Source: Alphaproteobacteria bacterium
Lineage (GTDB): Bacteria > Pseudomonadota > Alphaproteobacteria > Ferrovibrionales > Ferrovibrionaceae
DNA: 64,000 nucleotides
Direction: 5' to 3'
Assembly (NCBI GenBank): GCA_017307375.1
Contig: JAFKFH010000006.1
Location: 186,001-250,000, forward strand
Shown here: piece after piece, positions 1 to 64,000 of the stretch
Layout of the letters: every line of letters begins with the position of its first letter
Position numbering within the stretch: position 1 is the stretch's first letter
Notes under the pieces: model-generated
Told to the model about the DNA's origin: nothing
The model's database searches: none
Seen by the model: the letters and a program-made list of their open reading frames with translations, nothing else
Program-made: the position numbers and the translations under genes

Positions 1-771
1 ATGGCCTTTGCCCTTGCGCTCCCGTTCCAGGGTCATCCGGTACTGGTAGCGGTCGGGGCGATAAAGGATGCGGATATACTCGACCGGCTGCTGGTCGCGG
101 TCGTAGACGGTGCGCACGATCGACAGCAGCGGCGCGCCCACGGCAACACCCAGCGCTGCGGCAACCTTCGGGTCGGCCAGCACCGCGCCGAACGACTGGC
201 GGGCCGAGGCGACCTTGACGCCATTCTGCTCCAGCAGGCTGAGCAGCGGCCGGGTGCCGAGGTCCTCGGCCCCGAAATGGCGGCCGAGATGGCCGGGGAT
301 GAACGAGGTGAGATAGGAAAACGGCGCACCCTCGTGGCTGCGCACCCGCACTGCGCGCTGCACCAGCTCGTTCTGGCCGACCTGCAATTCGCGCTGGACA
401 TCCTCGGTCGGCAACACGAAGCCGAACTCGAGCAGCGCAACCTGGGTCTTGAGGCCCATCTCGAGCAGGTTTTCCAGCAGGCCGTCGATATCGGCCGCCA
501 CCGGCGGCGGCAGGCTGCGCGGCTTGACCCGGGTGCCGGCGCCGCGCCGCCGTTCGACCAGGCCCTGCGCCGCCAGTTCGTTGACCGCGCGCGCGACAGT
601 GATGCGCGAGACACCGAATTCGCGGCTGATTTCCTGTTCGCTCGGCAGCAGGCCGTCGCGTCCGTAATAGCCATGCTCGACCCGCTCGCGCAGCACCAGT
701 TGGATCTGGTGATACAGCGGGGTTGGCAGATCCTGGCTCAGCGGGGCGTCGTCGGTCATCAATGTTTCCAT
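1..771 (-). CDS. GntR-family transcriptional regulator, HutC/UTRA type (3' end cut by window edge)
   Basis: Read leftward, the frame is open from 783 to base 1, giving about 257 residues with no stop, so the C-terminus is probably cut by only a few residues. The N-terminal part is a winged helix: PLYHQIQLVLRERV opens it, followed by LLPSEQEISREFGVSRITVA, the classic GntR recognition region, and a basic RRRGAGTRVK wing. The remainder fits a UTRA effector domain, ending in YDRDQQPVEYIRILYRPDRY. ATG codons at 783, 771 and 759 share the frame and none has a strong ribosome site; 771 is a compromise. It is divergent from an ABC importer operon and probably regulates it; that link is inference from position only. 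Confidence 0.88.
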   Translation of the reverse strand, partial: METLMTDDAPLSQDLPTPLYHQIQLVLRERVEHGYYGRDGLLPSEQEISREFGVSRITVARAVNELAAQGLVERRRGAGTRVKPRSLPPPVAADIDGLLENLLEMGLKTQVALLEFGFVLPTEDVQRELQVGQNELVQRAVRVRSHEGAPFSYLTSFIPGHLGRHFGAEDLGTRPLLSLLEQNGVKVASARQSFGAVLADPKVAAALGVAVGAPLLSIVRTVYDRDQQPVEYIRILYRPDRYQYRMTLERERKGKGH

Positions 772-828
772 CTCGAATGACATAGAGATATAGCAAATAA
801 AGTCGTTCCGTCCAGCGCAATCAGCCTA

Positions 829-958
829 GTTTGCAGCCTGCTGCTGGCTTGGGCAAACCCTGCCCAAAATCCAGGATTTCTGCCTATCACGGCGCCACCC
901 TGGGCGACGCTATGATACTGCCGAACGACAGCGAGAATGTCGGGTTGACTCAAACCCG
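829..958. promoter_or_regulatory. Intergenic region with two inverted repeats between GntR gene and importer operon
   Basis: The 256-base divergent gap holds two perfect dyads. TTGGGCA-N5-TGCCCAA lies at 849-867 and overlaps a looser GTTTGC-N18-GCAAAC at 829-858. CGGGTT-GACTCA-AACCCG lies at 941-958, about 70 bases before the importer start. An AT-richer stretch (GATCAATAAGCTATAAAG) follows at 961-978 and may hold the rightward promoter. Binding by the neighbouring GntR protein is a guess; the dyads themselves are visible. Confidence 0.4.
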
Positions 959-1027
959 GTGATCAATAAGCTATAAAGACAAGACATTATGGTGTTTCCC
1001 GTAACGGACATTCACAGGGGGTTGACG

Positions 1028-2029
1028 ATGGGTAGGCTTACTCGGCGCGAATTGTTGGCGGGGGCGGCGGGGCTGGCGGCGGGGATGGCCGTTTCCGATC
1101 TTGCCCTGGCGCAGGCCAAGGAGAAGGTGACGATCCTGACGCCCTTCACCTTCCTGATCGGTTTTGCCGAGCTGCTCTACCCGCTGTCGGCGGGGTACTA
1201 TGCCGAACAGGGGCTCGACGCCACGGTGCTGCCGGCCGGCGGCTCGGCCGCCGCGGTCACCCAGGTGCTGGCCGGCCAGGCCCAGTTCTGCCGTACCGGT
1301 GCCATCGACCTGATGACCGCGGTGTCGCGCGGCGCCCCGCTGGTCGCGATCGCGACCATCGCCCAGGCCTCGACGATCTGGATGATTTCGCCGGCCAAGG
1401 CGCCGATCAACAGCCCGGAGGATTTCAAGGGCAAGACGATCGGCATCATCTCCAAGGCGGGTCTCGCCGAAAACCTGCTCGACATGATGCTGGCGGGTGC
1501 CAAGATCGATCCGAAATCGGTGCCGCGCGAGGCGGTCGGCAACGCCCCCGGCGCCTACAGCCTGATCGAGCAGGGGCGTATCGCGGGCTATCTCGCCTCG
1601 ACCTCGACGGTCCTGGCGCTGAAGGCCGCGGGCACGCCGATCGTCGCCTGGAACACCGACCAGTTCGCGAAGATCCCGGGGCAGGTGCTGGTGACCACTC
1701 GCGAGATGGTCGAGAAGCGGCCGGAGACCTGCCAGAAGTTCCTAAACGCGGTCAACATGGCGGTCACCGAGTTGCTCGATCCCAACAAGATCGACGCGGC
1801 GATCGCCAAGATGAAGCCGCTGGAGATTTCCGACGCCAAGGACCCCGTCGCGGCCAAGGCGGCGTTGCTGGCCGAGCAGAGCTCGTGGTCGCCCGGCGGC
1901 ATCAAGCCCCTGCGCAACGTGCCGGATCGCTTCTCGGTCTGTCGCTTCCTGATGGTGGGGGCGGGCCTGTTGCCGCAAGGGGCGAGCGACCAGGTCTATA
2001 CGAACCAGTTCGCCGTCAAGCTGCCGTGA
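1028..2029 (+). CDS. ABC transporter substrate-binding protein, NMT1/THI5-like, Tat-exported
   Basis: A 333-residue periplasmic binding protein of the NMT1/SsuA type. The start at 1028 is preferred over an in-frame ATG at 989 because CAGGGGG precedes it and it gives a twin-arginine leader: GRLTRRELLAGAAG, a hydrophobic stretch, then an ALAQA cleavage region near residue 28. Mature features typical of the family include FTFLIGFAELLYPLSAGYYAEQ, where such proteins take up the ligand, and repeated segments on changing ligand (FKGKTIGIISKAGLAENL). The stop overlaps the ATPase start, so binding protein, ATPase and permease form one importer. The substrate is not readable; neighbouring amidase and amidohydrolase-fold genes hint at an amide or N-containing acid. 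Confidence 0.88.
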   Translation: MGRLTRRELLAGAAGLAAGMAVSDLALAQAKEKVTILTPFTFLIGFAELLYPLSAGYYAEQGLDATVLPAGGSAAAVTQVLAGQAQFCRTGAIDLMTAVSRGAPLVAIATIAQASTIWMISPAKAPINSPEDFKGKTIGIISKAGLAENLLDMMLAGAKIDPKSVPREAVGNAPGAYSLIEQGRIAGYLASTSTVLALKAAGTPIVAWNTDQFAKIPGQVLVTTREMVEKRPETCQKFLNAVNMAVTELLDPNKIDAAIAKMKPLEISDAKDPVAAKAALLAEQSSWSPGGIKPLRNVPDRFSVCRFLMVGAGLLPQGASDQVYTNQFAVKLP

Positions 2030-2841
2030 CGACGGTACCTGCGGCGGCCCAGGCCGCCGTCAAGATCGCGGTCGACGGGGTCGGCATGGTCTATGGTCGC
2101 GAGCGCAAGGTGCAAGCCCTCGCGCGCGTCGATCTCGACATCGCCGACGGCGAATTCGTCGTGCTGCTCGGCGCTTCGGGCTGCGGCAAGACGACGCTGT
2201 TGCGCATCATCGGTGGGCTGTTGAAGCCCACCGAAGGGGCGATCGTCGTGGATCGGCGGCCGCTGTGGCAGGGCGGGAAGCGCGATGCGGCAGTGGCCGA
2301 CCAGATCGGCTTCGTCTTCCAGGACGCCAATCTCTTTCCCTGGATGACCATCGCCGAGAACATCGCGCTGCCGCTGCGCCTCCGCGGCGCCACGGCGGAT
2401 GCGCGGCGGCAGGTGGCGGGGACGCTGTGCGCCAAGGTCGGCATATCGGGGTTCGAGGATGCCTATCCCAGGCAGCTTTCCGGCGGCATGCGCCAGCGCG
2501 CCGCTATTGCCCGCGCCCTGTCCTACGATCCGTCGATCCTGTTGATGGACGAGCCGTTCGGGGCACTGGACGCGCTGACGCGCGAGCAGATGAACCTCGA
2601 ACTGCAGCGGATCTGGCTGGCCAATCGCGGCACCGTGGTGCTGGTCACCCATTCGATCGCGGAGGCCATCTTCCTGGCCGACCGGATCGTCGTGCTGACG
2701 CCGCGGCCTGGCAAGATCGAAACCATCGTGCCGGTCGGCTTTCCACGGCCGCGCACCATGGCGATCCAGCGCGAACAGGCTTTTCACGAGCTGCAGGACC
2801 GCCTGCGCGACCTGCTGGGGGTCAGTGATCATGTCGACTAG
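2026..2841 (+). CDS. ABC transporter ATP-binding protein, SsuB/TauB type
   Basis: A 271-residue nucleotide-binding subunit. Visible motifs in order are Walker A GASGCGKTT, Q-loop FVFQDANLFPW, signature LSGGMRQRAAIARAL, Walker B ILLMDEPFGALD and the switch histidine in VTHSIAEA. LFPWMT after the Q-loop is typical of the nitrate/sulfonate/taurine importer class. A GTG start at 2026 overlaps the stop of the binding-protein gene (GTGA), and the 3' end overlaps the permease start, so all three are translationally coupled. The frame is open further upstream but that part is antisense-like noise within the preceding gene. Confidence 0.93.
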   Translation: MTTVPAAAQAAVKIAVDGVGMVYGRERKVQALARVDLDIADGEFVVLLGASGCGKTTLLRIIGGLLKPTEGAIVVDRRPLWQGGKRDAAVADQIGFVFQDANLFPWMTIAENIALPLRLRGATADARRQVAGTLCAKVGISGFEDAYPRQLSGGMRQRAAIARALSYDPSILLMDEPFGALDALTREQMNLELQRIWLANRGTVVLVTHSIAEAIFLADRIVVLTPRPGKIETIVPVGFPRPRTMAIQREQAFHELQDRLRDLLGVSDHVD

Positions 2842-3610
2842 GGGAAACCTGCTCACCTGGATCACCACGCCGCTGCTGCTGCTGGTGTTCTTCGTCTGCT
2901 GGGACGTGTACGTCTCGGCATTCCAGGTGTCCCGCTTCGTGCTGCCGCCGCCGCTGGAGGTGCTCAAGGCCTTCTGGGGCCTGCTGATCGAGGCGTCGAC
3001 CTGGCGGCATGCCGCCGTCACGGTCTACGAGACCCTGTTCGGGTTCGTTCTCGCCACGGTGTTCGGTGTCGGGTTGGGCGCCCTGCTCGCCAAGGTCCCG
3101 CTGCTCGAACGCGTGCTCAGCCCCTTCATCATCGCGACCCAGGTCGTGCCGAAGGTCGCGCTGATCCCGCTGTTCATCCTGTGGTTCGGTTTCGGCCCGA
3201 CCTCGAAGATCGTGGTCGCGGCGGTGCTGGCCTTCTTTCCGATCATGGCCAACACCCTGCTCGGCTTCAAATCGATCGAGACCGGCCATCGCGACGTCAT
3301 GCTGTCGCTCAACGCGACATCTGGCGCCCATGCCCGCTTCCTCGAGCTGCCGGCCTCGCTGCCCTACATCATGAGCGGCATGGAGGTCGGCATCGTGCTG
3401 GCGATCATCGGCGCCGTGGTCGGCGAATATCTCGGCGGCAACGTGGGTCTGGGCCATCTCGCCGTCGCCAGCCTCAATTCGTTCCAGGTCGATCTCCTGT
3501 TCGCGACGATCCTGTTGCTGACCGTCATCGGCTTCCTGCTCTACCTCGCCGTCGTCGGGCTGAAGCGCTGGGTGATCCCCTGGCACCAGTCTTCCGGCCA
3601 GGTCGTCTGA
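2831..3610 (+). CDS. ABC transporter permease, SsuC/TauC type
   Basis: A 259-residue inner-membrane protein with about six hydrophobic helices, beginning with a TTPLLLLVFFVCW segment. The cytoplasmic coupling loop is seen around FKSIETGHRDVMLSLNATSG, followed by LPASLPYIMSGMEVGIVLA, the usual EAA-type arrangement of this family. ATG 2831 is chosen because GGGGG lies about ten bases upstream; a GTG at 2825 shares the frame. It overlaps the ATPase gene by 11 bases and partners it. A short gap of 26 bases leads to the first amidohydrolase gene, so importer and enzymes are probably one transcript. Confidence 0.92.
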   Translation: MSTRGNLLTWITTPLLLLVFFVCWDVYVSAFQVSRFVLPPPLEVLKAFWGLLIEASTWRHAAVTVYETLFGFVLATVFGVGLGALLAKVPLLERVLSPFIIATQVVPKVALIPLFILWFGFGPTSKIVVAAVLAFFPIMANTLLGFKSIETGHRDVMLSLNATSGAHARFLELPASLPYIMSGMEVGIVLAIIGAVVGEYLGGNVGLGHLAVASLNSFQVDLLFATILLLTVIGFLLYLAVVGLKRWVIPWHQSSGQVV

Positions 3611-3636
3611 TCCATTTCCGTCATCGAGGTTCCGGT

Positions 3637-4470
3637 ATGAGCGACATCATCGACGTTTCGGTGAATTTCCGACCCAATACCAAGGTCGGCGTCTACGACT
3701 ACCTCAAGATCGACCGCGCTCTGGTCAAGCCCTTCGACCCCGACGGCTATATCGCGGAGATGGACAAGGCAGGCATCGCCATGTCCGGGCTGATCGCGAA
3801 TGTCTCCGCGAACGGCATCGGTGGCGAGGAGCATTTCGTCCGCGCCGAGGAAATCGCCCCCTTCCTGAAGAAATATCCCGACCGCTATTTCGGCTGGGTC
3901 GGCATCAATCCGCTGCGCAAGATGGAGATGGTGCGCTACATCGAGTTCGCGGTGAAGGAACTGGGCTTCAAGGGCGTCCACGTCTACCCGCACTGGTTCG
4001 GCGTGCCGATCAACGACCGCCTCTATTATCCGATCTATGCCAAATGCTGCGAGCTCGGCGTGCCGATCACGCTGCAGGTCGGCACCCATTCGATGCGCTC
4101 GGGCGCCAAATGCGTCGGCCGTCCGATCCTGCTCGACGACGTCGCCTTCGATTTTCCCGAGCTGAAGCTGATCGGGCTGCATCTCGGCGCCCCGTGGCTG
4201 GAAGAAATGGTGATGCTGGCCAAGGCCTACGAGCATGTCTACATCATCGCCGACGCCCATCCGCCGTCGACCTGGGGCAAGCCGCTGCTCGACTACATCG
4301 CCGAGCGCGACTGGGCCAACAAGGACGGTTCGCACAAGGTCATGTGGGGCACCGACTGGCCGGTGCAGACGGTAGCGAAGTCGCTGGCCGAGGTCGACGC
4401 GCTGGGCTTCGCCCCCGAGGTCACGGCGCGGCTGACCGGCGGCAATGCCCGCCGCATCCTGGGCCTGTGA
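3637..4470 (+). CDS. Amidohydrolase-fold protein (COG2159 type), metal site apparently degenerate
   Basis: A 277-residue protein of the amidohydrolase_2 fold, the family of ACMSD, resorcylate decarboxylase and LigJ. The family normally starts with D-x-H-x-H; here it reads DVSVNF, so both histidines are replaced. The third usual histidine (before TG on the central strand) appears as LQVG. The later histidine in LIGLHLGAPW and the aspartate in WGTDWPV are kept. The start at 3637 is preceded by GAGG. It is a clear paralogue of the next gene (shared FPELKLIG, ADAH/CDAH and GTD blocks). With three of five ligands missing, the usual metal-dependent chemistry is doubtful; a metal-free lyase, hydratase or binding role is possible. 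Confidence 0.8.
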   Translation: MSDIIDVSVNFRPNTKVGVYDYLKIDRALVKPFDPDGYIAEMDKAGIAMSGLIANVSANGIGGEEHFVRAEEIAPFLKKYPDRYFGWVGINPLRKMEMVRYIEFAVKELGFKGVHVYPHWFGVPINDRLYYPIYAKCCELGVPITLQVGTHSMRSGAKCVGRPILLDDVAFDFPELKLIGLHLGAPWLEEMVMLAKAYEHVYIIADAHPPSTWGKPLLDYIAERDWANKDGSHKVMWGTDWPVQTVAKSLAEVDALGFAPEVTARLTGGNARRILGL

Positions 4471-4475
4471 CCGCG

Positions 4476-5333
4476 ATGAGCGGCGAGATCAGGGCGATCG
4501 ACACCGTCGTCAACATCTGGACCAGGGAGGCGCTGGCCGGCCGGCCCGACCGCAGCCAGTTCTACACCGGCAAGATCGGGCTGGACCGCGGCACGTTCGA
4601 GGGCATCACCCATGAAGAGATGCTGCGTCGCATGGACGCGGCCGGCATCGAGATCGCCTTCCTGATCGCGGCCAAGGTCGGCCAGCTCGGCCATCCCTCG
4701 TGCTATCACGTGCCCTACGAACTGGTCGCCGACGCGGTCCAGGCCCACCCCGATCGCTTCCGCGGCCTTGCCGGCCTCGATCCGACCGAGGGCATGAGGG
4801 GTGTGCGCGCCTTCGAGCACGCGGTTAAGGAATACGGCTTCATCGGCGGGCATTTCTATCCGCATTGGTACGAGCTCGGCCCCGACCATGCGAAGTGGTA
4901 CCCGTTCTATACCAAGGCCTGCGAACTCGACGTGCCGCTGCAGCTGCAGGTCGGCCAGTCGCTAATCTATGACGAGCGCTACCCCAGGCGCTCGGTCGGC
5001 AGGCCGATCGCGCTCGATGCCGTTGCCTGCGACTTTCCCGAACTGAAGCTGATCGGCATCCATGTCGGCATCCCCTGGACCGAGGAGATGATCGCCATGG
5101 CCTGGAAGCACAAGAACGTCTATATCGGCTGCGACGCGCACAGCCCCAAGCATTGGCCGCCGGCCTTCGTCCACTATCTCAACACCTATGGCCAGGACAA
5201 GGTGCTGTTCGGCACCGACTTCCCGGTCCTGGGGTTCGAGCGGACGATGGCCGAGATCCATGCCCTCGACCTGCGGCCCGGCGTCCTGCCCAAGCTGCTG
5301 CGCGACAACGCCGCCAAGCTCTATCGCCTATGA
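4476..5333 (+). CDS. Amidohydrolase-fold protein (COG2159 type), tandem paralogue
   Basis: A 285-residue paralogue of the preceding gene, starting a few bases after its stop; GTG 4467, overlapping that stop, is an alternative in-frame start. The N-terminal motif is DTVVNIW in place of D-x-H-x-H, and the mid-protein strand again ends LQVG in place of a histidine. LIGIHVGIPW and FGTDFPV retain the remaining two ligand positions. Both copies share HFYPHWY/HVYPHWF, which may form a family-specific site. Tandem order, similar length and matching losses suggest a heteromeric pair or two steps on related substrates. The 3' end overlaps the acid ligase gene (ATGA). Confidence 0.8.
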   Translation: MSGEIRAIDTVVNIWTREALAGRPDRSQFYTGKIGLDRGTFEGITHEEMLRRMDAAGIEIAFLIAAKVGQLGHPSCYHVPYELVADAVQAHPDRFRGLAGLDPTEGMRGVRAFEHAVKEYGFIGGHFYPHWYELGPDHAKWYPFYTKACELDVPLQLQVGQSLIYDERYPRRSVGRPIALDAVACDFPELKLIGIHVGIPWTEEMIAMAWKHKNVYIGCDAHSPKHWPPAFVHYLNTYGQDKVLFGTDFPVLGFERTMAEIHALDLRPGVLPKLLRDNAAKLYRL

Positions 5334-6754
5334 TGAACCTGGCCGCCGCGCTGGACGATCATGCCCGCAGCCGCGGCGACCGCATCGCGGTCGTCGCCGG
5401 CGAGGCGCAGGTCACCTATCGCGACTTCGCCCGCCTGGTGGTCGATGCGGCCGGCTGGCTGGCTGCCCAAGGCTTGCGGCCCGGCGACGTCGCCGGGCTG
5501 TGGCTGAAGGATACCATCCAGCATCTGGCGCTGATCTACGGCTGCGCCCGCGCCGGGGTCGTCATGCTGCCGCTCGACTGGAAATGGACGCCGGCGGAAG
5601 CCGAACGCGTGGCCGTCCATTTCGGGGCCAGGCTCGTCGTCACCGATCCCGGCGCGCCGCCGCTCGGCGTGACCACGGTCGCGGTCGAGGGCTTCCCGCC
5701 GGCCGAGGCACCGCTTGCCGCCGGGGCCGACGACCTGCTGCTGCTGTCGCTTTCGTCGGGCACGACCGGTCGGCCCAAGGGGCCGGCGGTGTCGCACCGG
5801 CAATTCTTCCGCCGCTTCATGACGCACTGGCTGCATCTCGGTTTCACCGATGCCGATCGCTTCCTGTGCGCCACGCCGCTCTATTTCGGCGGCGGACGGA
5901 CCTTTGCGATGTCGATGCTGTTCACCGGCGCCGCGGTGGTGCTGGCCTCGCCGGGCCTGTCGGCTGCCGATCTCGTCGATATCGTCGCGCGCCGGCGCAT
6001 CACCTGCCTGTTCCTGGTGCCGACGCAACTGCGCCGGCTGCTGGCGCTGGATGATGCCGCCCTGGCGCCGTTGCGCGCCCTGCGCCTGCTGTTTTCGAGC
6101 GGGGCGCCGCTGACCGTCGCCGAGCGACAGGAGATCGCGGCGCGCCTCTGCCCGCGGTTCCACGAATATTATGCCTCGACCGAGGGCGGCGGGGTGTCGC
6201 TGCTGACGCCGGACGATCTGGTCCGCCGGCCCGATTCGGTCGGCCGGCCGGTCTTCGGCGTCGAGGTCGAGGTGGTCGACGACGACGACCGGCCGCTGGC
6301 CCCCGACGCCGTCGGCCGCATCCGTTATCGCGGGCCGGGCGTCGCCACCGGCTATCACCTCGACCCCGAGGCATCGCGCGAACGGTTTCGCGACGGCTGG
6401 TTCTATCCCGGCGACCTCGCCGCGATCGACGGGGACGGCTTCGTGTCGCTGCGCGGCCGTCGCGAGGATGTGATCATCCGCGGCGGCGTCAACATCTATC
6501 CGGCCGAGATCGAGGCGGTGCTGACCGCCCATCCCGCCGTGGTGGAGGCGGCCATCGTGCCGCGCGCCTCCGCCACGCTGGGCGAGGAGGTCGCGGCCTT
6601 CGTCGTTCCCCGCACTGCGGTGACGGCCGACGCGCTGGCGGCCTGGTGCGCCGAGCGGCTGGCGCCCTACAAGCGGCCGGCGGCCATCGTCCTGCTCGCC
6701 GAACTGCCGCGCAACAGCGCGGGCAAGGTCCTGAAGACGAGGTTGTCGGCATGA
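5330..6754 (+). CDS. AMP-forming acyl-CoA synthetase / acid-CoA ligase
   Basis: A 474-residue ANL-superfamily ligase that would adenylate a carboxylic acid and pass it to CoA. Signature motifs are all present: phosphate-binding LSSGTTGRPKG near residue 140, YYASTEGGG, YPGDLAAIDGDG, the hinge GRREDVIIRGG with NIYPAEIE, and the C-terminal catalytic lysine in PRNSAGKVLK. It is somewhat shorter than typical long-chain ligases and resembles benzoate/cyclohexane-carboxylate type enzymes, but the substrate cannot be read. ATG 5330 overlaps the stop of the amidohydrolase gene, and its own stop overlaps the next small ORF, placing it mid-operon. Confidence 0.9.
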   Translation: MMNLAAALDDHARSRGDRIAVVAGEAQVTYRDFARLVVDAAGWLAAQGLRPGDVAGLWLKDTIQHLALIYGCARAGVVMLPLDWKWTPAEAERVAVHFGARLVVTDPGAPPLGVTTVAVEGFPPAEAPLAAGADDLLLLSLSSGTTGRPKGPAVSHRQFFRRFMTHWLHLGFTDADRFLCATPLYFGGGRTFAMSMLFTGAAVVLASPGLSAADLVDIVARRRITCLFLVPTQLRRLLALDDAALAPLRALRLLFSSGAPLTVAERQEIAARLCPRFHEYYASTEGGGVSLLTPDDLVRRPDSVGRPVFGVEVEVVDDDDRPLAPDAVGRIRYRGPGVATGYHLDPEASRERFRDGWFYPGDLAAIDGDGFVSLRGRREDVIIRGGVNIYPAEIEAVLTAHPAVVEAAIVPRASATLGEEVAAFVVPRTAVTADALAAWCAERLAPYKRPAAIVLLAELPRNSAGKVLKTRLSA

Positions 6755-6915
6755 GCGACGATCTGGAAAAGGCCATCGCGGCGGTCATCGCCGCCCGGGC
6801 CCCCGAGGGTCAGGGGCGCGAGGCGGCGGTGGCCGAAGCCGCCCGGCTGGCCCGCGACGTCGAAAGCTATCGCCACCTGCTGGGGCCGCAGCACAAGCCG
6901 GCGGTGCGCCGGTGA
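6751..6915 (+). CDS. Small protein, possible AtzG/GatC-like amidase subunit
   Basis: A 54-residue frame squeezed between ligase and amidase with ATGA at its start and GTGA at its end, which argues that it is translated. The sequence is a single charged, alanine-rich helix pair (LEKAIAAVIAARAP, then EAAVAEAARLARDVESYRHL) without membrane segment or cysteine. AtzE-type amidases, such as 1-carboxybiuret hydrolase, are known to need a small GatC-like partner AtzG encoded just upstream, and this ORF has exactly that place and size. Direct similarity to AtzG is weak by eye, so the assignment rests on context. Confidence 0.55.
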   Translation: MSDDLEKAIAAVIAARAPEGQGREAAVAEAARLARDVESYRHLLGPQHKPAVRR

Positions 6916-8192
6916 TTCGCGCCGCGGCTGCCGCGCTGGCCCGCGGCGAGACGACGGCCCGGCGGCTGGTCGACGAGCGGCTGGCCCGGATCGACCCGGC
7001 ACAGAACATCTTTGCCGAAGTGTTCGCCGACCAGGCGCGCACGGCTGCCGATCGCTTCGATGCCGGCCGGCGGACCGGTCGCCTCCTCGACGGTCTGCCG
7101 CTGGCGCACAAGGATATCTTCTGCCTGCCCGGCCGCCAGCCCGGCTGCGGGCTGCAGCCCGGGCGGCTCGCGCTCGACCTGCCGCCGTCGCGCGCCGCGG
7201 CGAATGTCGGCGGCATCACGCTCGGCATGGTCAACCTCGCCGAATATGCGCTGGGCACGACCGGCACCAATCATTTCCTCGGCGATGTCGCCAACCCGCG
7301 GGCGCCCGGCCATATCACCGGCGCATCGTCGTCCGGCTCCGGCGCGGTGATCGCGGCCGGCCTGGCTTTCGGCTCGCTCGGGACCGATTCCGGCGGCTCG
7401 ATCAGGCTGCCGGCCGGCTTCTGCGGCGTGGTCGGGCTCAAGCCGACCGCCGGCGCCGTCCCGGCCGAGGGCATCTTCCCGTTGTCCTGGTCGCTCGACG
7501 AGGTCGGGCCGATGGCGGCGACGGTCGACGATTGTGCGATCCTCTTTGCTGCGGCGAAGGGCGAAACCGCGCCGCCGGCCATTACCCCCGATGTCGCCGG
7601 CTTGCGGGTCGGCGTGCCGAGGTCCTATTACCTGGACGATCTCGATTCGGCCGTTACCGACGCTTATCGCGGCGGCCTGGCGCGGCTCGAGGCCGCGGGC
7701 GCGCGGCTGGTCGATGTGGCGGTGGTCGAGGAACCAAGGATCCGTTCGCTGGTGCGGCTGATCATGCGCAGCGAATTGTCGGCGGTGCATCGCCGGCGGA
7801 TGGCGGCGAACCCCGAACTCTACCCGCTGGCGGTGGCCAAGTTCTTCACTGCGGGCGAAGGGCTGCTTGCCGCCGACTACATCGATGCGCTGCGCCTGCG
7901 CCCGATCCTGACCGCGCAAGCGCTGGCCACCACCTATTCGCAGGTCGACCTGCTGGCAACGCCGACCGCCCCGGTGACCGCCCCGCGCTACGACGCGCTG
8001 ACCGATGCCGGCGATCCGGCGATCTGGGCGGCGATCACCCGGTTGATGCACATGACCCAGCCCGCGACCTTTTTCGGGTTCCCGGCCCTGTCGGTACCGC
8101 TGGCGACCGGCGGCCCGCCGATCGGCCTGCAACTCATTGGACCGCCCGGCGCCGAGACCGTGCTGTTCCGGGCCGGGGCCGCCCTGGCCTAA
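6912..8192 (+). CDS. Amidase, AtzE/GatA signature family
   Basis: A 426-residue amidase-signature enzyme that would hydrolyse a C-N amide bond. The Ser-cisSer-Lys triad is visible as K67 in LAHKDIF, S139 in GASSSGSGA and the nucleophile S163 in GTDSGGSIRLPAG. GTG 6912 overlaps the stop of the small preceding ORF. Length and N-terminal ARGETTARRLVDERLARI are usual for AtzE-like members. Together with the small ORF it may form a GatC-GatA-like heteromer. In context it could release an acid for the ligase upstream, but order of action is not deducible. Confidence 0.9.
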   Translation: MIRAAAAALARGETTARRLVDERLARIDPAQNIFAEVFADQARTAADRFDAGRRTGRLLDGLPLAHKDIFCLPGRQPGCGLQPGRLALDLPPSRAAANVGGITLGMVNLAEYALGTTGTNHFLGDVANPRAPGHITGASSSGSGAVIAAGLAFGSLGTDSGGSIRLPAGFCGVVGLKPTAGAVPAEGIFPLSWSLDEVGPMAATVDDCAILFAAAKGETAPPAITPDVAGLRVGVPRSYYLDDLDSAVTDAYRGGLARLEAAGARLVDVAVVEEPRIRSLVRLIMRSELSAVHRRRMAANPELYPLAVAKFFTAGEGLLAADYIDALRLRPILTAQALATTYSQVDLLATPTAPVTAPRYDALTDAGDPAIWAAITRLMHMTQPATFFGFPALSVPLATGGPPIGLQLIGPPGAETVLFRAGAALA

Positions 8193-8259
8193 GCGCGGGC
8201 GCCAGATATATCATCCCCGCCCCGGCGACGATTCGGCCGGCACAGCGAGGGATTGACCG

Positions 8260-9540
8260 ATGACACGCACGCATCCGACCGAAGCCCCCGTCGACCTGCG
8301 CGAAAAGGGGGTGCCGGGCGGTGCCGGGCCGGTCGCACTGGCCGAGACCGGTGGCCGGGGCTGGAACGTGCTGCGCGAGGATCTGCCGTTGCCGGTGGCG
8401 GTGATCAGCCGGTCTGCGCTGCGCCACAACTCGGCCTGGATGCGCGATTTCCTGGCGCGCTCGGGTGCCAGCATCGCGCCGCATGGCAAGACGACGATGG
8501 CGCCCGGCCTGTTCGACCTGCAGCTCGACGACGGCGCCTGGGCGATCACGGTGGGCACGCCGCACCAGATCCAGGTCGCGCGCAGCTTCGGCTATTCGCG
8601 CCTGGTGCTGGCCAATCAGCTGGTCGGCCGCGCCGCCATCGACTTCGTGATGGGCGAACTGGCCGGCGACGACACCTTCGAATTCTACTGCCTGGTCGAT
8701 TCGGTGGCGAATGTCGCGGCCCTGGCCAAGGCGGCCCGCGCCCATGGCCTGGCGCGGCCCTTCACCGTGCTGGTCGAGATGGGCTTTGCCGGCGGTCGCA
8801 CCGGTTGCCGCAGCGTTGCGCAGGCGCTCGATGTCGCGCGCGCGGTCAAGGCCGAGGGCTCGGCCCTGGCGCTGGCCGGCGTCGAAGGCTTCGAGGGGCT
8901 GCTGAAGGAGCCGGCCCGGGTCCAGGCGTTCCTGGACGAGATCGTCGCGCTGGCACGAACCGCGGCGGCCGAGGACCTGTTCGCCGCGGGCCGGGTCATC
9001 CTGTCGGCCGGCGGGTCGGCGTTCTACGACTTGGTCGTCAAGACCTTCCGGGACGCGCTGCCCGGCCGCGACACGCTGCTGCTGATCCGTTCGGGCTGCT
9101 ACATCACCCATGATTCGATCATGTACACCCAGGCTTTCGATGCCCTGCGCGGCCGCGATCCGGCGCTGGCCGCGGCCGATGGCGGCCTGCAGCCGGCGCT
9201 GACGGTCTGGGCCTATGTGCAGTCGCGACCCGAGGCCGAGAAGGCGATCCTCTGCCTGGGCAAGCGCGACATTTCCTATGACGATCTGCCGGTGCCGACG
9301 GTGTGGTTCCGTCCGGGATCCGATATGGCGGCGCCGGCCCCGATCGCCGAGGGCCATGCGGTGACCGGGCTGAACGACCAGCACTGCCATCTGAAGGTTC
9401 CGCCCTCGTCGCCGCTGCAGGTCGGCGACATGGTCGCCTTCGGCATCTCCCATCCCTGCCTGACCTTCGACAAGTGGCGGGTGATCCATCTGGTCGACGA
9501 CGAACTCTCGGTGGTCGGGTCGATCCGTACCTATTTCTGA
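8260..9540 (+). CDS. D-serine dehydratase-like / D-threonine aldolase family PLP enzyme
   Basis: A 426-residue fold-type III PLP protein of the alanine racemase N-terminal class. The PLP lysine is K77 in APHGKTTMAP, and a C-terminal zinc site is suggested by NDQHCHL near residue 375, matching the His-x-Cys zinc pair of eukaryotic-type D-serine dehydratase. SAGGSAFYD and the GCYITHD segment complete the domain. The start at 8260 is preceded by GCGAGGGA. The gene follows the amidase after 67 bases and its stop overlaps the EamA gene (TGATG). Likely substrates are D-hydroxy amino acids; amino acid deaminase activity is equally possible. Confidence 0.82.
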   Translation: MTRTHPTEAPVDLREKGVPGGAGPVALAETGGRGWNVLREDLPLPVAVISRSALRHNSAWMRDFLARSGASIAPHGKTTMAPGLFDLQLDDGAWAITVGTPHQIQVARSFGYSRLVLANQLVGRAAIDFVMGELAGDDTFEFYCLVDSVANVAALAKAARAHGLARPFTVLVEMGFAGGRTGCRSVAQALDVARAVKAEGSALALAGVEGFEGLLKEPARVQAFLDEIVALARTAAAEDLFAAGRVILSAGGSAFYDLVVKTFRDALPGRDTLLLIRSGCYITHDSIMYTQAFDALRGRDPALAAADGGLQPALTVWAYVQSRPEAEKAILCLGKRDISYDDLPVPTVWFRPGSDMAAPAPIAEGHAVTGLNDQHCHLKVPPSSPLQVGDMVAFGISHPCLTFDKWRVIHLVDDELSVVGSIRTYF

Positions 9541-10400
9541 TGGCGCCGGTCCGCGGCCGCGCCTACGGCATCACCCTGATCGCCATCGCCACCGTGCTGT
9601 GGAGCACGGCGGGCCTGTTCGTGCGCTCGCTGGGCGATCTCGACGTGTGGACGATTCAGGCCGGCCGCGCCTTGTTCGGCGCCCTGTCCCTGATCGTCGT
9701 CATCGCGGTAGACCGCCGCCGGGCGGCGGCGCGCACGATCTTCGGCATCGGCCGGGCCGGCTGGATCGCCGTGCCGCTGTCGGCGATCTCGATGATCACC
9801 TATATCGCGGCGGTGAAGCTGACCACCGTCGCCAATGTGCTGATCTGCTATGCCACCCTGCCGTTCTTTGCCGCCGGCATGGCCTGGATCGCGATGCGCG
9901 AGCAGGCCGGGCGACGCACGGTGATCGCCAGCGCCGTGGCGCTGGTCGGCATCGTCGTCATGGCCGGCGCGGCGGTCGGGCCGGGCGACCTGGCAGGCGT
10001 GGCGCTCGCGATCGCCATGACCGCTTCGTTTGCGGTGCTGGTCGTGATGGCCCGTCGCTATCCGCGGCTCAACATGGGGGCGGTCAACCTGTGGGCCGCA
10101 CTGCTCTGCTTTGCCGTCTGCTGGCTGCTGTCGCCCCGTGAAATCCCCTCGGCGCTCGACACGGCGATCATCGCCTTGTTCGGGGTCGTGACCACCGGCC
10201 TGGCCTACCTGCTGTTCCTGACCGGCGCGCGCTATATCCGCTCGGGCGAAGCCGGGTTGATCGGCATCCTCGACGTCATCCTGGGCCCGTTATGGGTCTG
10301 GTGGGCTTTCGGCGAGAACCCCGGGATCCCCGCAATGGTCGGCGGGGCCATCGTGCTGTCGGCGCTGGTCTGGTATCTGACGCGGCGCGATAGGGCCTAG
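9540..10400 (+). CDS. EamA/DMT-family transporter
   Basis: A 286-residue membrane protein with about ten helices and two EamA repeats, opening with YGITLIAIATVLWSTAGLFV and a second repeat around LAGVALAIAMTASFAVLVVM. The start ATG overlaps the previous stop as TGATG, so it is translated with the PLP enzyme gene. Members export or exchange amino acids and metabolites; here it may move an amino acid related to the D-serine dehydratase-like protein. The stop lies one base from the stop of the convergent TetR gene. Confidence 0.88.
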   Translation: MAPVRGRAYGITLIAIATVLWSTAGLFVRSLGDLDVWTIQAGRALFGALSLIVVIAVDRRRAAARTIFGIGRAGWIAVPLSAISMITYIAAVKLTTVANVLICYATLPFFAAGMAWIAMREQAGRRTVIASAVALVGIVVMAGAAVGPGDLAGVALAIAMTASFAVLVVMARRYPRLNMGAVNLWAALLCFAVCWLLSPREIPSALDTAIIALFGVVTTGLAYLLFLTGARYIRSGEAGLIGILDVILGPLWVWWAFGENPGIPAMVGGAIVLSALVWYLTRRDRA

Positions 10401-10401
10401 A

Positions 10402-10959
10402 CTAGGTTTTGCGCAGCATCGCAATGATGCCGCGCGCAATCTGGGCCGGCGTCTGCCGGCCCGGGCGATACCAGGTCAGCGTCCAGTTCAGCGCGCCCAG
10501 CAGGGTCAGGCGGAACAGCCGCTGTTCGGCCTTCCGCAGGCCGGGCAGGGCCGCGACCAGCTTGCGGAAGATGGTCTCGTAGCGATCGCGTTCGGTCACC
10601 AGTCGCGGGCGGATCTCGCTGTCGCCCGGCCAGTCGGCGATGACCGCGGCGGCATAGCCGTCGCGATTGAGCAGCGTGTCGAGATGGGCGACCGCCGCGG
10701 CTTCCAGCCGGTCCCAGGGATCGTCGACCGTGGTGATGGCGGTTTCGACCGCCGTGATGATCTGGTCGACGCCGATGCCGTAGATCGTCGCCAGGATCTC
10801 GTCCTTCGACGGGAAGTGATAGTAGATCGAACCGGGCAGCATGCCGACCGCCGCGGCGATGTCCCGCATCGAGGTGCTGTCATAGCCGCGGGCCGAGAAC
10901 AGCTTGGCGGCTTCGTCGAGGATCAGGGCACGGCGATTGTCGGGCACGGTTTTCTGCAT
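10402..10959 (-). CDS. TetR-family transcriptional regulator
   Basis: A 185-residue repressor-like protein. The N-terminal helix-turn-helix is clear: ILDEAAKLFSARGYDSTSM, then IAAAVGMLPGSIYYHFPSKD. The C-terminal ligand domain is all-helical and includes RLFRLTLLGALNWTLTWY, similar to the TetR_C of fatty-acid or aromatic regulators. It is convergent with the EamA gene and divergent from the serine hydrolase at 11236; a dyad at 11105-11135 lies in the shared upstream region and is a candidate operator. Confidence 0.9.
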   Translation of the reverse strand: MQKTVPDNRRALILDEAAKLFSARGYDSTSMRDIAAAVGMLPGSIYYHFPSKDEILATIYGIGVDQIITAVETAITTVDDPWDRLEAAAVAHLDTLLNRDGYAAAVIADWPGDSEIRPRLVTERDRYETIFRKLVAALPGLRKAEQRLFRLTLLGALNWTLTWYRPGRQTPAQIARGIIAMLRKT

Positions 10960-11104
10960 GGCCGCGGGATCTTAGGACTTTCCGCCGCACAGGGCTATCG
11001 CAGGGCATCGGCATCCACCATTTCGGCAGGGCCGTTGGCATATCCGGTACTCGGCTGTCGCCGGCGCCGAAAAGCCGCCAATCTGACGAAGTGCATGATT
11101 CCGC

Positions 11105-11135
11105 ACTCAAAATTGTCTAGATGTACTATTTGAGT
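11105..11135. promoter_or_regulatory. Inverted repeat in the TetR / serine hydrolase divergent region
   Basis: The 276-base gap 10960-11235 contains one unusually AT-rich patch, 11090-11170. Within it ACTCAAA (11105-11111) and TTTGAGT (11129-11135) form perfect arms around a centre that holds TCTAGA. This resembles an operator; a smaller AGTGC-N8-GCACT dyad lies just upstream. The rest of the gap shows no gene. The TetR protein is the nearest candidate binder. Confidence 0.4.
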
Positions 11136-11235
11136 TTTCTTCCAATATTTTCCAATCTTTGCTGTCGGTTGCGGTTGTTTTTCGCGACATTCCCCGCGAC
11201 AACAGGATGATTGACTTGTCAGGGAGTGCCGTATC

Positions 11236-12903
11236 ATGCCGACCCGCCGCGATCTCAACTTCGGCATGCTTGCCGCGCTGGCCGCACCGCTGGTTCGCGC
11301 AGCGCCGGCCGGCGCCCAGGTGCAGGGTGTGCAGATGCTGTCGGGCGACATCGCCGGCGGCTTTGCGGATCTGGTCGAGGCGGCGGTGCCGCCCGGCCGC
11401 GGCGGCATGATCGCCGCCGTGGTGCAGCAGGGCCGGCTGGTCGCCTCGGTCGCGCGCGGCAATGCCTCGATCGAGATGGGGGTCGGCATCGGTCTCGACA
11501 CCTCGTTCCATATCGCCTCCTGCTCGAAGCATGTCGTGGCGATGGCGCTGGGCCTGCTGATCGACCAGGGCGTGATCGGGCTCGACGATCCGGTCCGGCG
11601 CTATCTGCCCGACCTGCCCGACTACGGGATCCCGATCACCGTCGGCCAGATCATCCACCACACCTCCGGGCTGCGCGAGCAGTGGACGTTGACCAGCCTT
11701 GCCGGGTTCCGCGAGGGCGACAACATCCTGCAGGACGACGTCATCGACCTGATCTACCGGCAGCGCGCGATCAACACCCCGCCGGGCGCGGCCTATGCCT
11801 ACTCGAATTCGGGTTACAGCCTGCAGGCCGCGCTGGTCGAGAAGCTGAGCGGCATGAGCCTGCGCGAGTTCTCGCGCCGCTTCATGTTCGAACCGCTGGG
11901 CATGACCAGCACCTATTGGCGCGACGACGTCGAGGAGGTCACGCCGAACCGTGCGCTCAGCTATGTCGTGGGTGGCGGCGGCAAGAAGCGGTATCTGGCC
12001 CTGGACTTCGCCACCTACGGCGCCACCGGGCTCAACACCACGATGGCCGATTTCGCCAAATGGGATCGCGCCTTCTATCCCGGCTCGATCTTCTCCGACA
12101 AGCTCCTGGCGCTCGCCACCACCTCGGGCAAGCTGAACGACGGCACCGCCACGGGCTATGGCTTCGGCTGCAACATCGGCATGCGTCACGGCTATCGCCT
12201 GATCAGCCACGCCGGGGCCGATTCGGGTTTCCGCTCGATCTTCATGCGTTTCCCCGATGTCGGCATCACCGTGCTGGTGCTGTGCAACGACTGGGGCCTG
12301 AACTTCACCGGCGTCGCCGACGGCATCGCCGACTGGCTGCTGGCCAATGCCAGGCCGTCGCTCGCTTCGCTGCAACCGGTCGTCCCCGCGGCGCTGACCG
12401 CCGCCCAGCGCCGCGCCTGGGCGGGACGCTACCGCGCCGCCGACGGCACGACGTTCGACCTGCTGCCAGCCGGGACCGAGGATCTGAACTTCCAGTACCA
12501 GGGCCAGGTGCTGCCGACCTTGCCGCTGTCGGCGTCCGAGGCGCTGCTGACCCTCGCGAACTTCCGCCTCACCTTCAACTGGCAGGGCACGACGGTGAAG
12601 TCGGCCGTGTTCCGGGGCGTCGAGTACACCAAGCTCGTACCCCAGGCGACGATCAGCCCGGCCAGCCTCGTCGGCACCTACTGGTCGCCCGACCTGGGCC
12701 TGCCGCTGACGCTCAGCCGGCGCGACGACCGCCTCTATGCCCGCCTGGGCAAATACCCGCCGCTGGCGCTGACGCCGTTCGACGTCGACGTCTATTGGGG
12801 GCTCGACGCCGGTCTGTTGCGCGCCCGGTCCGATGGCAGCATCAGTTTCCAGGGGCATGGCGTCAGCGACCTGGCCTTTACGCGGGTCGCCCTGCCGGCC
12901 TGA
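11236..12903 (+). CDS. Tat-exported serine hydrolase, beta-lactamase/PBP4 class C family
   Basis: A 555-residue protein beginning with a twin-arginine leader (PTRRDLNFG, hydrophobic core, cleavage near AGAQ). The beta-lactamase domain spans roughly 45-390: active-site S95-C-S-K98, the tyrosine motif YAYSNSGY, and ISHAGADSG in place of the KTG box, as in esterase EstB- and PBP4*-like members. The remaining 165 residues form a beta-rich C-terminal domain seen in many such hydrolases. Substrate may be an ester, amide or D-amino acid peptide. A CAGGGA ribosome site lies before the ATG. It stands alone upstream of the amine oxidase gene after a 67-base gap. Confidence 0.86.
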   Translation: MPTRRDLNFGMLAALAAPLVRAAPAGAQVQGVQMLSGDIAGGFADLVEAAVPPGRGGMIAAVVQQGRLVASVARGNASIEMGVGIGLDTSFHIASCSKHVVAMALGLLIDQGVIGLDDPVRRYLPDLPDYGIPITVGQIIHHTSGLREQWTLTSLAGFREGDNILQDDVIDLIYRQRAINTPPGAAYAYSNSGYSLQAALVEKLSGMSLREFSRRFMFEPLGMTSTYWRDDVEEVTPNRALSYVVGGGGKKRYLALDFATYGATGLNTTMADFAKWDRAFYPGSIFSDKLLALATTSGKLNDGTATGYGFGCNIGMRHGYRLISHAGADSGFRSIFMRFPDVGITVLVLCNDWGLNFTGVADGIADWLLANARPSLASLQPVVPAALTAAQRRAWAGRYRAADGTTFDLLPAGTEDLNFQYQGQVLPTLPLSASEALLTLANFRLTFNWQGTTVKSAVFRGVEYTKLVPQATISPASLVGTYWSPDLGLPLTLSRRDDRLYARLGKYPPLALTPFDVDVYWGLDAGLLRARSDGSISFQGHGVSDLAFTRVALPA

Positions 12904-12970
12904 TCCGCCCGGTTTGACATCCGGCGCGGCGCTGCCTTAGGGTCCGGCGCATGCGCAGGGGGAGCCGTCG

Positions 12971-14554
12971 ATGAAGCAGCCGACTGTCGCCGGCATGACC
13001 CGGCGCCGGCTGGTCGCGGCGTTCGGCGCGGCCCTGGGTTCGGGGCTGGCCACCCAGGCCCTGAGCGCTGGACTGGTCTCCGACTTCCAGCCGCCGGATT
13101 TCGATCGGCTCGACCGGGCACCCCGCGTCGTCATCCTGGGGGCGGGCATTGCCGGCCTCGTTTCGGCATTCGAACTCGGCCGGGCCGGTTTCGACTGCGT
13201 GATCATCGAGGCGCGCGAGCGCGTCGGTGGGCGATCCTGGACGGTACGCGGCGGCGACCGCTTCACCGAGATCGGCGGCGCCAGCCAGACCTGCGGCTTC
13301 GACCCGGGGCACTACCTCAATCCCGGCCCCTGGCGTATCCCCTACCACCATCGCGGCATGCTCCATTACGCGCGCCGGCTGGGCGTCGCGGTGCAGCCGT
13401 TGATCCAGAACAATTTTGCGGCCTATGTGCGCCACGGCGATACCAGCCGGCCGCTGGCTGGCCGCAACCTGCCCCAGCGCATGCTGGTCGCCGACTATTT
13501 CGGGCGAACCGCCGAGATGCTGGCGTCCTGCATCGACCGGGGCATGCTGGACGATGTCCTCGACCCGCCGCTCAAGGCCGCGGTGCTGGCGGGTCTGCGC
13601 GCCAGCGGCTGCCTCGACGGGGACTATGCCTATCGCGGCAACGTCTATCGCGGCTGGGACGTGCCGCCGGGCGGGGCCGGCCAGCCGCCAGTGCCGTCGG
13701 TACCGTTCAGCCTGCGGGACCTGTTCGCCTCGAACCTCGTATCCTGGCTGCCCGAAATCTTCGATGGCCAGCATCAGCCGACCCTGTTCGAACCGGTCGG
13801 CGGCATGGATCGCATGCCTACGGGCTTCGTCGCCAGCCCCGAATTCAAGGCGCGCCTGCGGCTCGGTCGCGAGGTGGCCGAGATCCGCCAGGACGACAAT
13901 GGCGTCCGTATCGTCCATCGCGACGCCGCGACCGGCGGAACCGAGGTGGAGACCGGCGACTATTGCCTTTGTACGATTCCGGCCAGCGTGCTCTATCGCA
14001 TACCCGCCGACTTTCCCGCCGACATCCGGACCGCGCTCGCCGGCATTCCCTACGGGGCGGCCTCCAAGGTCGGCCTTCAGTTCGCCCGGCGCTTCTGGGA
14101 GGAGGACGAGGCGATCTATGGCGGGATCACCTACATGGACGGCTCGCTGCGCGGCATCGCTTATCCCTCCCACGGCTTCCTTGGCGCCAAGGGCGTGCTG
14201 CAGGCCGAATACGACCTCGACACCCGCGCCGCGCTGGAATACTCGGCACTGTCGCCGGCCGATCGGGTGCAGCGGGCCCTGAACGTCGCGAACCGCATCC
14301 ACCTCCAGGCGCTCGACAGCTTCGAGAACGGCTTTTCCGTCGCCTGGCATCGTGTGCCTTACACCCATGGCTGTTATGGCCTCTGGAGCGCCGACAGTCG
14401 GGCCCGGTTGATGCCGGTGCTGACCCGACCAGCCGGCCGGGTCCACTTTGCCGGCGAGCATCTGAGCTATCTGCCGGCCTGGCAGGAGGGGGCGCTGCTC
14501 TCGGGGCTCGAGGCGACGGCAGCGATCTACCAGCGCGGGCGGCTTGGCCAATGA
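12971..14554 (+). CDS. Tat-exported flavin monoamine oxidase/dehydrogenase
   Basis: A 527-residue flavoprotein of the monoamine oxidase superfamily. MTRRRLVAAFGAAL near the N-terminus is a twin-arginine leader, so the enzyme should work in the periplasm. FAD binding is shown by VILGAGIAGLVSAFELG (G57-A-G-I-A-G62), the IEARERVGGRSWT strand, and the C-terminal VHFAGEHLSYLPAWQEGA, where the family holds the flavin. AGGGGGAGCC precedes the ATG. Its stop overlaps a cytochrome c gene, as in NicA2-type nicotine dehydrogenase systems in which a cytochrome replaces oxygen as acceptor. The amine substrate is unknown. Confidence 0.9.
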   Translation: MKQPTVAGMTRRRLVAAFGAALGSGLATQALSAGLVSDFQPPDFDRLDRAPRVVILGAGIAGLVSAFELGRAGFDCVIIEARERVGGRSWTVRGGDRFTEIGGASQTCGFDPGHYLNPGPWRIPYHHRGMLHYARRLGVAVQPLIQNNFAAYVRHGDTSRPLAGRNLPQRMLVADYFGRTAEMLASCIDRGMLDDVLDPPLKAAVLAGLRASGCLDGDYAYRGNVYRGWDVPPGGAGQPPVPSVPFSLRDLFASNLVSWLPEIFDGQHQPTLFEPVGGMDRMPTGFVASPEFKARLRLGREVAEIRQDDNGVRIVHRDAATGGTEVETGDYCLCTIPASVLYRIPADFPADIRTALAGIPYGAASKVGLQFARRFWEEDEAIYGGITYMDGSLRGIAYPSHGFLGAKGVLQAEYDLDTRAALEYSALSPADRVQRALNVANRIHLQALDSFENGFSVAWHRVPYTHGCYGLWSADSRARLMPVLTRPAGRVHFAGEHLSYLPAWQEGALLSGLEATAAIYQRGRLGQ

Positions 14555-14946
14555 CGGTGGCGCGGGCCGTGCGTGCAGTGCTGGCGCTTTCCCTGCTCGG
14601 CGCGCTGCCGGCGCATGCGCAGAACGACCAGGCCGCCGCAGCTGATGGGCTGCGTCTCTACACGACGCTGTGCCAGGCCTGCCACATGCCCGACGGTGCC
14701 GGGGCCGGACCCTATCCGAAACTGCGCGACAATCCGACGGTCCGGCGGGCCGGGCCGGCCTATGTGGCGCAGTGGGTGCTGTTTGGGTATGGCGCGATGA
14801 TCCCGTTCTGCAATCTTCTCACCGTCGACGAGGTCGTCGACATCGCCAACTGGCTGCCCAGCCATCTCGGCAATACGACCGCCGCGCCGCCGGTCGACCC
14901 GGAAGCCATCCGGGCGCAATGGCCATCGCCGGCTTCCTGCCCATAG
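14551..14946 (+). CDS. Small c-type cytochrome, likely electron acceptor of the amine oxidase
   Basis: A 131-residue exported protein with a Sec leader (ALSLLGALPAHAQ, cleavage after residue 23) and one haem site C41-Q-A-C44-H45. M83 in GYGAMIPF is a plausible distal ligand. Size and fold fit class I cytochrome c. ATGA overlap with the flavoenzyme gene implies equal synthesis and a shared pathway. By analogy with NicA2/CycN it may re-oxidise the flavin and pass electrons to the respiratory chain; this is inference. Confidence 0.85.
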   Translation: MTVARAVRAVLALSLLGALPAHAQNDQAAAADGLRLYTTLCQACHMPDGAGAGPYPKLRDNPTVRRAGPAYVAQWVLFGYGAMIPFCNLLTVDEVVDIANWLPSHLGNTTAAPPVDPEAIRAQWPSPASCP

Positions 14947-14963
14947 CCGCTTGCCATCTATCG

Positions 14964-14977
14964 CTTAGTTATCTAAG
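14964..14977. promoter_or_regulatory. CTTAG-N4-CTAAG operator upstream of Gfo/Idh gene
   Basis: CTTAGTTATCTAAG is a 14-base dyad with perfect five-base arms, 33 bases before the start at 15010. The same dyad with centre TTTT occurs at 20467-20480 beside the Rieske oxygenase and MarR genes, so both ends of the block appear to share one regulator, most likely that MarR protein. Confidence 0.6.
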
Positions 14978-15009
14978 TGTTCCTGTCGATGCTGCAGGAG
15001 GGCAAAGCC

Positions 15010-16197
15010 ATGGGCGAACGGAAGCTGCGCTTGGGAATTGCCGGGCTGGGCCGGGCCTTCATGCTGATGCTGCCGACGCTGAGCCGCCATCCGCTGCTGG
15101 AGCTGGTGGCGGCGGCCGACCCGCGGCCCGAGGCGCGCGCGCGCTTCGTCGCCGACTTCGGGGGCCGCGCCCACGAGACGGTCGAGGATCTCTGCGCCGA
15201 TCCGGCGGTCGAGGCGGTCTATGTCGCCAGTCCGCACCAGTTCCACGTCCGCCATGTCCAGATCGCCGCGGCGGCGCGACGGCATGTGCTGGTCGAGAAG
15301 CCGATGGCGCTGACGCTTGCCGATGCCAGGGCGATGATCGCGGCGGCGGATGAGGGCGGCATCCGCCTCGTCGTCGGCCACAGCCATGGCTTCGATGCCC
15401 CCTATCTGCGCACCCGGGCCCTGATCGATTCCGGCGCCTATGGCGGGGTGCGGATGATCAACGCGATGAACTTCACCGATTTCCTCTATCGGCCGCGCCG
15501 GCCGGAGGAACTGGTGACGGCCGAGGGTGGCGGCGCGGTGTTTTCCCAGGCGCCGCATCAGGTCGAGATCGTTCGCCTGCTCGGCGGCGGCCGGGTGCGC
15601 AGCGTGCGCGCGGCGACCGGCATGTGGGACCCGGCGCGACCCACCGAAGGGGCCTATTCGGCTTTCCTGACCTTCGAGAACGGTGTCTTCGCCAGCCTGA
15701 CCTATTCCGGCTACGGCCATTTCGATACCGACGAGTTCATGGGCTGGACCGGCGAGCTGGGGCAGCGGCGCGATCCCGCCGCCTATGGCGCGGCGCGCGC
15801 GGCGCTGGCGCGGCTCGGCTCGCCGGACGAGGAGGCGGCAGCCAAGAACCGGCGCGCCTACGGCCGCGATTCCGCCGCGTCGGTGGTGCAGGCCGGGCCG
15901 CAGTCGCTGCACAATCATTTCGGCCTGGTGGTCGTTTCCTGCGACGGGGCCGACCTGCGGCCGCAGCCCGACGGGGTCATGATCTACGGCCATGCCGAGC
16001 GCCGGCTGGATCGGCTGCCGCCGCCGCCGGTGCCGCGGGCGGAAGTGATCGACGAGCTGTACGCGGCGGTGGTGGACGGCCGCCCGCCGCTGCATTCCGG
16101 CGCCTGGAGCCTGGCCACGCTGGAAGTCTGCCTGGCCATCCTCCGGTCGGCGGCCGAGGGCCGCGAACTGACCCTCGCCCACCAGGTCGGGTTCTAG
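15010..16197 (+). CDS. Gfo/Idh/MocA oxidoreductase, phthalate dihydrodiol dehydrogenase-like
   Basis: A 395-residue NAD(P)-dependent oxidoreductase. The Rossmann site is GIAGLGRAF at residues 9-17, and the family lysine is in VEKPMALT near residue 97. GHSHGFDAPYLRTR and QAPHQVEIVRLLGG are typical of the phthalate 4,5-cis-dihydrodiol dehydrogenase (Pht4) subgroup, which re-aromatises a cis-dihydrodiol to 4,5-dihydroxyphthalate. ATG 15010 is preceded by AGGAGG; a GTG at 14977 would start inside the operator. Neighbouring Rieske and decarboxylase-like genes support an aromatic pathway. Its stop shares the CTAG at 16194-16197 with the convergent decarboxylase-like gene. Confidence 0.83.
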   Translation: MGERKLRLGIAGLGRAFMLMLPTLSRHPLLELVAAADPRPEARARFVADFGGRAHETVEDLCADPAVEAVYVASPHQFHVRHVQIAAAARRHVLVEKPMALTLADARAMIAAADEGGIRLVVGHSHGFDAPYLRTRALIDSGAYGGVRMINAMNFTDFLYRPRRPEELVTAEGGGAVFSQAPHQVEIVRLLGGGRVRSVRAATGMWDPARPTEGAYSAFLTFENGVFASLTYSGYGHFDTDEFMGWTGELGQRRDPAAYGAARAALARLGSPDEEAAAKNRRAYGRDSAASVVQAGPQSLHNHFGLVVVSCDGADLRPQPDGVMIYGHAERRLDRLPPPPVPRAEVIDELYAAVVDGRPPLHSGAWSLATLEVCLAILRSAAEGRELTLAHQVGF

Positions 16198-17186
16198 ATC
16201 TTCGAGACTTCCAGTGTCGCGGGATGAAACAATTCCTCGACCGTCAGCAGGCGGGGCGACAGTCCCTGGCCATGGTGATGCCTGAGAAAGTTTTCGAGCA
16301 CGCCGCGATTGGCATCGATGCCGTAGGGCCAGTAGTCCTCGCCCATCAGCCGGCGTGCCGCCGCCAGCTGTTCCTCGACGAAGGGCAGGGTGACCTTGGT
16401 CGCCGACGTATCCGACAGGCGGGCCAGCGCCGCGGTCTTGGACTGCTGGAAAGCCTTCAGGCAGGTGGCGGGCAGCCAGGGATGGCGCTCGACCAGGCTG
16501 CGGCGCACGCCCAGCACATGCATGATCGGGAAGATGCCGGTACGGCGATAGTAGTCGGATGCCGCCGCGGTCGGATCGGCAAACAGCCGCCCGACCCGCG
16601 GGTCGCCGCGATCGAAAGACGACGGCGAGCGCGGGCCGATGAAGGCATCGATCTCGCCCTGTTCGAGCAGCGTGTTGAGCGACAGGCCGGCCGGCGCATC
16701 CTCGACCCGGATCTCGGGCGGCAGGGCGATCTTGATCTTTTCCGGCCGCCCCGGCTCCTCCAGGCCGCCGCGCACCCAGGTGACGTCCGACGGTTTGACG
16801 CCGTAGTCGTCCTCGAGCAGCGCGCGCGCCCAGACGCAGGCGGTCAGCTGGTATTCCGGCAGGCCGATGCGGCGTCCCCTGAGGTCTTCCGGCCTGCCGA
16901 TCCCGCGATCGGTGCGGATGTAGATCGAGGTATGGCGGAAGGCCCGCGACAGGAAGGCCGGTACCGCGACATAGGGGCAGTCGCCCTGGGCTGCCTTGAC
17001 CGTATAGCTCGACAACGACAGCTCGCAGATGTCGAACTCGGCATGGCGGAAGGCGCGGAAGAAGATCTCTTCGGGGAAAAGCCGCAGGAACGTGGGATCG
17101 ACGCCGTCGATCTGGACCTGACCGTCGATCAGCGGGCGGTTGCGATCGTAGTCGCCGATGGCGACGGAAAGCTGCAGCGGGGCCAT
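16194..17186 (-). CDS. 4,5-dihydroxyphthalate decarboxylase-like protein (Pht5 family)
   Basis: A 330-residue cytoplasmic protein with the NMT1-like periplasmic-binding fold but no signal peptide. The family's N-terminal block is very well kept (AIGDYDRNRPLIDGQVQIDG, then PEEIFFRAFRHAEFDICELS), as are IGLPEYQLTACVWARALLED and WVRGGLEEPGRPEKI. Known Pht5 proteins decarboxylate 4,5-dihydroxyphthalate to protocatechuate. ATG 17186 is chosen over GTG 17198 because GGAGGAAACG precedes it. It is the last gene of a leftward Rieske-EamA-LysR-decarboxylase order. The exact aromatic acid is not proven. Confidence 0.84.
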   Translation of the reverse strand: MAPLQLSVAIGDYDRNRPLIDGQVQIDGVDPTFLRLFPEEIFFRAFRHAEFDICELSLSSYTVKAAQGDCPYVAVPAFLSRAFRHTSIYIRTDRGIGRPEDLRGRRIGLPEYQLTACVWARALLEDDYGVKPSDVTWVRGGLEEPGRPEKIKIALPPEIRVEDAPAGLSLNTLLEQGEIDAFIGPRSPSSFDRGDPRVGRLFADPTAAASDYYRRTGIFPIMHVLGVRRSLVERHPWLPATCLKAFQQSKTAALARLSDTSATKVTLPFVEEQLAAARRLMGEDYWPYGIDANRGVLENFLRHHHGQGLSPRLLTVEELFHPATLEVSKI

Positions 17187-17295
17187 CGTTTCCTCCACTC
17201 CGGGTCCTTATGGCCTTCATTGCTACGAGCTTTGCCGGCGCCGATCCAAGACATGTGCGGACTGGCAGCGATACCGCCGCGATATGGCAGCGGCG

Positions 17296-18222
17296 TCAGC
17301 CGGGGAATGGCGTCGCGAGATCGCCGAGCGAGGCAAACAGCCGTTCCTGGGCGCGTTCGAGGAAACGGTCGATTTCGGCCTGGTGGCGGAAACCCGGCCG
17401 CTTGAGCGAGCGCAGCAGGTAGAGCGAACGCTTGATCGCCGGCCGCTCGATCCGGCGGCTGACCAGCGTCCCCTTGCGCAATTCGTCGATGGCCGTGCCG
17501 TAGGGCATGATCGAGGCCGCCGCGCCCCGCGCGGCCATCGCCTTCATCGCCGAGATCGACTGGGCCTCGAACGGCACGCGCAGGCTTAGGCCCTGCCGGT
17601 CGGCCTCGGCCTGGACCAGGCGGCGGATCAGATCGCGCGGTCCGGGCAGCACCAGGTCGAACGACAGCGCCTCGGTAAAGGTGATCGGGCCGACGGCGGT
17701 CTTTTGTGCCGGGGCGGTGACGAACAACAGCTCTTCTTCGAGGATCGGGCGGCGTTCCAGCCCGACGCGCTCGGCCGCCTCGTAGGCGAAGGTGATGTCG
17801 AGTTCGCCGCGCTCCAGCGTCTCGACCAGGATGAAGCTGAGTTCCTCGACCAGGCTGAGGAACACGTTGGGCATCTGCTCGCGCGCATCCAGCAGCAGGT
17901 CGGGGCCGATCTGCAGCATCAGGCTGGGGCTGAGCCCGAGGGTCAGCGTCTCGCGCGTGCTCTGGCCCAGCGCCTGCACGTCGGTCCGCGTCGCCTCGAT
18001 CTGGCGCAGGATGCTCAGCGCCCGTTCATGGAGCAGCGCGCCGGCCTCGGTCGGCAGCACGCCGCGCGAATGCCGTACCAGCAGGTCGACGCCGAGATCC
18101 TGTTCCAGTTGACGGATCTGCAGGCCCAGCGCCGGCTGGGCCACGTTCAGGGCCTCGGCCGCGCGGGTGATGTTGCCGGCCTCGACGACCTTGGCGAAAT
18201 AGCGGAGCTGACGAAGGTTAAT
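17296..18222 (-). CDS. LysR-family regulator with an apparent ATT start codon
   Basis: A 308-residue LysR regulator. The conserved N-terminus reads (I/M)NLRQLRYFAKVVEAGNIT then RAAEALNVAQPALGLQIRQL, a full helix-turn-helix close to Nac/CbbR-like members. Its first codon is ATT at 18222-18220; an in-frame TGA lies ten codons upstream (18252-18250) and no ATG, GTG, TTG or CTG occurs between. The first canonical codon downstream, GTG 18144, would delete half the DNA-binding domain. GAGGAACCAGGGCC gives a good ribosome site, and ATT overlaps the TAA of the EamA gene (ATTAA). The effector domain is complete, ending near RLFASLGDLATPFPG. Confidence 0.82.
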   Translation of the reverse strand: MNLRQLRYFAKVVEAGNITRAAEALNVAQPALGLQIRQLEQDLGVDLLVRHSRGVLPTEAGALLHERALSILRQIEATRTDVQALGQSTRETLTLGLSPSLMLQIGPDLLLDAREQMPNVFLSLVEELSFILVETLERGELDITFAYEAAERVGLERRPILEEELLFVTAPAQKTAVGPITFTEALSFDLVLPGPRDLIRRLVQAEADRQGLSLRVPFEAQSISAMKAMAARGAAASIMPYGTAIDELRKGTLVSRRIERPAIKRSLYLLRSLKRPGFRHQAEIDRFLERAQERLFASLGDLATPFPG

Positions 18223-19132
18223 GGCCCTGGTTCCTCGCTGGCGTGCGCGTCACCAACGTGATGCCGGCGACGATCAGTACGATCCCCAGCGCATGATAGG
18301 CGAAGAAGCGTTCGCCGAGCAGCAGGATTGCGGCGCCGGCGGAAAAGATCGGCATCAGGTGCATGAACATGCCGGTACGCGCCGGCCCCAGCGTCGCGAC
18401 CGCGCGATTCCACAGGATGTAGGCGAGCGCCGAGGGAAAGATCGCGAGATAGAGAATTGCCGAGACCACGTCCGGGGTCAGCGCCATCGGGCCCGCGGCA
18501 GGGATCTCCCAGGCGACCAGCGGCAGGTGGAACAGCGCGCCGAAGCCGACGGTTGTCCCGAGGAAGGCCATCGGTCGCAGCCTGGTCGGGCGCCACTTGA
18601 TCAGCACGGTATAGGCGGCCCAGAACGGCAGCCCCGCCAGGACCAGCAGGTCGCCGCGGTTGAGGCCGAGGTCGAACAGCCGTTCGGGCTGGCCTTGCGC
18701 GATGATCGTCAGCGCCCCGGCAAGCGAAATGCCGATGCCCAGCACCTGCCGGCCGTTCGGCCGATCGTGCAGGACGACGGCGGCGAGCAGGAAGGTCGCG
18801 ACCGGCATGAACGAGTTGATGAAGGCCGCGCTGATGACCGTCGTGTCATGCAGCGCCACATAGATGAAGCAGTTGAACGCGGTGACACCGACGGCGCCGA
18901 GAAAGGCGAGAAAAGGCAGTTCGCGCCGCCATTGCGCCGTATCCGCCCGGCCCTGGGCGATCGCGAACGGCAGCAGGATCACGAAGGCTGCGGCCCAGCG
19001 CCAGAACGACATCTGGAACGGTGGAATGGCATCGCGCATCGCCCGGGCAACGAGGAAGTTGCCGGCCCAGAACAGCGGCGGCAGTGCCGCCAGCAGCGGG
19101 GTGAGGCGCGCGGCCGGACCTGTGTCGATCAG
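18218..19132 (-). CDS. EamA/DMT-family transporter, probable CTG start
   Basis: About 304 residues with ten predicted helices and two EamA repeats; helix one is LTPLLAALPPLFWAGNFLVA and the second repeat starts near GDLLVLAGLPFWAAYTVLI. No ATG, GTG or TTG precedes helix one without running deep into the overlapping Rieske gene. CTG 19132-19130 overlaps the Rieske TGA (CTGA) and follows AGGCGGAGG, so it is the best start; the next ATG would remove helix one. In the aromatic block it may export a pathway intermediate or import substrate. Confidence 0.78.
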   Translation of the reverse strand: MIDTGPAARLTPLLAALPPLFWAGNFLVARAMRDAIPPFQMSFWRWAAAFVILLPFAIAQGRADTAQWRRELPFLAFLGAVGVTAFNCFIYVALHDTTVISAAFINSFMPVATFLLAAVVLHDRPNGRQVLGIGISLAGALTIIAQGQPERLFDLGLNRGDLLVLAGLPFWAAYTVLIKWRPTRLRPMAFLGTTVGFGALFHLPLVAWEIPAAGPMALTPDVVSAILYLAIFPSALAYILWNRAVATLGPARTGMFMHLMPIFSAGAAILLLGERFFAYHALGIVLIVAGITLVTRTPARNQGH

Positions 19133-20436
19133 GCCACGGCCTCCGCCTTGTCGGCGTAGAGCGCCGCTTCCTCGGGGCAGGCCCCCAGCACGCGCCAGTT
19201 GACGGCCTTGGGCACAACGCCTTCGAACGAGGCCAGCCTGGCCTGGGGCAGCCGTCCTTCGCCCGGCTGGCCGATGACGCGGCCGTGGTCGCGGAAGTCG
19301 ATCGCGGCGGCGACCATCAGCCGGCGGAAGCGGACGATGGCGATGTCGGAGGCGCCCAGCCGCTCGGCGCTGCGGTCGGCGATGGCACCCATCGATTCCC
19401 ACATCGCCATGTCCTGGTTGGGAATGCCGCGGATGCCGGTGAAGTCGCCGAGTTTCATCGCCAGGCGGTCCTGGCCGTAATCGTTCTCGCGCGTGCGACG
19501 GCTGGAAAAATCCGCGTTGAGGTCGATGCCGGGCTGGGCCACGTTGAACCTGCGCCAGGCTTCCTGGTCGATGCCGCCGGTCTCCGACCAGGCGATGAAG
19601 TGGAAATAGCTGTTCCGGTCGTCCTGCGGCACGATCACGCTGGCCACGTTGTAGGACGAGTTCGGCGGGATCAGTGCGGTGAACGGCGCGACATAGGTGG
19701 TGATGCGGACATAGTCGCTGGTCTGGGCGTTCTGGATCGGCTTGCGGATGGCGGCATAGCGCATGCCGTAGTTGGTCAGCTGCACCTGGATGCGTGGCGA
19801 CTTGTCGGTCGACGGGCGCAGCCAGTGGGTGTCGGCCGCCGCTGCGCCGGCGACGTCCGCCGGCCGCATGTCGGACGAATGCAGGCTGGACGAATGGGCC
19901 GAATCGATCTGTCCTTCCATGATCTGCGCCCAGTTGCAGGGCACCAGGATCTTGGTGATCGCGACCCGCGTCTGTGGCGTTGGTGCCCAGGGCGGCGGCT
20001 CGAATGCCGGCATCGTGTCGGCCGGGCCCATGTAGGTCCAGACGAAGCCGCCGGCCTCCCGCGTCGGATAGGCCTTGTGCCTCACCTTGCTGATGAACGA
20101 GGCGGCATCGGGCTCGGAGGCCATTTCGAGCACGTTGCCGTCAACGTCGAACTTCCAGCCGTGATAGAGGCAGCGCAGCCCGCAGTCCTCGTTCCGGCCG
20201 TAGACCAGCGACACCTTGCGATGCGGGCAGTTCTCGCCCAGCAGGCCGACCCGCCCCCTGGAATCGCGGAACGCCACGAGATCCTCGCCCAGCAGGCGGA
20301 CGCGCACCGGCTTGCCGTCTGCCTCGGCCACCTGCTCGGACAGCACCGCCGGGATCCAGTGCCGGCGCATCAGCTGGCCCATCGGCGCATTGCCCTCGAC
20401 CAGGCAGAGCAGCCCGTTTTCCTCGGCCGTCAGCAT
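19129..20436 (-). CDS. Rieske non-haem iron oxygenase, phthalate 4,5-dioxygenase-like
   Basis: A 435-residue oxygenase alpha subunit. The Rieske cluster is C70-P-H72 and C89-L-Y-H92 (CPHRKVSL; LRCLYHGW). Two iron histidines, H181 and H186, lie in DSAHSSSLH, preceded by the NWAQIMEGQ bridge region. The opening MLTAEENGLLCLVEGNAPMG and MRRHWIPAVLSEQ is characteristic of the phthalate 4,5-dioxygenase (Pht3/OphA2) subgroup. A strong GGAGGACGACGGGA site precedes ATG 20436. No flavin/ferredoxin reductase gene is nearby, so electrons must come from a reductase elsewhere. Operator 20467-20480 lies just upstream. Confidence 0.88.
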   Translation of the reverse strand: MLTAEENGLLCLVEGNAPMGQLMRRHWIPAVLSEQVAEADGKPVRVRLLGEDLVAFRDSRGRVGLLGENCPHRKVSLVYGRNEDCGLRCLYHGWKFDVDGNVLEMASEPDAASFISKVRHKAYPTREAGGFVWTYMGPADTMPAFEPPPWAPTPQTRVAITKILVPCNWAQIMEGQIDSAHSSSLHSSDMRPADVAGAAAADTHWLRPSTDKSPRIQVQLTNYGMRYAAIRKPIQNAQTSDYVRITTYVAPFTALIPPNSSYNVASVIVPQDDRNSYFHFIAWSETGGIDQEAWRRFNVAQPGIDLNADFSSRRTRENDYGQDRLAMKLGDFTGIRGIPNQDMAMWESMGAIADRSAERLGASDIAIVRFRRLMVAAAIDFRDHGRVIGQPGEGRLPQARLASFEGVVPKAVNWRVLGACPEEAALYADKAEAVA

Positions 20437-20466
20437 TCCCGTCGTCCTCCAAGGCGCGTCAGTTTA

Positions 20467-20533
20467 CTTAGTTTTCTAAGCAATATGTAGCGCGCCCATC
20501 GGAGTTTGTCGAGCCATTGTTAAGCTGGCTAAG
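20467..20533. promoter_or_regulatory. Operator pair between Rieske and MarR genes
   Basis: CTTAGTTTTCTAAG at 20467-20480 is a perfect-arm dyad 31 bases before the Rieske start. TTAAGCTGGCTAAG at 20520-20533 has the same 14-base geometry with one degenerate arm and lies 28 bases before the MarR start. Both match the site at 14964-14977. This arrangement suits a MarR repressor that controls its own gene, the oxygenase operon and the dehydrogenase gene. Confidence 0.6.
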
Positions 20534-20560
20534 GATCGCGGCTTGGGGCATGAATGCGCC

Positions 20561-21037
20561 ATGAAGAACCCGACCGATCTGCCCTTCGAGAACAGCGTCG
20601 GCTATCAGATCCGGATCACCCACCGGCTGGTGCAACGCTACCTTCAGTCGAAGATCGAGCCGCATGGCGTCACCCTCGGCATGTGGTACTTCCTGCGCGC
20701 CCTGTGGCATGAGGACGGGTTGACCCAGCGCGAGCTGTCGCGGCGGCTGGGCACGATGGAGCCGACCACGCTCACCGCCATCGCGGCGATGGAAAAGGCC
20801 GGGCTGGTGACGCGGGTGCGCAATGCGACCGATCGGCGCAAGCTGAACGTCTTTCTGACCGAGAAGGGGCGGGGCCTTAAGGCCGAGTTGCTGCCACTCG
20901 CCGTCGAGGTCGTGCATGCCGCGACCGACGGCTTCTCGCCGGCCGAGGTGCGCCAGTTCCTCAAATTCCTCGGTGCGATCCAGGGGAATGTCGGCCGCGA
21001 ACTGGCCGATGCCGCGCCCGAGGCCGAGCTCGACTAG
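20561..21037 (+). CDS. MarR-family transcriptional regulator
   Basis: A 158-residue winged-helix regulator: IRITHRLVQRYLQSKIEPHG dimer helix, LTQRELSRRLGTMEPTTLTA recognition region, then the wing NATDRRKLNVFLTEKGRG. ATG 20561 is preferred over an in-frame TTG at 20543. It is divergent from the Rieske operon, with two CTTAG-type dyads in the gap. MarR proteins commonly release DNA on binding aromatic acids, which fits a phthalate-like block. Confidence 0.9.
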   Translation: MKNPTDLPFENSVGYQIRITHRLVQRYLQSKIEPHGVTLGMWYFLRALWHEDGLTQRELSRRLGTMEPTTLTAIAAMEKAGLVTRVRNATDRRKLNVFLTEKGRGLKAELLPLAVEVVHAATDGFSPAEVRQFLKFLGAIQGNVGRELADAAPEAELD

Positions 21038-21064
21038 CCGCTATCACGAAAAACTTCTGAGAGC

Positions 21065-21083
21065 CCAAGGCAGATTGTCTTGG
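21065..21083. promoter_or_regulatory. Imperfect dyad upstream of the thiamine-diphosphate enzyme operon
   Basis: CCAAGGCA-GAT-TGTCTTGG has eight-base arms with seven matches. It lies in the 151-base gap after the MarR gene, about 105 bases before the next start, where an operator or 5' leader element would be expected. No gene is seen in the gap. Confidence 0.3.
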
Positions 21084-21188
21084 ACCCTGGCAGCCCCGTA
21101 AGGCTCAATCGCCGACAATAAGGCGCCGAACCATCCCCTGGCATTCGGTGGCCGCGCAGGATTGAGGAAACCAGCGGGAGGGTGCGTG

Positions 21189-23015
21189 ATGCGCCACCAG
21201 GCGATGTCTGCCGTCGCAGCCGGCGAAGCGGCCGACCACCAGGTCTTGCAGCCGATCGAGCGGCCGGTCGGGACCGAGGCGGGACCGGCGCGCTTCGGCA
21301 GCGACGTGGTCGCCGACACGTTGCGGGCGCTCGAATTTCCCTATATCGCGCTGAACCCCGGCGCCAGCTTCCGCGGCCTGCATGACAGCCTGGTCAACCA
21401 CCTGGGCAATCAGCGGCCGAGCATGATGCTGTGCCTGCACGAGGAACACGCGGTGGCGATCGCGCAGGGCTATGCCAAGGTCACCGGCCGGGCGATGGCG
21501 GTTGCCGTGCATTCCAACGTCGGGCTGATGCACGCCACCATGGCGATGTTCAATGCCTGGTGCGATCGCATGCCGGTCGTGGTGATCGGCGCGACCGGCC
21601 CGGTCGATGCCGCGATGCGCCGCCCCTGGATCGACTGGATCCATACCGCCCGCGACCAGGGGGCACTGGTCCGTCCCTACGTCAAGTGGGATGACCAGCC
21701 GGCGTCGCCCAAGGCCGCGCGCGAGGCGCTGATGCGCGGCACCTGGCTTGCCGAGGCCGCGCCGCGCGGGCCGGTCTACATCAATCTCGATGCCGAGATG
21801 CAGGAAGCCGCGATCGAAGCGCCGCTGCCCGCGGTCGATGCCGCCCGCTTCCGCCCGGCGGTCGCCACCGCCGCGCCGGCCGATGCGATCCAGAACTGCG
21901 TCGAAATCCTGCGCGGCGCCGAACGTCCGGTGATGCTGGTCGGCCGGGTCGGCCGCGACGAGGCCGGCTGGCGCCAGCGCATCGTGCTGGCCGAGACGCT
22001 GGGCCTGCGCGTGATCACCGACCTGAAGGTCGGCGCCGGCTTTCCCACTGACCACTTCCTGCATGTCGGTGCGCCCGGGATCTTTGCCGGGCCGGCGGCC
22101 CAGGCGGCACTCGCCGAGGCGGACGTGGTGCTGAGCCTCGATTGGGTCGACCTCGCCGGCACGCTGACCACAGCGCTGGGCGACCGCCCGGCACCGACCG
22201 TCATCCAGGTCTCGGTCGATCAGCAGATCCACAACGGCTGGAGCATGGATCACCAAGGGCTCGCCCCGGTCGACATTCATCTCGGCACCGAGCCCGAGAC
22301 GGCGGTGGCGGCGATGGTGCTGCTGCTCGAATCCGCGGCTGCGCCGGCCGAACGGCCGCCCGTCGTGCCGGCGCCCGCGCCGCTGGCCGACGAAGGGAAG
22401 ATCTCGGTCGAGCACCTGGCCCTGGCCTTGCGCCACACGGTCGCCGCCCGGGACGTATCGCTCACGCATCTGCCGCTTTCCTGGAACGGGGCGTGGTGGC
22501 CGTTCCGCCATCCGCTCGACTTCCTCGGTTCCGATGGCGGCGGCGGCATCGGCGGCGGGCCTGGCATTTCGGTCGGGGCGGCGCTGGCGCTGCGCGACGC
22601 CGCCACGGGCCGCCTGCCCGTGGCGATCTGCGGCGACGGCGACTTCCTGATGGGGGTGACATCGCTGTGGACGGCGGTGCACTACCGCATCCCCTTGCTG
22701 ATCGTGATCGCCAACAACCAGTCGTTCTTCAACGACGAGGTCCACCAGGAACGGGTGGCGCGCCAGCGAAACCGGCCGGTCGAGAACAAGTGGATCGGCC
22801 AGCGCATGGTCGATCCGGAGATCGACCTGGCACAACTGGCCCGCGCCCAGGGCGCGGAGGGCTTCGGGCCGGTTCACGACCGCGCGGATCTGGTCGCGGT
22901 CTTCCAGGCCGCGATCCGGGCGGTCGACGCCGGCGGCGTCGCGGTCGTCGATGTCCGGGTCGAGCCCGGCTATACCCCGGCGATGACCACCGCGCTGACG
23001 CGGAGCGGACAATGA
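21189..23015 (+). CDS. Thiamine-diphosphate-dependent enzyme, acetolactate synthase/benzoylformate decarboxylase family
   Basis: A 608-residue enzyme with the three usual domains. The N-terminal domain carries the activating glutamate in LHEEHAVAIAQGYAKVTG (about residue 85), a central domain begins near residue 215, and the C-terminal domain binds the cofactor through AICGDGDFLMGV followed by VIANNQSFF. ATG 21189 follows GGGAGGG. It leads an operon with an ABC importer and an aldehyde dehydrogenase, so decarboxylation of a 2-oxo acid to an aldehyde is a reasonable guess; C-C lyase or ligase activity is also possible. Stop and next start overlap (ATGA). Confidence 0.85.
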   Translation: MRHQAMSAVAAGEAADHQVLQPIERPVGTEAGPARFGSDVVADTLRALEFPYIALNPGASFRGLHDSLVNHLGNQRPSMMLCLHEEHAVAIAQGYAKVTGRAMAVAVHSNVGLMHATMAMFNAWCDRMPVVVIGATGPVDAAMRRPWIDWIHTARDQGALVRPYVKWDDQPASPKAAREALMRGTWLAEAAPRGPVYINLDAEMQEAAIEAPLPAVDAARFRPAVATAAPADAIQNCVEILRGAERPVMLVGRVGRDEAGWRQRIVLAETLGLRVITDLKVGAGFPTDHFLHVGAPGIFAGPAAQAALAEADVVLSLDWVDLAGTLTTALGDRPAPTVIQVSVDQQIHNGWSMDHQGLAPVDIHLGTEPETAVAAMVLLLESAAAPAERPPVVPAPAPLADEGKISVEHLALALRHTVAARDVSLTHLPLSWNGAWWPFRHPLDFLGSDGGGGIGGGPGISVGAALALRDAATGRLPVAICGDGDFLMGVTSLWTAVHYRIPLLIVIANNQSFFNDEVHQERVARQRNRPVENKWIGQRMVDPEIDLAQLARAQGAEGFGPVHDRADLVAVFQAAIRAVDAGGVAVVDVRVEPGYTPAMTTALTRSGQ

Positions 23016-23860
23016 GCGCCAAGGTGATGCCCTTCGCCCCTCAGGCCACCATGGAAATGCCGATCCTCGTCGTCGAGGACGTCGTCAAGCGCTTCGATAC
23101 GCCCGAAGGGCCGCTTACCGCCGTCGACCACATGTCGTTCAGCGTGCGCGAGGGCGAGTTCGTCTCGATCATCGGCCCGTCGGGCTGTGGCAAGTCGACG
23201 CTGTTCAGCGTGCTGGGCGGGCTGGTCGGCGGCTATGAGGGCAAGGTCACGATCGAGGGCCAGCCGATTGCCGGACCGCACCCGGCCATCGGCATGGTGT
23301 TTCAGGAGGATTCGACCTTTCCCTGGCGCAGCGTCCTCGACAACGTCGCCTTCCCGCTGGAGATCCAGGGCATGTCCAGGGCCGACCGCTATGCGCGGGC
23401 CCGGCATTTCATCGCCATGGTCGGTCTGGAAGGGTTCGAGAAACGTTTTCCCGCCGAGCTTTCGGGCGGCATGCGCCAGCGCGTCTCGATCGCGCGGACG
23501 CTGGCCTTCCAGCCCAAGATCCTGCTGATGGACGAACCGTTCGGCGCCCTCGACGAACAGACGCGCCTGTTGCTGGGCGACAAGGTGTTGCAGATTCAGC
23601 AGCAGCTGCGCCAGACCATGCTGCTGATCACCCATTCGATCTCCGAGGCGGTGCAGCTCTCCGATCGTATCGTCGTGATGACCTATCGTCCCGGCCGGGT
23701 GAAGCGGATCATCGACATCGACCTGCCCCGGCCGCGCTCGATCGACGTGGTTTCGAGCGAGGCGTTCGGGCGCTATGTCGCCGCGATCTGGAGCGACCTG
23801 CGCGACGAGGCCAGCCGAGGCATGAACGATGCCGAGGCGCGCCAGCGGTCGTCGTCATGA
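23012..23860 (+). CDS. ABC transporter ATP-binding protein, SsuB/TauB type
   Basis: A 282-residue ATPase with Walker A GPSGCGKST, VFQEDSTFPW after the Q-loop, signature LSGGMRQRVSIARTL, Walker B ILLMDEPFGALD and ITHSISEAVQ. FPWR after the Q-loop again marks the nitrate/sulfonate class. The C-terminal tail past residue 225 is slightly longer than usual. ATG 23012 overlaps the thiamine enzyme stop and its own stop overlaps the first permease. It is the only ATPase for the two permeases that follow. Confidence 0.92.
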   Translation: MSAKVMPFAPQATMEMPILVVEDVVKRFDTPEGPLTAVDHMSFSVREGEFVSIIGPSGCGKSTLFSVLGGLVGGYEGKVTIEGQPIAGPHPAIGMVFQEDSTFPWRSVLDNVAFPLEIQGMSRADRYARARHFIAMVGLEGFEKRFPAELSGGMRQRVSIARTLAFQPKILLMDEPFGALDEQTRLLLGDKVLQIQQQLRQTMLLITHSISEAVQLSDRIVVMTYRPGRVKRIIDIDLPRPRSIDVVSSEAFGRYVAAIWSDLRDEASRGMNDAEARQRSSS

Positions 23861-24621
23861 GGGAGGCGCGCCGGTACCGCCTGCCGCCGATCGCCTTCGG
23901 CCTGGGCACGGTGATCCTGGCCTTTGCCGTGATCGAAGTCCTGATCCGCGCCGACGTGATCAGCCAGTACGTGATGCCGACGCCCTGGCAGGTGCTGCTG
24001 TCGTTCGGCCGTGTCGTCGCCGAGGAGGATATCCCGCATCGCTTCCTGGCGACCGCCGGCGAGTGCCTCGCGGCGGGCGCGCTGATGTCGGTTTTCGGCA
24101 TGCTGCTCGGGGTCGCGCTCTATCGTTTCCGCCTGCTGCGCGCCGCCACCGAAACCTGGGTCGCGGCCTTCGCCGCCGCGCCGCTGGTGCTGGCCTATCC
24201 GCTGTTCCTGGTGATCTTCGGTCGCACTGCCTGGACGATCATCATGATCGGCTTCCTGTCCGGCCTGGCGCCGGTCGCGCTGAAGACGCTCGAGGGGTTG
24301 ACCGGCGTGCGTCCCGCGCTGCTCAACGTCGGCCGCTCGTTTCGCCTGACGCCGGCCCAGCAGTTCTGGAAGGTGCTGTTCCCGGCCGCGGTGCCGACGA
24401 TTTTCGTCGGCTTCCGGCTCGGTTTCATCTTCGCGCTGATCAACGTGGTCGGCGTCGAATTCCTGATCAATTTCGGCGGGCTGGGTCAGCTGATCAACGA
24501 GCTGGCAGAACGCTACGACCTGCCCGGCACCTATGCCGCGATCACTTTCGTCATCCTCGTCAGCGTCCTGTTCTTCATCGCGCTGGAAGGAATCGAACGC
24601 TGGCTGCGACCGGCGTCATGA
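23857..24621 (+). CDS. ABC transporter permease (first of two)
   Basis: A 254-residue SsuC-type inner-membrane subunit with about six helices, opening with PPIAFGLGTVILAFAVIEVL. The coupling-loop region reads LKTLEGLTGVRPALLNVGRS with LTPAQQFWKVLFPAAVPTI. It overlaps the ATPase gene by ATGA. It differs clearly from the second permease at 25622, so the importer core is probably a heterodimer rather than the usual homodimer. Confidence 0.9.
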   Translation: MREARRYRLPPIAFGLGTVILAFAVIEVLIRADVISQYVMPTPWQVLLSFGRVVAEEDIPHRFLATAGECLAAGALMSVFGMLLGVALYRFRLLRAATETWVAAFAAAPLVLAYPLFLVIFGRTAWTIIMIGFLSGLAPVALKTLEGLTGVRPALLNVGRSFRLTPAQQFWKVLFPAAVPTIFVGFRLGFIFALINVVGVEFLINFGGLGQLINELAERYDLPGTYAAITFVILVSVLFFIALEGIERWLRPAS

Positions 24622-24644
24622 GAGAATTCTTAGGGAGGAGAACC

Positions 24645-25607
24645 ATGAAGAAGACGATAGCGGCGATAGCCGGCACGCTGATGGCGCTGGGGCTGATGCA
24701 GACGCCAGCAGCCAATGCCCAGGACGTGCTGCGGCTGGCCATCGGCCAGCGCGGCAACTGGGATACCTCGGTCTCCGAGCTCGGCCAGCGGGCGGGCATC
24801 TTCAAGAAGCACGGTCTCGAACTGAAGATCCTCTATACCCAGGGCGGCGGCGAAACCCAGCAGGCCGTGATATCGGGCAGCGTCGAGGTCGGCATCGCAG
24901 CCGGCATCATGGGGGTCATCTCGGCCTTCGGCAAGAATGCGCCGGTCCGCATCATCGGTGCCGAGACGACCGGCGGCGCCGACCTCTTCTGGTACGTCAA
25001 GGCGGACTCGCCGTTGAAGACCCTGAAGGACCTGGAAGGCAAGACCGTCGCCTATTCGACCAACGGTTCGTCGACCCATGGCGTGGTCATGGCCTATCAG
25101 AACGAGAACGGGATCAAGATGAAGCCGGTGACGACCGGCGGCCCGGCCGCGACCCTGACCCAGGTGATGTCGGGCCAGATCGACGTCGGCTGGTCGGCGC
25201 CGCCCTTCGGCCTCGACCTGCTCGACCAGGGCAAGATCCGCATCATCGCCAGCGGCGAGGATGCCGCCGCGTTCCGCGGCCAGACGGTGCGTCTCAACAT
25301 CACCAACGTCCAGACGCTGAAGGCCAAGAAGGATCAGATCGTCCGCTACATGACGGCCTATCGCGAGACCGTCGACTGGATGTACTCGAGCCCCGATGCG
25401 ATCAAGGCCTACGCCGAATTCGTCGGTATCCCCGAGGCGATCGCCAGGCGGACGCGCGACGAGTTCTTCCCCAAGAAGGCGATCGACCCGGACAAGATCG
25501 TCGGGCTCGACGCGGTGATGCCCGATGCCGTCGCGCTCAAATACATCCCCGCGCCGCTGACCAAGGATCAGCTGGCCGAGCTGATCCAGATCCCGCCGCG
25601 GCAGTAA
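24645..25607 (+). CDS. ABC transporter substrate-binding protein, NMT1/SsuA type
   Basis: A 320-residue Sec-exported binding protein: MKKTIAAIAGTLMALGL leader, cleavage after AANA near residue 25. An excellent AGGGAGGAG site precedes ATG 24645. RLAIGQRGNWDTSVSELGQR and FKKHGLELKILYTQGGGETQ are typical lobe-one segments. It lies between the two permease genes of its own importer. The ligand is unknown; the operon's 2-oxo-acid-type enzyme and aldehyde dehydrogenase suggest a small carboxylate. Confidence 0.9.
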   Translation: MKKTIAAIAGTLMALGLMQTPAANAQDVLRLAIGQRGNWDTSVSELGQRAGIFKKHGLELKILYTQGGGETQQAVISGSVEVGIAAGIMGVISAFGKNAPVRIIGAETTGGADLFWYVKADSPLKTLKDLEGKTVAYSTNGSSTHGVVMAYQNENGIKMKPVTTGGPAATLTQVMSGQIDVGWSAPPFGLDLLDQGKIRIIASGEDAAAFRGQTVRLNITNVQTLKAKKDQIVRYMTAYRETVDWMYSSPDAIKAYAEFVGIPEAIARRTRDEFFPKKAIDPDKIVGLDAVMPDAVALKYIPAPLTKDQLAELIQIPPRQ

Positions 25608-25621
25608 GGGAGCACCTGGCG

Positions 25622-26407
25622 ATGACCGATGCCAGCCTGATCACATCGTCGCGGCGGCTGTTGTCGCCGGTTGCGGCGCTGCGCATCGGCATCGTCGCGG
25701 CGGTGCTGGGGACCTGGGAGATCGTCGCCGCATCGGGCCTTCTGTTCCGCGACGTCGTGCCCTCGCTGCCGGCGATCGGCAAGGCGCTGGGGCAGCTGCT
25801 GATCGACCCGGTCTATTATGCCAATCTCGGTGTCACCGTCGGCGAACTGCTCGGCGCCCTGGCGGTCGGCGGCGGGCTCGGGCTCGCCGTCGGCATGGTG
25901 CTCGGCGCCAACGCCTATCTCGGCAAGGCATTCGAGGAATTTCTCTACTATCTCGGCCCGACGCCCAAGATCATCTTCTTTCCGGTGATGCTGCTCTGGT
26001 TCGGCGTCGACACCGGTTCGAAGGTCGCGATGGGCGCGTTGTCCTGCTTCTTTCCGATCGCGGTATCGGCGCTGTCCGGCATGCGCCAGGTCGACGGCGT
26101 GCTGATCCGCGTCGGCCGCTCGTTCCGTGCCAGCACCTGGCAGATGGTGACCAAGATCTATCTGCCGGCGATGCGCCATCCGATCGTCAACGGCCTGCGC
26201 CTGGGACTCGGCGTCGCCATCATCGGCACCTTGCTGGCCGAGACCAAGATGTCCAACCAGGGCCTCGGCTTCCTGATCATCCAGACCTATACCACCTTCA
26301 ACATGCCGCGCATGTATGCGCTGCTGATCACGCTGTTCCTGCTGGCGATCGGGCTCAACGCGCTGATCGCCTGGTTCTCGGGCGGCGGCGCCGCCAGAAA
26401 GTCGTGA
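25622..26407 (+). CDS. ABC transporter permease (second of two)
   Basis: A 261-residue SsuC-type permease with helices such as ALRIGIVAAVLGTWEIVAAS and the loop LSGMRQVDGVLIRVGRSFRA. GTAAGGGAG lies before ATG 25622. It begins 14 bases after the binding-protein stop, and its stop overlaps the aldehyde dehydrogenase GTG (GTGA). It shares the ATPase at 23012 with the first permease. Confidence 0.9.
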   Translation: MTDASLITSSRRLLSPVAALRIGIVAAVLGTWEIVAASGLLFRDVVPSLPAIGKALGQLLIDPVYYANLGVTVGELLGALAVGGGLGLAVGMVLGANAYLGKAFEEFLYYLGPTPKIIFFPVMLLWFGVDTGSKVAMGALSCFFPIAVSALSGMRQVDGVLIRVGRSFRASTWQMVTKIYLPAMRHPIVNGLRLGLGVAIIGTLLAETKMSNQGLGFLIIQTYTTFNMPRMYALLITLFLLAIGLNALIAWFSGGGAARKS

Positions 26408-27873
26408 CCATGACCGATCCGCTGTCGCTGTTGCCCGTTCATCGCGACCTGTTCTATGGCGGCGCCTGGGCCGCACCGCTGTCGAATCGCAGGGTTGCAA
26501 CCTACAGCCCGGGTACGGGCCAGGCCGTCGCGGAGGTGGCCGAGGCGGGGCCCGCGGATGTCGATGCCGCGGTCGCGGCGGCGGCGCGCGCCTTCCGCGA
26601 CTGGCGCCGGGTGATGCCGCAGGAACGGGCCCGGCTGCTGCGCGAGGTTGCGCGGATCCTGCGGGCCCACGCAACCGAGCTTGCCACCATCGATGCCGTC
26701 AACTGCGGCAATCCGGTGCACGAGATGACCTCGGACGCGATGATCGGCGCCGCGCAGCTCGACTTCTTCGCCGGCCTCGTCACCGAGATGAAGGGCGCCT
26801 CGATCCCGATGGGCCCCGACGCGGTGAACTTCTCGGTACGCCAGCCGCTCGGCGTCGTCGCGCGGATCCTCGCCTTCAACCACCCGTTCATGTTCTGCGC
26901 CGGCAAGATGGCGGCACCGCTGGCCGCCGGCAACACCATCATCGTCAAGCCGCCCGAACAGGCGCCGCTGTCGGCCCTGCGCCTGGCGGAACTGCTCGAC
27001 GGGGTTCTGCCGCCGGGCGTCTTCAACGTGCTGCCGGGCGGGGCTGCGGCCGGCGCGGCGCTGGCCGGCCATCCCGGCGTGGCCAAGGTCGGGCTGATCG
27101 GCAGCGTCGCGGCCGGGCGCGCGGTCATGCGGGCGGCGAGCGACACGATCAAGCCGGTACTGCTGGAACTCGGCGGCAAGAACGCACTGATCGCCTATCC
27201 GGACGCCGATCCCGACAAGGTCGCCGATGCGGTGATCGGGGGCATGAACTTCACCTGGTGCGGCCAGTCCTGCGGATCGACCAGCCGGGCGTTCATCCAT
27301 CGCGACATCTACGAGGCGGTCCTCGAACGTGTCGGGGCGCGCATCGGCCGCTTCAAGCCGGGCCTGCCGACCGATCCGGCGACGACGATGGGCGCGATCG
27401 TGTCCGCCCGTCAGCTCGATCGGATCGAAGGCTTCATCGCCTCGGCGAAGGAGGAGGGCGCCCGCCTGATCTGTGGCGGCAAGCGGCCTGCCGATCCGGC
27501 GCTGGCCGGCGGCCACTATCTGGAACCGACCGTCTTTGCCGACGTGACGCCAGCGATGCGCATCGCGCGCGAGGAAATCTTCGGCCCGGTACTGTCGATC
27601 CTGCCCTGGACCGACGAGGCCTGGATGATCGACGCGGTCAATCAGGTCGAATACGGTCTGACCTGTGCCATCTGGACCCGCGACGTCGCCACCGCCCATC
27701 GCACAGCCTTGGCGGTCGAGGCCGGCTTCGTCTGGATCAACGAGGTTTCCAAGCACTTCCTGGGCGCTCCGTTCGGCGGGGTCAAGCAATCGGGCATCGG
27801 ACGCGAGGAATGCCTGGAGGAACTGATCGGCTTCACCCAGGAAAAGAACATTCACGTCAGCCTGAAGGCGTGA
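26404..27873 (+). CDS. Aldehyde dehydrogenase (NAD(P)-dependent)
   Basis: A 489-residue ALDH-superfamily enzyme oxidising an aldehyde to an acid. The general-base glutamate is in LLELGGKNALIAY and the nucleophilic cysteine is the second one in CGQSCGSTSRAF. ILAFNHPFMFCAGKMAAPLA and EEIFGPVLSILPW are standard. GTG 26404 overlaps the permease stop; ATG 26410 is an equal alternative. It closes the operon begun by the thiamine enzyme, and could act on that enzyme's aldehyde product, as benzaldehyde dehydrogenase does after benzoylformate decarboxylase. Confidence 0.92.
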   Translation: MTMTDPLSLLPVHRDLFYGGAWAAPLSNRRVATYSPGTGQAVAEVAEAGPADVDAAVAAAARAFRDWRRVMPQERARLLREVARILRAHATELATIDAVNCGNPVHEMTSDAMIGAAQLDFFAGLVTEMKGASIPMGPDAVNFSVRQPLGVVARILAFNHPFMFCAGKMAAPLAAGNTIIVKPPEQAPLSALRLAELLDGVLPPGVFNVLPGGAAAGAALAGHPGVAKVGLIGSVAAGRAVMRAASDTIKPVLLELGGKNALIAYPDADPDKVADAVIGGMNFTWCGQSCGSTSRAFIHRDIYEAVLERVGARIGRFKPGLPTDPATTMGAIVSARQLDRIEGFIASAKEEGARLICGGKRPADPALAGGHYLEPTVFADVTPAMRIAREEIFGPVLSILPWTDEAWMIDAVNQVEYGLTCAIWTRDVATAHRTALAVEAGFVWINEVSKHFLGAPFGGVKQSGIGREECLEELIGFTQEKNIHVSLKA

Positions 27874-27877
27874 GCCG

Positions 27878-28351
27878 ATGGCGCGCCGGCCCGCGGTCGT
27901 CATTCCGCGCAGCGATCGCCTGTCGCATCTGGTCGGTGATGCGATGCGGGCGTTGATCCGCGGGTTGCAGCTGCGCCTGTCGGACGGGCCGATCTCCTAC
28001 GGTCACTGGGCGTTCCTGCGCATCCTCTGGCATCAGGACGGCCTGTCCCAGCGCATGCTGGCCCGGCGCGCGGGTTTGAGCGAGCCGACGACGTCGGCGG
28101 CGCTCGACGCGCTGGAGACGCTGGGTCTGGTCGAGCGCCGGGCTCCACCCGGCGGCCGGCGGCCGCTGATCCGCCTGACGGCCGAGGGGCGTGCCCTGGA
28201 GACCCGGCTGTTGCCTTTCGCTACCGACGTCAACCGTGCCGCCCTGCGCGGCATCCCGGCGCTGGATCTGGCGGCGACCTGCCGCACGCTGGAAGCGATG
28301 GTCGACAATCTCGGCCCACCGGCGGACACGAAATCGAGGAAGACATCATGA
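27878..28351 (+). CDS. MarR-family transcriptional regulator
   Basis: A 157-residue winged-helix protein: GHWAFLRILWHQDGLSQRML, ARRAGLSEPTTSAALDALET and the wing APPGGRRPLIRLTAEG. It starts four bases after the aldehyde dehydrogenase stop and its stop overlaps the aldolase gene (ATGA), so it is inside the operon rather than divergent. It may adjust the transcription of this block; no clear operator was found beside it. Confidence 0.9.
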   Translation: MARRPAVVIPRSDRLSHLVGDAMRALIRGLQLRLSDGPISYGHWAFLRILWHQDGLSQRMLARRAGLSEPTTSAALDALETLGLVERRAPPGGRRPLIRLTAEGRALETRLLPFATDVNRAALRGIPALDLAATCRTLEAMVDNLGPPADTKSRKTS

Positions 28352-29061
28352 CCGACCTTGCCACCGCGGTAGCCGATCTGGTCGCCGCCAACCATATCCT
28401 GTTCACCCATCGTGTCGTCGACGGCTTCGGCCATGCCAGCGTGCGCCTTGGGCCGGACCGTTTCCTGCTGGCCCGCAACATGGCGCCGGGGCTGGTCACG
28501 GCGGACGATATCCTGACCTTCGATCTCGACGGCGAGGCGCTCGACGCCCAGGGTCGCTCCGTCTATCTCGAACGGTTCATCCATGGCGAAATCTACCGCG
28601 CCCGTCCCGACGTGCAGGCGGTGGTGCACAGCCATGCCGCCACCGTCATCCCGTTCGGTGTCTCGCAGATGCCGCTCCGCCCGATCTTCCACATGGCGGG
28701 CTTCCTGCGCGGCCCCGCGCCGATCTTCGAGATCCGCGATCATGCCGGCGAGGCGAGCGATCTGCTGATCCGCAACCGCGAGCTCGGCGTGGCGCTGGCC
28801 GACAGCCTGGGCGGCAACGCGGTGGTGCTGATGCGCGGTCACGGCGCGACGATTGTCGGCAACAGCCTGCCCCAGGCCGTCTATCGGGCGATCTACACCG
28901 CCGTCAATGCCGGGTTGCAGTCCGAGGCGCTGCGGCTGGGCGAGGTCACCTTCCTCACCGAGGGCGAGGCCGATGCCGCCGCGGCCAGCAACGACGGCCA
29001 GCTGATGCGTGCCTGGAATCTGTGGAAGCACCAGGCTGCTGAAGCCGTCATCAGGGCGTAA
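28348..29061 (+). CDS. Class II aldolase/adducin-family protein
   Basis: A 237-residue zinc-dependent aldolase-fold protein. Metal ligands are suggested by VVHSHAATVIPFG (His-x-His near residue 93) and a later histidine in LMRGHGATIVG. Members include fuculose-phosphate aldolase and hydroxyaromatic decarboxylases such as 3,4-dihydroxyphthalate decarboxylase; lacking a phosphate site that can be judged by eye, either is possible. The ATG overlaps the MarR stop. Its last 11 bases overlap the convergent CoA ligase gene. Confidence 0.82.
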   Translation: MTDLATAVADLVAANHILFTHRVVDGFGHASVRLGPDRFLLARNMAPGLVTADDILTFDLDGEALDAQGRSVYLERFIHGEIYRARPDVQAVVHSHAATVIPFGVSQMPLRPIFHMAGFLRGPAPIFEIRDHAGEASDLLIRNRELGVALADSLGGNAVVLMRGHGATIVGNSLPQAVYRAIYTAVNAGLQSEALRLGEVTFLTEGEADAAAASNDGQLMRAWNLWKHQAAEAVIRA

Positions 29062-30640
29062 GCCGCTCGCGCTTGACCACGACACCCGCCTTCTCGCGGT
29101 CCCAGGCGTCGGCGGTGACGCCCGCTGTGCGCAGCACATGTTTCTGCACTTTCTGCGTCGGGGTCTTGGGCAGGTCGTCGAGGACGCGGATGTAGCGCGG
29201 GATCATGAAATGGGCGAGGCGCGGGCGCAGGAAGTCGATCAGCGCCACCGGGTCCAGCGTGTGGCCGGGGGCCAGCGAGACGGCGACCAGCACCTCGTCC
29301 TCGGCGATCTCGGAGGCCACCGCGACGGCCGCGGCCTCGCGGATCGCCGGATAGGCGCAGACTTCCGTCTCGACCTCGAACGACGAGATGTTCTCGCCGC
29401 GCCGGCGGATCGCATCCTTGATACGGTCGACGAAGAAGAAGTTGCCCGCAGTGTCGACGCGGAAGCCGTCCCCGGTATGGAACCAGCCGTTGCGCCAGGC
29501 ACGCGCCGTCGCCTCCGGGTTCTTGTAGTAGCCATGGTTCATCGCCCAGGGCTGGTCGGTGCGCACGATCAGCTCGCCCACCATGCCCGGCGGTACTTCG
29601 TTGTCGTTTTCGTCGACGACACGGGCCGCGACTCCCGGTCGCGGCCGCCCGCAGGAGGAGACGACCGTCGGATTCCGTTCCGACAGCAGCGGGCAGGACA
29701 CTTCCGTCATGTTGAACGTCGTCATCACCGTGACGCCGAAACGGCGGCCGAAGCCGATCGCGTCCTCGTCGAGCGGCAGGGCGGTGACCCAGCGCAAGGC
29801 CGTATCGTTGCCCGCCGGCTCGGGTCGCTTCATCAGGAAGCCTGCCATCACCCCGAGCAGGATCAGTGTCGTCGTGCCGGTGCGCGCGACGGTGTCCCAG
29901 AAACCGTCGGTCGAGAAGCCGTCGACCAGCGCGATTGATCCGCCGCGCGACAGCATCAGGTGGATCGGGATGGTGCCGCCGGCGTGGAACAGCGGCAGGG
30001 TGATCAGGTGGCGGTCGGCGGCGGTGGCCAGGGGGAAGCCCTGGCCGCTGGCATGGAGATGGGCGTAGGACGACAGCACGCCTTTCGACGGGCCGGTGGT
30101 GCCCGACGTGAAGATGATCGCCTGCGTCGTCCAGGGTTCGATCGGGGTCGGAGCATCGGCCACCTCGGCCGGGGCGTCGTCGAGGATGTCGGCCGCATGG
30201 CGGATCAGGCCGGGCAGGTCGATGCCCTTGTCGCGGAAGACCACCAGTTGTTTCAGCCGGCCACGATCGACCGTGGCGAGACGCTCGACCAGGTCGCCAT
30301 GAACGATGCCGATCGCCGCGTCCGACAGCGCCACGACATGTTCGAGGATGCCGCCGCGATAGGCCAGGTTGATCGGGACGTAGACTGCGCCGAGATAGTT
30401 GACGGCAAACCACACCTTCAGGCAGTCAGGCCCGTTGGGCAGCCAGACCAGCACGTGATCGCCCTGGACCACGCCGATATCCTGCAGCGCGCGGGCGGCG
30501 CGCCGGACATGGCCCCGCAGTTCGGCGTGGGTCCAGGTCGTGCCGTCCTGGAAGACGGCGAAGACGTCGTCCGGCCGCTCGGCGGCACGGCGGTCGACCA
30601 GATTGCGGATGACACACTCGTCTGCAGTCGGCATGGGCAA
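29051..30640 (-). CDS. AMP-forming acyl-CoA synthetase, CaiC-like
   Basis: A 529-residue ANL ligase with IIFTSGTTGPSKGVLSSY, TTFNMTEVSCPL, WFHTGDGFRVD, the hinge VDRIKDAIRRRGENIS and the lysine in LPKTPTQKVQKH. The overall look is that of crotonobetaine/carnitine-CoA ligase-like enzymes. GGAGGATCC lies before ATG 30640. It follows the carboxylase gene by 14 bases in a leftward operon (binding protein, carboxylase, ligase), so it may activate the imported acid before carboxylation. Confidence 0.9.
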   Translation of the reverse strand: MPMPTADECVIRNLVDRRAAERPDDVFAVFQDGTTWTHAELRGHVRRAARALQDIGVVQGDHVLVWLPNGPDCLKVWFAVNYLGAVYVPINLAYRGGILEHVVALSDAAIGIVHGDLVERLATVDRGRLKQLVVFRDKGIDLPGLIRHAADILDDAPAEVADAPTPIEPWTTQAIIFTSGTTGPSKGVLSSYAHLHASGQGFPLATAADRHLITLPLFHAGGTIPIHLMLSRGGSIALVDGFSTDGFWDTVARTGTTTLILLGVMAGFLMKRPEPAGNDTALRWVTALPLDEDAIGFGRRFGVTVMTTFNMTEVSCPLLSERNPTVVSSCGRPRPGVAARVVDENDNEVPPGMVGELIVRTDQPWAMNHGYYKNPEATARAWRNGWFHTGDGFRVDTAGNFFFVDRIKDAIRRRGENISSFEVETEVCAYPAIREAAAVAVASEIAEDEVLVAVSLAPGHTLDPVALIDFLRPRLAHFMIPRYIRVLDDLPKTPTQKVQKHVLRTAGVTADAWDREKAGVVVKRERLTP

Positions 30641-30654
30641 GGCGGATCCTCCGG

Positions 30655-33600
30655 TCAGATCGGCGGGACGGCGCGGTATTTCGGCGGCTGGCGGTTGGCG
30701 CGGCGGGCCGGCGCCCGGTCCAGCACCTCGATCAGCCGGGCGCGGGTGGTGCGCGGATCGATGAGGTCGTCGATCCCGAACCCTTCGGCCGCCTGCAGCG
30801 GGCCGATGCGGTCGCGGATGCCGGCGATCAGTTCGCGGCGCCGCGCCGCCGGATCGGGGGCGGCCGCGTAGTCTGCGCGATAGGCGACGTCGACCGAGCC
30901 CTCGACCGACATCGCGCAGATTTCAGCGGTCGGCCAGGCGAAGCTGGCATCGGCATCGAAGCTGCGCCCGCCCGCCATGGCGACGTAGCCGAGGCCGTAA
31001 CCCTTGCGCAGCACCACCGATATGCGCGGTACCGTCGCATGCCCCAGTTCGAACAACAGCTTGGCCGACCGCCGGCCCAGCGCGCTGCGCTCGGCCTCCG
31101 ACCCGATCGAGAAGCCGGGCACGTCGATCAGGTAGATCAGCGGCAGGCCGAAGGCATCGCACTGGGCGATGAAGCGCGCCGCCTTCTCGCAGGCCGCGGC
31201 ATCGAGCATGCCGCCCAGCGCCAGCGCCTGATTGGCGACGAATCCGACCGGGCGGCCGGCGAGCCGGGCGAAGGTCGTGACGATGTTGGGCGCGAAGGTC
31301 GGCTTCAGCGCGAAGACGCTGTCCGTGTCGGCGATGTGGTCGATGACCCGGGCCACATCGTAGCTGCGCCGCGTATTGGCCGGCACCAGGGCCAGCAGCG
31401 CCTCGGCGCGTGCCGGATCCTCGTCGGGCACGGACGCAAGCGGGGCGGGGATGCGGGCGTTGACCGGCAGGTAGGACAGGAACCGGCGTACCGCCGCGAT
31501 CGCCTCCTCCTCGTTGTCGACGCCGAGATCGGCGAGGCCGTGGCGGTCGACCTGTGCCTCGGCGCCGCCCAGCGCCTGGACGTCGATCACCTCGCCGGTA
31601 CCCGCCTTGACCAGTGCGGGTCCGGCAAGACCCATGGTCGACCTGCCGCGCACCATGACGACGAAGTCGGCCATGCCGGCATAGTTGGTGTTCGCCGCGA
31701 AGCCTGCGCCCAGCATTGCCGCGACGACCGGCACCCAGCCCGACAGTCGGGCCAGATCGTGGAACACCGGCGCGCCGTGCGCATAGGCGCGCGAATTCTG
31801 CCCATCCTGGATCCGGTGCCCGCCGCCGTCGAGCAGCATGGCGAGCGGCATGCCGTGGGCCAGCGCCAGGGCGACGGCGCGATCGAACTTGGTCGAGCCG
31901 AGATGGCCGGCGCTGCCGCCGAACACGCTGAAATCCTGGGCCACCACGGCGGCGGGCCGGCCGCCGATCAGCGCGGTGCCGGCGACCAGCCCGTCGGCCG
32001 GCGCATCACGATCGAGCCCCTCGACCAAAGCGAGGCCGCCGAACTCGCGGAAGCTGCCGGTATCGCACAACAGGGCAATGCGCTCGCGCGCGGTCAGTGC
32101 GCCGCGGCGGCGCAGCCGGGCGATCGCATCGGGCCTCGCCTCGTCATAAAGCCGGGCGCGGCGGCATTCGACGGTTTCAAGCGGATGGGGGGCGTCGTCC
32201 CCGGCTGCCGCGTCCGCCGCGGCCGCCGCGACATCGGCGGGAAACAGGTGCAACAGCACGCTGTCGGCGCGCACCGTCGCGCCGGGCAGGTGCAGCGGTG
32301 GGCCGAGGATGCCGTCGGCGGGCGCCGCCACGACATGCTCCATCTTCATTGCCTCGATCACTGCGACGGTCTCGCCCTTGCGCACCGCGTCGCCTTCGCA
32401 ACGGTCGAGCGCGACGAGGCGGCCCTGCAACGGACTACGCAAGGGCAGCGCTCCGTCAGGGACCGTGGCGGGGCCGTCATCCGTGTCGGCAACGGCGGCC
32501 TCGGCCGTGCGAAACAGGGCCGGATGGTCGCCGCCCTGCAGGTCGTCCCAGCGGCGTTCGACGAAGCCGATGTCGACCCGGCCGCCGGCGAAATCGGCAT
32601 GGCGGATCAGGTTTTGCAGCAGGGCGAGGTTCGTTGCGACACCGTCGACCTGGAATTCGCACAGCGCGCGGTAGGTGCGCGCCAGCAGATCGCCGATCCG
32701 GGATGACGGGACATGCACGACCAGCTTGGCCAGCAGCGGATCGTAGCCCGTATTGACCTGATGGCCGCGATAACCGAGCGTCTCGACGCGGATGCCGGCG
32801 CCGGTCGGTGGCTCGAAGGCCGACAGGATGCCGCCGCCGGTCATGTTGACCCGCAGCTGGACGGCGATGCCGCGCATGGCCGGCGGCTCGGTCAGGCCGA
32901 TCTCGGCCAGCGTCCGCCCGGATGCCAGTTGCAGCTGCAGTCCGACGAGATCGATGCCGGTGATTTCCTCGGTCACCGTGTGCTCGACCTGCAGGCGGGG
33001 GTTCATCTCGATAAAGACGAAGCGGCCGGTGGCCGCGCCGGCGGCGTCGATCTCGACCAGGAATTCGACGGTGCCGATGCCGCGATAGCGGGCGCGCGCC
33101 GCAAGGCGCAGCGCCGCGGCCGTCAGCCGATCGCGCAAGGCCGCGTCGAGCCACGGGCTCGGCGCCAGTTCGATCAGCTTCTGGTGCCGGCGCTGGGCCG
33201 AGCATTCGCGGTCATGCAGATGCACGACCGCGCCGGTGCCGTCGCCTGCTACCTGGATCTCGACGTGACGGGCCGGGCCGATCAACTCCTCGACATAGAG
33301 ATCGCCGCGGCCGAAGGCTGCCTGCGCCTCCGAGGCGCAGCGGCGCCAGGCTTCGTCGAGTTCGGTCGGGTCGTGGACCACGCGCATGCCGCGACCGCCG
33401 CCACCGGCGACGGCCTTGACCATCATGGCCCGGCCCGGCCCCAGGCGCCGGAGGAAGGTGCGGGCGTCGTCGAGCGTCGTCGTCCCGCTGCTGCCGGCGG
33501 CGATCGGCACGTCGCAGGCAGCGGCGAAGGCCAGCGCCCGGGCCTTGTCGCCGAACAGGTCCAGAGCTTCTGGTGCCGGGCCGATGAAGGTCAGTCCCGC

Positions 33601-33888
33601 TTCGGCACAGGCGTGGGCGAAAGCCGCATTCTCACTGAGGAAGCCGTAACCGGGATGGACGGCGTCGCAGTCACCCGCGCGCGCGGCGGCCACCAGAGCG
33701 GCAATGTCGAGATAGGCGGCAATGCCGCTGCCGGGCAGGCCGACCGCGCGGTCGGCCTTGACCACATGCAGGGCGGCGCGGTCGTCTTGCGAGTGGACGG
33801 CGACCGCACCGAGCCCCAGTTCGGCGCAGGCCCGCGCGATCCGGATCGCCACTTCGCCGCGATTGGCGATCAGGACGCGCGTCACCAT
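30655..33888 (-). CDS. Single-chain biotin-dependent acyl-CoA carboxylase (BC-BCCP-CT)
   Basis: A 1077-residue polypeptide holding all carboxylase parts. Residues 1-450 are biotin carboxylase (LIANRGEVAIRIAR, VKAVAGGGGRGMRVV, EMNPRLQVEHTVTEEITG). The biotin lysine is in AMKMEHV near residue 514. From about 566 onward are both carboxyltransferase halves (FGGSAGHLGSTKFDRA; YLIDVPGFSIG; AMAGGRSFDADASFAWP). Single-chain enzymes of this type (LCC) are known to carboxylate a range of acyl-CoAs. It starts one base after the binding-protein stop. Which acyl-CoA it uses is unknown. Confidence 0.92.
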   Translation of the reverse strand: MVTRVLIANRGEVAIRIARACAELGLGAVAVHSQDDRAALHVVKADRAVGLPGSGIAAYLDIAALVAAARAGDCDAVHPGYGFLSENAAFAHACAEAGLTFIGPAPEALDLFGDKARALAFAAACDVPIAAGSSGTTTLDDARTFLRRLGPGRAMMVKAVAGGGGRGMRVVHDPTELDEAWRRCASEAQAAFGRGDLYVEELIGPARHVEIQVAGDGTGAVVHLHDRECSAQRRHQKLIELAPSPWLDAALRDRLTAAALRLAARARYRGIGTVEFLVEIDAAGAATGRFVFIEMNPRLQVEHTVTEEITGIDLVGLQLQLASGRTLAEIGLTEPPAMRGIAVQLRVNMTGGGILSAFEPPTGAGIRVETLGYRGHQVNTGYDPLLAKLVVHVPSSRIGDLLARTYRALCEFQVDGVATNLALLQNLIRHADFAGGRVDIGFVERRWDDLQGGDHPALFRTAEAAVADTDDGPATVPDGALPLRSPLQGRLVALDRCEGDAVRKGETVAVIEAMKMEHVVAAPADGILGPPLHLPGATVRADSVLLHLFPADVAAAAADAAAGDDAPHPLETVECRRARLYDEARPDAIARLRRRGALTARERIALLCDTGSFREFGGLALVEGLDRDAPADGLVAGTALIGGRPAAVVAQDFSVFGGSAGHLGSTKFDRAVALALAHGMPLAMLLDGGGHRIQDGQNSRAYAHGAPVFHDLARLSGWVPVVAAMLGAGFAANTNYAGMADFVVMVRGRSTMGLAGPALVKAGTGEVIDVQALGGAEAQVDRHGLADLGVDNEEEAIAAVRRFLSYLPVNARIPAPLASVPDEDPARAEALLALVPANTRRSYDVARVIDHIADTDSVFALKPTFAPNIVTTFARLAGRPVGFVANQALALGGMLDAAACEKAARFIAQCDAFGLPLIYLIDVPGFSIGSEAERSALGRRSAKLLFELGHATVPRISVVLRKGYGLGYVAMAGGRSFDADASFAWPTAEICAMSVEGSVDVAYRADYAAAPDPAARRRELIAGIRDRIGPLQAAEGFGIDDLIDPRTTRARLIEVLDRAPARRANRQPPKYRAVPPI

Positions 33889-33889
33889 G

Positions 33890-35092
33890 TCACGACTTCT
33901 TCAGCAGCGGGCATTCGCTTTCCGCCGCGGGGCGGAAGGCTTCCGCCCCGGGGATCGTCGCCACGATGTTGAGATAGTCGAAGTCGTACTTGGAGTCGGC
34001 CGGCGCCTTCACCTCGGCATAATACATGTCGCGCAGCAGGCGGCTGTCGTCGCGGATGCGGGCGTTGGCGGTCATGAAGTCGTCGACCGGCAAGTCCTTC
34101 AGCGCCTTGATGACCGCCTTGGTCTCGGTCGTGTTGGCCTGCTTCACCGCCTTGAGGTAATGGGCGACGCTGGAATAGACGGTCGCCTGCACATCTGTCG
34201 GCATCCGTTTGTGGCGTTCGAAGAAGCGCTTGGCGAAGGCACGCGTCTTGTCGTTCTGGTCCCAGTAGAAGTCGGTGACCAGCGGCACGCCCTTGGTCGG
34301 CTCCAGCCCCAGGCTCTGGATATCCATCGTGGTCACGAACAGCGGGGCCAGGCGCTGGGTCAGGCCGAATTCGGCCGATTGCTTGACCAGGTTCTGCAGG
34401 TCGGCACCGCCGGTGGCGAAGGCCACGACGTCGGCGCCCGATCCTTGCGCCTGCACCAGGAACGAGGCGAAGTCCTTGGTGCCCAGCGCGTAGCGCACCG
34501 AGCCTGCGACCTTGCCGCCGTTCTTCTTCACCACCGCCATCGCGTCCTGCTCCAGGTTGTGGCCCGAGGCGTAGTCGATGGTGATGAAATACCAGGATTG
34601 CGCCTTGGGCTTGCGCATCACGCCGGCGACCGTGGCGTTAGCCAGCGAATAGCTGTCATAGCCCCAGACATAACCGTGGTCCGAACACAGCTTGCCCTGC
34701 AGATCGCGGTTGTTGGCGCCGGAGAAGAAGACCAGCTTGTCCTTGTCGGCGGCCAGCGTCTGCAGCGGCAGCGCAAGGCCGGAGTTCAGCACGTCGAAGA
34801 TCGCGGCGACACCTTCGACGTCGTACCAGCGCCGCGCGATCGAAAGCCCGATATCGGGCTTGTTCTGATGATCGGCCGAGACCACCTCGATCGGCTTGCC
34901 CAGCGCCTGGCCGCCGAAATCCTCGACTGCCATGCGCGCCGCCAGGACCGAACCGGCGCCGCCGAAATCGGAGAACAGCGAGGACATATCGGTGATCACC
35001 CCGATCTTGACCTGCTGGTCCGCGGCGTGTGCCGGTGCCACCGCCACCACGGCCAGCGCGGCGGCAATTATTCCTGCCTTCAAGCCCTGCAT
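33890..35092 (-). CDS. Branched-chain-type (Liv) ABC substrate-binding protein, orphan
   Basis: A 400-residue periplasmic binding protein of the type I (LivK-like) class. A Sec leader LKAGIIAAALAVVAVAPAHA ends near residue 22 from ATG 35092, which is preferred over 35122 because GGGAGAG precedes it. KIGVITDMSSLFSDFGGAGS and MAVEDFGGQALGKPIEVVSA are standard lobe-one features. No Liv permease or ATPase accompanies it; it heads an operon with the carboxylase and ligase, so it may borrow permeases such as those at 49099-51022 or act as a sensor. Confidence 0.87.
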   Translation of the reverse strand: MQGLKAGIIAAALAVVAVAPAHAADQQVKIGVITDMSSLFSDFGGAGSVLAARMAVEDFGGQALGKPIEVVSADHQNKPDIGLSIARRWYDVEGVAAIFDVLNSGLALPLQTLAADKDKLVFFSGANNRDLQGKLCSDHGYVWGYDSYSLANATVAGVMRKPKAQSWYFITIDYASGHNLEQDAMAVVKKNGGKVAGSVRYALGTKDFASFLVQAQGSGADVVAFATGGADLQNLVKQSAEFGLTQRLAPLFVTTMDIQSLGLEPTKGVPLVTDFYWDQNDKTRAFAKRFFERHKRMPTDVQATVYSSVAHYLKAVKQANTTETKAVIKALKDLPVDDFMTANARIRDDSRLLRDMYYAEVKAPADSKYDFDYLNIVATIPGAEAFRPAAESECPLLKKS

Positions 35093-35185
35093 CTCGCGTT
35101 CTCTCCCGTCTTGCCCTGTCATCGGTTTTCCCGTGCGGGCGTTTTCGTATGCCGCACGATAATTATCTGCTTAATCTGGAAAATC

Positions 35186-35238
35186 AATAGAGCTATTTAT
35201 TAATTGACGTCGGGTTGCGCCGGGGCCGCCGCCCCGGC
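35186..35238. promoter_or_regulatory. Dyad and GC hairpin between binding-protein and TetR genes
   Basis: The 181-base divergent gap contains an AT-rich stretch, 35155-35205, with the dyad AATAG-AG-CTATT at 35186-35197. A GC hairpin GCCGGGGC-CGCC-GCCCCGGC follows at 35219-35238, inside the expected leader of the TetR gene. The first may be an operator and the second a leader structure; neither is proven. Confidence 0.35.
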
Positions 35239-35273
35239 TAGGTTCGGCGTCGAAAAAACGGGAGAGAGCGGGT

Positions 35274-35945
35274 TTGGCGGGGCGGAAGGCACCATCAGTC
35301 GAAGTCAGGAAGCGTGGCCGGCCGCCGCGCGAGGCCGGCCCGGTCGAGGCGCCGCAGGACCGGCTGCTCGATGCGGCGATCGACCTGTTTGCGCGCTATG
35401 GTTATGACCCCGTGTCGACCGGGGCGGTGGCCGACGCGGCCGGCTTGACCCAATCGATGGTCCACTACCATTTCGGCTCGAAGGAGGCGCTGTGGAAGGC
35501 CGCGATCGACCGGCTGATGCGCCGTCGCGGCCGTGCGTTTCCGGTGATGCGTCTCGAATTCCGCGATGTCGATCCGGTGACGCGGCTCAAGATCCTGGTC
35601 CGCCGGCTGATCGAGGCCAATGCGGCGGAGCCGAACTACGTCCGCATCGTGATGCACGAGGCGATGGCCAATACGCCGCGCCTCGACTACCTGATGGAAC
35701 GCTACATCGCTGACGGCTTCGAAGCCTTCAACTCGGCTGTGCGCGACGCTATCGCGGCCGGCATGATCCGGGCGCTGCCCGTGCACGACATCACCAGCAT
35801 CGCGACCTCGGTATCGGTGCTGACCTTCTCGATCGGCGAGGTGACGCGGCGGGTCTACAACACCGACCTGACGACCGACGAGCATGTGCAGTCGCTGAGC
35901 GACAGCATCATCACCACGCTGTTCTCGGGCCTGCAGGTCAAGTGA
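35274..35945 (+). CDS. TetR-family transcriptional regulator, TTG start
   Basis: A 223-residue regulator with a basic N-terminal tail (RKRGRPPREAG), then LLDAAIDLFARYGYDPVSTG and VADAAGLTQSMVHYHFGSKE as the helix-turn-helix. The C-terminal domain begins near residue 95. The start is TTG 35274 after GGGAGAGAG; no ATG fits upstream. It is divergent from the binding protein-carboxylase-ligase operon and most likely controls it. Its last eight bases overlap the convergent XRE gene. Confidence 0.9.
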   Translation: MAGRKAPSVEVRKRGRPPREAGPVEAPQDRLLDAAIDLFARYGYDPVSTGAVADAAGLTQSMVHYHFGSKEALWKAAIDRLMRRRGRAFPVMRLEFRDVDPVTRLKILVRRLIEANAAEPNYVRIVMHEAMANTPRLDYLMERYIADGFEAFNSAVRDAIAAGMIRALPVHDITSIATSVSVLTFSIGEVTRRVYNTDLTTDEHVQSLSDSIITTLFSGLQVK

Positions 35946-36495
35946 CGTCGTCGAAGATCGGCAGGGTGCCGACCGAGATCACCTCGGCCGGCCCGTCGCC
36001 GACGACGCGGATGTCGTGTTTCGTATGGCCGGGAAAATGCAGCGAATCGCCGGGGCCCAGCACGTAGCTGTCGTCGCCCACCAGGTAGCGGACCTGTCCC
36101 GACAGGACGTAGACGAATTCGTCGCCGTCATGGGACACCGCCTCTGACTGATAGCCGGACGGCATCGTCAGCTTCACCGCGTTGATGACGCTGCCCGGAA
36201 AGGTGGTCGACAGCCGTTCATAGGTCTGGCGCCTGCCTTCGATCGCGTAGGCCTGGCGCAGGCCCTGGCGCGTGTCGGGCCGATCCTGCGTCGGCTGGTC
36301 GAACAACTGGCGCAGCGGCACGTCCAGTGCGCGCGCGATATTGGCCAGCGACGAGATCGAGACGCCGGTCAGGTTGCGTTCGGCCTGCGACAGGAAGCCG
36401 GTCGAAACGCCGGCTGCCGCCGCGACCTCGGCCAATGTCCTGCCCGCCGCGCGCCGATGCCGCCGCAGCCTTTCCCCGATCCGTTCGACCGTCAT
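35938..36495 (-). CDS. XRE-family regulator with C-terminal cupin domain
   Basis: A 185-residue protein: an N-terminal Cro/CI-type helix-turn-helix (TLAEVAAAAGVSTGFLSQAE, then SISSLANIARALDVPL) and a cupin domain (SHDGDEFVYVLSGQVRYLVG; GPGDSLHFPGHTKHDI). Such proteins often sense small amines or carboxylates and repress catabolic genes, as PuuR does. ATG 36495 is chosen because GAGGTCGGAC precedes it; ATG 36522 shares the frame but has no ribosome site. It is divergent from the M24 peptidase gene and repeats at 36534-36561 are likely its operator. Confidence 0.9.
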   Translation of the reverse strand: MTVERIGERLRRHRRAAGRTLAEVAAAAGVSTGFLSQAERNLTGVSISSLANIARALDVPLRQLFDQPTQDRPDTRQGLRQAYAIEGRRQTYERLSTTFPGSVINAVKLTMPSGYQSEAVSHDGDEFVYVLSGQVRYLVGDDSYVLGPGDSLHFPGHTKHDIRVVGDGPAEVISVGTLPIFDDVT

Positions 36496-36515
36496 GTCCG
36501 ACCTCGGAATCCGCC

Positions 36516-36561
36516 TTGACATGATTTTAGTGTCACTTAAATTTTAGTCACACTTAAATTT
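36516..36561 (+). promoter_or_regulatory. Promoter with duplicated CACTTAAATTT operator
   Basis: CACTTAAATTT occurs twice, at 36534-36544 and 36551-36561, spaced 17 bases. TTGACA at 36516-36521 and TAAATT at 36538-36543, 16 bases apart, form a plausible promoter for the M24 peptidase, and the repeats overlap its -10 and start region. The first copy also lies in TTTAGTGTCACTTAAA, which is nearly palindromic. The XRE-cupin regulator is the obvious candidate ligand. Confidence 0.5.
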
Positions 36562-36583
36562 CCAGTCAGGGGATCTGGCAATC

Positions 36584-37807
36584 ATGACCATTGGCGTCGG
36601 CGGCACCGATCGGGCGGCGGCCCTCAACAGTCTGTCGAACATGATGGCCGGGGCGGTGCCGATCGCCCTGGACGAGTACCAGGCCCGCATCGCCAAGGCC
36701 CAGGGGCTGATGCGCGAGCAGGGCGTTGCCGCGATCTACGTCAATGCCGGTTCGAACCTCACCTATTTCACCGGCACCCAGTGGAAGCAGTCCGAGCGCA
36801 TGGTGGGCGCGATCATTCCAGCCATCGGGGCGGTCGAATACATTGCCCCGGCCTTCGAGGAAGGCACGGTGCGCGACTACATGGTCGTCGAGGGCCGCGT
36901 CAATTGCTGGCACGAACATGAAAGCCCCTATGCGCTCTTCCTGGAAATCCTGGAGCGACTGCAGATCGGCGCCGGTGCCGGCCATCGCGTGGGGCTGTGC
37001 GAGAGTTCGCCGTTCTTCATCGTCGACGGCATCGCCAAGCTCGCCAAGGGCTACGACTTCTTCGATGCCCGGGTGATCACCGCTGCCTGCCGCACGCGCA
37101 AGTCGGCCAACGAGATCGCGCTGATGCAGCGGGCGCACGACATGACGCTCGCCGTGCATCGCGCCACGGCCTCGATGCTGTATGCAGGGATCACCACGAC
37201 GGAAGTCGAGGAATTCATCAACGAGGCCCATCGCCGCGTCGGCAGCCGCGGGTCTTACTTCTGCATCGTGCTGTTCGGGCCTGCCTCGGCCTTCCCGCAC
37301 GGCGTCAAGAACCCGCAGGTGCTGAAGGACGGGGATGTCGTGCTGATCGACACCGGCTGTCTCGTCCATGGCTACATGTCCGACATCACCCGCACCTATG
37401 TCTTCGGCGAACCGACCGAGCGGCAGCGCTGGGCCTGGAATGTCGAGAAGGCGGCGCAGGCCGCGGCCTTCGCCGCCGCCCGGCTGGGCACCCCTTGCGG
37501 CGATGTCGATATCGCGGCCCGCAAGTCGCTCGAGGCCGCAGGCCTCGGGCCCGACTACGCGCTGCCCGGCCTGCCGCACCGTACCGGCCACGGCATCGGG
37601 CTCGACGTGCACGAATGGCCCTATCTGGTGCGCAGCGACCGCACGCCGCTGGCCCCGGGGATGTGCTTCTCCAACGAACCGATGATCTGCTTCCCCGGCG
37701 AATTCGGCATCCGCCACGAAGATCATTTCTACATGACCGAAAAAGGGCCCAAGTGGTTCACGCAGCCCTCGCACTCGGTCGACGACCCGTTCGGCCTGCA
37801 AGCCTGA
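36584..37807 (+). CDS. M24-family metallopeptidase (Xaa-Pro dipeptidase/creatinase-like)
   Basis: A 407-residue pita-bread-fold protein. The five metal ligands are visible: aspartates in LIDTGC and MSDITRTY, a histidine in RTGHGIGLDVHE, and glutamates in FSNEPMI and IRHEDHFYM. The N-terminal creatinase-like domain covers about 1-165. The family includes proline dipeptidases and creatinase-like or ectoine hydrolases. A hairpin follows the stop. Together with the downstream peptide-type importer it suggests use of a peptide or N-acyl compound; the XRE-cupin regulator is divergent. Confidence 0.88.
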   Translation: MTIGVGGTDRAAALNSLSNMMAGAVPIALDEYQARIAKAQGLMREQGVAAIYVNAGSNLTYFTGTQWKQSERMVGAIIPAIGAVEYIAPAFEEGTVRDYMVVEGRVNCWHEHESPYALFLEILERLQIGAGAGHRVGLCESSPFFIVDGIAKLAKGYDFFDARVITAACRTRKSANEIALMQRAHDMTLAVHRATASMLYAGITTTEVEEFINEAHRRVGSRGSYFCIVLFGPASAFPHGVKNPQVLKDGDVVLIDTGCLVHGYMSDITRTYVFGEPTERQRWAWNVEKAAQAAAFAAARLGTPCGDVDIAARKSLEAAGLGPDYALPGLPHRTGHGIGLDVHEWPYLVRSDRTPLAPGMCFSNEPMICFPGEFGIRHEDHFYMTEKGPKWFTQPSHSVDDPFGLQA

Positions 37808-37828
37808 ACGGAGAGTATACTCCTATTG

Positions 37829-37854
37829 CCGGGCGCCGCCGTTGCGGCGCCCGG
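37829..37854. terminator. Strong GC hairpin after the M24 peptidase gene
   Basis: CCGGGCGCCGC-CGTT-GCGGCGCCCGG has perfect 11-base arms and a four-base loop and lies 21 bases after the stop. Only a short TTGT follows, so it may be a weak intrinsic terminator or a transcript-stabilising end. A ten-base palindrome GAGTATACTC precedes it at 37813-37822. Confidence 0.6.
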
Positions 37855-37904
37855 TTGTCCGACAAACTTGTCGCGATGCAACAAGACGCGTGACATCCCG
37901 TCAC
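37855..37904. promoter_or_regulatory. Clustered small dyads upstream of the Dpp-type operon
   Basis: Two overlapping perfect dyads share one arm: TTGTC-C-GACAA (37855-37865) and GACAA-AC-TTGTC (37861-37872). A further GTGAC-N5-GTCAC lies at 37890-37904, 50 bases before the binding-protein start. They may form operators; no regulator is adjacent apart from the XRE-cupin gene. Confidence 0.3.
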
Positions 37905-37953
37905 CAGAACCGGTATGCCTGCGGGCGTTCATTACGGTGACGGAGTGGCGGGA

Positions 37954-39552
37954 ATGGATCGGCGTGACTTCCTCATGCGCGGCGCCGGGGTGGCGGCATC
38001 CCTGGGTTTTGCGGCGCCGTCGCTGGCGCAGGGGCGCGCGGAAACGCTCCGTGTCCTGGCCGAATCGGCAGCCAATTCGCGCGACCCGCATGGCGACGGC
38101 GTCAACGTGCCGTCACTCGGCACCTTCACCAATGTCTATGATCGCCTGGTCAACTTCGATCGCAGCGAAGTGCTGCCCAGCGTCTATCGCTACGACTATT
38201 CCCGGCTGATCGGCGAACTCGCCGAGCGTTTCGAGGAAGCCAACGACGGCAAGTCGCTGGTCTTCCACCTGCGCCGCGACGCGACCTTCCATGACGGACG
38301 GCCGGTGACTGCGGAAGACGTCAAATGGTCGCTCGACCGTGCAGTGTCGCTGCCGGCATCCAAGCGGCAGCTCGCCACCGGATCGATGACCGATCCGGCA
38401 CAGTTCGTGGCGGTCGACCGGCATACCTTCCGCATCGACTGCCCCCGCAAGGACCGCTATACCCTGCCCAACCTGGCGCTGACCCAGGCCTCGATCATCA
38501 ACGCCGAGGAGGCCAGGCGCCGCGCGACCGCCGCCGATCCCTGGGCGACCGAATGGCTGCGCAACAATGCCGCCGGCGGCGGTGCCTACCGGATCGAGGG
38601 CTGGACGGCCGGTCAGCAGATCGTCTACGGCCGCTTCGATCAGTGGAAAAGCGGCCTACTGCCGAAGATCCGCCGAGCCGTGCTCCAGGTCGTGCCGGCC
38701 GCGACCGCCCGTGTCGCCTCGTTGCAGAAGGGCGACGCCGATATCGTGCTGCAACTGCCGCCGAAAGACATCGATGCCATCGCAACGGACGGGCGGGTGC
38801 GCGTCGCCTCGATCCCGGTGGTGACGTCGTTCCGCTTCATCGCCTTCAACACGCAGACAAAGCCGTTCGACGACGTCCGGGTGCGGCAGGCCATCGCCTA
38901 TGCCTTGCCCTATCAGGGCATGTTCGACGGGGCGGTCTTCGGCCACGGCACGCCGCTGTTCGGCGGCCCGTCCTTCACCCCGGCCGCCGCCGATTTTCCG
39001 CAGGCCATGCCCTATCATCTCAGCCTCGAGAAGGCGCGGACCCTGCTGGCCGAGGCCGGGCTGGATCAGGGCTTCCAGACCACCTTCAGCTACAATGCCG
39101 GTGACGCGACGATCGCCGAGCCGGTGGCGCTGCTGGTGCAGGAGGGCCTGGCCGCCATCGGGATAAAGGTCGAGATCGAGAAGGTCACCGCGGCGCAGTG
39201 GGCGACGCGGCTGACCGAGAAGAAGGTGCCGTTCTACGTCGAATCCTCGGCCGCGTGGTTCAATGATCCGGATTACTTCTTCCGCATCTTCTTCCAGGGT
39301 GACTGGCGCTGGAATTTCGGCTCGTTCGTCAATGCCGATCTCGCCGCCATCCTCGACAAGGCGCGGTGGGAGACCGACCGAGCGACCTACGACCGGCTGA
39401 TGCGCGAGGCCATCGCCATCGTGTTCCGCGAGGTGCCGGTGGCGCTGTTGTGGCTGCCGTCGTTCGAGGTTGCCATGCAGCCCGACGTGACCAATTTCAC
39501 CTACTACATTCACGGTCAGGTCGATTTCCGGCCGATCACCCGGATCGCCTGA
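37954..39552 (+). CDS. ABC peptide/opine-type substrate-binding protein (family 5), Tat-exported
   Basis: A 532-residue DppA-class binding protein. From ATG 37954 it has a twin-arginine leader, MDRRDFLMRGAGVAASLGFA, ending near ALAQ. Family features include LVFHLRRDATFHDGRPVTAE, then DVKWSLDRA, and FIAFNTQTKPFDDVRVRQAI near the middle. An upstream frame to 37915 lacks a ribosome site. It is followed after 15 bases by the permease genes. Ligand may be a dipeptide, opine or glycoside; not readable. Confidence 0.9.
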   Translation: MDRRDFLMRGAGVAASLGFAAPSLAQGRAETLRVLAESAANSRDPHGDGVNVPSLGTFTNVYDRLVNFDRSEVLPSVYRYDYSRLIGELAERFEEANDGKSLVFHLRRDATFHDGRPVTAEDVKWSLDRAVSLPASKRQLATGSMTDPAQFVAVDRHTFRIDCPRKDRYTLPNLALTQASIINAEEARRRATAADPWATEWLRNNAAGGGAYRIEGWTAGQQIVYGRFDQWKSGLLPKIRRAVLQVVPAATARVASLQKGDADIVLQLPPKDIDAIATDGRVRVASIPVVTSFRFIAFNTQTKPFDDVRVRQAIAYALPYQGMFDGAVFGHGTPLFGGPSFTPAAADFPQAMPYHLSLEKARTLLAEAGLDQGFQTTFSYNAGDATIAEPVALLVQEGLAAIGIKVEIEKVTAAQWATRLTEKKVPFYVESSAAWFNDPDYFFRIFFQGDWRWNFGSFVNADLAAILDKARWETDRATYDRLMREAIAIVFREVPVALLWLPSFEVAMQPDVTNFTYYIHGQVDFRPITRIA

Positions 39553-39567
39553 ACGGGCAGGGCGGCG

Positions 39568-40596
39568 ATGCGGCAGTCGATCCCGGCCTTCGCCGCCCGG
39601 CGCCTGCTGGCGATCCTGCCGGTGCTGGCGGGGGCGGTCGTCTTCGTCTTCGTCGTCATGCGCCTGCTGCCGGCCGATCCTGCCGCATTCCTGGTTACCG
39701 GCCCGCAGGGCGGGCCGGAACAGATCGCCGCGCTGCGCGCCCGGCTGGGCCTCGACCGCAGTATCCCGGAGCAGCTCGCGCGCTATGTGCGGGACGTGTT
39801 GTCGGGCGATCTCGGCCGCTCGCTGACGACCGGCGAGCCCGTGCTGGCCGACCTGCTCCAACGGCTGCCGGCGTCGCTCGAACTGACGATCGCCGCGTTT
39901 GCCGTCGCGCTGGCTGCCGGCATCGCTCTCGGCACCGCCGCCGCCTTCCGGCCGGGATCCGCCGTCGATCACGCCTGCCGGTTCATCGCCACGGCCGGCA
40001 ATTCGCTGCCCGGATTCGTCGTCGGTCTTTGCCTGATCTACGTCTTCTACGTCCGTCTCGGCTGGTCGCCGGAGCCGGTCGGGCGCCTGGACGGATTGAT
40101 GGTGCCGCCGCCCGCGGTCACCGGCTTCCTGCTGGCCGACAGCCTGCTCGCCGGCGACGGGGCGGCGTTCCGTTCGGCCCTCGGCCATCTTGTTCTGCCC
40201 GCCGCGACGATGGCCCTGTTTGCGCTGGCGCCGCTGGCCCGCATCACTCGCGCGGCGCTGATCGAGGTGCTGGCGTCCGACTATGTCCGCACCGCCCGCG
40301 CGCTGCAGCTGCCGACCCGGCTGGTGGTCGTCCATTACGCGCTGCACAATGCCGCGGTCCCGATCGTGACCACGCTCGGCCTGATCTTCTCCTACATGCT
40401 CGGGGCCAATGTGCTGGTCGAAAAAGTATTCGCCTGGCCTGGCATCGGTTCCTACGCGCTCGAAGCCGTGCTGTCGGCCGACTACGCGCCGATCCAGGGG
40501 TATGTCCTGCTGGTGGCGCTCAGCTTCGCGGCGGTCAATCTGCTGGTCGACATTCTCTACGGCCTGCTCGATCCACGGGCGCGGATCCGGCCATGA
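39568..40596 (+). CDS. ABC peptide-type permease, DppB-like
   Basis: A 342-residue inner-membrane subunit opening with RRLLAILPVLAGAVVFVFVV and the usual RLLPADPAAFL periplasmic start. The coupling segment is ALIEVLASDYVRTARALQLP, the conserved DppB arrangement, and the end LLVDILYGLLDPRARI is standard. Its stop overlaps the DppC-like start (ATGA). It pairs with that protein and the fused ATPase. Confidence 0.92.
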   Translation: MRQSIPAFAARRLLAILPVLAGAVVFVFVVMRLLPADPAAFLVTGPQGGPEQIAALRARLGLDRSIPEQLARYVRDVLSGDLGRSLTTGEPVLADLLQRLPASLELTIAAFAVALAAGIALGTAAAFRPGSAVDHACRFIATAGNSLPGFVVGLCLIYVFYVRLGWSPEPVGRLDGLMVPPPAVTGFLLADSLLAGDGAAFRSALGHLVLPAATMALFALAPLARITRAALIEVLASDYVRTARALQLPTRLVVVHYALHNAAVPIVTTLGLIFSYMLGANVLVEKVFAWPGIGSYALEAVLSADYAPIQGYVLLVALSFAAVNLLVDILYGLLDPRARIRP

Positions 40597-41405
40597 CCAG
40601 GCCGCTCGGCATCGCCGCGCTGCTGGCGATCGGCCTGCTGATCCTGCTGGCGCTGATCGGACCGGCGATCGTGCCGCATGATCCGCTGGCCACGCGCGTC
40701 GCCTCGGGGTTGCAGCCGCCATCGGCGGTCCACTGGTTTGGCACCGACCAGCTCGGCCGCGACATCTTCAGCCGCGTGGTGGTGGCAACCCGCCTCGACC
40801 TCGCCATCGCCGCCTCGGCCGTTTGCCTGTCGCTGGTCACCGGTGCGGCGATCGGTGCGGCCTGCGGCTATTTCGGCGGGGTGCTGGACCGCTGGGCGGG
40901 GCGCGTCGTCGACATGCTGATGGCGTTCCCACTGTTCGTCGTCGCGATGGCGCTGGTCGTGGCCCTCGGCAACAGCGTCGCCAACATCGTCTATGCCACG
41001 GCGATCATCAACCTGCCTTTCTATATCCGCTTTGCCCGCGCCGAGGTGGCGGTGCGGCGCGACGCCGGCTATGTCCAGGCTGCGCGGCTCGGCGGGGCGG
41101 GGCCGTGGCGCATCGTGTTCGGCACGCTGCTGCCCAACCTTGCCCCGAGCCTTGCCGTGCAGATGTCGCTCAACCTCGGCTGGGCGATCCTCAATGCCGC
41201 CGGGCTCTCCTTCATCGGCCTCGGCGTCCGCCCGCCGGCCGCCGAATGGGGCGTGCTGACCGCCGAGGGCGCGCCCTTCCTGATCTCGGGGCAATGGTGG
41301 GTCGCGGTGTTCCCCGGCCTGGCGCTGATGGGCGCGGTCTTTGCCTTCAACCTGGCCGGCGACGCCTTGCGCGACCTGCTCGATCCGCGGCGGCGGACGA
41401 CATGA
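40593..41405 (+). CDS. ABC peptide-type permease, DppC-like
   Basis: A 270-residue permease with HWFGTDQLGRDIFSRVVVAT after helix one, the hallmark of DppC proteins, then AEVAVRRDAGYVQAARLGGA as coupling loop, and LSFIGLGVRPPAAEWG near the C-terminus. ATG 40593 overlaps the DppB-like stop, and its own stop overlaps the ATPase gene, so the four genes are tightly coupled. Confidence 0.92.
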   Translation: MTRPLGIAALLAIGLLILLALIGPAIVPHDPLATRVASGLQPPSAVHWFGTDQLGRDIFSRVVVATRLDLAIAASAVCLSLVTGAAIGAACGYFGGVLDRWAGRVVDMLMAFPLFVVAMALVVALGNSVANIVYATAIINLPFYIRFARAEVAVRRDAGYVQAARLGGAGPWRIVFGTLLPNLAPSLAVQMSLNLGWAILNAAGLSFIGLGVRPPAAEWGVLTAEGAPFLISGQWWVAVFPGLALMGAVFAFNLAGDALRDLLDPRRRTT

Positions 41406-42829
41406 CGCTCGCCGAGGTTTCCGGCCTCGGCGTTTCGTTCGGGCGCATCCGCGCCGTGGACGACGTCTCCTTCACCGTCGCCGCGGGCGAGATGCTGGGG
41501 CTGGTCGGCGCCTCGGGTTCGGGCAAGTCGGTGACCGCCCTGGCCCTGATGGGGCTGGTCAAGCCCGATCGCGGCACCATCACCGGCCAGGGCCGCCGTG
41601 CGATCGTGTTCCAGAATGCGCGCCGCGCGCTGAACCCGACCCGTACGATCGGTCGGCAGCTCGCCGACGTGCTCGGCTCCCCCGTCCGGGTCGGCGACAT
41701 GCTGAGGCGGGTGGGGCTGTCGCCCGACCGGGCGGATGCCTACCCGTTCGAGCTGTCCGGCGGCATGTGCCAGCGGGTGATGATCGCGCTGGCGCTGGCG
41801 ACCGATCCGGCCCTCTTGATCGCCGATGAGCCGACCACGGGTCTCGATACCACGGTCCAGGCGACGATCCTGGACCTGATCGCCGATCTGGCGCGCGAGC
41901 GTGGCATGGGCACGATCCTGATCACCCATGACCTGGCGCTGGCCGCCCAGCGCTGCGACCGCATCGCGCTGCTCGAAGGCGGCCGCCTCGTCCGGATCGT
42001 GTTGCCCGGCGACCTGCCGCCCCGTCCGGTCGCAAGCCCACAGGCCGCGGCGCCGGGCTCGACGCTGCTGCGGGTCGACGGACTTGCCAAGCATTACGGC
42101 AAGCTGCGCGCAGTCGATGGCGTCGATCTGGTTGTCCGCGAGGGCGAGGCGCTCGGGCTGGTCGGCGAGTCCGGCTGTGGCAAGTCGACCCTGGCGGCCA
42201 TGCTGGCCCGGCTGATCGACCCGACGGCGGGCCGGATAGAATTCGCCGGCGAAGATATCGCCGCCGTGCCTGCCCGGCGGGCGGCGGCAGCGGCCTGGCG
42301 GGGCCGGCTGCAGATGGTGGTGCAGGATGCCGGCGACAGCCTGGATCCCCGGCTGACGGCGGCCGAGGCGGTGGCGGCGCCGCTGCGGCGGCTTTGCCGC
42401 CTGTCGGGCGCGGCGCTGCACGCTCGCGTGGCCGAACTGTTCGACCGGGTGCACCTGCCGCGGGCGCTGCATGACCGGCTGCCGTACCAACTGTCCGGCG
42501 GCCAGCAGGCCCGCGTCGGGATCGCCCGCGCCCTGGCGCCGGGCCCCGGCTTCGTCATTCTCGACGAGCCGACCGCCGCCCTCGACGCTGCCCTGCAGGA
42601 CGCGATCATGCGGCTGCTCGACGATCTGCGCCGCGACCTGGGCGTCGCCTATCTGCTGATCAGCCACGACCTCGATGTCATCCGCCAACTGTGCGGTCGC
42701 GTCATGGTCATGCAGGCCGGCCGCATCGTCGAGGCCGGTCCGGTCGCCGAGGTCTTCGCCCGGCCCGCCCATCCGCATACCGCCGGGCTGATAGCGGCCA
42801 TCCCGCAGGGCCGGGCGCTGCGGCCATGA
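41402..42829 (+). CDS. Fused DppD-DppF-type double ATPase
   Basis: A 475-residue protein with two nucleotide-binding domains. Domain one has GASGSGKSV near residue 36, signature LSGGMCQRVMIALAL, LLIADEPTTGLD and ITHDLALA. Domain two, from about 225, has GESGCGKST near residue 255, LSGGQQARVGIARAL, VILDEPTAALD and ISHDLDVI. Peptide importers usually use two separate ATPases; here both are in one chain, and each half is shorter than the typical 320-residue DppD/F, lacking most of the cysteine-containing C-terminal oligopeptide tail of domain one. Confidence 0.92.
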   Translation: MTLAEVSGLGVSFGRIRAVDDVSFTVAAGEMLGLVGASGSGKSVTALALMGLVKPDRGTITGQGRRAIVFQNARRALNPTRTIGRQLADVLGSPVRVGDMLRRVGLSPDRADAYPFELSGGMCQRVMIALALATDPALLIADEPTTGLDTTVQATILDLIADLARERGMGTILITHDLALAAQRCDRIALLEGGRLVRIVLPGDLPPRPVASPQAAAPGSTLLRVDGLAKHYGKLRAVDGVDLVVREGEALGLVGESGCGKSTLAAMLARLIDPTAGRIEFAGEDIAAVPARRAAAAAWRGRLQMVVQDAGDSLDPRLTAAEAVAAPLRRLCRLSGAALHARVAELFDRVHLPRALHDRLPYQLSGGQQARVGIARALAPGPGFVILDEPTAALDAALQDAIMRLLDDLRRDLGVAYLLISHDLDVIRQLCGRVMVMQAGRIVEAGPVAEVFARPAHPHTAGLIAAIPQGRALRP

Positions 42830-42848
42830 CGGGTCGCGTTTTGCCCAT

Positions 42849-42992
42849 TTGATGAATAGCGTTCACTTGCGTCGCTCCTCCAGTTATTCGCAGGGATAGG
42901 GCCGCCACCCGGGGCACCTCTATTTGCACTGCGGCATGCGTTTCCGATTGACAGCCCCCGGCCCCCGCTTCTTAATGAAGTCAATTCATCAA
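42849..42992 (+). promoter_or_regulatory. Promoter with two TTRATGAA-N5-TTCATYAA dyads before the AtuA/Liv operon
   Basis: In the 239-base gap after the ATPase gene, TTGACA (42948-42953) and CTTAAT (42971-42976) are spaced 17 bases. The dyad TTAATGAA-GTCAA-TTCATCAA covers 42972-42992, across the -10 and start point. A half-conserved copy, TTGATGAA-TAGCG-TTCACTTG, lies at 42849-42869. Similar dyads sit over two promoters at 53848-53945. A TetR repressor encoded at 52279 is the likely common regulator. Confidence 0.55.
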
Positions 42993-43068
42993 CGGGCGAT
43001 CAAACAGCCCTGTGGGGGGAAATGCTCGGCATGCAGCATCATCGGCATCCGTGTGTCCAGGTTCCGGC

Positions 43069-43854
43069 ATGACCGACGCGCCCGTCCTGACCGAGCGCCG
43101 CGGCCTGGCACTGTGGATCACCATCAACCGGCCTGAGCGGCGCAATGCGCTCAACGAAGCCGTCGTCACCACGATCGGCCGCGCCATTCGCGAGGCGATG
43201 GCGGAGAACGAGGTTCGCGCCATCGTGCTGACCGGGGCGGGGGACAAGGTCTTCTGCGCCGGCGGCGATCTCAGCCCGTCGGCCGACGGCGCACCGTTCA
43301 GCGTCGATCCGGCGCGGCCGCGCAATTTCATCGTCGACCTGTTGCAGTTGATCGAGACCTGCCCGATCCCGATCGTCGCGCGGGTCAACGGCCATGCGCT
43401 GGCCGGGGGCTTTGGCCTCGTCTGCGCCTGCGATCTGGTCGTCGCCGTCGATGCCGCGACGTTCGGCACGCCGGAATCCAAGATCGGCCTGTTCCCGATG
43501 ATGATCATGCCGCATCTGATGCGGGTGGTGCCGCCGCGGCGGCTGATGGAGATGTGCATCACCGGCGAACCGCTGACGGCCCAGCAGGCGCTGGCCGACG
43601 GCATCGTCAATCACCTGGCCGCGCCGGCCGATCTCGACGCGAAGCTCGACTGGCTGCTCGACCGCGTCGTCAACCGCTCGCCCACCGCGATCCGCCTGGG
43701 CAAGCAGGGATTCCAGGCGATGCGTGACATGGCGTTGCGCGATGCCCTCGAATACGCCCAGCTGATGCTGCCGATGATGGCGCAGACTCAGGATGCCCGC
43801 GAAGGCTTCGCAGCGTTCCGGGAAAAGCGCCAGCCGGCCTGGACGGGGCGCTGA
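43069..43854 (+). CDS. Enoyl-CoA hydratase/isomerase, methylglutaconyl/AtuE-like
   Basis: A 261-residue crotonase-fold protein. CoA/oxyanion features are RPERRNALNEAVV, FCAGGDLSPS and NGHALAGGFGLVCACD. The usual first catalytic glutamate (GGG-x-E-L) is glycine here, while the second is kept in GTPESKIGLFP. This pattern is met in methylglutaconyl-type and isohexenylglutaconyl-type hydratases, from memory. It is directly followed by an AtuA gene, in line with branched or terpenoid acyl-CoA breakdown. ATG 43069 is chosen; there is no strong ribosome site. Confidence 0.84.
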   Translation: MTDAPVLTERRGLALWITINRPERRNALNEAVVTTIGRAIREAMAENEVRAIVLTGAGDKVFCAGGDLSPSADGAPFSVDPARPRNFIVDLLQLIETCPIPIVARVNGHALAGGFGLVCACDLVVAVDAATFGTPESKIGLFPMMIMPHLMRVVPPRRLMEMCITGEPLTAQQALADGIVNHLAAPADLDAKLDWLLDRVVNRSPTAIRLGKQGFQAMRDMALRDALEYAQLMLPMMAQTQDAREGFAAFREKRQPAWTGR

Positions 43855-43858
43855 TCCG

Positions 43859-45664
43859 ATGGGCAGAAAAGTCCGCATCGGCTGTGGCGGCGGCTTCTGG
43901 GGCGACAGCGAGCTTGGCCCGATCCAGCTGGTCGAGCAAGGCGAGGTCGACTACCTCGTCATGGATTATCTGGCCGAGATCACCATGTCGCTGCTGGTGC
44001 GGGCACGGGCCAGACAGCCCGAACTCGGCTATGTCCCCGATTTCGTCGATCTGTTCGGCCGGCGCCTTGCCCCGCAACTGGCGGCCCGGAAGATCAAGGT
44101 GGTCGCCAATGCCGGCGGGGTCAACCCGCTGGGTTGCCGCGACGCGCTCGAAGCCGCGCTGAAGGCCGCCGGCGTCGACCTGAAGGTCGCGGCCGTGACG
44201 GGCGACGACCTGATGCCGATCGCCGAGACATTGCGGTCGGCCGGAGTCACGGAAATGGCCAGCGGCGCCGCCCTGCCGCCGAAGCTTCTGAGCATGAATG
44301 CCTATCTCGGCGCCTTGCCGATCGCCGAGGCATTGGCCGCGGGCGCCGATATCGTCGTTACCGGTCGCTGCGTCGACAGCGCGGTGGCGCTGGGGCCGCT
44401 GATCCATGAATTCGGCTGGAAGGCCGACGACTACGACCTGCTGGCGGCGGGCAGCCTCGCCGGCCACATCATCGAATGCGGCACCCAGGCGACCGGCGGC
44501 GTCTCGACCGACTGGCGCGACGTCGACGGCTGGGACCACATGGGCTATCCGATCGTCGAATGCGACGCCGGCGGCGGCATGGTCGTGACCAAGCCGGCCG
44601 GCACCGGCGGAGCCGTGACGCCCAACAACGTCGCCGAACAGATCGTCTACGAGATCGGCGATCCGCGCGCCTATCTGCTGCCCGACGTCACCTGCGATTT
44701 CTCCGGCGTCACCGTGACGGCCGATGGACCTGATCGCGTTCGTGTCGCGGGCGCCCGGGGGCGGGCACCGACCGGCCGCTACAAGGTCAGCGCCACCTAT
44801 GGCGACGGCTTCAAGACGTCGGGCACGCTGATGATCGGCGGGCGCGAGGCCGGGGCCAAGGCACGCCGCACCGGCGAGGCGATGCTGGCGATGTGCCGCC
44901 GCCTCTTGGTCGCGCGCGGCCTGCCGGACTACCTGAAGACATCGATCGAGGTCCTCGGCGCGGGCGACACCTACGGCCCCGCGGCTTTCGACGGTCAGGC
45001 CCGGGAAGTCATCCTCAAGGTGGCGGTCCACCACCAGGCGAAGGAGGGGGCCGAGATTCTGGCGCGCGAGTTCCTGACCAGCGCCACCGGCATGGCGCAG
45101 GGCATCACCGGCTTCGCCGGCGGCCGGCCCAAGGTACAACCGGTGGTGAGGCTGTTTTCGTGCCTGGTCGACAAAACCGTCGTCGAAGCGAAGGTGCTGA
45201 TCGGCGATCGCGAGATCGCCGTGGCCATTCCGACAGCGGGCCAGGATGCCGTCCCCGCCGCTGCGCCGCCAGCTGCCGTCGATCCGGCCCCGCCGGGGGG
45301 AACGGTGCGCGTGCCACTGATCGCGCTGGCCTATGGCCGCAGCGGCGACAAGGGCGATATCGCCAATATCGGCATCCTGGCCCGCCGCCCGGATTTCCTC
45401 GCGCCGATCCGGGCGGCACTGACGGCCGAGGCGGTGCGGGCGCATTTCGCCCATCTGCTGACCGGCCGGGTCGAGCGCTTCGATCTGCCCGGCCTGCACG
45501 GCTTGAACTTCATGCTCCACGGCGCGCTGGACGGCGGCGGCACGGCTTCGCTGCGCCATGACCCGCAGGGCAAGGCTTTCGCCCAGATGCTGATGGATCT
45601 GCCGGTGCCGGTGCCGCAGGCCTGGACCGAAGCCGGCAGGCCGCTGGCGGGATGGGTGTCATGA
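43859..45664 (+). CDS. AtuA-like protein (DUF1446 plus ferredoxin-fold domain)
   Basis: A 601-residue protein. Residues 1-450 match DUF1446/AtuA (RIGCGGGFWGDSELGPIQL; DYLAEITMSLL; VVANAGGVNPLGC; VTGRCVDSAVALGPLIHEFG). Residues from about 480 form the separate AtuA-like alpha-beta domain (IALAYGRSGDKGDIANIGIL). AtuA is required for citronellol/geranylate use in Pseudomonas, yet its reaction is not known. Here it sits between the hydratase and a Liv importer operon and its stop overlaps livF-like ATGA, so the imported acid is likely metabolised with its help. Confidence 0.88.
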   Translation: MGRKVRIGCGGGFWGDSELGPIQLVEQGEVDYLVMDYLAEITMSLLVRARARQPELGYVPDFVDLFGRRLAPQLAARKIKVVANAGGVNPLGCRDALEAALKAAGVDLKVAAVTGDDLMPIAETLRSAGVTEMASGAALPPKLLSMNAYLGALPIAEALAAGADIVVTGRCVDSAVALGPLIHEFGWKADDYDLLAAGSLAGHIIECGTQATGGVSTDWRDVDGWDHMGYPIVECDAGGGMVVTKPAGTGGAVTPNNVAEQIVYEIGDPRAYLLPDVTCDFSGVTVTADGPDRVRVAGARGRAPTGRYKVSATYGDGFKTSGTLMIGGREAGAKARRTGEAMLAMCRRLLVARGLPDYLKTSIEVLGAGDTYGPAAFDGQAREVILKVAVHHQAKEGAEILAREFLTSATGMAQGITGFAGGRPKVQPVVRLFSCLVDKTVVEAKVLIGDREIAVAIPTAGQDAVPAAAPPAAVDPAPPGGTVRVPLIALAYGRSGDKGDIANIGILARRPDFLAPIRAALTAEAVRAHFAHLLTGRVERFDLPGLHGLNFMLHGALDGGGTASLRHDPQGKAFAQMLMDLPVPVPQAWTEAGRPLAGWVS

Positions 45665-46464
45665 GCGCGAGCATCCTGTCGCTGACCAACGTCCAGATCT
45701 TCTACGACCGGGTGATCGAGGCGGTGCGCGACATCTCGCTCGACGTCGCCGAGGGCAAGATCGTCGCGCTGCTCGGGGCCAACGGCGCCGGCAAGTCGAC
45801 GGTGCTGAAAGCGATCTCGGGCACCCTCGGACGCGAGGACGGCGAGGTCGTCAACGGCTCGATCAGCTTCGGCGGCGAGACGATCACCCATCGCCGGGCC
45901 GCCGATATCGTCGGCCGCGGCCTGGTCCAGGTCCCGGAAGGCCGTCGGCTGTTCCCGACCCTGACGGTGGTCGAGAACCTGGTGATGGGCGGCTATTCGC
46001 AGGCCGCCAGCCAGACCCGGGCCGATCTCGATCGTGTCTATGCGCTGTTCCCGCGGGTCTATGAGCGCCGTGACCAGATCGCCGGCTATCTGTCGGGTGG
46101 CGAGCAGCAGATGGTGGCGGTCGGCCGGGCGCTGATGGCGCATCCGAAGCTGCTGATGCTCGACGAACCCTCGCTGGGTCTGGCGCCGCAGATCATCGAC
46201 GACATCTTCGACACGATCATCGCGCTGAACCGCGATACCGGCCTGACCGTGCTGCTGGTCGAGCAGAATGCCCAGCTCGCGCTCAACGTCGCGGCCTACG
46301 GCTACATCATGGAGAACGGGCGCATCGTGCTTGACGGGCCCTCCGAGCGGCTGAAGTCGAATGCCGACGTGCAGGAATTCTACCTGGGATTCGGGCAGAG
46401 CGGCACGCGCAAGAGCATGCGCGACGTCAAGCACTACAAGCGCCGCAAGCGGTGGCTGTCATGA
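45661..46464 (+). CDS. livF: Branched-chain-type ABC ATPase, LivF-like
   Basis: A 267-residue ATPase with GANGAGKST, VQVPEGRRLFPTLTVVENL (the LivF hallmark), YLSGGEQQMVAVGRAL and LMLDEPSLGLAP. The C-terminus has an additional basic tail, RDVKHYKRRKRWLS, seen in many ligase-associated Liv systems. ATG 45661 overlaps the AtuA stop; ATG 45652 is an alternative. It works with the LivG-, LivH- and LivM-like proteins downstream. Confidence 0.93.
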   Translation: MSASILSLTNVQIFYDRVIEAVRDISLDVAEGKIVALLGANGAGKSTVLKAISGTLGREDGEVVNGSISFGGETITHRRAADIVGRGLVQVPEGRRLFPTLTVVENLVMGGYSQAASQTRADLDRVYALFPRVYERRDQIAGYLSGGEQQMVAVGRALMAHPKLLMLDEPSLGLAPQIIDDIFDTIIALNRDTGLTVLLVEQNAQLALNVAAYGYIMENGRIVLDGPSERLKSNADVQEFYLGFGQSGTRKSMRDVKHYKRRKRWLS

Positions 46465-47243
46465 GCGTGTTGCTCGAAGTTTCCGGCCTGTCCAAGCGCT
46501 TCGGCGGGCTGAAGGCGGTGACCGATGTCTCCTTCAATGTCGAACGCGGCCAGATTTTCAGCCTGATCGGTCCCAACGGTGCCGGCAAGACCACCGTCTT
46601 CAACCTGATCAGCGCCGTGCTCAAGCCGACTTCCGGCACCGTCCGCTTCGACGGGCGCGACATCACCGGGGCGCCGACGCATTCGCTGGCCCGGCTCGGC
46701 ATCGCCCGGACTTTCCAGAACCTGGCGGTCTTCAAGCATGAAAGCGTGGTCGCCAACCTGCTGGTCGGCATGCATACCCACCTGAAGTCGGGGCCCCTGT
46801 CGGCCATGGTCTTCTGGGGCCGGACGCGCAGCGAGGAATTGCGGGCGCGCGAGCGGATCGAGAAGATCATCGAGTTTCTCGAGATCGAGGATATCCGCGA
46901 CGCCACCGTGGGCACCTTGTCCTACGGTCTGCAGAAGCGGGTCGAACTCGGCCGTGCACTGGCGGTCGACCCGAAGCTGCTGCTGCTCGACGAGATGGTT
47001 TCCGGCATGAACCAGGAGGAGCGCGAGGATATCGCCCGCTTCATCCTCGACCTGAAGGAACAGCTCGGCACCACGGTGATGATGGTCGAGCACGACATGG
47101 GCATCGTCATGGACATCTCCGATCATGTCTGCGTGATGAACCACGGGGTGAAGATCGCCGAGGGCACGCCGGCGGAAGTCTCGGCCAACCCGGCCGTCGT
47201 CGCCGCCTATCTCGGCACCCGCCGCGAAGGGGTGCTGGCATGA
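46461..47243 (+). CDS. livG: Branched-chain-type ABC ATPase, LivG-like
   Basis: A 260-residue ATPase with GPNGAGKTTVFNLISAV, IARTFQNLAVFKHESVVANL (LivG-type Q-loop region), LSYGLQKRVELGRAL and LLLDEMVSGMNQEE. The signature LSYGLQK instead of LSGGQ is usual in this group. ATGA overlaps at both ends tie it to livF and the ligase gene. Confidence 0.93.
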   Translation: MSVLLEVSGLSKRFGGLKAVTDVSFNVERGQIFSLIGPNGAGKTTVFNLISAVLKPTSGTVRFDGRDITGAPTHSLARLGIARTFQNLAVFKHESVVANLLVGMHTHLKSGPLSAMVFWGRTRSEELRARERIEKIIEFLEIEDIRDATVGTLSYGLQKRVELGRALAVDPKLLLLDEMVSGMNQEEREDIARFILDLKEQLGTTVMMVEHDMGIVMDISDHVCVMNHGVKIAEGTPAEVSANPAVVAAYLGTRREGVLA

Positions 47244-49099
47244 CCGGCGCGGCCGATCTCAGCGTTTCGGCGCTGATGCAACTGCCGATGCCGATGGTGC
47301 TGAAGCGCCGGGCGCAGGTGACCCCCGATGCACTGGCCTTCCGCGAGAAGAAGCTCGGCATCTGGCAGCGCGTCACCTGGGGCCAGTATTGCGCGACCGT
47401 GCGCCGCTTTGCCATCGGGCTCTATGCGCTGGGCTTCCGTCCCGGCGACCGGCTGGCGGTGGCGGGCGAGAATACGCCGGAATGGCTCTACGCCGATCTT
47501 GCCGCGCAATGGCTGGGCGGGGCCTGCCTCGGCGTCTACCCGACCAATCCGTGGCCCGAACTGCAGTACATCCTGCGCCATTCCAGGACCAAGTTCGCGG
47601 TCTGCGGCGATCAGGAACAGACCGACAAGGTGATCGAGGCCGGGTCGAACGGCGAGGGCCTGCCCGACCTGCTGCGCACCATCTGCGTCGACATGAAGGG
47701 GATGGTGCACTACCGCACGCCGGGGCTGATGTCGTTTGCCGACGTCCTCGACCTCGGTGCTGCCGAGGAGGCGCGCCATGGCGCCACGGTCGACCAGCTG
47801 CTCGCCGGCCTGGATCCCGATGCCGTCGCGCTGATCGTCTATACCTCGGGCACGACCGGCATGCCCAAAGGGGCGATGCTGACCCATCGCAACATGCTGC
47901 ATTCGGCAGCCCAGGTCGTGCAGTCGGCCGGGCTGTCGGCCGACAGCTACTCCGTCGTCTGCTACCTGCCGCTCTGCCATGTGGCCGAGCGCAGTTTCTC
48001 GACGGTGATGCAGCTTCTGTGCGGATCGGTCGTCTCGTTCGCCGAATCGATCGACACGATCGTCGCCAATCTGCGCGAGATCGCGCCGCTCGGCTTTCTC
48101 GGCGTGCCGCGCATCTGGGAGAAGATGCAGCAGAACGTGCTGTTCCGCCTGCGCGACACCACGCCGCTGCAGCGCTGGGCCTATGGAATTGCGATGCGCT
48201 GGGGCAGGCCGATCGGCCTGCGCGCCCAGGCCAATGGCGGGCGGCGCCGGGGCTTGCGCGACAATCTCGTCTTCTTCGTGCTGTGGCTGCTCTATTTCCG
48301 GGCACTGCAGCGCTTCCTCGGTCTCGATCGCGTCCGCGCGGCGTTCTGCGGCGGGGCGACGGTCTCGCCCGAGGTACTGTCGTTCTTCTGGACGATCGGC
48401 GTGCCGGTCTACCAGATCTACGGCATGACCGAGAGCGCCGGGGTCTCGCACATGCAGCAGCCCGGCCATACCCTGACCGGCTGTTCCGGCCTGGTCATCC
48501 CCGGCCTGGAACAGAAGCTGGCACCGGATGGCGAGTTGCTGCTGCGCGGCCCCTCGATCTTCAAGGGCTATCTGTTCGATGCCGAGGCGACCGCCCGCGC
48601 CTTCGACGGCGACTGGCTGCATACCGGCGATATCGTCGAGTTCGAGCCGTCTGGCGAATTGCGTGTCGCCGACCGCAAGAAGGACATCATCATCACCTCG
48701 GGCGGCAAGAACATCACGCCGTCGCTGATCGAGAATGCGCTGAAGGACTCGATCTACATCCGCGAGGCGATCCTGATCGGCGAGGGGCGCAACTTCCTGT
48801 CGGCGCTGATCCAGGTCGAATACGACAGCGTCGGCAAATGGGCGCAGGCGCAGAACATTCCCTATACGACCTACAAGAGCCTGGTCGAGCGGCCGGAGGT
48901 CTACGAACTGGTGCGCGAGGCGGTCGAGGCGGTCAACGCCCGTTTCGCCCGGGTCGAGAACATCCGCAAGTTCGTGCTGCTGGAAAAGCAGCTCGACCAC
49001 GACGACGGCGAGCTGACGGCGACGATGAAGGTGCGGCGCCGCACCATCGAAACCCGCTTCCGCGACGAGATCGCCCGCATCTACGGGAGTGCCGCCTGA
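47240..49099 (+). CDS. AMP-forming long-chain-type acyl-CoA synthetase (FadD15-like) within Liv operon
   Basis: A 619-residue ligase with IVYTSGTTGMPKGAMLTHRN near residue 200, QIYGMTESAGVSHMQ, WLHTGDIVEFE and the hinge VADRKKDIIITSGGKNI. A hydrophobic insertion (VFFVLWLLYFRAL) suggests membrane association. Ligases of this class are often embedded between LivG and LivH, where they trap the imported acid as CoA ester. The start overlaps livG and the stop overlaps livH (TGATG). Confidence 0.92.
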   Translation: MTGAADLSVSALMQLPMPMVLKRRAQVTPDALAFREKKLGIWQRVTWGQYCATVRRFAIGLYALGFRPGDRLAVAGENTPEWLYADLAAQWLGGACLGVYPTNPWPELQYILRHSRTKFAVCGDQEQTDKVIEAGSNGEGLPDLLRTICVDMKGMVHYRTPGLMSFADVLDLGAAEEARHGATVDQLLAGLDPDAVALIVYTSGTTGMPKGAMLTHRNMLHSAAQVVQSAGLSADSYSVVCYLPLCHVAERSFSTVMQLLCGSVVSFAESIDTIVANLREIAPLGFLGVPRIWEKMQQNVLFRLRDTTPLQRWAYGIAMRWGRPIGLRAQANGGRRRGLRDNLVFFVLWLLYFRALQRFLGLDRVRAAFCGGATVSPEVLSFFWTIGVPVYQIYGMTESAGVSHMQQPGHTLTGCSGLVIPGLEQKLAPDGELLLRGPSIFKGYLFDAEATARAFDGDWLHTGDIVEFEPSGELRVADRKKDIIITSGGKNITPSLIENALKDSIYIREAILIGEGRNFLSALIQVEYDSVGKWAQAQNIPYTTYKSLVERPEVYELVREAVEAVNARFARVENIRKFVLLEKQLDHDDGELTATMKVRRRTIETRFRDEIARIYGSAA

Positions 49100-49971
49100 T
49101 GGAATACTTCCTGTTCCTGGTTTCCTCGGGCCTCGTGGTCGGCGCGACCTACGGTCTGGTCGGCATGGGCTTCGCCATCATCTACAAGGCGACCGGCATC
49201 GTGAACTTCGCCCAGGGCGAGTTGCTGATGCTGACCGCCTATATCGCGTTCTCGCTGGCCTCCAGCCTGTCGCTGTCGCTGGTGCCGCTGATGATCGTGA
49301 CGATCCCGATCGCCATGGTCATCGGCATCGTGCTGGAGCGGGTCTTCATCCGGCCGATGCTGGGCGAGCCGCTGTTCTCGATCGTCATGGTCACGATCGG
49401 CCTGGCGGTCATCCTGCGTGGTGTCACCATCATGATCTGGGGCCCCGATCCCCACGAATTCCCCACGGGCCTGTCGACCCAGGTGGTGCTGATCGGGCCG
49501 GTGCCGTTCTACCAGGTCCAGCTCTACGGCCTCGCCACGCTGGCGGCGGTGACGCTGGCGGCCTGGGCCTTCTTCCGCTTCACCCGGCTCGGCATCGCCA
49601 TGCGGGCGGTGGCGGCCAACGAAGGGGCGGCGATGCTGATGGGCATCGAAGTCTCGCGCATCCACATGATCGCCTGGGCGCTGGCCGCGGCAGTCGCGGC
49701 ACTGGCCGGCATCCTCTTCGCCTCGATGTTCAAGCTCGGCCCGACGATCTGGTTCGAAGGCCTGCGCTCGTTCCCTGCGGTCATTCTCGGTGGCCTCGAT
49801 TCGGTCCTCGGCGCCGCGCTCGGCGGGCTGGTCGTCGGGCTGATCGAGAATTTGGCGCAGGGCTATATCGGCCAGGGCCTGCGCGAGATCGCGGGCTTCG
49901 TCGTCATCGTCGTCATCCTGATGCTGCGGCCCTACGGCCTGTTCGGCGCCCGCGAGATCGAGAGGGTCTAG
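49099..49971 (+). CDS. livH: Branched-chain-type ABC permease, LivH-like
   Basis: A 290-residue membrane protein with eight or so helices: YGLVGMGFAIIYKATGIVNF with AQGELLML is the LivH opening, and IAMRAVAANEGAAMLMGIEV the coupling region. The end VVIVVILMLRPYGLFG is standard. Its start overlaps the ligase stop and livM follows after four bases. Confidence 0.93.
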   Translation: MEYFLFLVSSGLVVGATYGLVGMGFAIIYKATGIVNFAQGELLMLTAYIAFSLASSLSLSLVPLMIVTIPIAMVIGIVLERVFIRPMLGEPLFSIVMVTIGLAVILRGVTIMIWGPDPHEFPTGLSTQVVLIGPVPFYQVQLYGLATLAAVTLAAWAFFRFTRLGIAMRAVAANEGAAMLMGIEVSRIHMIAWALAAAVAALAGILFASMFKLGPTIWFEGLRSFPAVILGGLDSVLGAALGGLVVGLIENLAQGYIGQGLREIAGFVVIVVILMLRPYGLFGAREIERV

Positions 49972-49975
49972 AGGC

Positions 49976-51022
49976 ATGCGTACCGGCCACTACAAGGAAA
50001 CCTACGGCGAGCTGATCGCCCTCAGCGATTCGGGCGTCGCGTGGGCGTGGGTCGCGGCGCTGGCCGCGGCCCTGGTGCTGCTGCCGCTTCTGGTCGGCAA
50101 CTATACCCTGTCGCTCGCGGTCAGCGTGCTGATCGCGATCGTCGGAGCGATCGGGCTGAACCTGCTGACCGGCACGACCGGCCTGATCTCGATCGGGCAG
50201 TCCGGTTTCCTTGCCATCGGCGCCTACACCAATGCGCTGCTGGCGACCGACTACGGCTGGCCGGTCTGGGCCTCGCTGCCGGCGGCCGGCGTGCTCTCCG
50301 GTGCCATCAGCCTGCTGGTCGGCATACCCTCGCTGCGGCTGAAAGGCCTCTATCTGGCGATCACCACGCTGGCCTTCTCGTTCATCGTCAACTACGTGAT
50401 CCTCTATGCCGAGCCGCTGACTCACGGCCCGAACGGGGTGTTCCTCAACGACACCACGTTCCTGGGGCTGGACCTGTCGTCCGACCGCGGCCTCTACTAC
50501 TTCGTGCTGGGGGTGGCGGTGCTGGTGACGCTGGCCGCGCTCAACCTGCTGCGCAGCCGGATCGGCCGGGCCTGGCTCGCCATCCGCGACCACGATATCG
50601 CCGCCCGGGCGATGGGCATCGACCTCGTGCGCTACAAGCTGCTGGCCTTCGCGGTCTCGTCGTTCTTCGTCGGCATCGCCGGCGGGCTGATGTCGCTGCA
50701 GATCCGCTTCATCAACATCGACGTGTTCGGGTTCCTGTTGTCGATCGAGGCGCTGGCCATCATCATTCTCGGCGGCTTCGGCTCGATCGCCGGGACGATC
50801 CTGGGGGCGGTATTCCTGACCCTGCTGCCCGAGGCGATCCGGATCGTCCTGTCGCTGTTCGTCGATCCGCAGGCCCCGGCCTACACCAAGTACATCTACG
50901 AGATCCGCGGTATCGCCTACGGCATCGTCATTGTCGTGTTCCTGCGTTTCAAACCGGACGGGCTGATCGGCCTGTGGCGGGACGTCCGGAAGTACTTCGC
51001 CAATTGGCCACTGGCCTACTGA
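49976..51022 (+). CDS. livM: Branched-chain-type ABC permease, LivM-like
   Basis: A 348-residue permease with LNLLTGTTGLISIGQSGFLA and GAYTNALLA, the LivM signature, then AWLAIRDHDIAARAMGIDLV as coupling loop, and ILGGFGSIAGTILGAVFL. It carries an N-terminal cytoplasmic extension of about 20 residues. It partners LivH in the membrane. Confidence 0.93.
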   Translation: MRTGHYKETYGELIALSDSGVAWAWVAALAAALVLLPLLVGNYTLSLAVSVLIAIVGAIGLNLLTGTTGLISIGQSGFLAIGAYTNALLATDYGWPVWASLPAAGVLSGAISLLVGIPSLRLKGLYLAITTLAFSFIVNYVILYAEPLTHGPNGVFLNDTTFLGLDLSSDRGLYYFVLGVAVLVTLAALNLLRSRIGRAWLAIRDHDIAARAMGIDLVRYKLLAFAVSSFFVGIAGGLMSLQIRFINIDVFGFLLSIEALAIIILGGFGSIAGTILGAVFLTLLPEAIRIVLSLFVDPQAPAYTKYIYEIRGIAYGIVIVVFLRFKPDGLIGLWRDVRKYFANWPLAY

Positions 51023-51050
51023 CGCCAATAAAAACCCCTGGGAGGGAACG

Positions 51051-52232
51051 ATGAAAAAGACACTGAGAATGACCCTGCTGGCCGTCGGCGCGGCGCTGAT
51101 GCTGCCGGCGATGGCCGCGGCCGAGCCCGGCGTCAGCGATACCGAGATCCGCATCGGCGACGTCAACATCCTGACCGGCCCGGCGTCGTTCATCGGCCAG
51201 GCGGTGTCGGTCGGCTCGAAGGTCGCGGCCGCCGAGATCAATGCCGCCGGCGGCATCAACGGCCGCAAGATCGTGATGAAGACCGAGGATGACGGCTATG
51301 TCCCGTCGCGGTCGTTCCAGGCGCTGAAGAAGCTGCTGGAGGTCGACGACATCTTCGCGCTGAACGGCACCTCGGGCACCGCGAACGTGCTGGCGATGAT
51401 GCCGCTGATCACCAAGGCGAACCTGCCGACGGTCGTCACCACCGCACCCAACGAACTGGTCTACAACCCGGTTCGCCCGTCGGTCTTCACCATCGGCGCT
51501 TCCTACGAGGCATCGTTCTACGCCCAGCTCAAATACATCCACGAGAAGCTGGCACCGAAAGGCGCGGTCTACGGCCTGATCCGCCAGGACGACGATTTCG
51601 GCGTCGCCGTCGAGAAGGGCTACGAGCGCGCGATCAAGGAATTCGGGCTGAAGGACGGCATCCGCCTGCGCTACAAGAAGGGCCAGGCCGACTTCGCCGC
51701 CGAGGCCGTGCAGATGAAGGCCGCGGGCGTCCAGGTCCTGGCCAACGGCGCGATCATCGCCCAGGCCGCCACGGTGCTGAAGGAGACCCGCAAGCTCGGC
51801 ATGGACCTGCAGGTCGCGGATGTCTGGTCCGAGATCATGCCGCCTTCGGCCAAGCTGCTGGCCCCCGCCGGCTACTCGTACCTGATCGGCGACTACATCG
51901 CGGCGATGGCTGATCCCGCCGCCGTGAAGTGGATGGAGAAGTTCAAGCCCTACATGACCGAGGCCGACATCGCCGCGGTCAACCGCTATACCTTCATCAC
52001 CTATGCCGGCCTCAAGATCATGGCCAAGGCGATGGAGGCCTGCGGCAAGGACCTGACCCGCGCCTGCACGGTCGAGAACCTGCGCAAGATCAAGAATTTC
52101 GATACCCAGGGCCTGACCGCGCCGGTCTCGTTCGACAACGAGCGCCAGCTCGGCGGCACGGCGATCAAGGTCTACCAGATCAACCTGGCCGACCAGTCGT
52201 TCAAGGCCTTGACCGACTATCAGGAATATTGA
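51051..52232 (+). CDS. Branched-chain-type ABC substrate-binding protein, LivK-like
   Basis: A 393-residue exported binding protein: leader MKKTLRMTLLAVGAALML, cleavage near AAAE at residue 24, then EIRIGDVNILTGPASFIGQA and AAAEINAAGGINGRKIVMKT. GGAGGG precedes ATG 51051. It is the last gene of the Liv operon, 28 bases after livM. The carried acid probably is the substrate of the embedded ligase; candidates are branched, isoprenoid or aromatic acids. Confidence 0.92.
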   Translation: MKKTLRMTLLAVGAALMLPAMAAAEPGVSDTEIRIGDVNILTGPASFIGQAVSVGSKVAAAEINAAGGINGRKIVMKTEDDGYVPSRSFQALKKLLEVDDIFALNGTSGTANVLAMMPLITKANLPTVVTTAPNELVYNPVRPSVFTIGASYEASFYAQLKYIHEKLAPKGAVYGLIRQDDDFGVAVEKGYERAIKEFGLKDGIRLRYKKGQADFAAEAVQMKAAGVQVLANGAIIAQAATVLKETRKLGMDLQVADVWSEIMPPSAKLLAPAGYSYLIGDYIAAMADPAAVKWMEKFKPYMTEADIAAVNRYTFITYAGLKIMAKAMEACGKDLTRACTVENLRKIKNFDTQGLTAPVSFDNERQLGGTAIKVYQINLADQSFKALTDYQEY

Positions 52233-52244
52233 TCGATCGAGGAG

Positions 52245-52272
52245 GGGTCCCGCCGGCCAGCCGGCGGGACCC
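52245..52272 (+). promoter_or_regulatory. Hairpin between ribosome site and start of the TetR gene
   Basis: GGGTCCCGCCGGC-CA-GCCGGCGGGACCC has perfect 13-base arms. It begins directly after GAGGAGG (52238-52244) and ends six bases before ATG 52279. It may be the Liv operon terminator without a U-tract; or, when folded, it would bring the ribosome site to normal spacing from the TetR start. Confidence 0.6.
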
Positions 52273-52278
52273 AGCCCG

Positions 52279-52965
52279 ATGGGCCACAAGCCCGGCCACC
52301 GCCCCGCCGCGCGCCTGCCACGCGAGACCCGCATCGCCGAGCTGATGGCGGCGGCGCGCCAGGTCTTTCGCGACAAGGGCTACGACGATGCCTCGATCGC
52401 CGAGATCGCGCTGCGCGCCGGCGTCGGCGAGGGCACGCTCTACCGCTATTTCGAGAACAAGCACGATCTGCTGATCAAGGTCCTGGAGGACTGGTATGTC
52501 GGCATGATCGAGGACGACGATCGCCAACTGCGCGCGCTGCAGGGCACCCGCGACCGGCTGCACTACCTGATCCGCAGCCACCTCGCCGTGATCTGGCGCG
52601 AGCCGGTGTTCTGCCGGCTGGTGCTAGTCGAATTGCGCGCCGCCGCCGACTATCGCGGCAGCGCGTTGTTCCAACTCAACCGCGCCTACGCCCGGCGCAC
52701 GCTCGACACTATTCAGGAAGCGGTGCAGTTGGGCGAGTTCCGCGCCGATGTGCCGCTGTCGCTGGTCCGCGACATGATCTACGGCTGCATCGAGCATCAT
52801 ACCTGGGGCTATCTGCGCGGCGATGCCGAATTTGCGGTCGACGGCGTCGCCGAGGCCATCACCGACATGATCTGCCGCGCCCTGGCGGTGCCCGCCCCCA
52901 GGCCTGACGCGCTCGCCGCGGCGATCGAACGGCTGGAAGCGCTGACCCAGCGCCTGTCAGGCTGA
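52279..52965 (+). CDS. TetR-family transcriptional regulator
   Basis: A 228-residue regulator. The DNA-binding domain is ELMAAARQVFRDKGYDDASI then IALRAGVGEGTLYRYFENKH; a TetR_C domain with VFCRLVLVELRAAADYRGSA follows. It is placed after the Liv operon and convergent with the nitronate monooxygenase gene (nine-base overlap). Dyads of one type lie over the promoters of the AtuA/Liv operon and of the divergent pair at 53848-53945, so it could repress both sides in response to an acyl-CoA, like other catabolic TetR proteins. Confidence 0.9.
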   Translation: MGHKPGHRPAARLPRETRIAELMAAARQVFRDKGYDDASIAEIALRAGVGEGTLYRYFENKHDLLIKVLEDWYVGMIEDDDRQLRALQGTRDRLHYLIRSHLAVIWREPVFCRLVLVELRAAADYRGSALFQLNRAYARRTLDTIQEAVQLGEFRADVPLSLVRDMIYGCIEHHTWGYLRGDAEFAVDGVAEAITDMICRALAVPAPRPDALAAAIERLEALTQRLSG

Positions 52966-53835
52966 ATATTCGGCGACGAGGCGGTCGACCAGCTCGGCCG
53001 TGGCCGGGATATCGGTGATCGAGCCGACGCCCTGGCCGGCCGACCAGACATCGCGCCATGCCTTGGCCTCGCCCGCCCCGATATCGACCTCGGCCCGTCT
53101 GCCCGCGGGATCGAGACCCGCGGCCAGCAGGCTCGGCTTCAGGAAGTTCGCGGGCATGCCGCTGACGGCTTGCGTATAGACGATGTCGCCGCTGGCCGAT
53201 CGTACCAGCATCTGCTTGTAGGCGTCCGAGGCCAGGCTTTCGCGGGTGGCGATGAAGCGCGTGCCGACATAGGCGGCATCGGCACCGATCAGCCGCGCGG
53301 CGGCGACATGGCGGCCGCTCGAGATTGCGCCGCCCAACACCAGCGTGCCGCCGAAGAACCGGCGGATCTCCGGCACCAGGGCAAAGGGGCTCAGCGTGCC
53401 GGCATGGCCGCCGGCGCCGGCGCAGACGGCGATCAGCCCGTCGACCCCGGCCTGCGCGGCCTTTTCGGCGTGGCGGGCGGTGGTCACGTCATGGAACACG
53501 CGGCCGCCATAGGACTGCACCGCGGCGATCAGCTCGGGGTCGACGCCGAGCGAGGTGATGACCAGCGGCACCTTGTGCCGCACCGTCACCGCCAGGTCGG
53601 CCTTCAGCCGGGCATTGTCGCGATGGACGACGAGATTGACGCCGAACGGCGCCGGCTTGTCGGCCAGACGTTCGGCGATCGCGCCGAGCCAGGCGTCGTA
53701 GCCCTCGGTGCTGCGCTGGTTCAGTGCGGGAAAGGTGCCCAGCACGCCGGCGCGGCAACCCGCGACGACGAGGTCCGGGCCCGAGACCAGGAACATCGGT
53801 GCCATGATCACCGGTAGCCGCAGACCCTCGAGCAT
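52957..53835 (-). CDS. Nitronate monooxygenase / 2-nitropropane dioxygenase-like flavoprotein
   Basis: A 292-residue TIM-barrel FMN protein. LRLPVIMAPMFLVSGPDLVV opens the barrel; CAGAGGHAGTLSPFALVPEI holds the FMN phosphate region with the family histidine, and GADAAYVGTRFIATRES is the usual C-terminal strand. ATG 53835 follows GGGGAAAACG and is preferred over ATG 53847. Many family members next to acyl-CoA genes have enoyl reductase-like or unknown roles, so nitronate oxidation is not certain. Divergent from the hydratase at 53963. Confidence 0.86.
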   Translation of the reverse strand: MLEGLRLPVIMAPMFLVSGPDLVVAGCRAGVLGTFPALNQRSTEGYDAWLGAIAERLADKPAPFGVNLVVHRDNARLKADLAVTVRHKVPLVITSLGVDPELIAAVQSYGGRVFHDVTTARHAEKAAQAGVDGLIAVCAGAGGHAGTLSPFALVPEIRRFFGGTLVLGGAISSGRHVAAARLIGADAAYVGTRFIATRESLASDAYKQMLVRSASGDIVYTQAVSGMPANFLKPSLLAAGLDPAGRRAEVDIGAGEAKAWRDVWSAGQGVGSITDIPATAELVDRLVAEYSA

Positions 53836-53847
53836 CGTTTTCCCCAT

Positions 53848-53945
53848 CTAATGAATTATCCTCATTTATATCGCGGATGCCTGATGATGATCCAGGAGTC
53901 ATTGACGGAAATTGCCGGGTAATTATAGTGAGCATAATTCATTAA
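53848..53945. promoter_or_regulatory. Divergent promoters with two TTRATGAA-N5-TTCATYAA dyads
   Basis: TAATGAATTAT (53849-53859) and ATAATTCATTA (53934-53944) are perfect inverted copies 74 bases apart. Each belongs to a looser 21-base dyad: CTAATGAA-N5-CTCATTTA (53848-53868) and ATAGTGAG-N5-TTCATTAA (53925-53945). Rightward, TTGACG (53902) and TATAGT (53924) are spaced 16 bases, and the second dyad overlaps the -10. Leftward, TATAAA at 53870-53865 overlaps the first dyad. Confidence 0.58.
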
Positions 53946-53962
53946 ATAGGAGGGAATGCCGC

Positions 53963-54766
53963 ATGGGCGAGGGATTCACGGGCGAGGCGCTGGCCTTCGA
54001 CTGGCCGGCGCCCGGTGTGGCACGCGCGACTTTCACGCGCGGGCCGGAGATGAACACCTTGAGCCTCGCCTTCGTTGCCGAGCTCGACCGCGCGGTGACG
54101 TCTGCGACCGAGGCCGGCGCCCGCGCGCTGATCCTGACGGGCGAGGGGCGGGCCTTCTGCGCCGGGGCCCATCTGACCTATTTCACCGACAAGGCCTCGC
54201 CGCTCGAGTCGCCGCTGGCCATCCGCGATCGTTACCTCGTGCCGATCACCCGGCTGTTCGACCGGCTGGAGGCGGCGCCGTTCCCGGTCATCGCGGCGAT
54301 CAACGGCTTTGCGCTGGGCGGCGGGTTCGAACTGGCGCTGTCCTGCGATTTCCGCATCCTGGCCGATACCGCGCGGCTCGGCCTGACCGAGGTGCGCGTC
54401 GCCGCCTTTCCGGCGGCCGGCGGGGTGCAGAAGCTGCATCGCTTCGTCGGGCGCGGCAAGGCGCTGGAACTGATCCTGCTGGGGCGCCACATCGTGGCAG
54501 CCGAGGCCGGGCAGCTCGGCCTGGCCTATGCCGTGGTCGAACCGGCGGCGCTGATGGACCGGGCGCTTGCCCTGGCGGCGGACCTCGGCCGCGGCGGGCG
54601 CTTTGCCATGGCCCAGGCCAAGGCCAACATCCTGCTCAGCGAAAGTCTCGATGCCCGCACCGCGCGCGATTTCGGGCTGGAGGCGCTGGCGGTGCTGGCC
54701 GCGACGCCGGAATGGGCGGAGGGGATGTCCGCCTTCGTCGAGAAGCGCGAGCCGCGCTTTACCTGA
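53963..54766 (+). CDS. Enoyl-CoA hydratase/isomerase
   Basis: A 267-residue crotonase-fold enzyme. Both usual acids are present: the glutamate in LGGGFELALSCD and that in GLTEVRVAAFPAAGG. The oxyanion region is FCAGAHLTYF. AGGAGGGA lies just before ATG 53963. It leads a rightward operon of hydratase, CoA ligase and HTD2-like dehydratase, driven by the divergent promoter region with paired dyads. Confidence 0.9.
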   Translation: MGEGFTGEALAFDWPAPGVARATFTRGPEMNTLSLAFVAELDRAVTSATEAGARALILTGEGRAFCAGAHLTYFTDKASPLESPLAIRDRYLVPITRLFDRLEAAPFPVIAAINGFALGGGFELALSCDFRILADTARLGLTEVRVAAFPAAGGVQKLHRFVGRGKALELILLGRHIVAAEAGQLGLAYAVVEPAALMDRALALAADLGRGGRFAMAQAKANILLSESLDARTARDFGLEALAVLAATPEWAEGMSAFVEKREPRFT

Positions 54767-54780
54767 GGAGGGGGCAGGGC

Positions 54781-56295
54781 ATGGAAAACATCGTCGATGC
54801 CGGCCGGCTGACCGTCTATCGCGCCTTCGCCGCCCAGGTGCGGCAGGCGCCGGGGCGGCTTGCCATCGAACATGCCGGCGGGCAGATCAGCTATGGCGAA
54901 CTCGACAGCCGCGTCCGGCGCCTGGCGGCGGTGCTGCAGGGCATGGGGATCGGTCGCGGCGATCGCATTGCGCTGTTGTCGGAGAACCGGGTCGAGTTCG
55001 TCGAATGCATGCTGGCCGCTGCCGCCATCGGCGCGATCGTCGCCTGCCAGAACTGGCGGCTGTCGGCCGACGAGCTGCGCCACTGCATCACGCTGGTGAC
55101 GCCCAGCCTCGTCATCGTCTCGCGCAGCCATGCCGCGCTCTACCGGTCGGCGGGCTGCGGCGAGCTGCCGCTGATCGACCTCGACGACGGCTACGAGGCG
55201 CTGGTCGCGGCGGCGGCACCGCTGCCGGCCGCGGCGACGGTCGATCCCGAAGACGGCCTGCTGATCATCTACACCTCCGGCACCACCGGCATGCCCAAGG
55301 GCGCGCTGATCAGCCACCGGGCCGAGATCGCGCGGATGGCGGTGCTGCGCCTGGACCTGCGGGTGACGGAGGAGGATGCCTTCGTGGCCTGGGCGCCGAT
55401 GTTCCACATGGGGTCGGCCGACCAGTTGCTCGGCGCGCTGATGTCGGGGGCGCCGGTGATCGTCGTCGACGGCTTCAACGCCCGCCGCATCGTCGATGCC
55501 ATCGCCCGCCACAAGCTCGGCTGGCTGCTCCTGATGCCCGGCTCGATCGAGCCGGTGGTCGAACTGATGCGGGCCGAAGGCATCCGCCCGCGCGGGATCA
55601 AGGCCGCGGGTGCGATGGCCGACCTGGTGCCGCGCCAGCTGATCGCGGAATTCACCGCGCTGCTGCAGGCGCCTTACCTCAACAGCTTCGGTTCGACCGA
55701 GACCGGCCTGCCGCCGGCCTCGCGCTGCCTGTTCCCGCCGGGCGTGGTGCCCGAGGCGCTGTCCAAGCGCCAGAGCACGCTGTGCGAGGTGCGGATCGTC
55801 GACGCCGACGGCAACGAAGTGCCCGATGGCGAGCCGGGCGAGGTGGCGATATCGGGGCCGACCGTGTTCTCCGGCTACTGGAATGCGCCGGAAACCAATG
55901 CGCGTGACTTCCGCAACGGCTGGTTCCGCATGGGGGACCTGTTCCGCCGCAACCCGGACGGCAGCTTCGATTTCGTCGACCGCGCCAAATACATGATCAA
56001 GTCGGGCGGCGAGAACATCTACCCGGCCGAGATCGAGCGGGTGCTGCTGGCCGATCCGCGCATCACCGACGCCGTGGTGGTGCGCCGGCGCGACGACAAA
56101 TGGGGCGAGGTGCCGGTAGCGGTGATCTCGACCCGCGGCGAGGCGCTGGCGCTGGCCGATATCGAGGCGATCTGCCGCGGCAAGCTGGCCGGCTACAAGC
56201 GGCCGCGGGCATTGCGCGTCGTCGCCTTCGACGATTTCCCGCGCTCGACCACCGGCAAGATCCTGCGGCACGAGGTCGAGACATGGATCTCGTAA
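54781..56295 (+). CDS. AMP-forming acyl-CoA synthetase
   Basis: A 504-residue ANL ligase with LIIYTSGTTGMPKGALISHR, NSFGSTETGLPP, FRMGDLFRRNPDG, the hinge DRAKYMIKSGGENIYPAEIE and the catalytic lysine in PRSTTGKILRHE. GAGGAGGGGGCAGGGC precedes the ATG. It follows the hydratase by 14 bases and overlaps the dehydratase-like gene by 13 bases. It probably activates the acid on which the neighbouring hydratases act. Confidence 0.92.
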   Translation: MENIVDAGRLTVYRAFAAQVRQAPGRLAIEHAGGQISYGELDSRVRRLAAVLQGMGIGRGDRIALLSENRVEFVECMLAAAAIGAIVACQNWRLSADELRHCITLVTPSLVIVSRSHAALYRSAGCGELPLIDLDDGYEALVAAAAPLPAAATVDPEDGLLIIYTSGTTGMPKGALISHRAEIARMAVLRLDLRVTEEDAFVAWAPMFHMGSADQLLGALMSGAPVIVVDGFNARRIVDAIARHKLGWLLLMPGSIEPVVELMRAEGIRPRGIKAAGAMADLVPRQLIAEFTALLQAPYLNSFGSTETGLPPASRCLFPPGVVPEALSKRQSTLCEVRIVDADGNEVPDGEPGEVAISGPTVFSGYWNAPETNARDFRNGWFRMGDLFRRNPDGSFDFVDRAKYMIKSGGENIYPAEIERVLLADPRITDAVVVRRRDDKWGEVPVAVISTRGEALALADIEAICRGKLAGYKRPRALRVVAFDDFPRSTTGKILRHEVETWIS

Positions 56296-57149
56296 GTCCC
56301 AAAACCCTGCGGGCCTGGCAGGCCGAACGCCACGTCACCCATGACGTGGTGACCCCGGCGCTGGTCGATCGTTATCTCGTTACCCTGGGTCATCGGCCGC
56401 AGGGATTGAAGCCCGGCGCGCCGGCGCCGCTCGGCCTGCACTGGTGCCTGGGGCCGGAGGCGGCGGCGATGGAGGACCTGGGGCCCGACGGGCTGCCCGA
56501 GCGTGGCGGGATCATCCCGCCGGTGCCGCTGGCCGCGCGGATGTGGGCGGGCGGCGACCTCGACTTCACCGCGCCGCTGCGCGTCGGCGACTCGGTCGAG
56601 CGGGTGGCGCGGCTGTCGACCCTGACCGAGAAGGCGGGCCGTGCCGGCCGGCTGGCCTTCCTCGGCATCGACTACGACTACCGGGTCGAGGGTGCGGTGC
56701 GCCTGCACGAGGTGCAGCGCATCGTCTGCCGCGACCCCGCGCCGCTCGACCTTGGCCAGGCCGCGCCGGAACACGACGGTCCCTGGGCCTTCCGCCGCCG
56801 GGTCGCGACCTCGGCACCGATGCTGCTGCGCTTTTCCAGCCTGACCTTCAACCCCCACCGCATCCATTACGATCTGCCCTATGCGACCCAGGCCGAGGGT
56901 TATCCGGGCCTGCTGGTGCACGGCACCCTGACCGCCGCCCTGCTGCTCGATACCTGCGCGGCCGCGGTCGGCATCGAGGCGATCGCGCAGGTCACCCTGC
57001 GCGCCCGCCGACCGGCCTTCTGCGGCACGGTGCTGACCCTGGCCGGCCAGCGCGGGCCTGACGGCATCCGCCTGGTGGCGCTGGACGGCGACGGGCTGAC
57101 GGTGATGGATGGCGCGGCAAGGCTGCGCGCCGCGACGGACGCGCCCTGA
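56283..57149 (+). CDS. HTD2-like / mesaconyl-type hydratase (MaoC superfamily, FAS1-like)
   Basis: A 288-residue double hot-dog protein. The second half has the hydratase motif LTFNPHRIHYDLPYATQAEG followed by GLLVHGTLTAALLLDTCA, like mesaconyl-C4-CoA hydratase and itaconyl-CoA hydratase of Pseudomonas. The first half carries PPVPLAARMWAGGDLDFTAP. The start overlaps the ligase gene. It converges with the CitE-like lyase gene across only ten bases, so the two could serve one C5 dicarboxyl-CoA route though transcribed in opposite directions. Confidence 0.84.
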   Translation: MDLVSPKTLRAWQAERHVTHDVVTPALVDRYLVTLGHRPQGLKPGAPAPLGLHWCLGPEAAAMEDLGPDGLPERGGIIPPVPLAARMWAGGDLDFTAPLRVGDSVERVARLSTLTEKAGRAGRLAFLGIDYDYRVEGAVRLHEVQRIVCRDPAPLDLGQAAPEHDGPWAFRRRVATSAPMLLRFSSLTFNPHRIHYDLPYATQAEGYPGLLVHGTLTAALLLDTCAAAVGIEAIAQVTLRARRPAFCGTVLTLAGQRGPDGIRLVALDGDGLTVMDGAARLRAATDAP

Positions 57150-57159
57150 GCCATCCTCC

Positions 57160-58017
57160 TCAGGTGAGCCGGGCGAGGATTTTTTTGGCCGCCCGCAGAT
57201 GCGGCTTGTCGATCATCCGGCCGTCGAGGCGGACGACACCAACCGCCGGATCGGCGGCGAAGGCCGCGACGATGCGCCGGGCCCAGGCGATCTCTGTCTC
57301 GGACGGGCTGAATGCCTGGTTGACCGCTGCGATGTGGCGCGGGTGGATCAGCATCTTGGCGCCGAAGCCGTCGCGCCGTGCGGCCTCGGCCTCGCTGCGG
57401 CAACTCTCGTCGCCGTCGATGTCGGTATTGACGGTGTCCACCGCCACGACGCCGGCGGCGGAGGCTGCGATCAGGCAGAGATTGCGGGCCAGTCGATAGG
57501 GATCGGTCCAGCGTCCGTCCACCTGGTTGGCCGAGGCGCCGAGCGAGGCGGCGAGGTCTTCCGCGCCCCAGGCCATGCCCCAGAGCCGCGGCCCGGCCGT
57601 GCGGTAATCGGCGAGCGCCAGCAGCGAGTCGGCGGTCTCGGTGACGATCGCCATGATCTTCGTGGTGCCGGTCGCGATGCCATGCATGGTCTCGAAGGCA
57701 TCGAGGTAATGGCCAAGCTGCCTGACATGCTCGACCGAGCGGCATTTCGGCAAGGCGATGCCATCGGGCCTCGCCCGCATTACCGCGGCGAGATCGTCAA
57801 GGCTCAGGCCCGTATCGAGATCGTTGATGCGGACGAACAGCCTCGGCCGCTGCACCGGCGCCTGGGCCAGCGTGGCCTTCAGCGTTTCGCGCGCCGCGGC
57901 CTTGGCCTCGGGCGCCACCGAATCCTCGAGGTCGAGGATCAGCGCGTCGGCGGCGCTGGCAACGGCCTTCTCGAACTTGCGCGGCGAATCGCCCGGCACG
58001 AACAGCAGCGAGCGCAT
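57160..58017 (-). CDS. CitE-like CoA-ester lyase (HpcH/HpaI family)
   Basis: A 285-residue beta-methylmalyl/citramalyl-CoA lyase-like protein. MRSLLFVPGDSPRKFEKAVA and ALILDLEDSVAPEAKAAARE are the CitE N-terminal hallmarks, with magnesium ligands later (WGAEDLAASLG; FGAKMLIHPRHIAAVNQAF). ATG 58017 overlaps the MaoC stop (TGATG), pairing lyase with hydratase as in itaconate operons, where citramalyl-CoA is split to acetyl-CoA and pyruvate. The exact hydroxyacyl-CoA is inferred only. Confidence 0.87.
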   Translation of the reverse strand: MRSLLFVPGDSPRKFEKAVASAADALILDLEDSVAPEAKAAARETLKATLAQAPVQRPRLFVRINDLDTGLSLDDLAAVMRARPDGIALPKCRSVEHVRQLGHYLDAFETMHGIATGTTKIMAIVTETADSLLALADYRTAGPRLWGMAWGAEDLAASLGASANQVDGRWTDPYRLARNLCLIAASAAGVVAVDTVNTDIDGDESCRSEAEAARRDGFGAKMLIHPRHIAAVNQAFSPSETEIAWARRIVAAFAADPAVGVVRLDGRMIDKPHLRAAKKILARLT

Positions 58018-58466
58018 CACGGCCGCCGCCGCATCAGCGCGGTGCGCCGGCAGATCGCCACGGTCTCGTCGCGCTGGTTCAGCGACGTATGCTCGAATTC
58101 GACCAGGCCCGCGTCGGGTCGCGACTTCGACTCGCGGACGGCGACGACCCGGCTGCGGCTGCGCAGCGTGTCGCCGCAGAAGACGGGCTTGGGGAAACGC
58201 ACCTCGCTCATCCCGAGATTGGCGACCGTCGTACCGAGCGTGGTGTCGTTGACGGTCATGCCGATCATCAGCCCCAGGGTGAACAGGCTGTTGAACAGCG
58301 GTTTGCCCCATTCGGTCGTGGCGGCGAAATGCGCGTCGAGATGCAGGGGCTGGGGGTTCATCGTCATCGTCGAGAACAGGACATTGTCGGTCTCGGTCAC
58401 CGTGCGCGTCCAGGGATGGTCGAACAGCTGGTCGACCGTGAAATCCTCGAAATACAAACCGGGCAT
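58017..58466 (-). CDS. MaoC-like (R)-specific enoyl-CoA hydratase
   Basis: A 149-residue hot-dog hydratase. DNVLFSTMTMNPQPLHLDAH contains the hydratase-2 type N-x-x-x-x-H motif, and FGTDTL-like region is FCGDTLRSRSRVVAVRESKS. ATG 58466 after GAAGGAG is chosen over an upstream 58541 that would overlap the racemase gene. Size and pairing with CitE resemble Yersinia RipB-RipC or the Ich-Ccl pair. Confidence 0.88.
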   Translation of the reverse strand: MPGLYFEDFTVDQLFDHPWTRTVTETDNVLFSTMTMNPQPLHLDAHFAATTEWGKPLFNSLFTLGLMIGMTVNDTTLGTTVANLGMSEVRFPKPVFCGDTLRSRSRVVAVRESKSRPDAGLVEFEHTSLNQRDETVAICRRTALMRRRP

Positions 58467-58477
58467 CGTCTTCTCCT

Positions 58478-59611
58478 TCAGGCAATCCTGATCGCGCCGG
58501 CCTGGGCCAGCGCCTCGATCCGGGCATCGTCGACACCCCATGCGGCGAGGGCCGCGCGCGTGTCGGCCTGCGGTGCGGTCGGGGCGGCGGCGGGCGTGCG
58601 GCTGAACCGCGGGGCGGGGGCGGGTTGGATCACGCCGTCGATCTCGACGAAGCTGCCGCGCGCCTGCAGATGCGGATGGCCGGGCGCTTCGGCCATCGAC
58701 AGCACCGGCGCGACACAGGCGTCCGACTCTGTCAGCAACGCGGCCCAGTCATCACGCGGTCGGGTGCGGAATTGCGCGGCCAGCGCGGCCCGGGTCGTCG
58801 GCCAGGCGGCCTGATCGTCGCAGGGCAGCGGGTCGAGGCCGAGGCGGCGAAACAGTTCGGTGCGGAACTTGCCCTCGATCGGTGCCACCGCGATATGGCG
58901 GCCGTCGCTGCATTCGTAGACGTCGTAATGCGGCGCGCCGGAATCGAGCAGGTTGGTGCCGCGCGCCAGGCTGTGCAGGCCGGCGGCATTAAGGCCGAAC
59001 AGCGGCGTCATCAGCGAGGCGACGCCGTCGACGATCGCGGCATCGACCACCTGCCCGCGGCCGCTGCGCTGGGTTTCCCACAAGGCGCAGACCATGCCGA
59101 AGGCGAGATAGAGCGCCCCGCCGCCATAGTCGCCAAGCAGGTTGACCGGCGGCGTCGGCGGCTGGCCCGCACGGCCGATGGCGTCGAGCGCGCCGGTCAG
59201 CGCGATATAGGTCAGGTCGTGTCCGGCATGGGGTGCCAGCGGTCCGTCCTGACCCCAGCCGGTCATCCGGCCGTAGACGAGACGGGGGTTGCGTGCGAGG
59301 CATTCGTCGGGGCCGAGGCCCAGCCGCTCCATCGTGCCGGGGCGGAAGCCCTCGATACAGCCGTCCGCCTCGGCCAGCAGGTCGAGGGCGAGGGCGCGGG
59401 CCGCCGGGTGCTTCAGGTCGATCGCCGCCGACAGCCGGCTGCGATTGGCCAGCGCGAAGCGGGCGGGGCGTTGCAACCCGGTATCGGACGGCTCGGGCCG
59501 GTCCAGCCGCAGCACGGTGGCGCCGAGATCGGCCAGCAGCATCGCCGCCATCGGCCCCGGGCCGATCCCGGCGAACTCGACGATGCGGCAGCCGGCGAGC
59601 GGGCCGCTCAT
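58478..59611 (-). CDS. Alpha-methylacyl-CoA racemase-like CoA-transferase family III protein
   Basis: A 377-residue CaiB/BaiF-fold protein. [20 protein letters not shown] and [20 protein letters not shown] carry the histidine and aspartate acting as racemase bases, and [17 protein letters not shown] the later glutamate; this is the AMACR subgroup rather than a CoA transferase. Such an enzyme would interconvert 2-methylacyl-CoA epimers. ATG 59611 overlaps the stop of the CoA transferase/hydrolase gene (ATGA). Confidence 0.88.
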
Positions 59612-60828
59612 GCCGCCAATCCATGGGCCGCGCGGTCGAGGTCTTCGCGGAATTCCGGCGCGGCGATGGCGATCATGCGCCTGGTCCGCTGCTTCAGGGT
59701 CAGGCCACGCAGTTCGGCCACCCCCCATTCGGTGACGATGGCGTCGACGTCGCAGCGCGGCGTGGTGACCACGGCGTCGGCCAGCCTGGGGACGATACGA
59801 CTGACCCGTCCCTGGGCGGCGGTGGCGGGCAGGGCGATCAGCGCCCGGCCGCCGGCCGAGGCATTGGCGCCGCGCACGAAGTCGGGCTGGCCGCCGATGG
59901 CGCCGACCGCGCGGCCGCCGAGCGTCTCGGCGTTCACCTGGCCGGTCAGATCGACCTCGATCGCCGAGTTGATCGCGACGAACCGGTCGAGCCGCGCCAG
60001 CACCCCGGCGCCGTGGGTATGACGGCCGGGGCGCAAGGCGATATCCGGATTCCCGTGGGCGAAGTCGTAGAGGCGCCGGGTGCCGAACAGCAGGCCGGCG
60101 ACGGTCCTGCCGGCATCGATCGCTTTCGCCGCATTGGTCACCGCGCCGCCTTCGATCAGGTCGAGCACGGCATCGCCGATCAGTCCTGAATGAATGCCGA
60201 GATCGCGATGGCTGCCCAGCGCGCGCAGCACCGCGTCGGGAACGCTGCCGACGCCGATCTGCAAGGTCGCGCGATCGGGGATCAGCCCGGCGGCGTGGGC
60301 GCCGATCCGGGCCTCGAACTCGCCGATGCGGGCGGGTGGCAGTTCGAGTGGCGCGGCCTCGGCCGCGACCGCCAGGTCGATGCGGAAATCGGCAGGCAGT
60401 TCGGCCGACGGCGTCCAGGGGACATCCGGGTTGATCTCGGCCACCACGACGCGGGCGCGGCGAGCGGCGTCCAGCAGGTAGTCGCAGGCCAGCCCGCCGG
60501 ACGGCCGCCGCCCCGGCGGCCCGGGGCTCAGCTGGATCAGCACGACGTCGGCCCGCAGCCGGCCATCGGCGAAGGCATCGCCAAGCTGCGAATAGGGCAT
60601 CGGCAGGATATCGAGCCGGGCAAGCGCCGCCGCCTTGCCGATGGCGCCATAGGAAACGAAGTCGATGGCGGTCGCCCGGGCGAAGGTGTCGGAAAACAGC
60701 GGCCCGACGAACAGCGAGACCGGCGGGTCCAGCGCCGCCAGCGCCCGCGTCAGCGTCAGCGCCTCGGCGGTGCCCTGGCCGCAGACGACGCGGTCGCCCG
60801 GTCGGATGATGGCGGATAGATCGACCAT
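59608..60828 (-). CDS. Acetyl-CoA hydrolase/transferase family (Ict/AbfT-like)
   Basis: A 406-residue family I-type CoA transferase. [38 protein letters not shown] and the catalytic glutamate in [13 protein letters not shown] are visible, with [20 protein letters not shown] downstream. Relatives include 4-hydroxybutyrate and itaconate CoA-transferases. It is coupled by TGATG to the acyl-CoA dehydrogenase gene and by ATGA to the racemase gene. In an itaconate-like route it would make the first CoA ester. Confidence 0.87.
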
Positions 60829-61994
60829 CAGTAGGATTTCGGCAGGCCCAGCACCTTTTCGGCGATGAAGCACAGCACCAGCTGCGGGCTGATCGGGGCG
60901 ATGCGCGGGATCATCACCTCGCGCAGGTAGCGCTCGACGTGATATTCCCGGGCATAGCCGAAGCCGCCATGGGTCATCACCGCGGTCTGGCAGGTCTTGA
61001 AGCCGGCCTCGCCGGCCAGGTATTTCGCGCTGTTGGCCGCGGCGCCGCAGGGCATGCCGTGGTCGTATTGCCAGGCGGCCTGCATCGTCATCAGCCAGGC
61101 GGCCTCCAGTTCCATCCAGCATTCGGCCAGTGGGTGCTGCACCCCCTGGTTCTGGCCGATCGGGCGGTTGAAGACTACTCGATCCTTGGCGTAGCTGGTG
61201 GCCCGCTTGAGCGCGAGATGGCCAAGGCCCACGGCCTCGGCGGCGATCAGCACGCGCTCCGGGTTCATGCCGTGCAGGATGTATTCGAAGCCGCGGCCTT
61301 CCTCGCCGATGCGATCCTCGACCGGCACACGCAGGCCGTCGATGAACACCTGGTTGGAATCGACGGCCTTGCGGCCCATCTTCTCGATCTCGCGCACCTC
61401 GACATGGCGGCGGTCGAGGGCGGTATAGAACAGGCTGAGGCCTTCGGTGGGCTTGCGCACTTCCTCGAGCGGCGTGGTGCGGGCCAGGATCAGCATCTTG
61501 TCGGCCACCTGGGCGGTCGAGATCCAGACCTTGGCGCCGTTGAGCACGTAGTGGTCGCCCCGCCGTTCGGCCCGGGTCTTCAGCTGGGTGGTGTTGAGGC
61601 CGGTATTGGGTTCGGTCACCGCAAAGCAGGCCTTCTCCCGGCCCGCCACGAGCGGCGGCAGGGCGCGGCGCTTTTGCTCGTCGTTGCCGAAGACCACGAC
61701 CGGGTTCAGGCCGAAGATGTTGATGTGCACCGACGAAGCCGCCTGCATGCCGCCGCCGCTCTCGGCGATGGTGCGCATCATGATCGCGGCTTCGGTGACG
61801 CCGAGGCCCGAACCGCCATATTCCTCGGGGATGCAGATGCCGAGCCAGCCCTGGCCGGCCATCGCCTGGAAGAAATCCTCGGGGAAGCCGCCTTCCTGGT
61901 CGCGGGCCGCCCAGTAGTCGTCGCCGAAGCGGCGGCAGATGCCGGCGATGGTGTCGCGGATCGCTTCCTGTTCCGGGCTCAGTGCGAAATCCAT
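60828..61994 (-). CDS. Acyl-CoA dehydrogenase
   Basis: A 388-residue FAD dehydrogenase: [20 protein letters not shown], then [39 protein letters not shown] (flavin loop), and [20 protein letters not shown] near the end. It would introduce a double bond in an acyl-CoA. It lies between CaiB-type and Ict-type genes in the leftward operon and may act on a methylsuccinyl- or branched acyl-CoA; the substrate is not determinable from sequence. Confidence 0.92.
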
Positions 61995-62007
61995 GTCTGC
62001 GTTTCCT

Positions 62008-63216
62008 TCAGCGTGGGACGGGTGCGGCGGTAACGCGCGCCCGGGTGAGTTCGGCGATCTCGTCGTCGGTATAGCCGGCTTCGCGCAGGATCTCGGCCGA
62101 ATGCTCGCCCAGCCGCGGCGCCAGGCGCTCGGGTTCGGGGGACGTCTGCGACCATTGCGAGGGCACGCGCATCGAGCGGATCGGCCCTTCGGTCGGGTGC
62201 TCGACCACGGGGAAGAACCCGGTGGCGGCGAGATGCGGGTCGTCGATCAGGCTGTCCAGCGTATGCATCGGCGTGCAGGGAATGTCGGCGGCGCGGAAGA
62301 ACGCGGTCCATTCCGCGGTGCTGCGGGTGCGGATGATCGCGGCAAGCTCTCGGTAGAGGTCGTTGATATGCCGCAGGCGCTGGCCCAGGGTCTGCAGCCG
62401 CGGGTCGCGCTCGAAAGCGTCGGGCCGGCCAAGCGCGGCATAGAAGCTGCGCCATTGCTTGTCCGAATAGATCAAGGCGCAGATATGGCCGTCGGCCGTC
62501 GCGAACGGCCGCCGTTCCTCGGCCATCAGCCGGGGATAGCCGGGTTCGGCCACCGGCGGCTCGTAGGTATGTCCGCCCATATGGTCGCCCAGCACGAACT
62601 GCGTCATCGTCTCGAACATCGGGATGTCGAGGCGCTGGCCCGGCCCGCCGCGGGCGCGATGCATCAGGGCGGCGAGGATCGCGCCGACGGCGTAGAGCCC
62701 GACGGTGCGGTCGGCCAGGTTGGTCGGCAGGTAGCGCGGCTCGGCCCCGCTGACCCGGCCAAGCAGGCTGGGCAGGGCGGCCGCGCCCTGGATCAGGTCG
62801 TCATAGGCTGGCTGGGCGGCATAGGGACCGTCCTGGCCGAAGCCGAACAGTCCGGCATAGACGATGCCGGGATTGACCGCGGCGACATCCTCGTAGGCAA
62901 GGCCCAGCCGGGCCATCGCCAGCGGCCGCACGTTGTAGACCAGTGCGTCGGCCGTGGCCGCCAGCCGCAGCAGCGCCGCGCGCCCCGCCGGCTGCTTCAG
63001 GTCCAGCACGATCGAGCGCTTCGAGCGGTTGGTGTTGAGGAACATCGGTCCCATGTCGGCATGCCGGCCCGGCCCGATACCCCGGACCAGGTCGCCCTCG
63101 GGCGCCTCGACCTTGACGATATCGGCCCCGAAATCGCCGAGGATCTGCGTCGCGTACGGCCCCATCAGCACGGTGGTCAGATCGATGATGCGGATGCCGG
63201 CCAGCGGACCACCCAT
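62008..63216 (-). CDS. CaiB/BaiF family III CoA-transferase
   Basis: A 402-residue CoA-transferase: LAGIRIIDLTTVLMGPYATQ, VKVEAPEGDLVRGIGP, LNTNRSKRSIVLDLKQPAGR, and the catalytic aspartate probably in QPAYDDLIQG. ATG 63216 after GGGGAGTG is preferred over GTG 63234. It is the first gene of the leftward operon. Unlike the racemase-like relative at 58478 it keeps the usual transferase motifs, so it likely moves CoA between dicarboxylic or branched acids. Confidence 0.9.
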   Translation of the reverse strand: MGGPLAGIRIIDLTTVLMGPYATQILGDFGADIVKVEAPEGDLVRGIGPGRHADMGPMFLNTNRSKRSIVLDLKQPAGRAALLRLAATADALVYNVRPLAMARLGLAYEDVAAVNPGIVYAGLFGFGQDGPYAAQPAYDDLIQGAAALPSLLGRVSGAEPRYLPTNLADRTVGLYAVGAILAALMHRARGGPGQRLDIPMFETMTQFVLGDHMGGHTYEPPVAEPGYPRLMAEERRPFATADGHICALIYSDKQWRSFYAALGRPDAFERDPRLQTLGQRLRHINDLYRELAAIIRTRSTAEWTAFFRAADIPCTPMHTLDSLIDDPHLAATGFFPVVEHPTEGPIRSMRVPSQWSQTSPEPERLAPRLGEHSAEILREAGYTDDEIAELTRARVTAAPVPR

Positions 63217-63311
63217 CAGTTTTTCACTCCCCACGACTTATTTTTCATATACAGGAATTTTTTATACCGATATGTGAAAATTAGTCAAGACCACATTCGT
63301 GATCCTGGTCT

Positions 63312-63327
63312 CTGACAGGTCTGTCAG
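63312..63327. promoter_or_regulatory. CTGACAG-GT-CTGTCAG dyad upstream of thiol dioxygenase gene
   Basis: A perfect 16-base dyad 20 bases before ATG 63347, in the position of a repressor site or start-point element. The AT-rich part of this 130-base divergent gap (63236-63292) also holds imperfect arms TTTTCATAT and ATATGTGAAAA. No regulator is encoded beside it. Confidence 0.45.
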
Positions 63328-63346
63328 GACGGCCTATCATCGCGCG

Positions 63347-63883
63347 ATGGAAACGATAGCGCATCATCCGGTCGTCGCCTGCCTGCAAGCCGAGATCAGG
63401 GCGATCGGCCCCGGCCGCGATCTCCCGGCTTTAGGCCGCGCGCTGCGCCGCGCCGCCCTCGATCAGGCCTGGGTGACGCCGCGCCATCGCGAGATCGATG
63501 CCGAACAGGGTTTCGGCTCGCACCTGGTGTTCGAGGAGGGCAACCACGACCTCGCCCTGTTCGTCGTTTCCTGGGCGCCCGGCCGGGGTGCGCCGCCGCA
63601 TGATCACGGCACCTGGGGCGTTGTCTGTGGGATGACAGGTTTTGAAACCAACACGACCTGGACCAGGCGTCCCGGCGGCGGGATCGAAAGGGGTGGTGAT
63701 TACGTTGTCGGCCCGGGTGATCTCGTCACGGTCGGGCCGGAGGATATCCACAGCGTGACCAACCTGACCGACCGTCCGGCCACCTCGCTGCATCTCTATG
63801 GCCGTCATCTCGATCATGTCGCCCGCAACCGGTTCGACCCGGCCGCCGGCACCGTCAGTCCTTTCATCGTTCGTATCAGGTAG
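63347..63883 (+). CDS. Cysteine dioxygenase-type thiol dioxygenase (cupin)
   Basis: A 178-residue cupin. The iron histidines are H85 and H87 in PPHDHGTWG and H135 in EDIHSVTN, and the Ser-His-Tyr triad of thiol dioxygenases appears as S147-L-H149-L-Y151. C94 sits where mammalian cysteine dioxygenase has its crosslinked cysteine, in GVVCGM. It should oxidise cysteine or a related thiol, such as 3-mercaptopropionate, to a sulfinate. A dyad lies upstream, and a ProC-like gene follows after six bases. Confidence 0.85.
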   Translation: METIAHHPVVACLQAEIRAIGPGRDLPALGRALRRAALDQAWVTPRHREIDAEQGFGSHLVFEEGNHDLALFVVSWAPGRGAPPHDHGTWGVVCGMTGFETNTTWTRRPGGGIERGGDYVVGPGDLVTVGPEDIHSVTNLTDRPATSLHLYGRHLDHVARNRFDPAAGTVSPFIVRIR

Positions 63884-63889
63884 GTATCA

Positions 63890-64000
63890 ATGGCCACTCT
63901 CGGCATCGTCGGCACCGGCAAGCTCGCGGCTTTTCTGGTCGAAGGCCTGCGTCTTGGCGGTGATGACGGCGAGATCGTGCTGTCGCCGCGCAACGCCGAC
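63890..64000 (+). CDS. Pyrroline-5-carboxylate reductase-like protein, N-terminal fragment
   Basis: Only the first 37 residues are in the window. They form a Rossmann start, TLGIVGTGKLAAFLVEGLRL, then EIVLSPRNAD, as in ProC and related F420/NADP oxidoreductases. It begins six bases after the thiol dioxygenase stop and is probably co-transcribed with it. Whether it is true ProC or a paralogue cannot be told. Confidence 0.7.
   Translation, partial: MATLGIVGTGKLAAFLVEGLRLGGDDGEIVLSPRNAD

Follow-up and report, generated by a model that had tools for sequence, protein, structure and literature searches.

The closest sequence and fold matches of the two proteins described here, A and B, are the cog2159 decarboxylases, LigJ and BB4693. 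The cog2159 decarboxylases and hydratases, i.e. LigW, the gamma-resorcylate and 2,3-DHB decarboxylases, iso-orotate decarboxylase (IDCase), ACMSD and LigJ, belong to the same Pfam family as A and B, adopt the same barrel and have the beta6 histidine and beta8 aspartate in common with them. LigW (5-carboxyvanillate decarboxylase), IDCase and gamma-RSD are among the nearest characterised relatives. In IDCase the metal ligands are two beta1 histidines, a beta5 histidine and the beta8 aspartate; the beta6 histidine and an arginine bind the substrate carboxylate, and the aspartate is the proton donor (PMC6305744). The best sequence match is BB4693 from Bordetella bronchiseptica (PDB 3irs and 3k4w; E 3e-28 with the profile), an uncharacterised protein from a neighbouring group, of similar length and with a high TM-score of 0.78/0.79 for B, on which our literature search found no paper. 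The canonical ligands are missing from BB4693 as well, but it differs from A and B in having RxR (beta1), Met (beta5) and a GTAYP motif without the beta8 aspartate, and in a quick tree of 70 rows its relative L200 sits on a long branch apart from the A/B clade. LigI, the 2-pyrone-4,6-dicarboxylate lactonase of cog3618, performs metal-independent hydrolysis on the amidohydrolase fold with a beta8 aspartate. It retains the beta1 histidines, which are replaced in A and B, and its COG is probably not that of A and B. Structures of the cog2159 type dominate all fold matches of A and B, and for A a probable PDC hydrolase, 4i6k, comes at rank 45. LigI has served as a model for a metal-independent hydrolase (PMC7979712), and the literature that we searched on metal-independent amidohydrolases gave only indirect mentions of it. 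In NagA of E. coli and V. cholerae the HxH motif is replaced as in A and B, there by QxN, with one metal retained in the E. coli enzyme (PMC6016474). NagA still binds one metal and, unlike A and B, carries an extra beta-barrel domain and belongs to another subfamily. In view of the LigI, NagA and BB4693 precedents, neither ligand loss nor metal-free catalysis would be new for this fold, and the suggestion in the initial annotation that a metal-free reaction would be so is not supported. What is new is that a lineage has been defined, together with its signature and the operons in which it occurs. We found no curated NCBIfam family for B or its relatives; of 42 members, a single one weakly matches the 4-sulfomuconolactone hydrolase model NF042924 (E 4e-4).

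Two PF04909 proteins in an uptake operon

The window, i.e. the whole stretch of 64,000 nucleotides that was analysed, contains at 3637-5333 two complete plus-strand genes, A followed by B. Their surroundings are as follows.

1..783, minus strand: GntR/UTRA-family regulator (Pfam GntR and UTRA), divergent from the operon and passing the window start; likely regulator
989..2029, plus strand: NMT1/THI5-like substrate-binding protein of an ABC importer (PF09084, E 7.8e-34)
1885..2841, plus strand: ABC importer ATPase (PF00005, E 9.7e-35), true start probably downstream, near 2014
2825..3610, plus strand: ABC importer permease (PF00528, E 4e-25)
3637-4470, plus strand: protein A gene, 277 aa, deep-branching PF04909 paralogue without HxH and without the beta5 His
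4476-5333, plus strand: protein B gene, 285 aa, from a widespread family of orthologues, signature V-x-N / H / Q / H / D
5330..6754, plus strand: AMP-binding acyl-CoA ligase (PF00501, E 3.7e-70), overlapping the B stop by 4 bases
6912..8192, plus strand: amidase of the amidase-signature family (PF01425, E 8e-71), probable operon end

B could also start at an in-frame GTG at 4467. The two proteins are 38% identical, and both match PF04909 (Amidohydro_2) well above its gathering cut-off of 26.4 bits (A: 131.3 bits, E 8e-38; B: 153.0 bits, E 2e-44). Their AlphaFold2 models are of high confidence (pLDDT 94.4 for B and 86.5 for A) and present the (beta/alpha)8 barrel of the amidohydrolase fold, with Foldseek matches to cog2159 structures at a probability of 1.00. 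The fold originally claimed for both proteins is thus borne out, and the Pfam matches of the neighbours likewise place A and B between an importer and an acid ligase. Between ligase and amidase, a 54-codon ORF at 6751-6915 has no Pfam match; by its position, it could encode an AtzG-like small amidase subunit.

The A-B pair is rare, as it was found in only one other genome, G006 (locus L095), from another genus of the same family. There, importer, A (59% identity), B (68%) and ligase stand in identical order, and the UTRA regulator (47% identical) also adjoins the operon. No further A orthologue was found in 18 members of the order, family included, and 385 genomes of the class, and viral contigs searched with the A profile gave no match. 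B, in contrast to the rare pair, is widespread: our scan of genome contigs yielded 80 loci with B relatives (61–78% identity) in Alpha-, Beta- and Gammaproteobacteria. An acyl-CoA ligase resembling that of the window is present at 51 or more of these loci (43 directly downstream of B), an acyl-CoA dehydrogenase in at least 37 (19 directly upstream of B), a tripartite-transporter receptor in at least 34, an isochorismatase-family hydrolase in at least 24, an NMT1-type binding protein in at least 20 and a CoA transferase in at least 11, all of these being lower bounds because flanks reach about 6 kb at most and many contigs end sooner. Pfam was used to check the families of the ligase, binding protein, dehydrogenase, isochorismatase and receptor; the CoA transferases were assigned by our own reading of the sequences. 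Annotated plasmid records show the same neighbours around B relatives. As B usually stands beside an acyl-CoA ligase or a CoA transferase, A and B probably act in CoA-dependent catabolism of an acid or amide. The operons of the lineage are CoA-based, and this sets them apart from the cog2159 decarboxylases. In the window, the amidase stands where other loci have the isochorismatase-family hydrolase, and A occupies the place that the acyl-CoA dehydrogenase has in 19 related loci. An orthologous dehydrogenase is absent from both A-carrying genomes (best match 38%). Rhizobium-type operons have neither A nor this dehydrogenase nearby, so A is not simply a replacement for it.

Residues at the barrel centre and their conservation

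The residues of interest, placed by strand ends in the AlphaFold2 models and by alignment columns, are listed below.

3658..3666, plus strand: Ser8-x-Asn10 of A, beta1, where His-x-His is expected (sequence and alignment)
3979..3981, plus strand: His115 of A, beta4, aligned with the HxH-outgroup Lys (GFKFHP; alignment)
4075..4077, plus strand: Gln147 of A, beta5, substituting the ligand His (sequence and alignment)
4180..4182, plus strand: His182 of A, beta6, kept (sequence and alignment)
4354..4356, plus strand: Asp240 of A, beta8, kept (sequence and alignment)
4506..4514, plus strand: Val11-x-Asn13 of B, beta1, where His-x-His is expected (78/80 and 76/80 orthologues)
4851..4853, plus strand: His126 of B, beta4, candidate surrogate ligand or substrate anchor (80/80 orthologues)
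4947..4949, plus strand: Gln158 of B, beta5, substituting the ligand His (78/80 orthologues)
5061..5063, plus strand: His196 of B, beta6 (80/80 orthologues)
5217..5219, plus strand: Asp248 of B, beta8, proposed general acid/base (80/80 orthologues; equivalent to the Asp with this role in IDCase, PMC6305744)

The replacements first read from the sequence are present as quoted. The D-x-H-x-H opening has become SxN in A (DVSVN) and VxN in B (DTVVN), the mid-barrel histidine is a glutamine in both (ITLQVG and LQLQVG), and the later histidine (LIGLHLG and LIGIHVG) and aspartate (WGTD and FGTD) are kept. In the model of B, V11-x-N13 ends strand 1, H126 lies in strand 4, Q158 ends strand 5, H196 is just past strand 6, D220 and H222 are past strand 7 and D248 is past strand 8; the equivalent residues in the model of A are S8-x-N10, H115, Q147, H182, D206/H208 and D240. 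According to structure prediction of the single proteins, the replaced and kept residues thus lie where the family has its ligands, at the C-terminal ends of strands 1, 5, 6 and 8.

Compared with the cog2159 decarboxylases, A and B lack the beta1 HxH and the beta5 ligand histidine and have the beta6 histidine and beta8 aspartate. These relatives use the beta6 histidine for the substrate carboxylate and not for metal. All three neutral ligands are therefore gone from A and B, and what remains is the acid/base pair. The initial annotation had counted three lost ligands out of five; three are indeed replaced, but the nearest characterised relatives use four. By sequence position, neither protein has an arginine 11 residues after the beta6 histidine, unlike IDCase, gamma-RSD and LigW. 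The carboxylate-binding arginine has no counterpart at that spacing, and a plain ortho-decarboxylase is thus not favoured.

In the 80 orthologues of B, the less variable positions also include H130 (79/80), D220 and H222 (80/80 each), and such near-invariance, with the counts listed above, indicates that the pattern is not due to chance. Remoter relatives, down to about 40% identity and including haloarchaeal plasmids, mostly align with the same residue set, so that the signature is common across B orthologues and most wider relatives. The informative exceptions are L130 and L138 with Ser at beta5, L076 with His at that position, L138 also with His as the second beta1 residue, and the haloarchaeal L137 with Leu at beta4. 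L138 is encoded on plasmid pAK1 of Paracoccus sp. AK26, where it adjoins genes for an acyl-CoA dehydrogenase, an enoyl-CoA hydratase and a CoA transferase; with one beta1 histidine left, it is possibly an intermediate form.

Phylogeny of the lineage and alternative readings

A maximum-likelihood tree was computed for 48 sequences after removal of the trait columns. One fully supported branch splits five HxH sequences from the 43 without HxH, and a single change hence explains the distribution of the motif. The 70-row quick tree requires three changes, further remote groups being included in it. A is paired with its G006 orthologue (100/100), and the two share a long stem outside the B clade of 23 rows (99/98). 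Both proteins lie on the ligand-less side of the tree, which indicates that they belong to one clade in which H-x-H was lost before their split, that the shared losses were inherited and not parallel, and that A is an old paralogue recruited beside B. Parallel loss in a local duplication is ruled out by the tree.

The HxH outgroup (L178-L199 except L199) comprises the nearest metal-competent relatives of the lineage; its motifs are AIDxHTHAE..., GFKFHP with the beta4 lysine, and HTGQTG or HTGHSG. A sister clade (L088, L089, L091, L125-L129, L175 and L177; motifs IIDAWAQHPT / CTQIGHTGP / GGHIGYPWT / FGTNYP) has W-x-Q at beta1, Arg at beta4, Gln at beta5, His at beta6 and Asn at beta8, so that the beta8 aspartate is lost too. 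With essentially no canonical ligand left, it is a stronger case than A and B themselves, and its want of a plausible canonical site favours an ancestrally metal-free state. Ligand-poor proteins also form the branch of L090, L176 and L199, with NxR, SxR or AxR at beta1, Pro for the beta6 His, Ser or Ala for the beta8 Asp, and the beta5 His kept. A third divergent PF04909 protein, L143 (G000:C5:2941-3621), is encoded on the same contig about 182 kb upstream of the window and carries ExS, Tyr, Leu and Ser at beta1, beta5, beta6 and beta8, respectively.

As the main alternative, the metal could have shifted to one side of the barrel, held by the beta4 histidine (H126/H115), the beta5 glutamine, the beta6 histidine and the beta8 aspartate, in which case A and B would still be metal-dependent hydrolases comparable to the single-metal NagA. 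This is rather doubtful. H126, in the column of the outgroup lysine, is invariant and could hold a metal together with the equally invariant H196 and D248, and L076 (at beta5) and L138 (at beta1) each retain one extra histidine. However, relatives differ at beta5, with Ser in L130 and L138 and His in L076, the H126 position is Leu in L137, and the sister clade has Arg at beta4 and Asn at beta8. A NagA-type single-metal site consists of the beta5 and beta6 histidines, both retained in NagA, plus an acidic beta4 ligand; A and B do not match this set, as they have Gln at beta5 and His at beta4. That a protein without HxH can bind one metal is nevertheless documented for the QxN forms of E. coli and V. 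cholerae NagA (PMC6016474).

Protein A might also be non-catalytic, as a pseudoenzyme partner, or its gene might be decaying, with B as the sole enzyme. Its long stem in the tree would fit, as would the DAF and PFENE of the G006 orthologue for the otherwise conserved DAH and PWxEE. However, the catalytic candidates N10, H115, H119, Q147, H182 and D240 are retained in both A proteins. Moreover, comparison of the window with G006 by the Nei-Gojobori method gave dN 0.35 and dS 1.15 for A, dN 0.26 and dS 1.12 for B, and dN 0.43 and dS 1.28 for the ligase, the dS values being high and imprecise. With a dN/dS of about 0.30, similar to that of the ligase and transporter genes, A is under purifying selection and plainly constrained. 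We therefore consider a pseudoenzyme unlikely, and gene decay is rejected on the basis of dN/dS and conservation. It had been argued that the matching losses speak for selection and against decay. Both genes are under selection, B with its 80 orthologues and A by its dN and dS, but the matching losses are not independent evidence, since the ancestor was already ligand-less. Finally, the idea that A and B are complementary halves of a heteromeric enzyme with a composite active site is suggested by their adjacency, probable translational coupling and identical order in two genera, but it is very improbable, as B occurs without A in 80/80 orthologous loci, each protein has the full conserved residue set and A is a deep paralogue and not a split copy.

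Proposed metal-free catalysis and its meaning

The best reading of these data is metal-free acid/base catalysis by A and B, and the lineage probably works without the usual metal. On balance, we favour the view that both proteins are active enzymes of a cog2159-type PF04909 lineage which lost its canonical ligands once, before the A/B split, and that B serves in an operon for uptake and breakdown of an acid or amide. The ABC (or, elsewhere, tripartite) importer would take up a carboxylic acid or amide, the amidase or isochorismatase-type hydrolase would release the acid, and the ligase or CoA transferase would activate it, with B acting before or after CoA activation. The beta8 aspartate (D248 in B, D240 in A), partnered by the beta6 histidine (H196/H182), could be the proton shuttle, and the carboxamides of the beta1 Asn and beta5 Gln, with the beta4 His, could take over from a metal in polarising the substrate carbonyl or carboxylate. 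The reaction would most likely be hydrolytic (lactone, thioester or amide) or a hydration/dehydration. A, as a rare ancient paralogue recruited to the operon, may act on a related intermediate, in an extra step or in one that stands in for another. More tentatively, it is possible that in an unnamed and widespread lineage of enzymes with the amidohydrolase fold a carboxamide/His network (beta1 Asn or Gln, beta5 Gln, beta4 His or Arg) has taken the place of the metal, and that the lineage catalyses a metal-free, undescribed step of CoA-dependent catabolism, A and B then performing successive steps in the two genomes that have both.

PF04909 proteins are usually described as metal-dependent hydrolases. 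This lineage and several sister groups conserve a residue set that is unable to form the canonical site, and assigning a function to it would correct the annotation of proteins in many Proteobacteria and some haloarchaea. B is the more promising target for experiments, since its orthologues in CoA-ligase operons are numerous, whereas the A-B pair is rare. The lineage would show how a classic metalloenzyme scaffold stays functional after the loss of its metal ligands.
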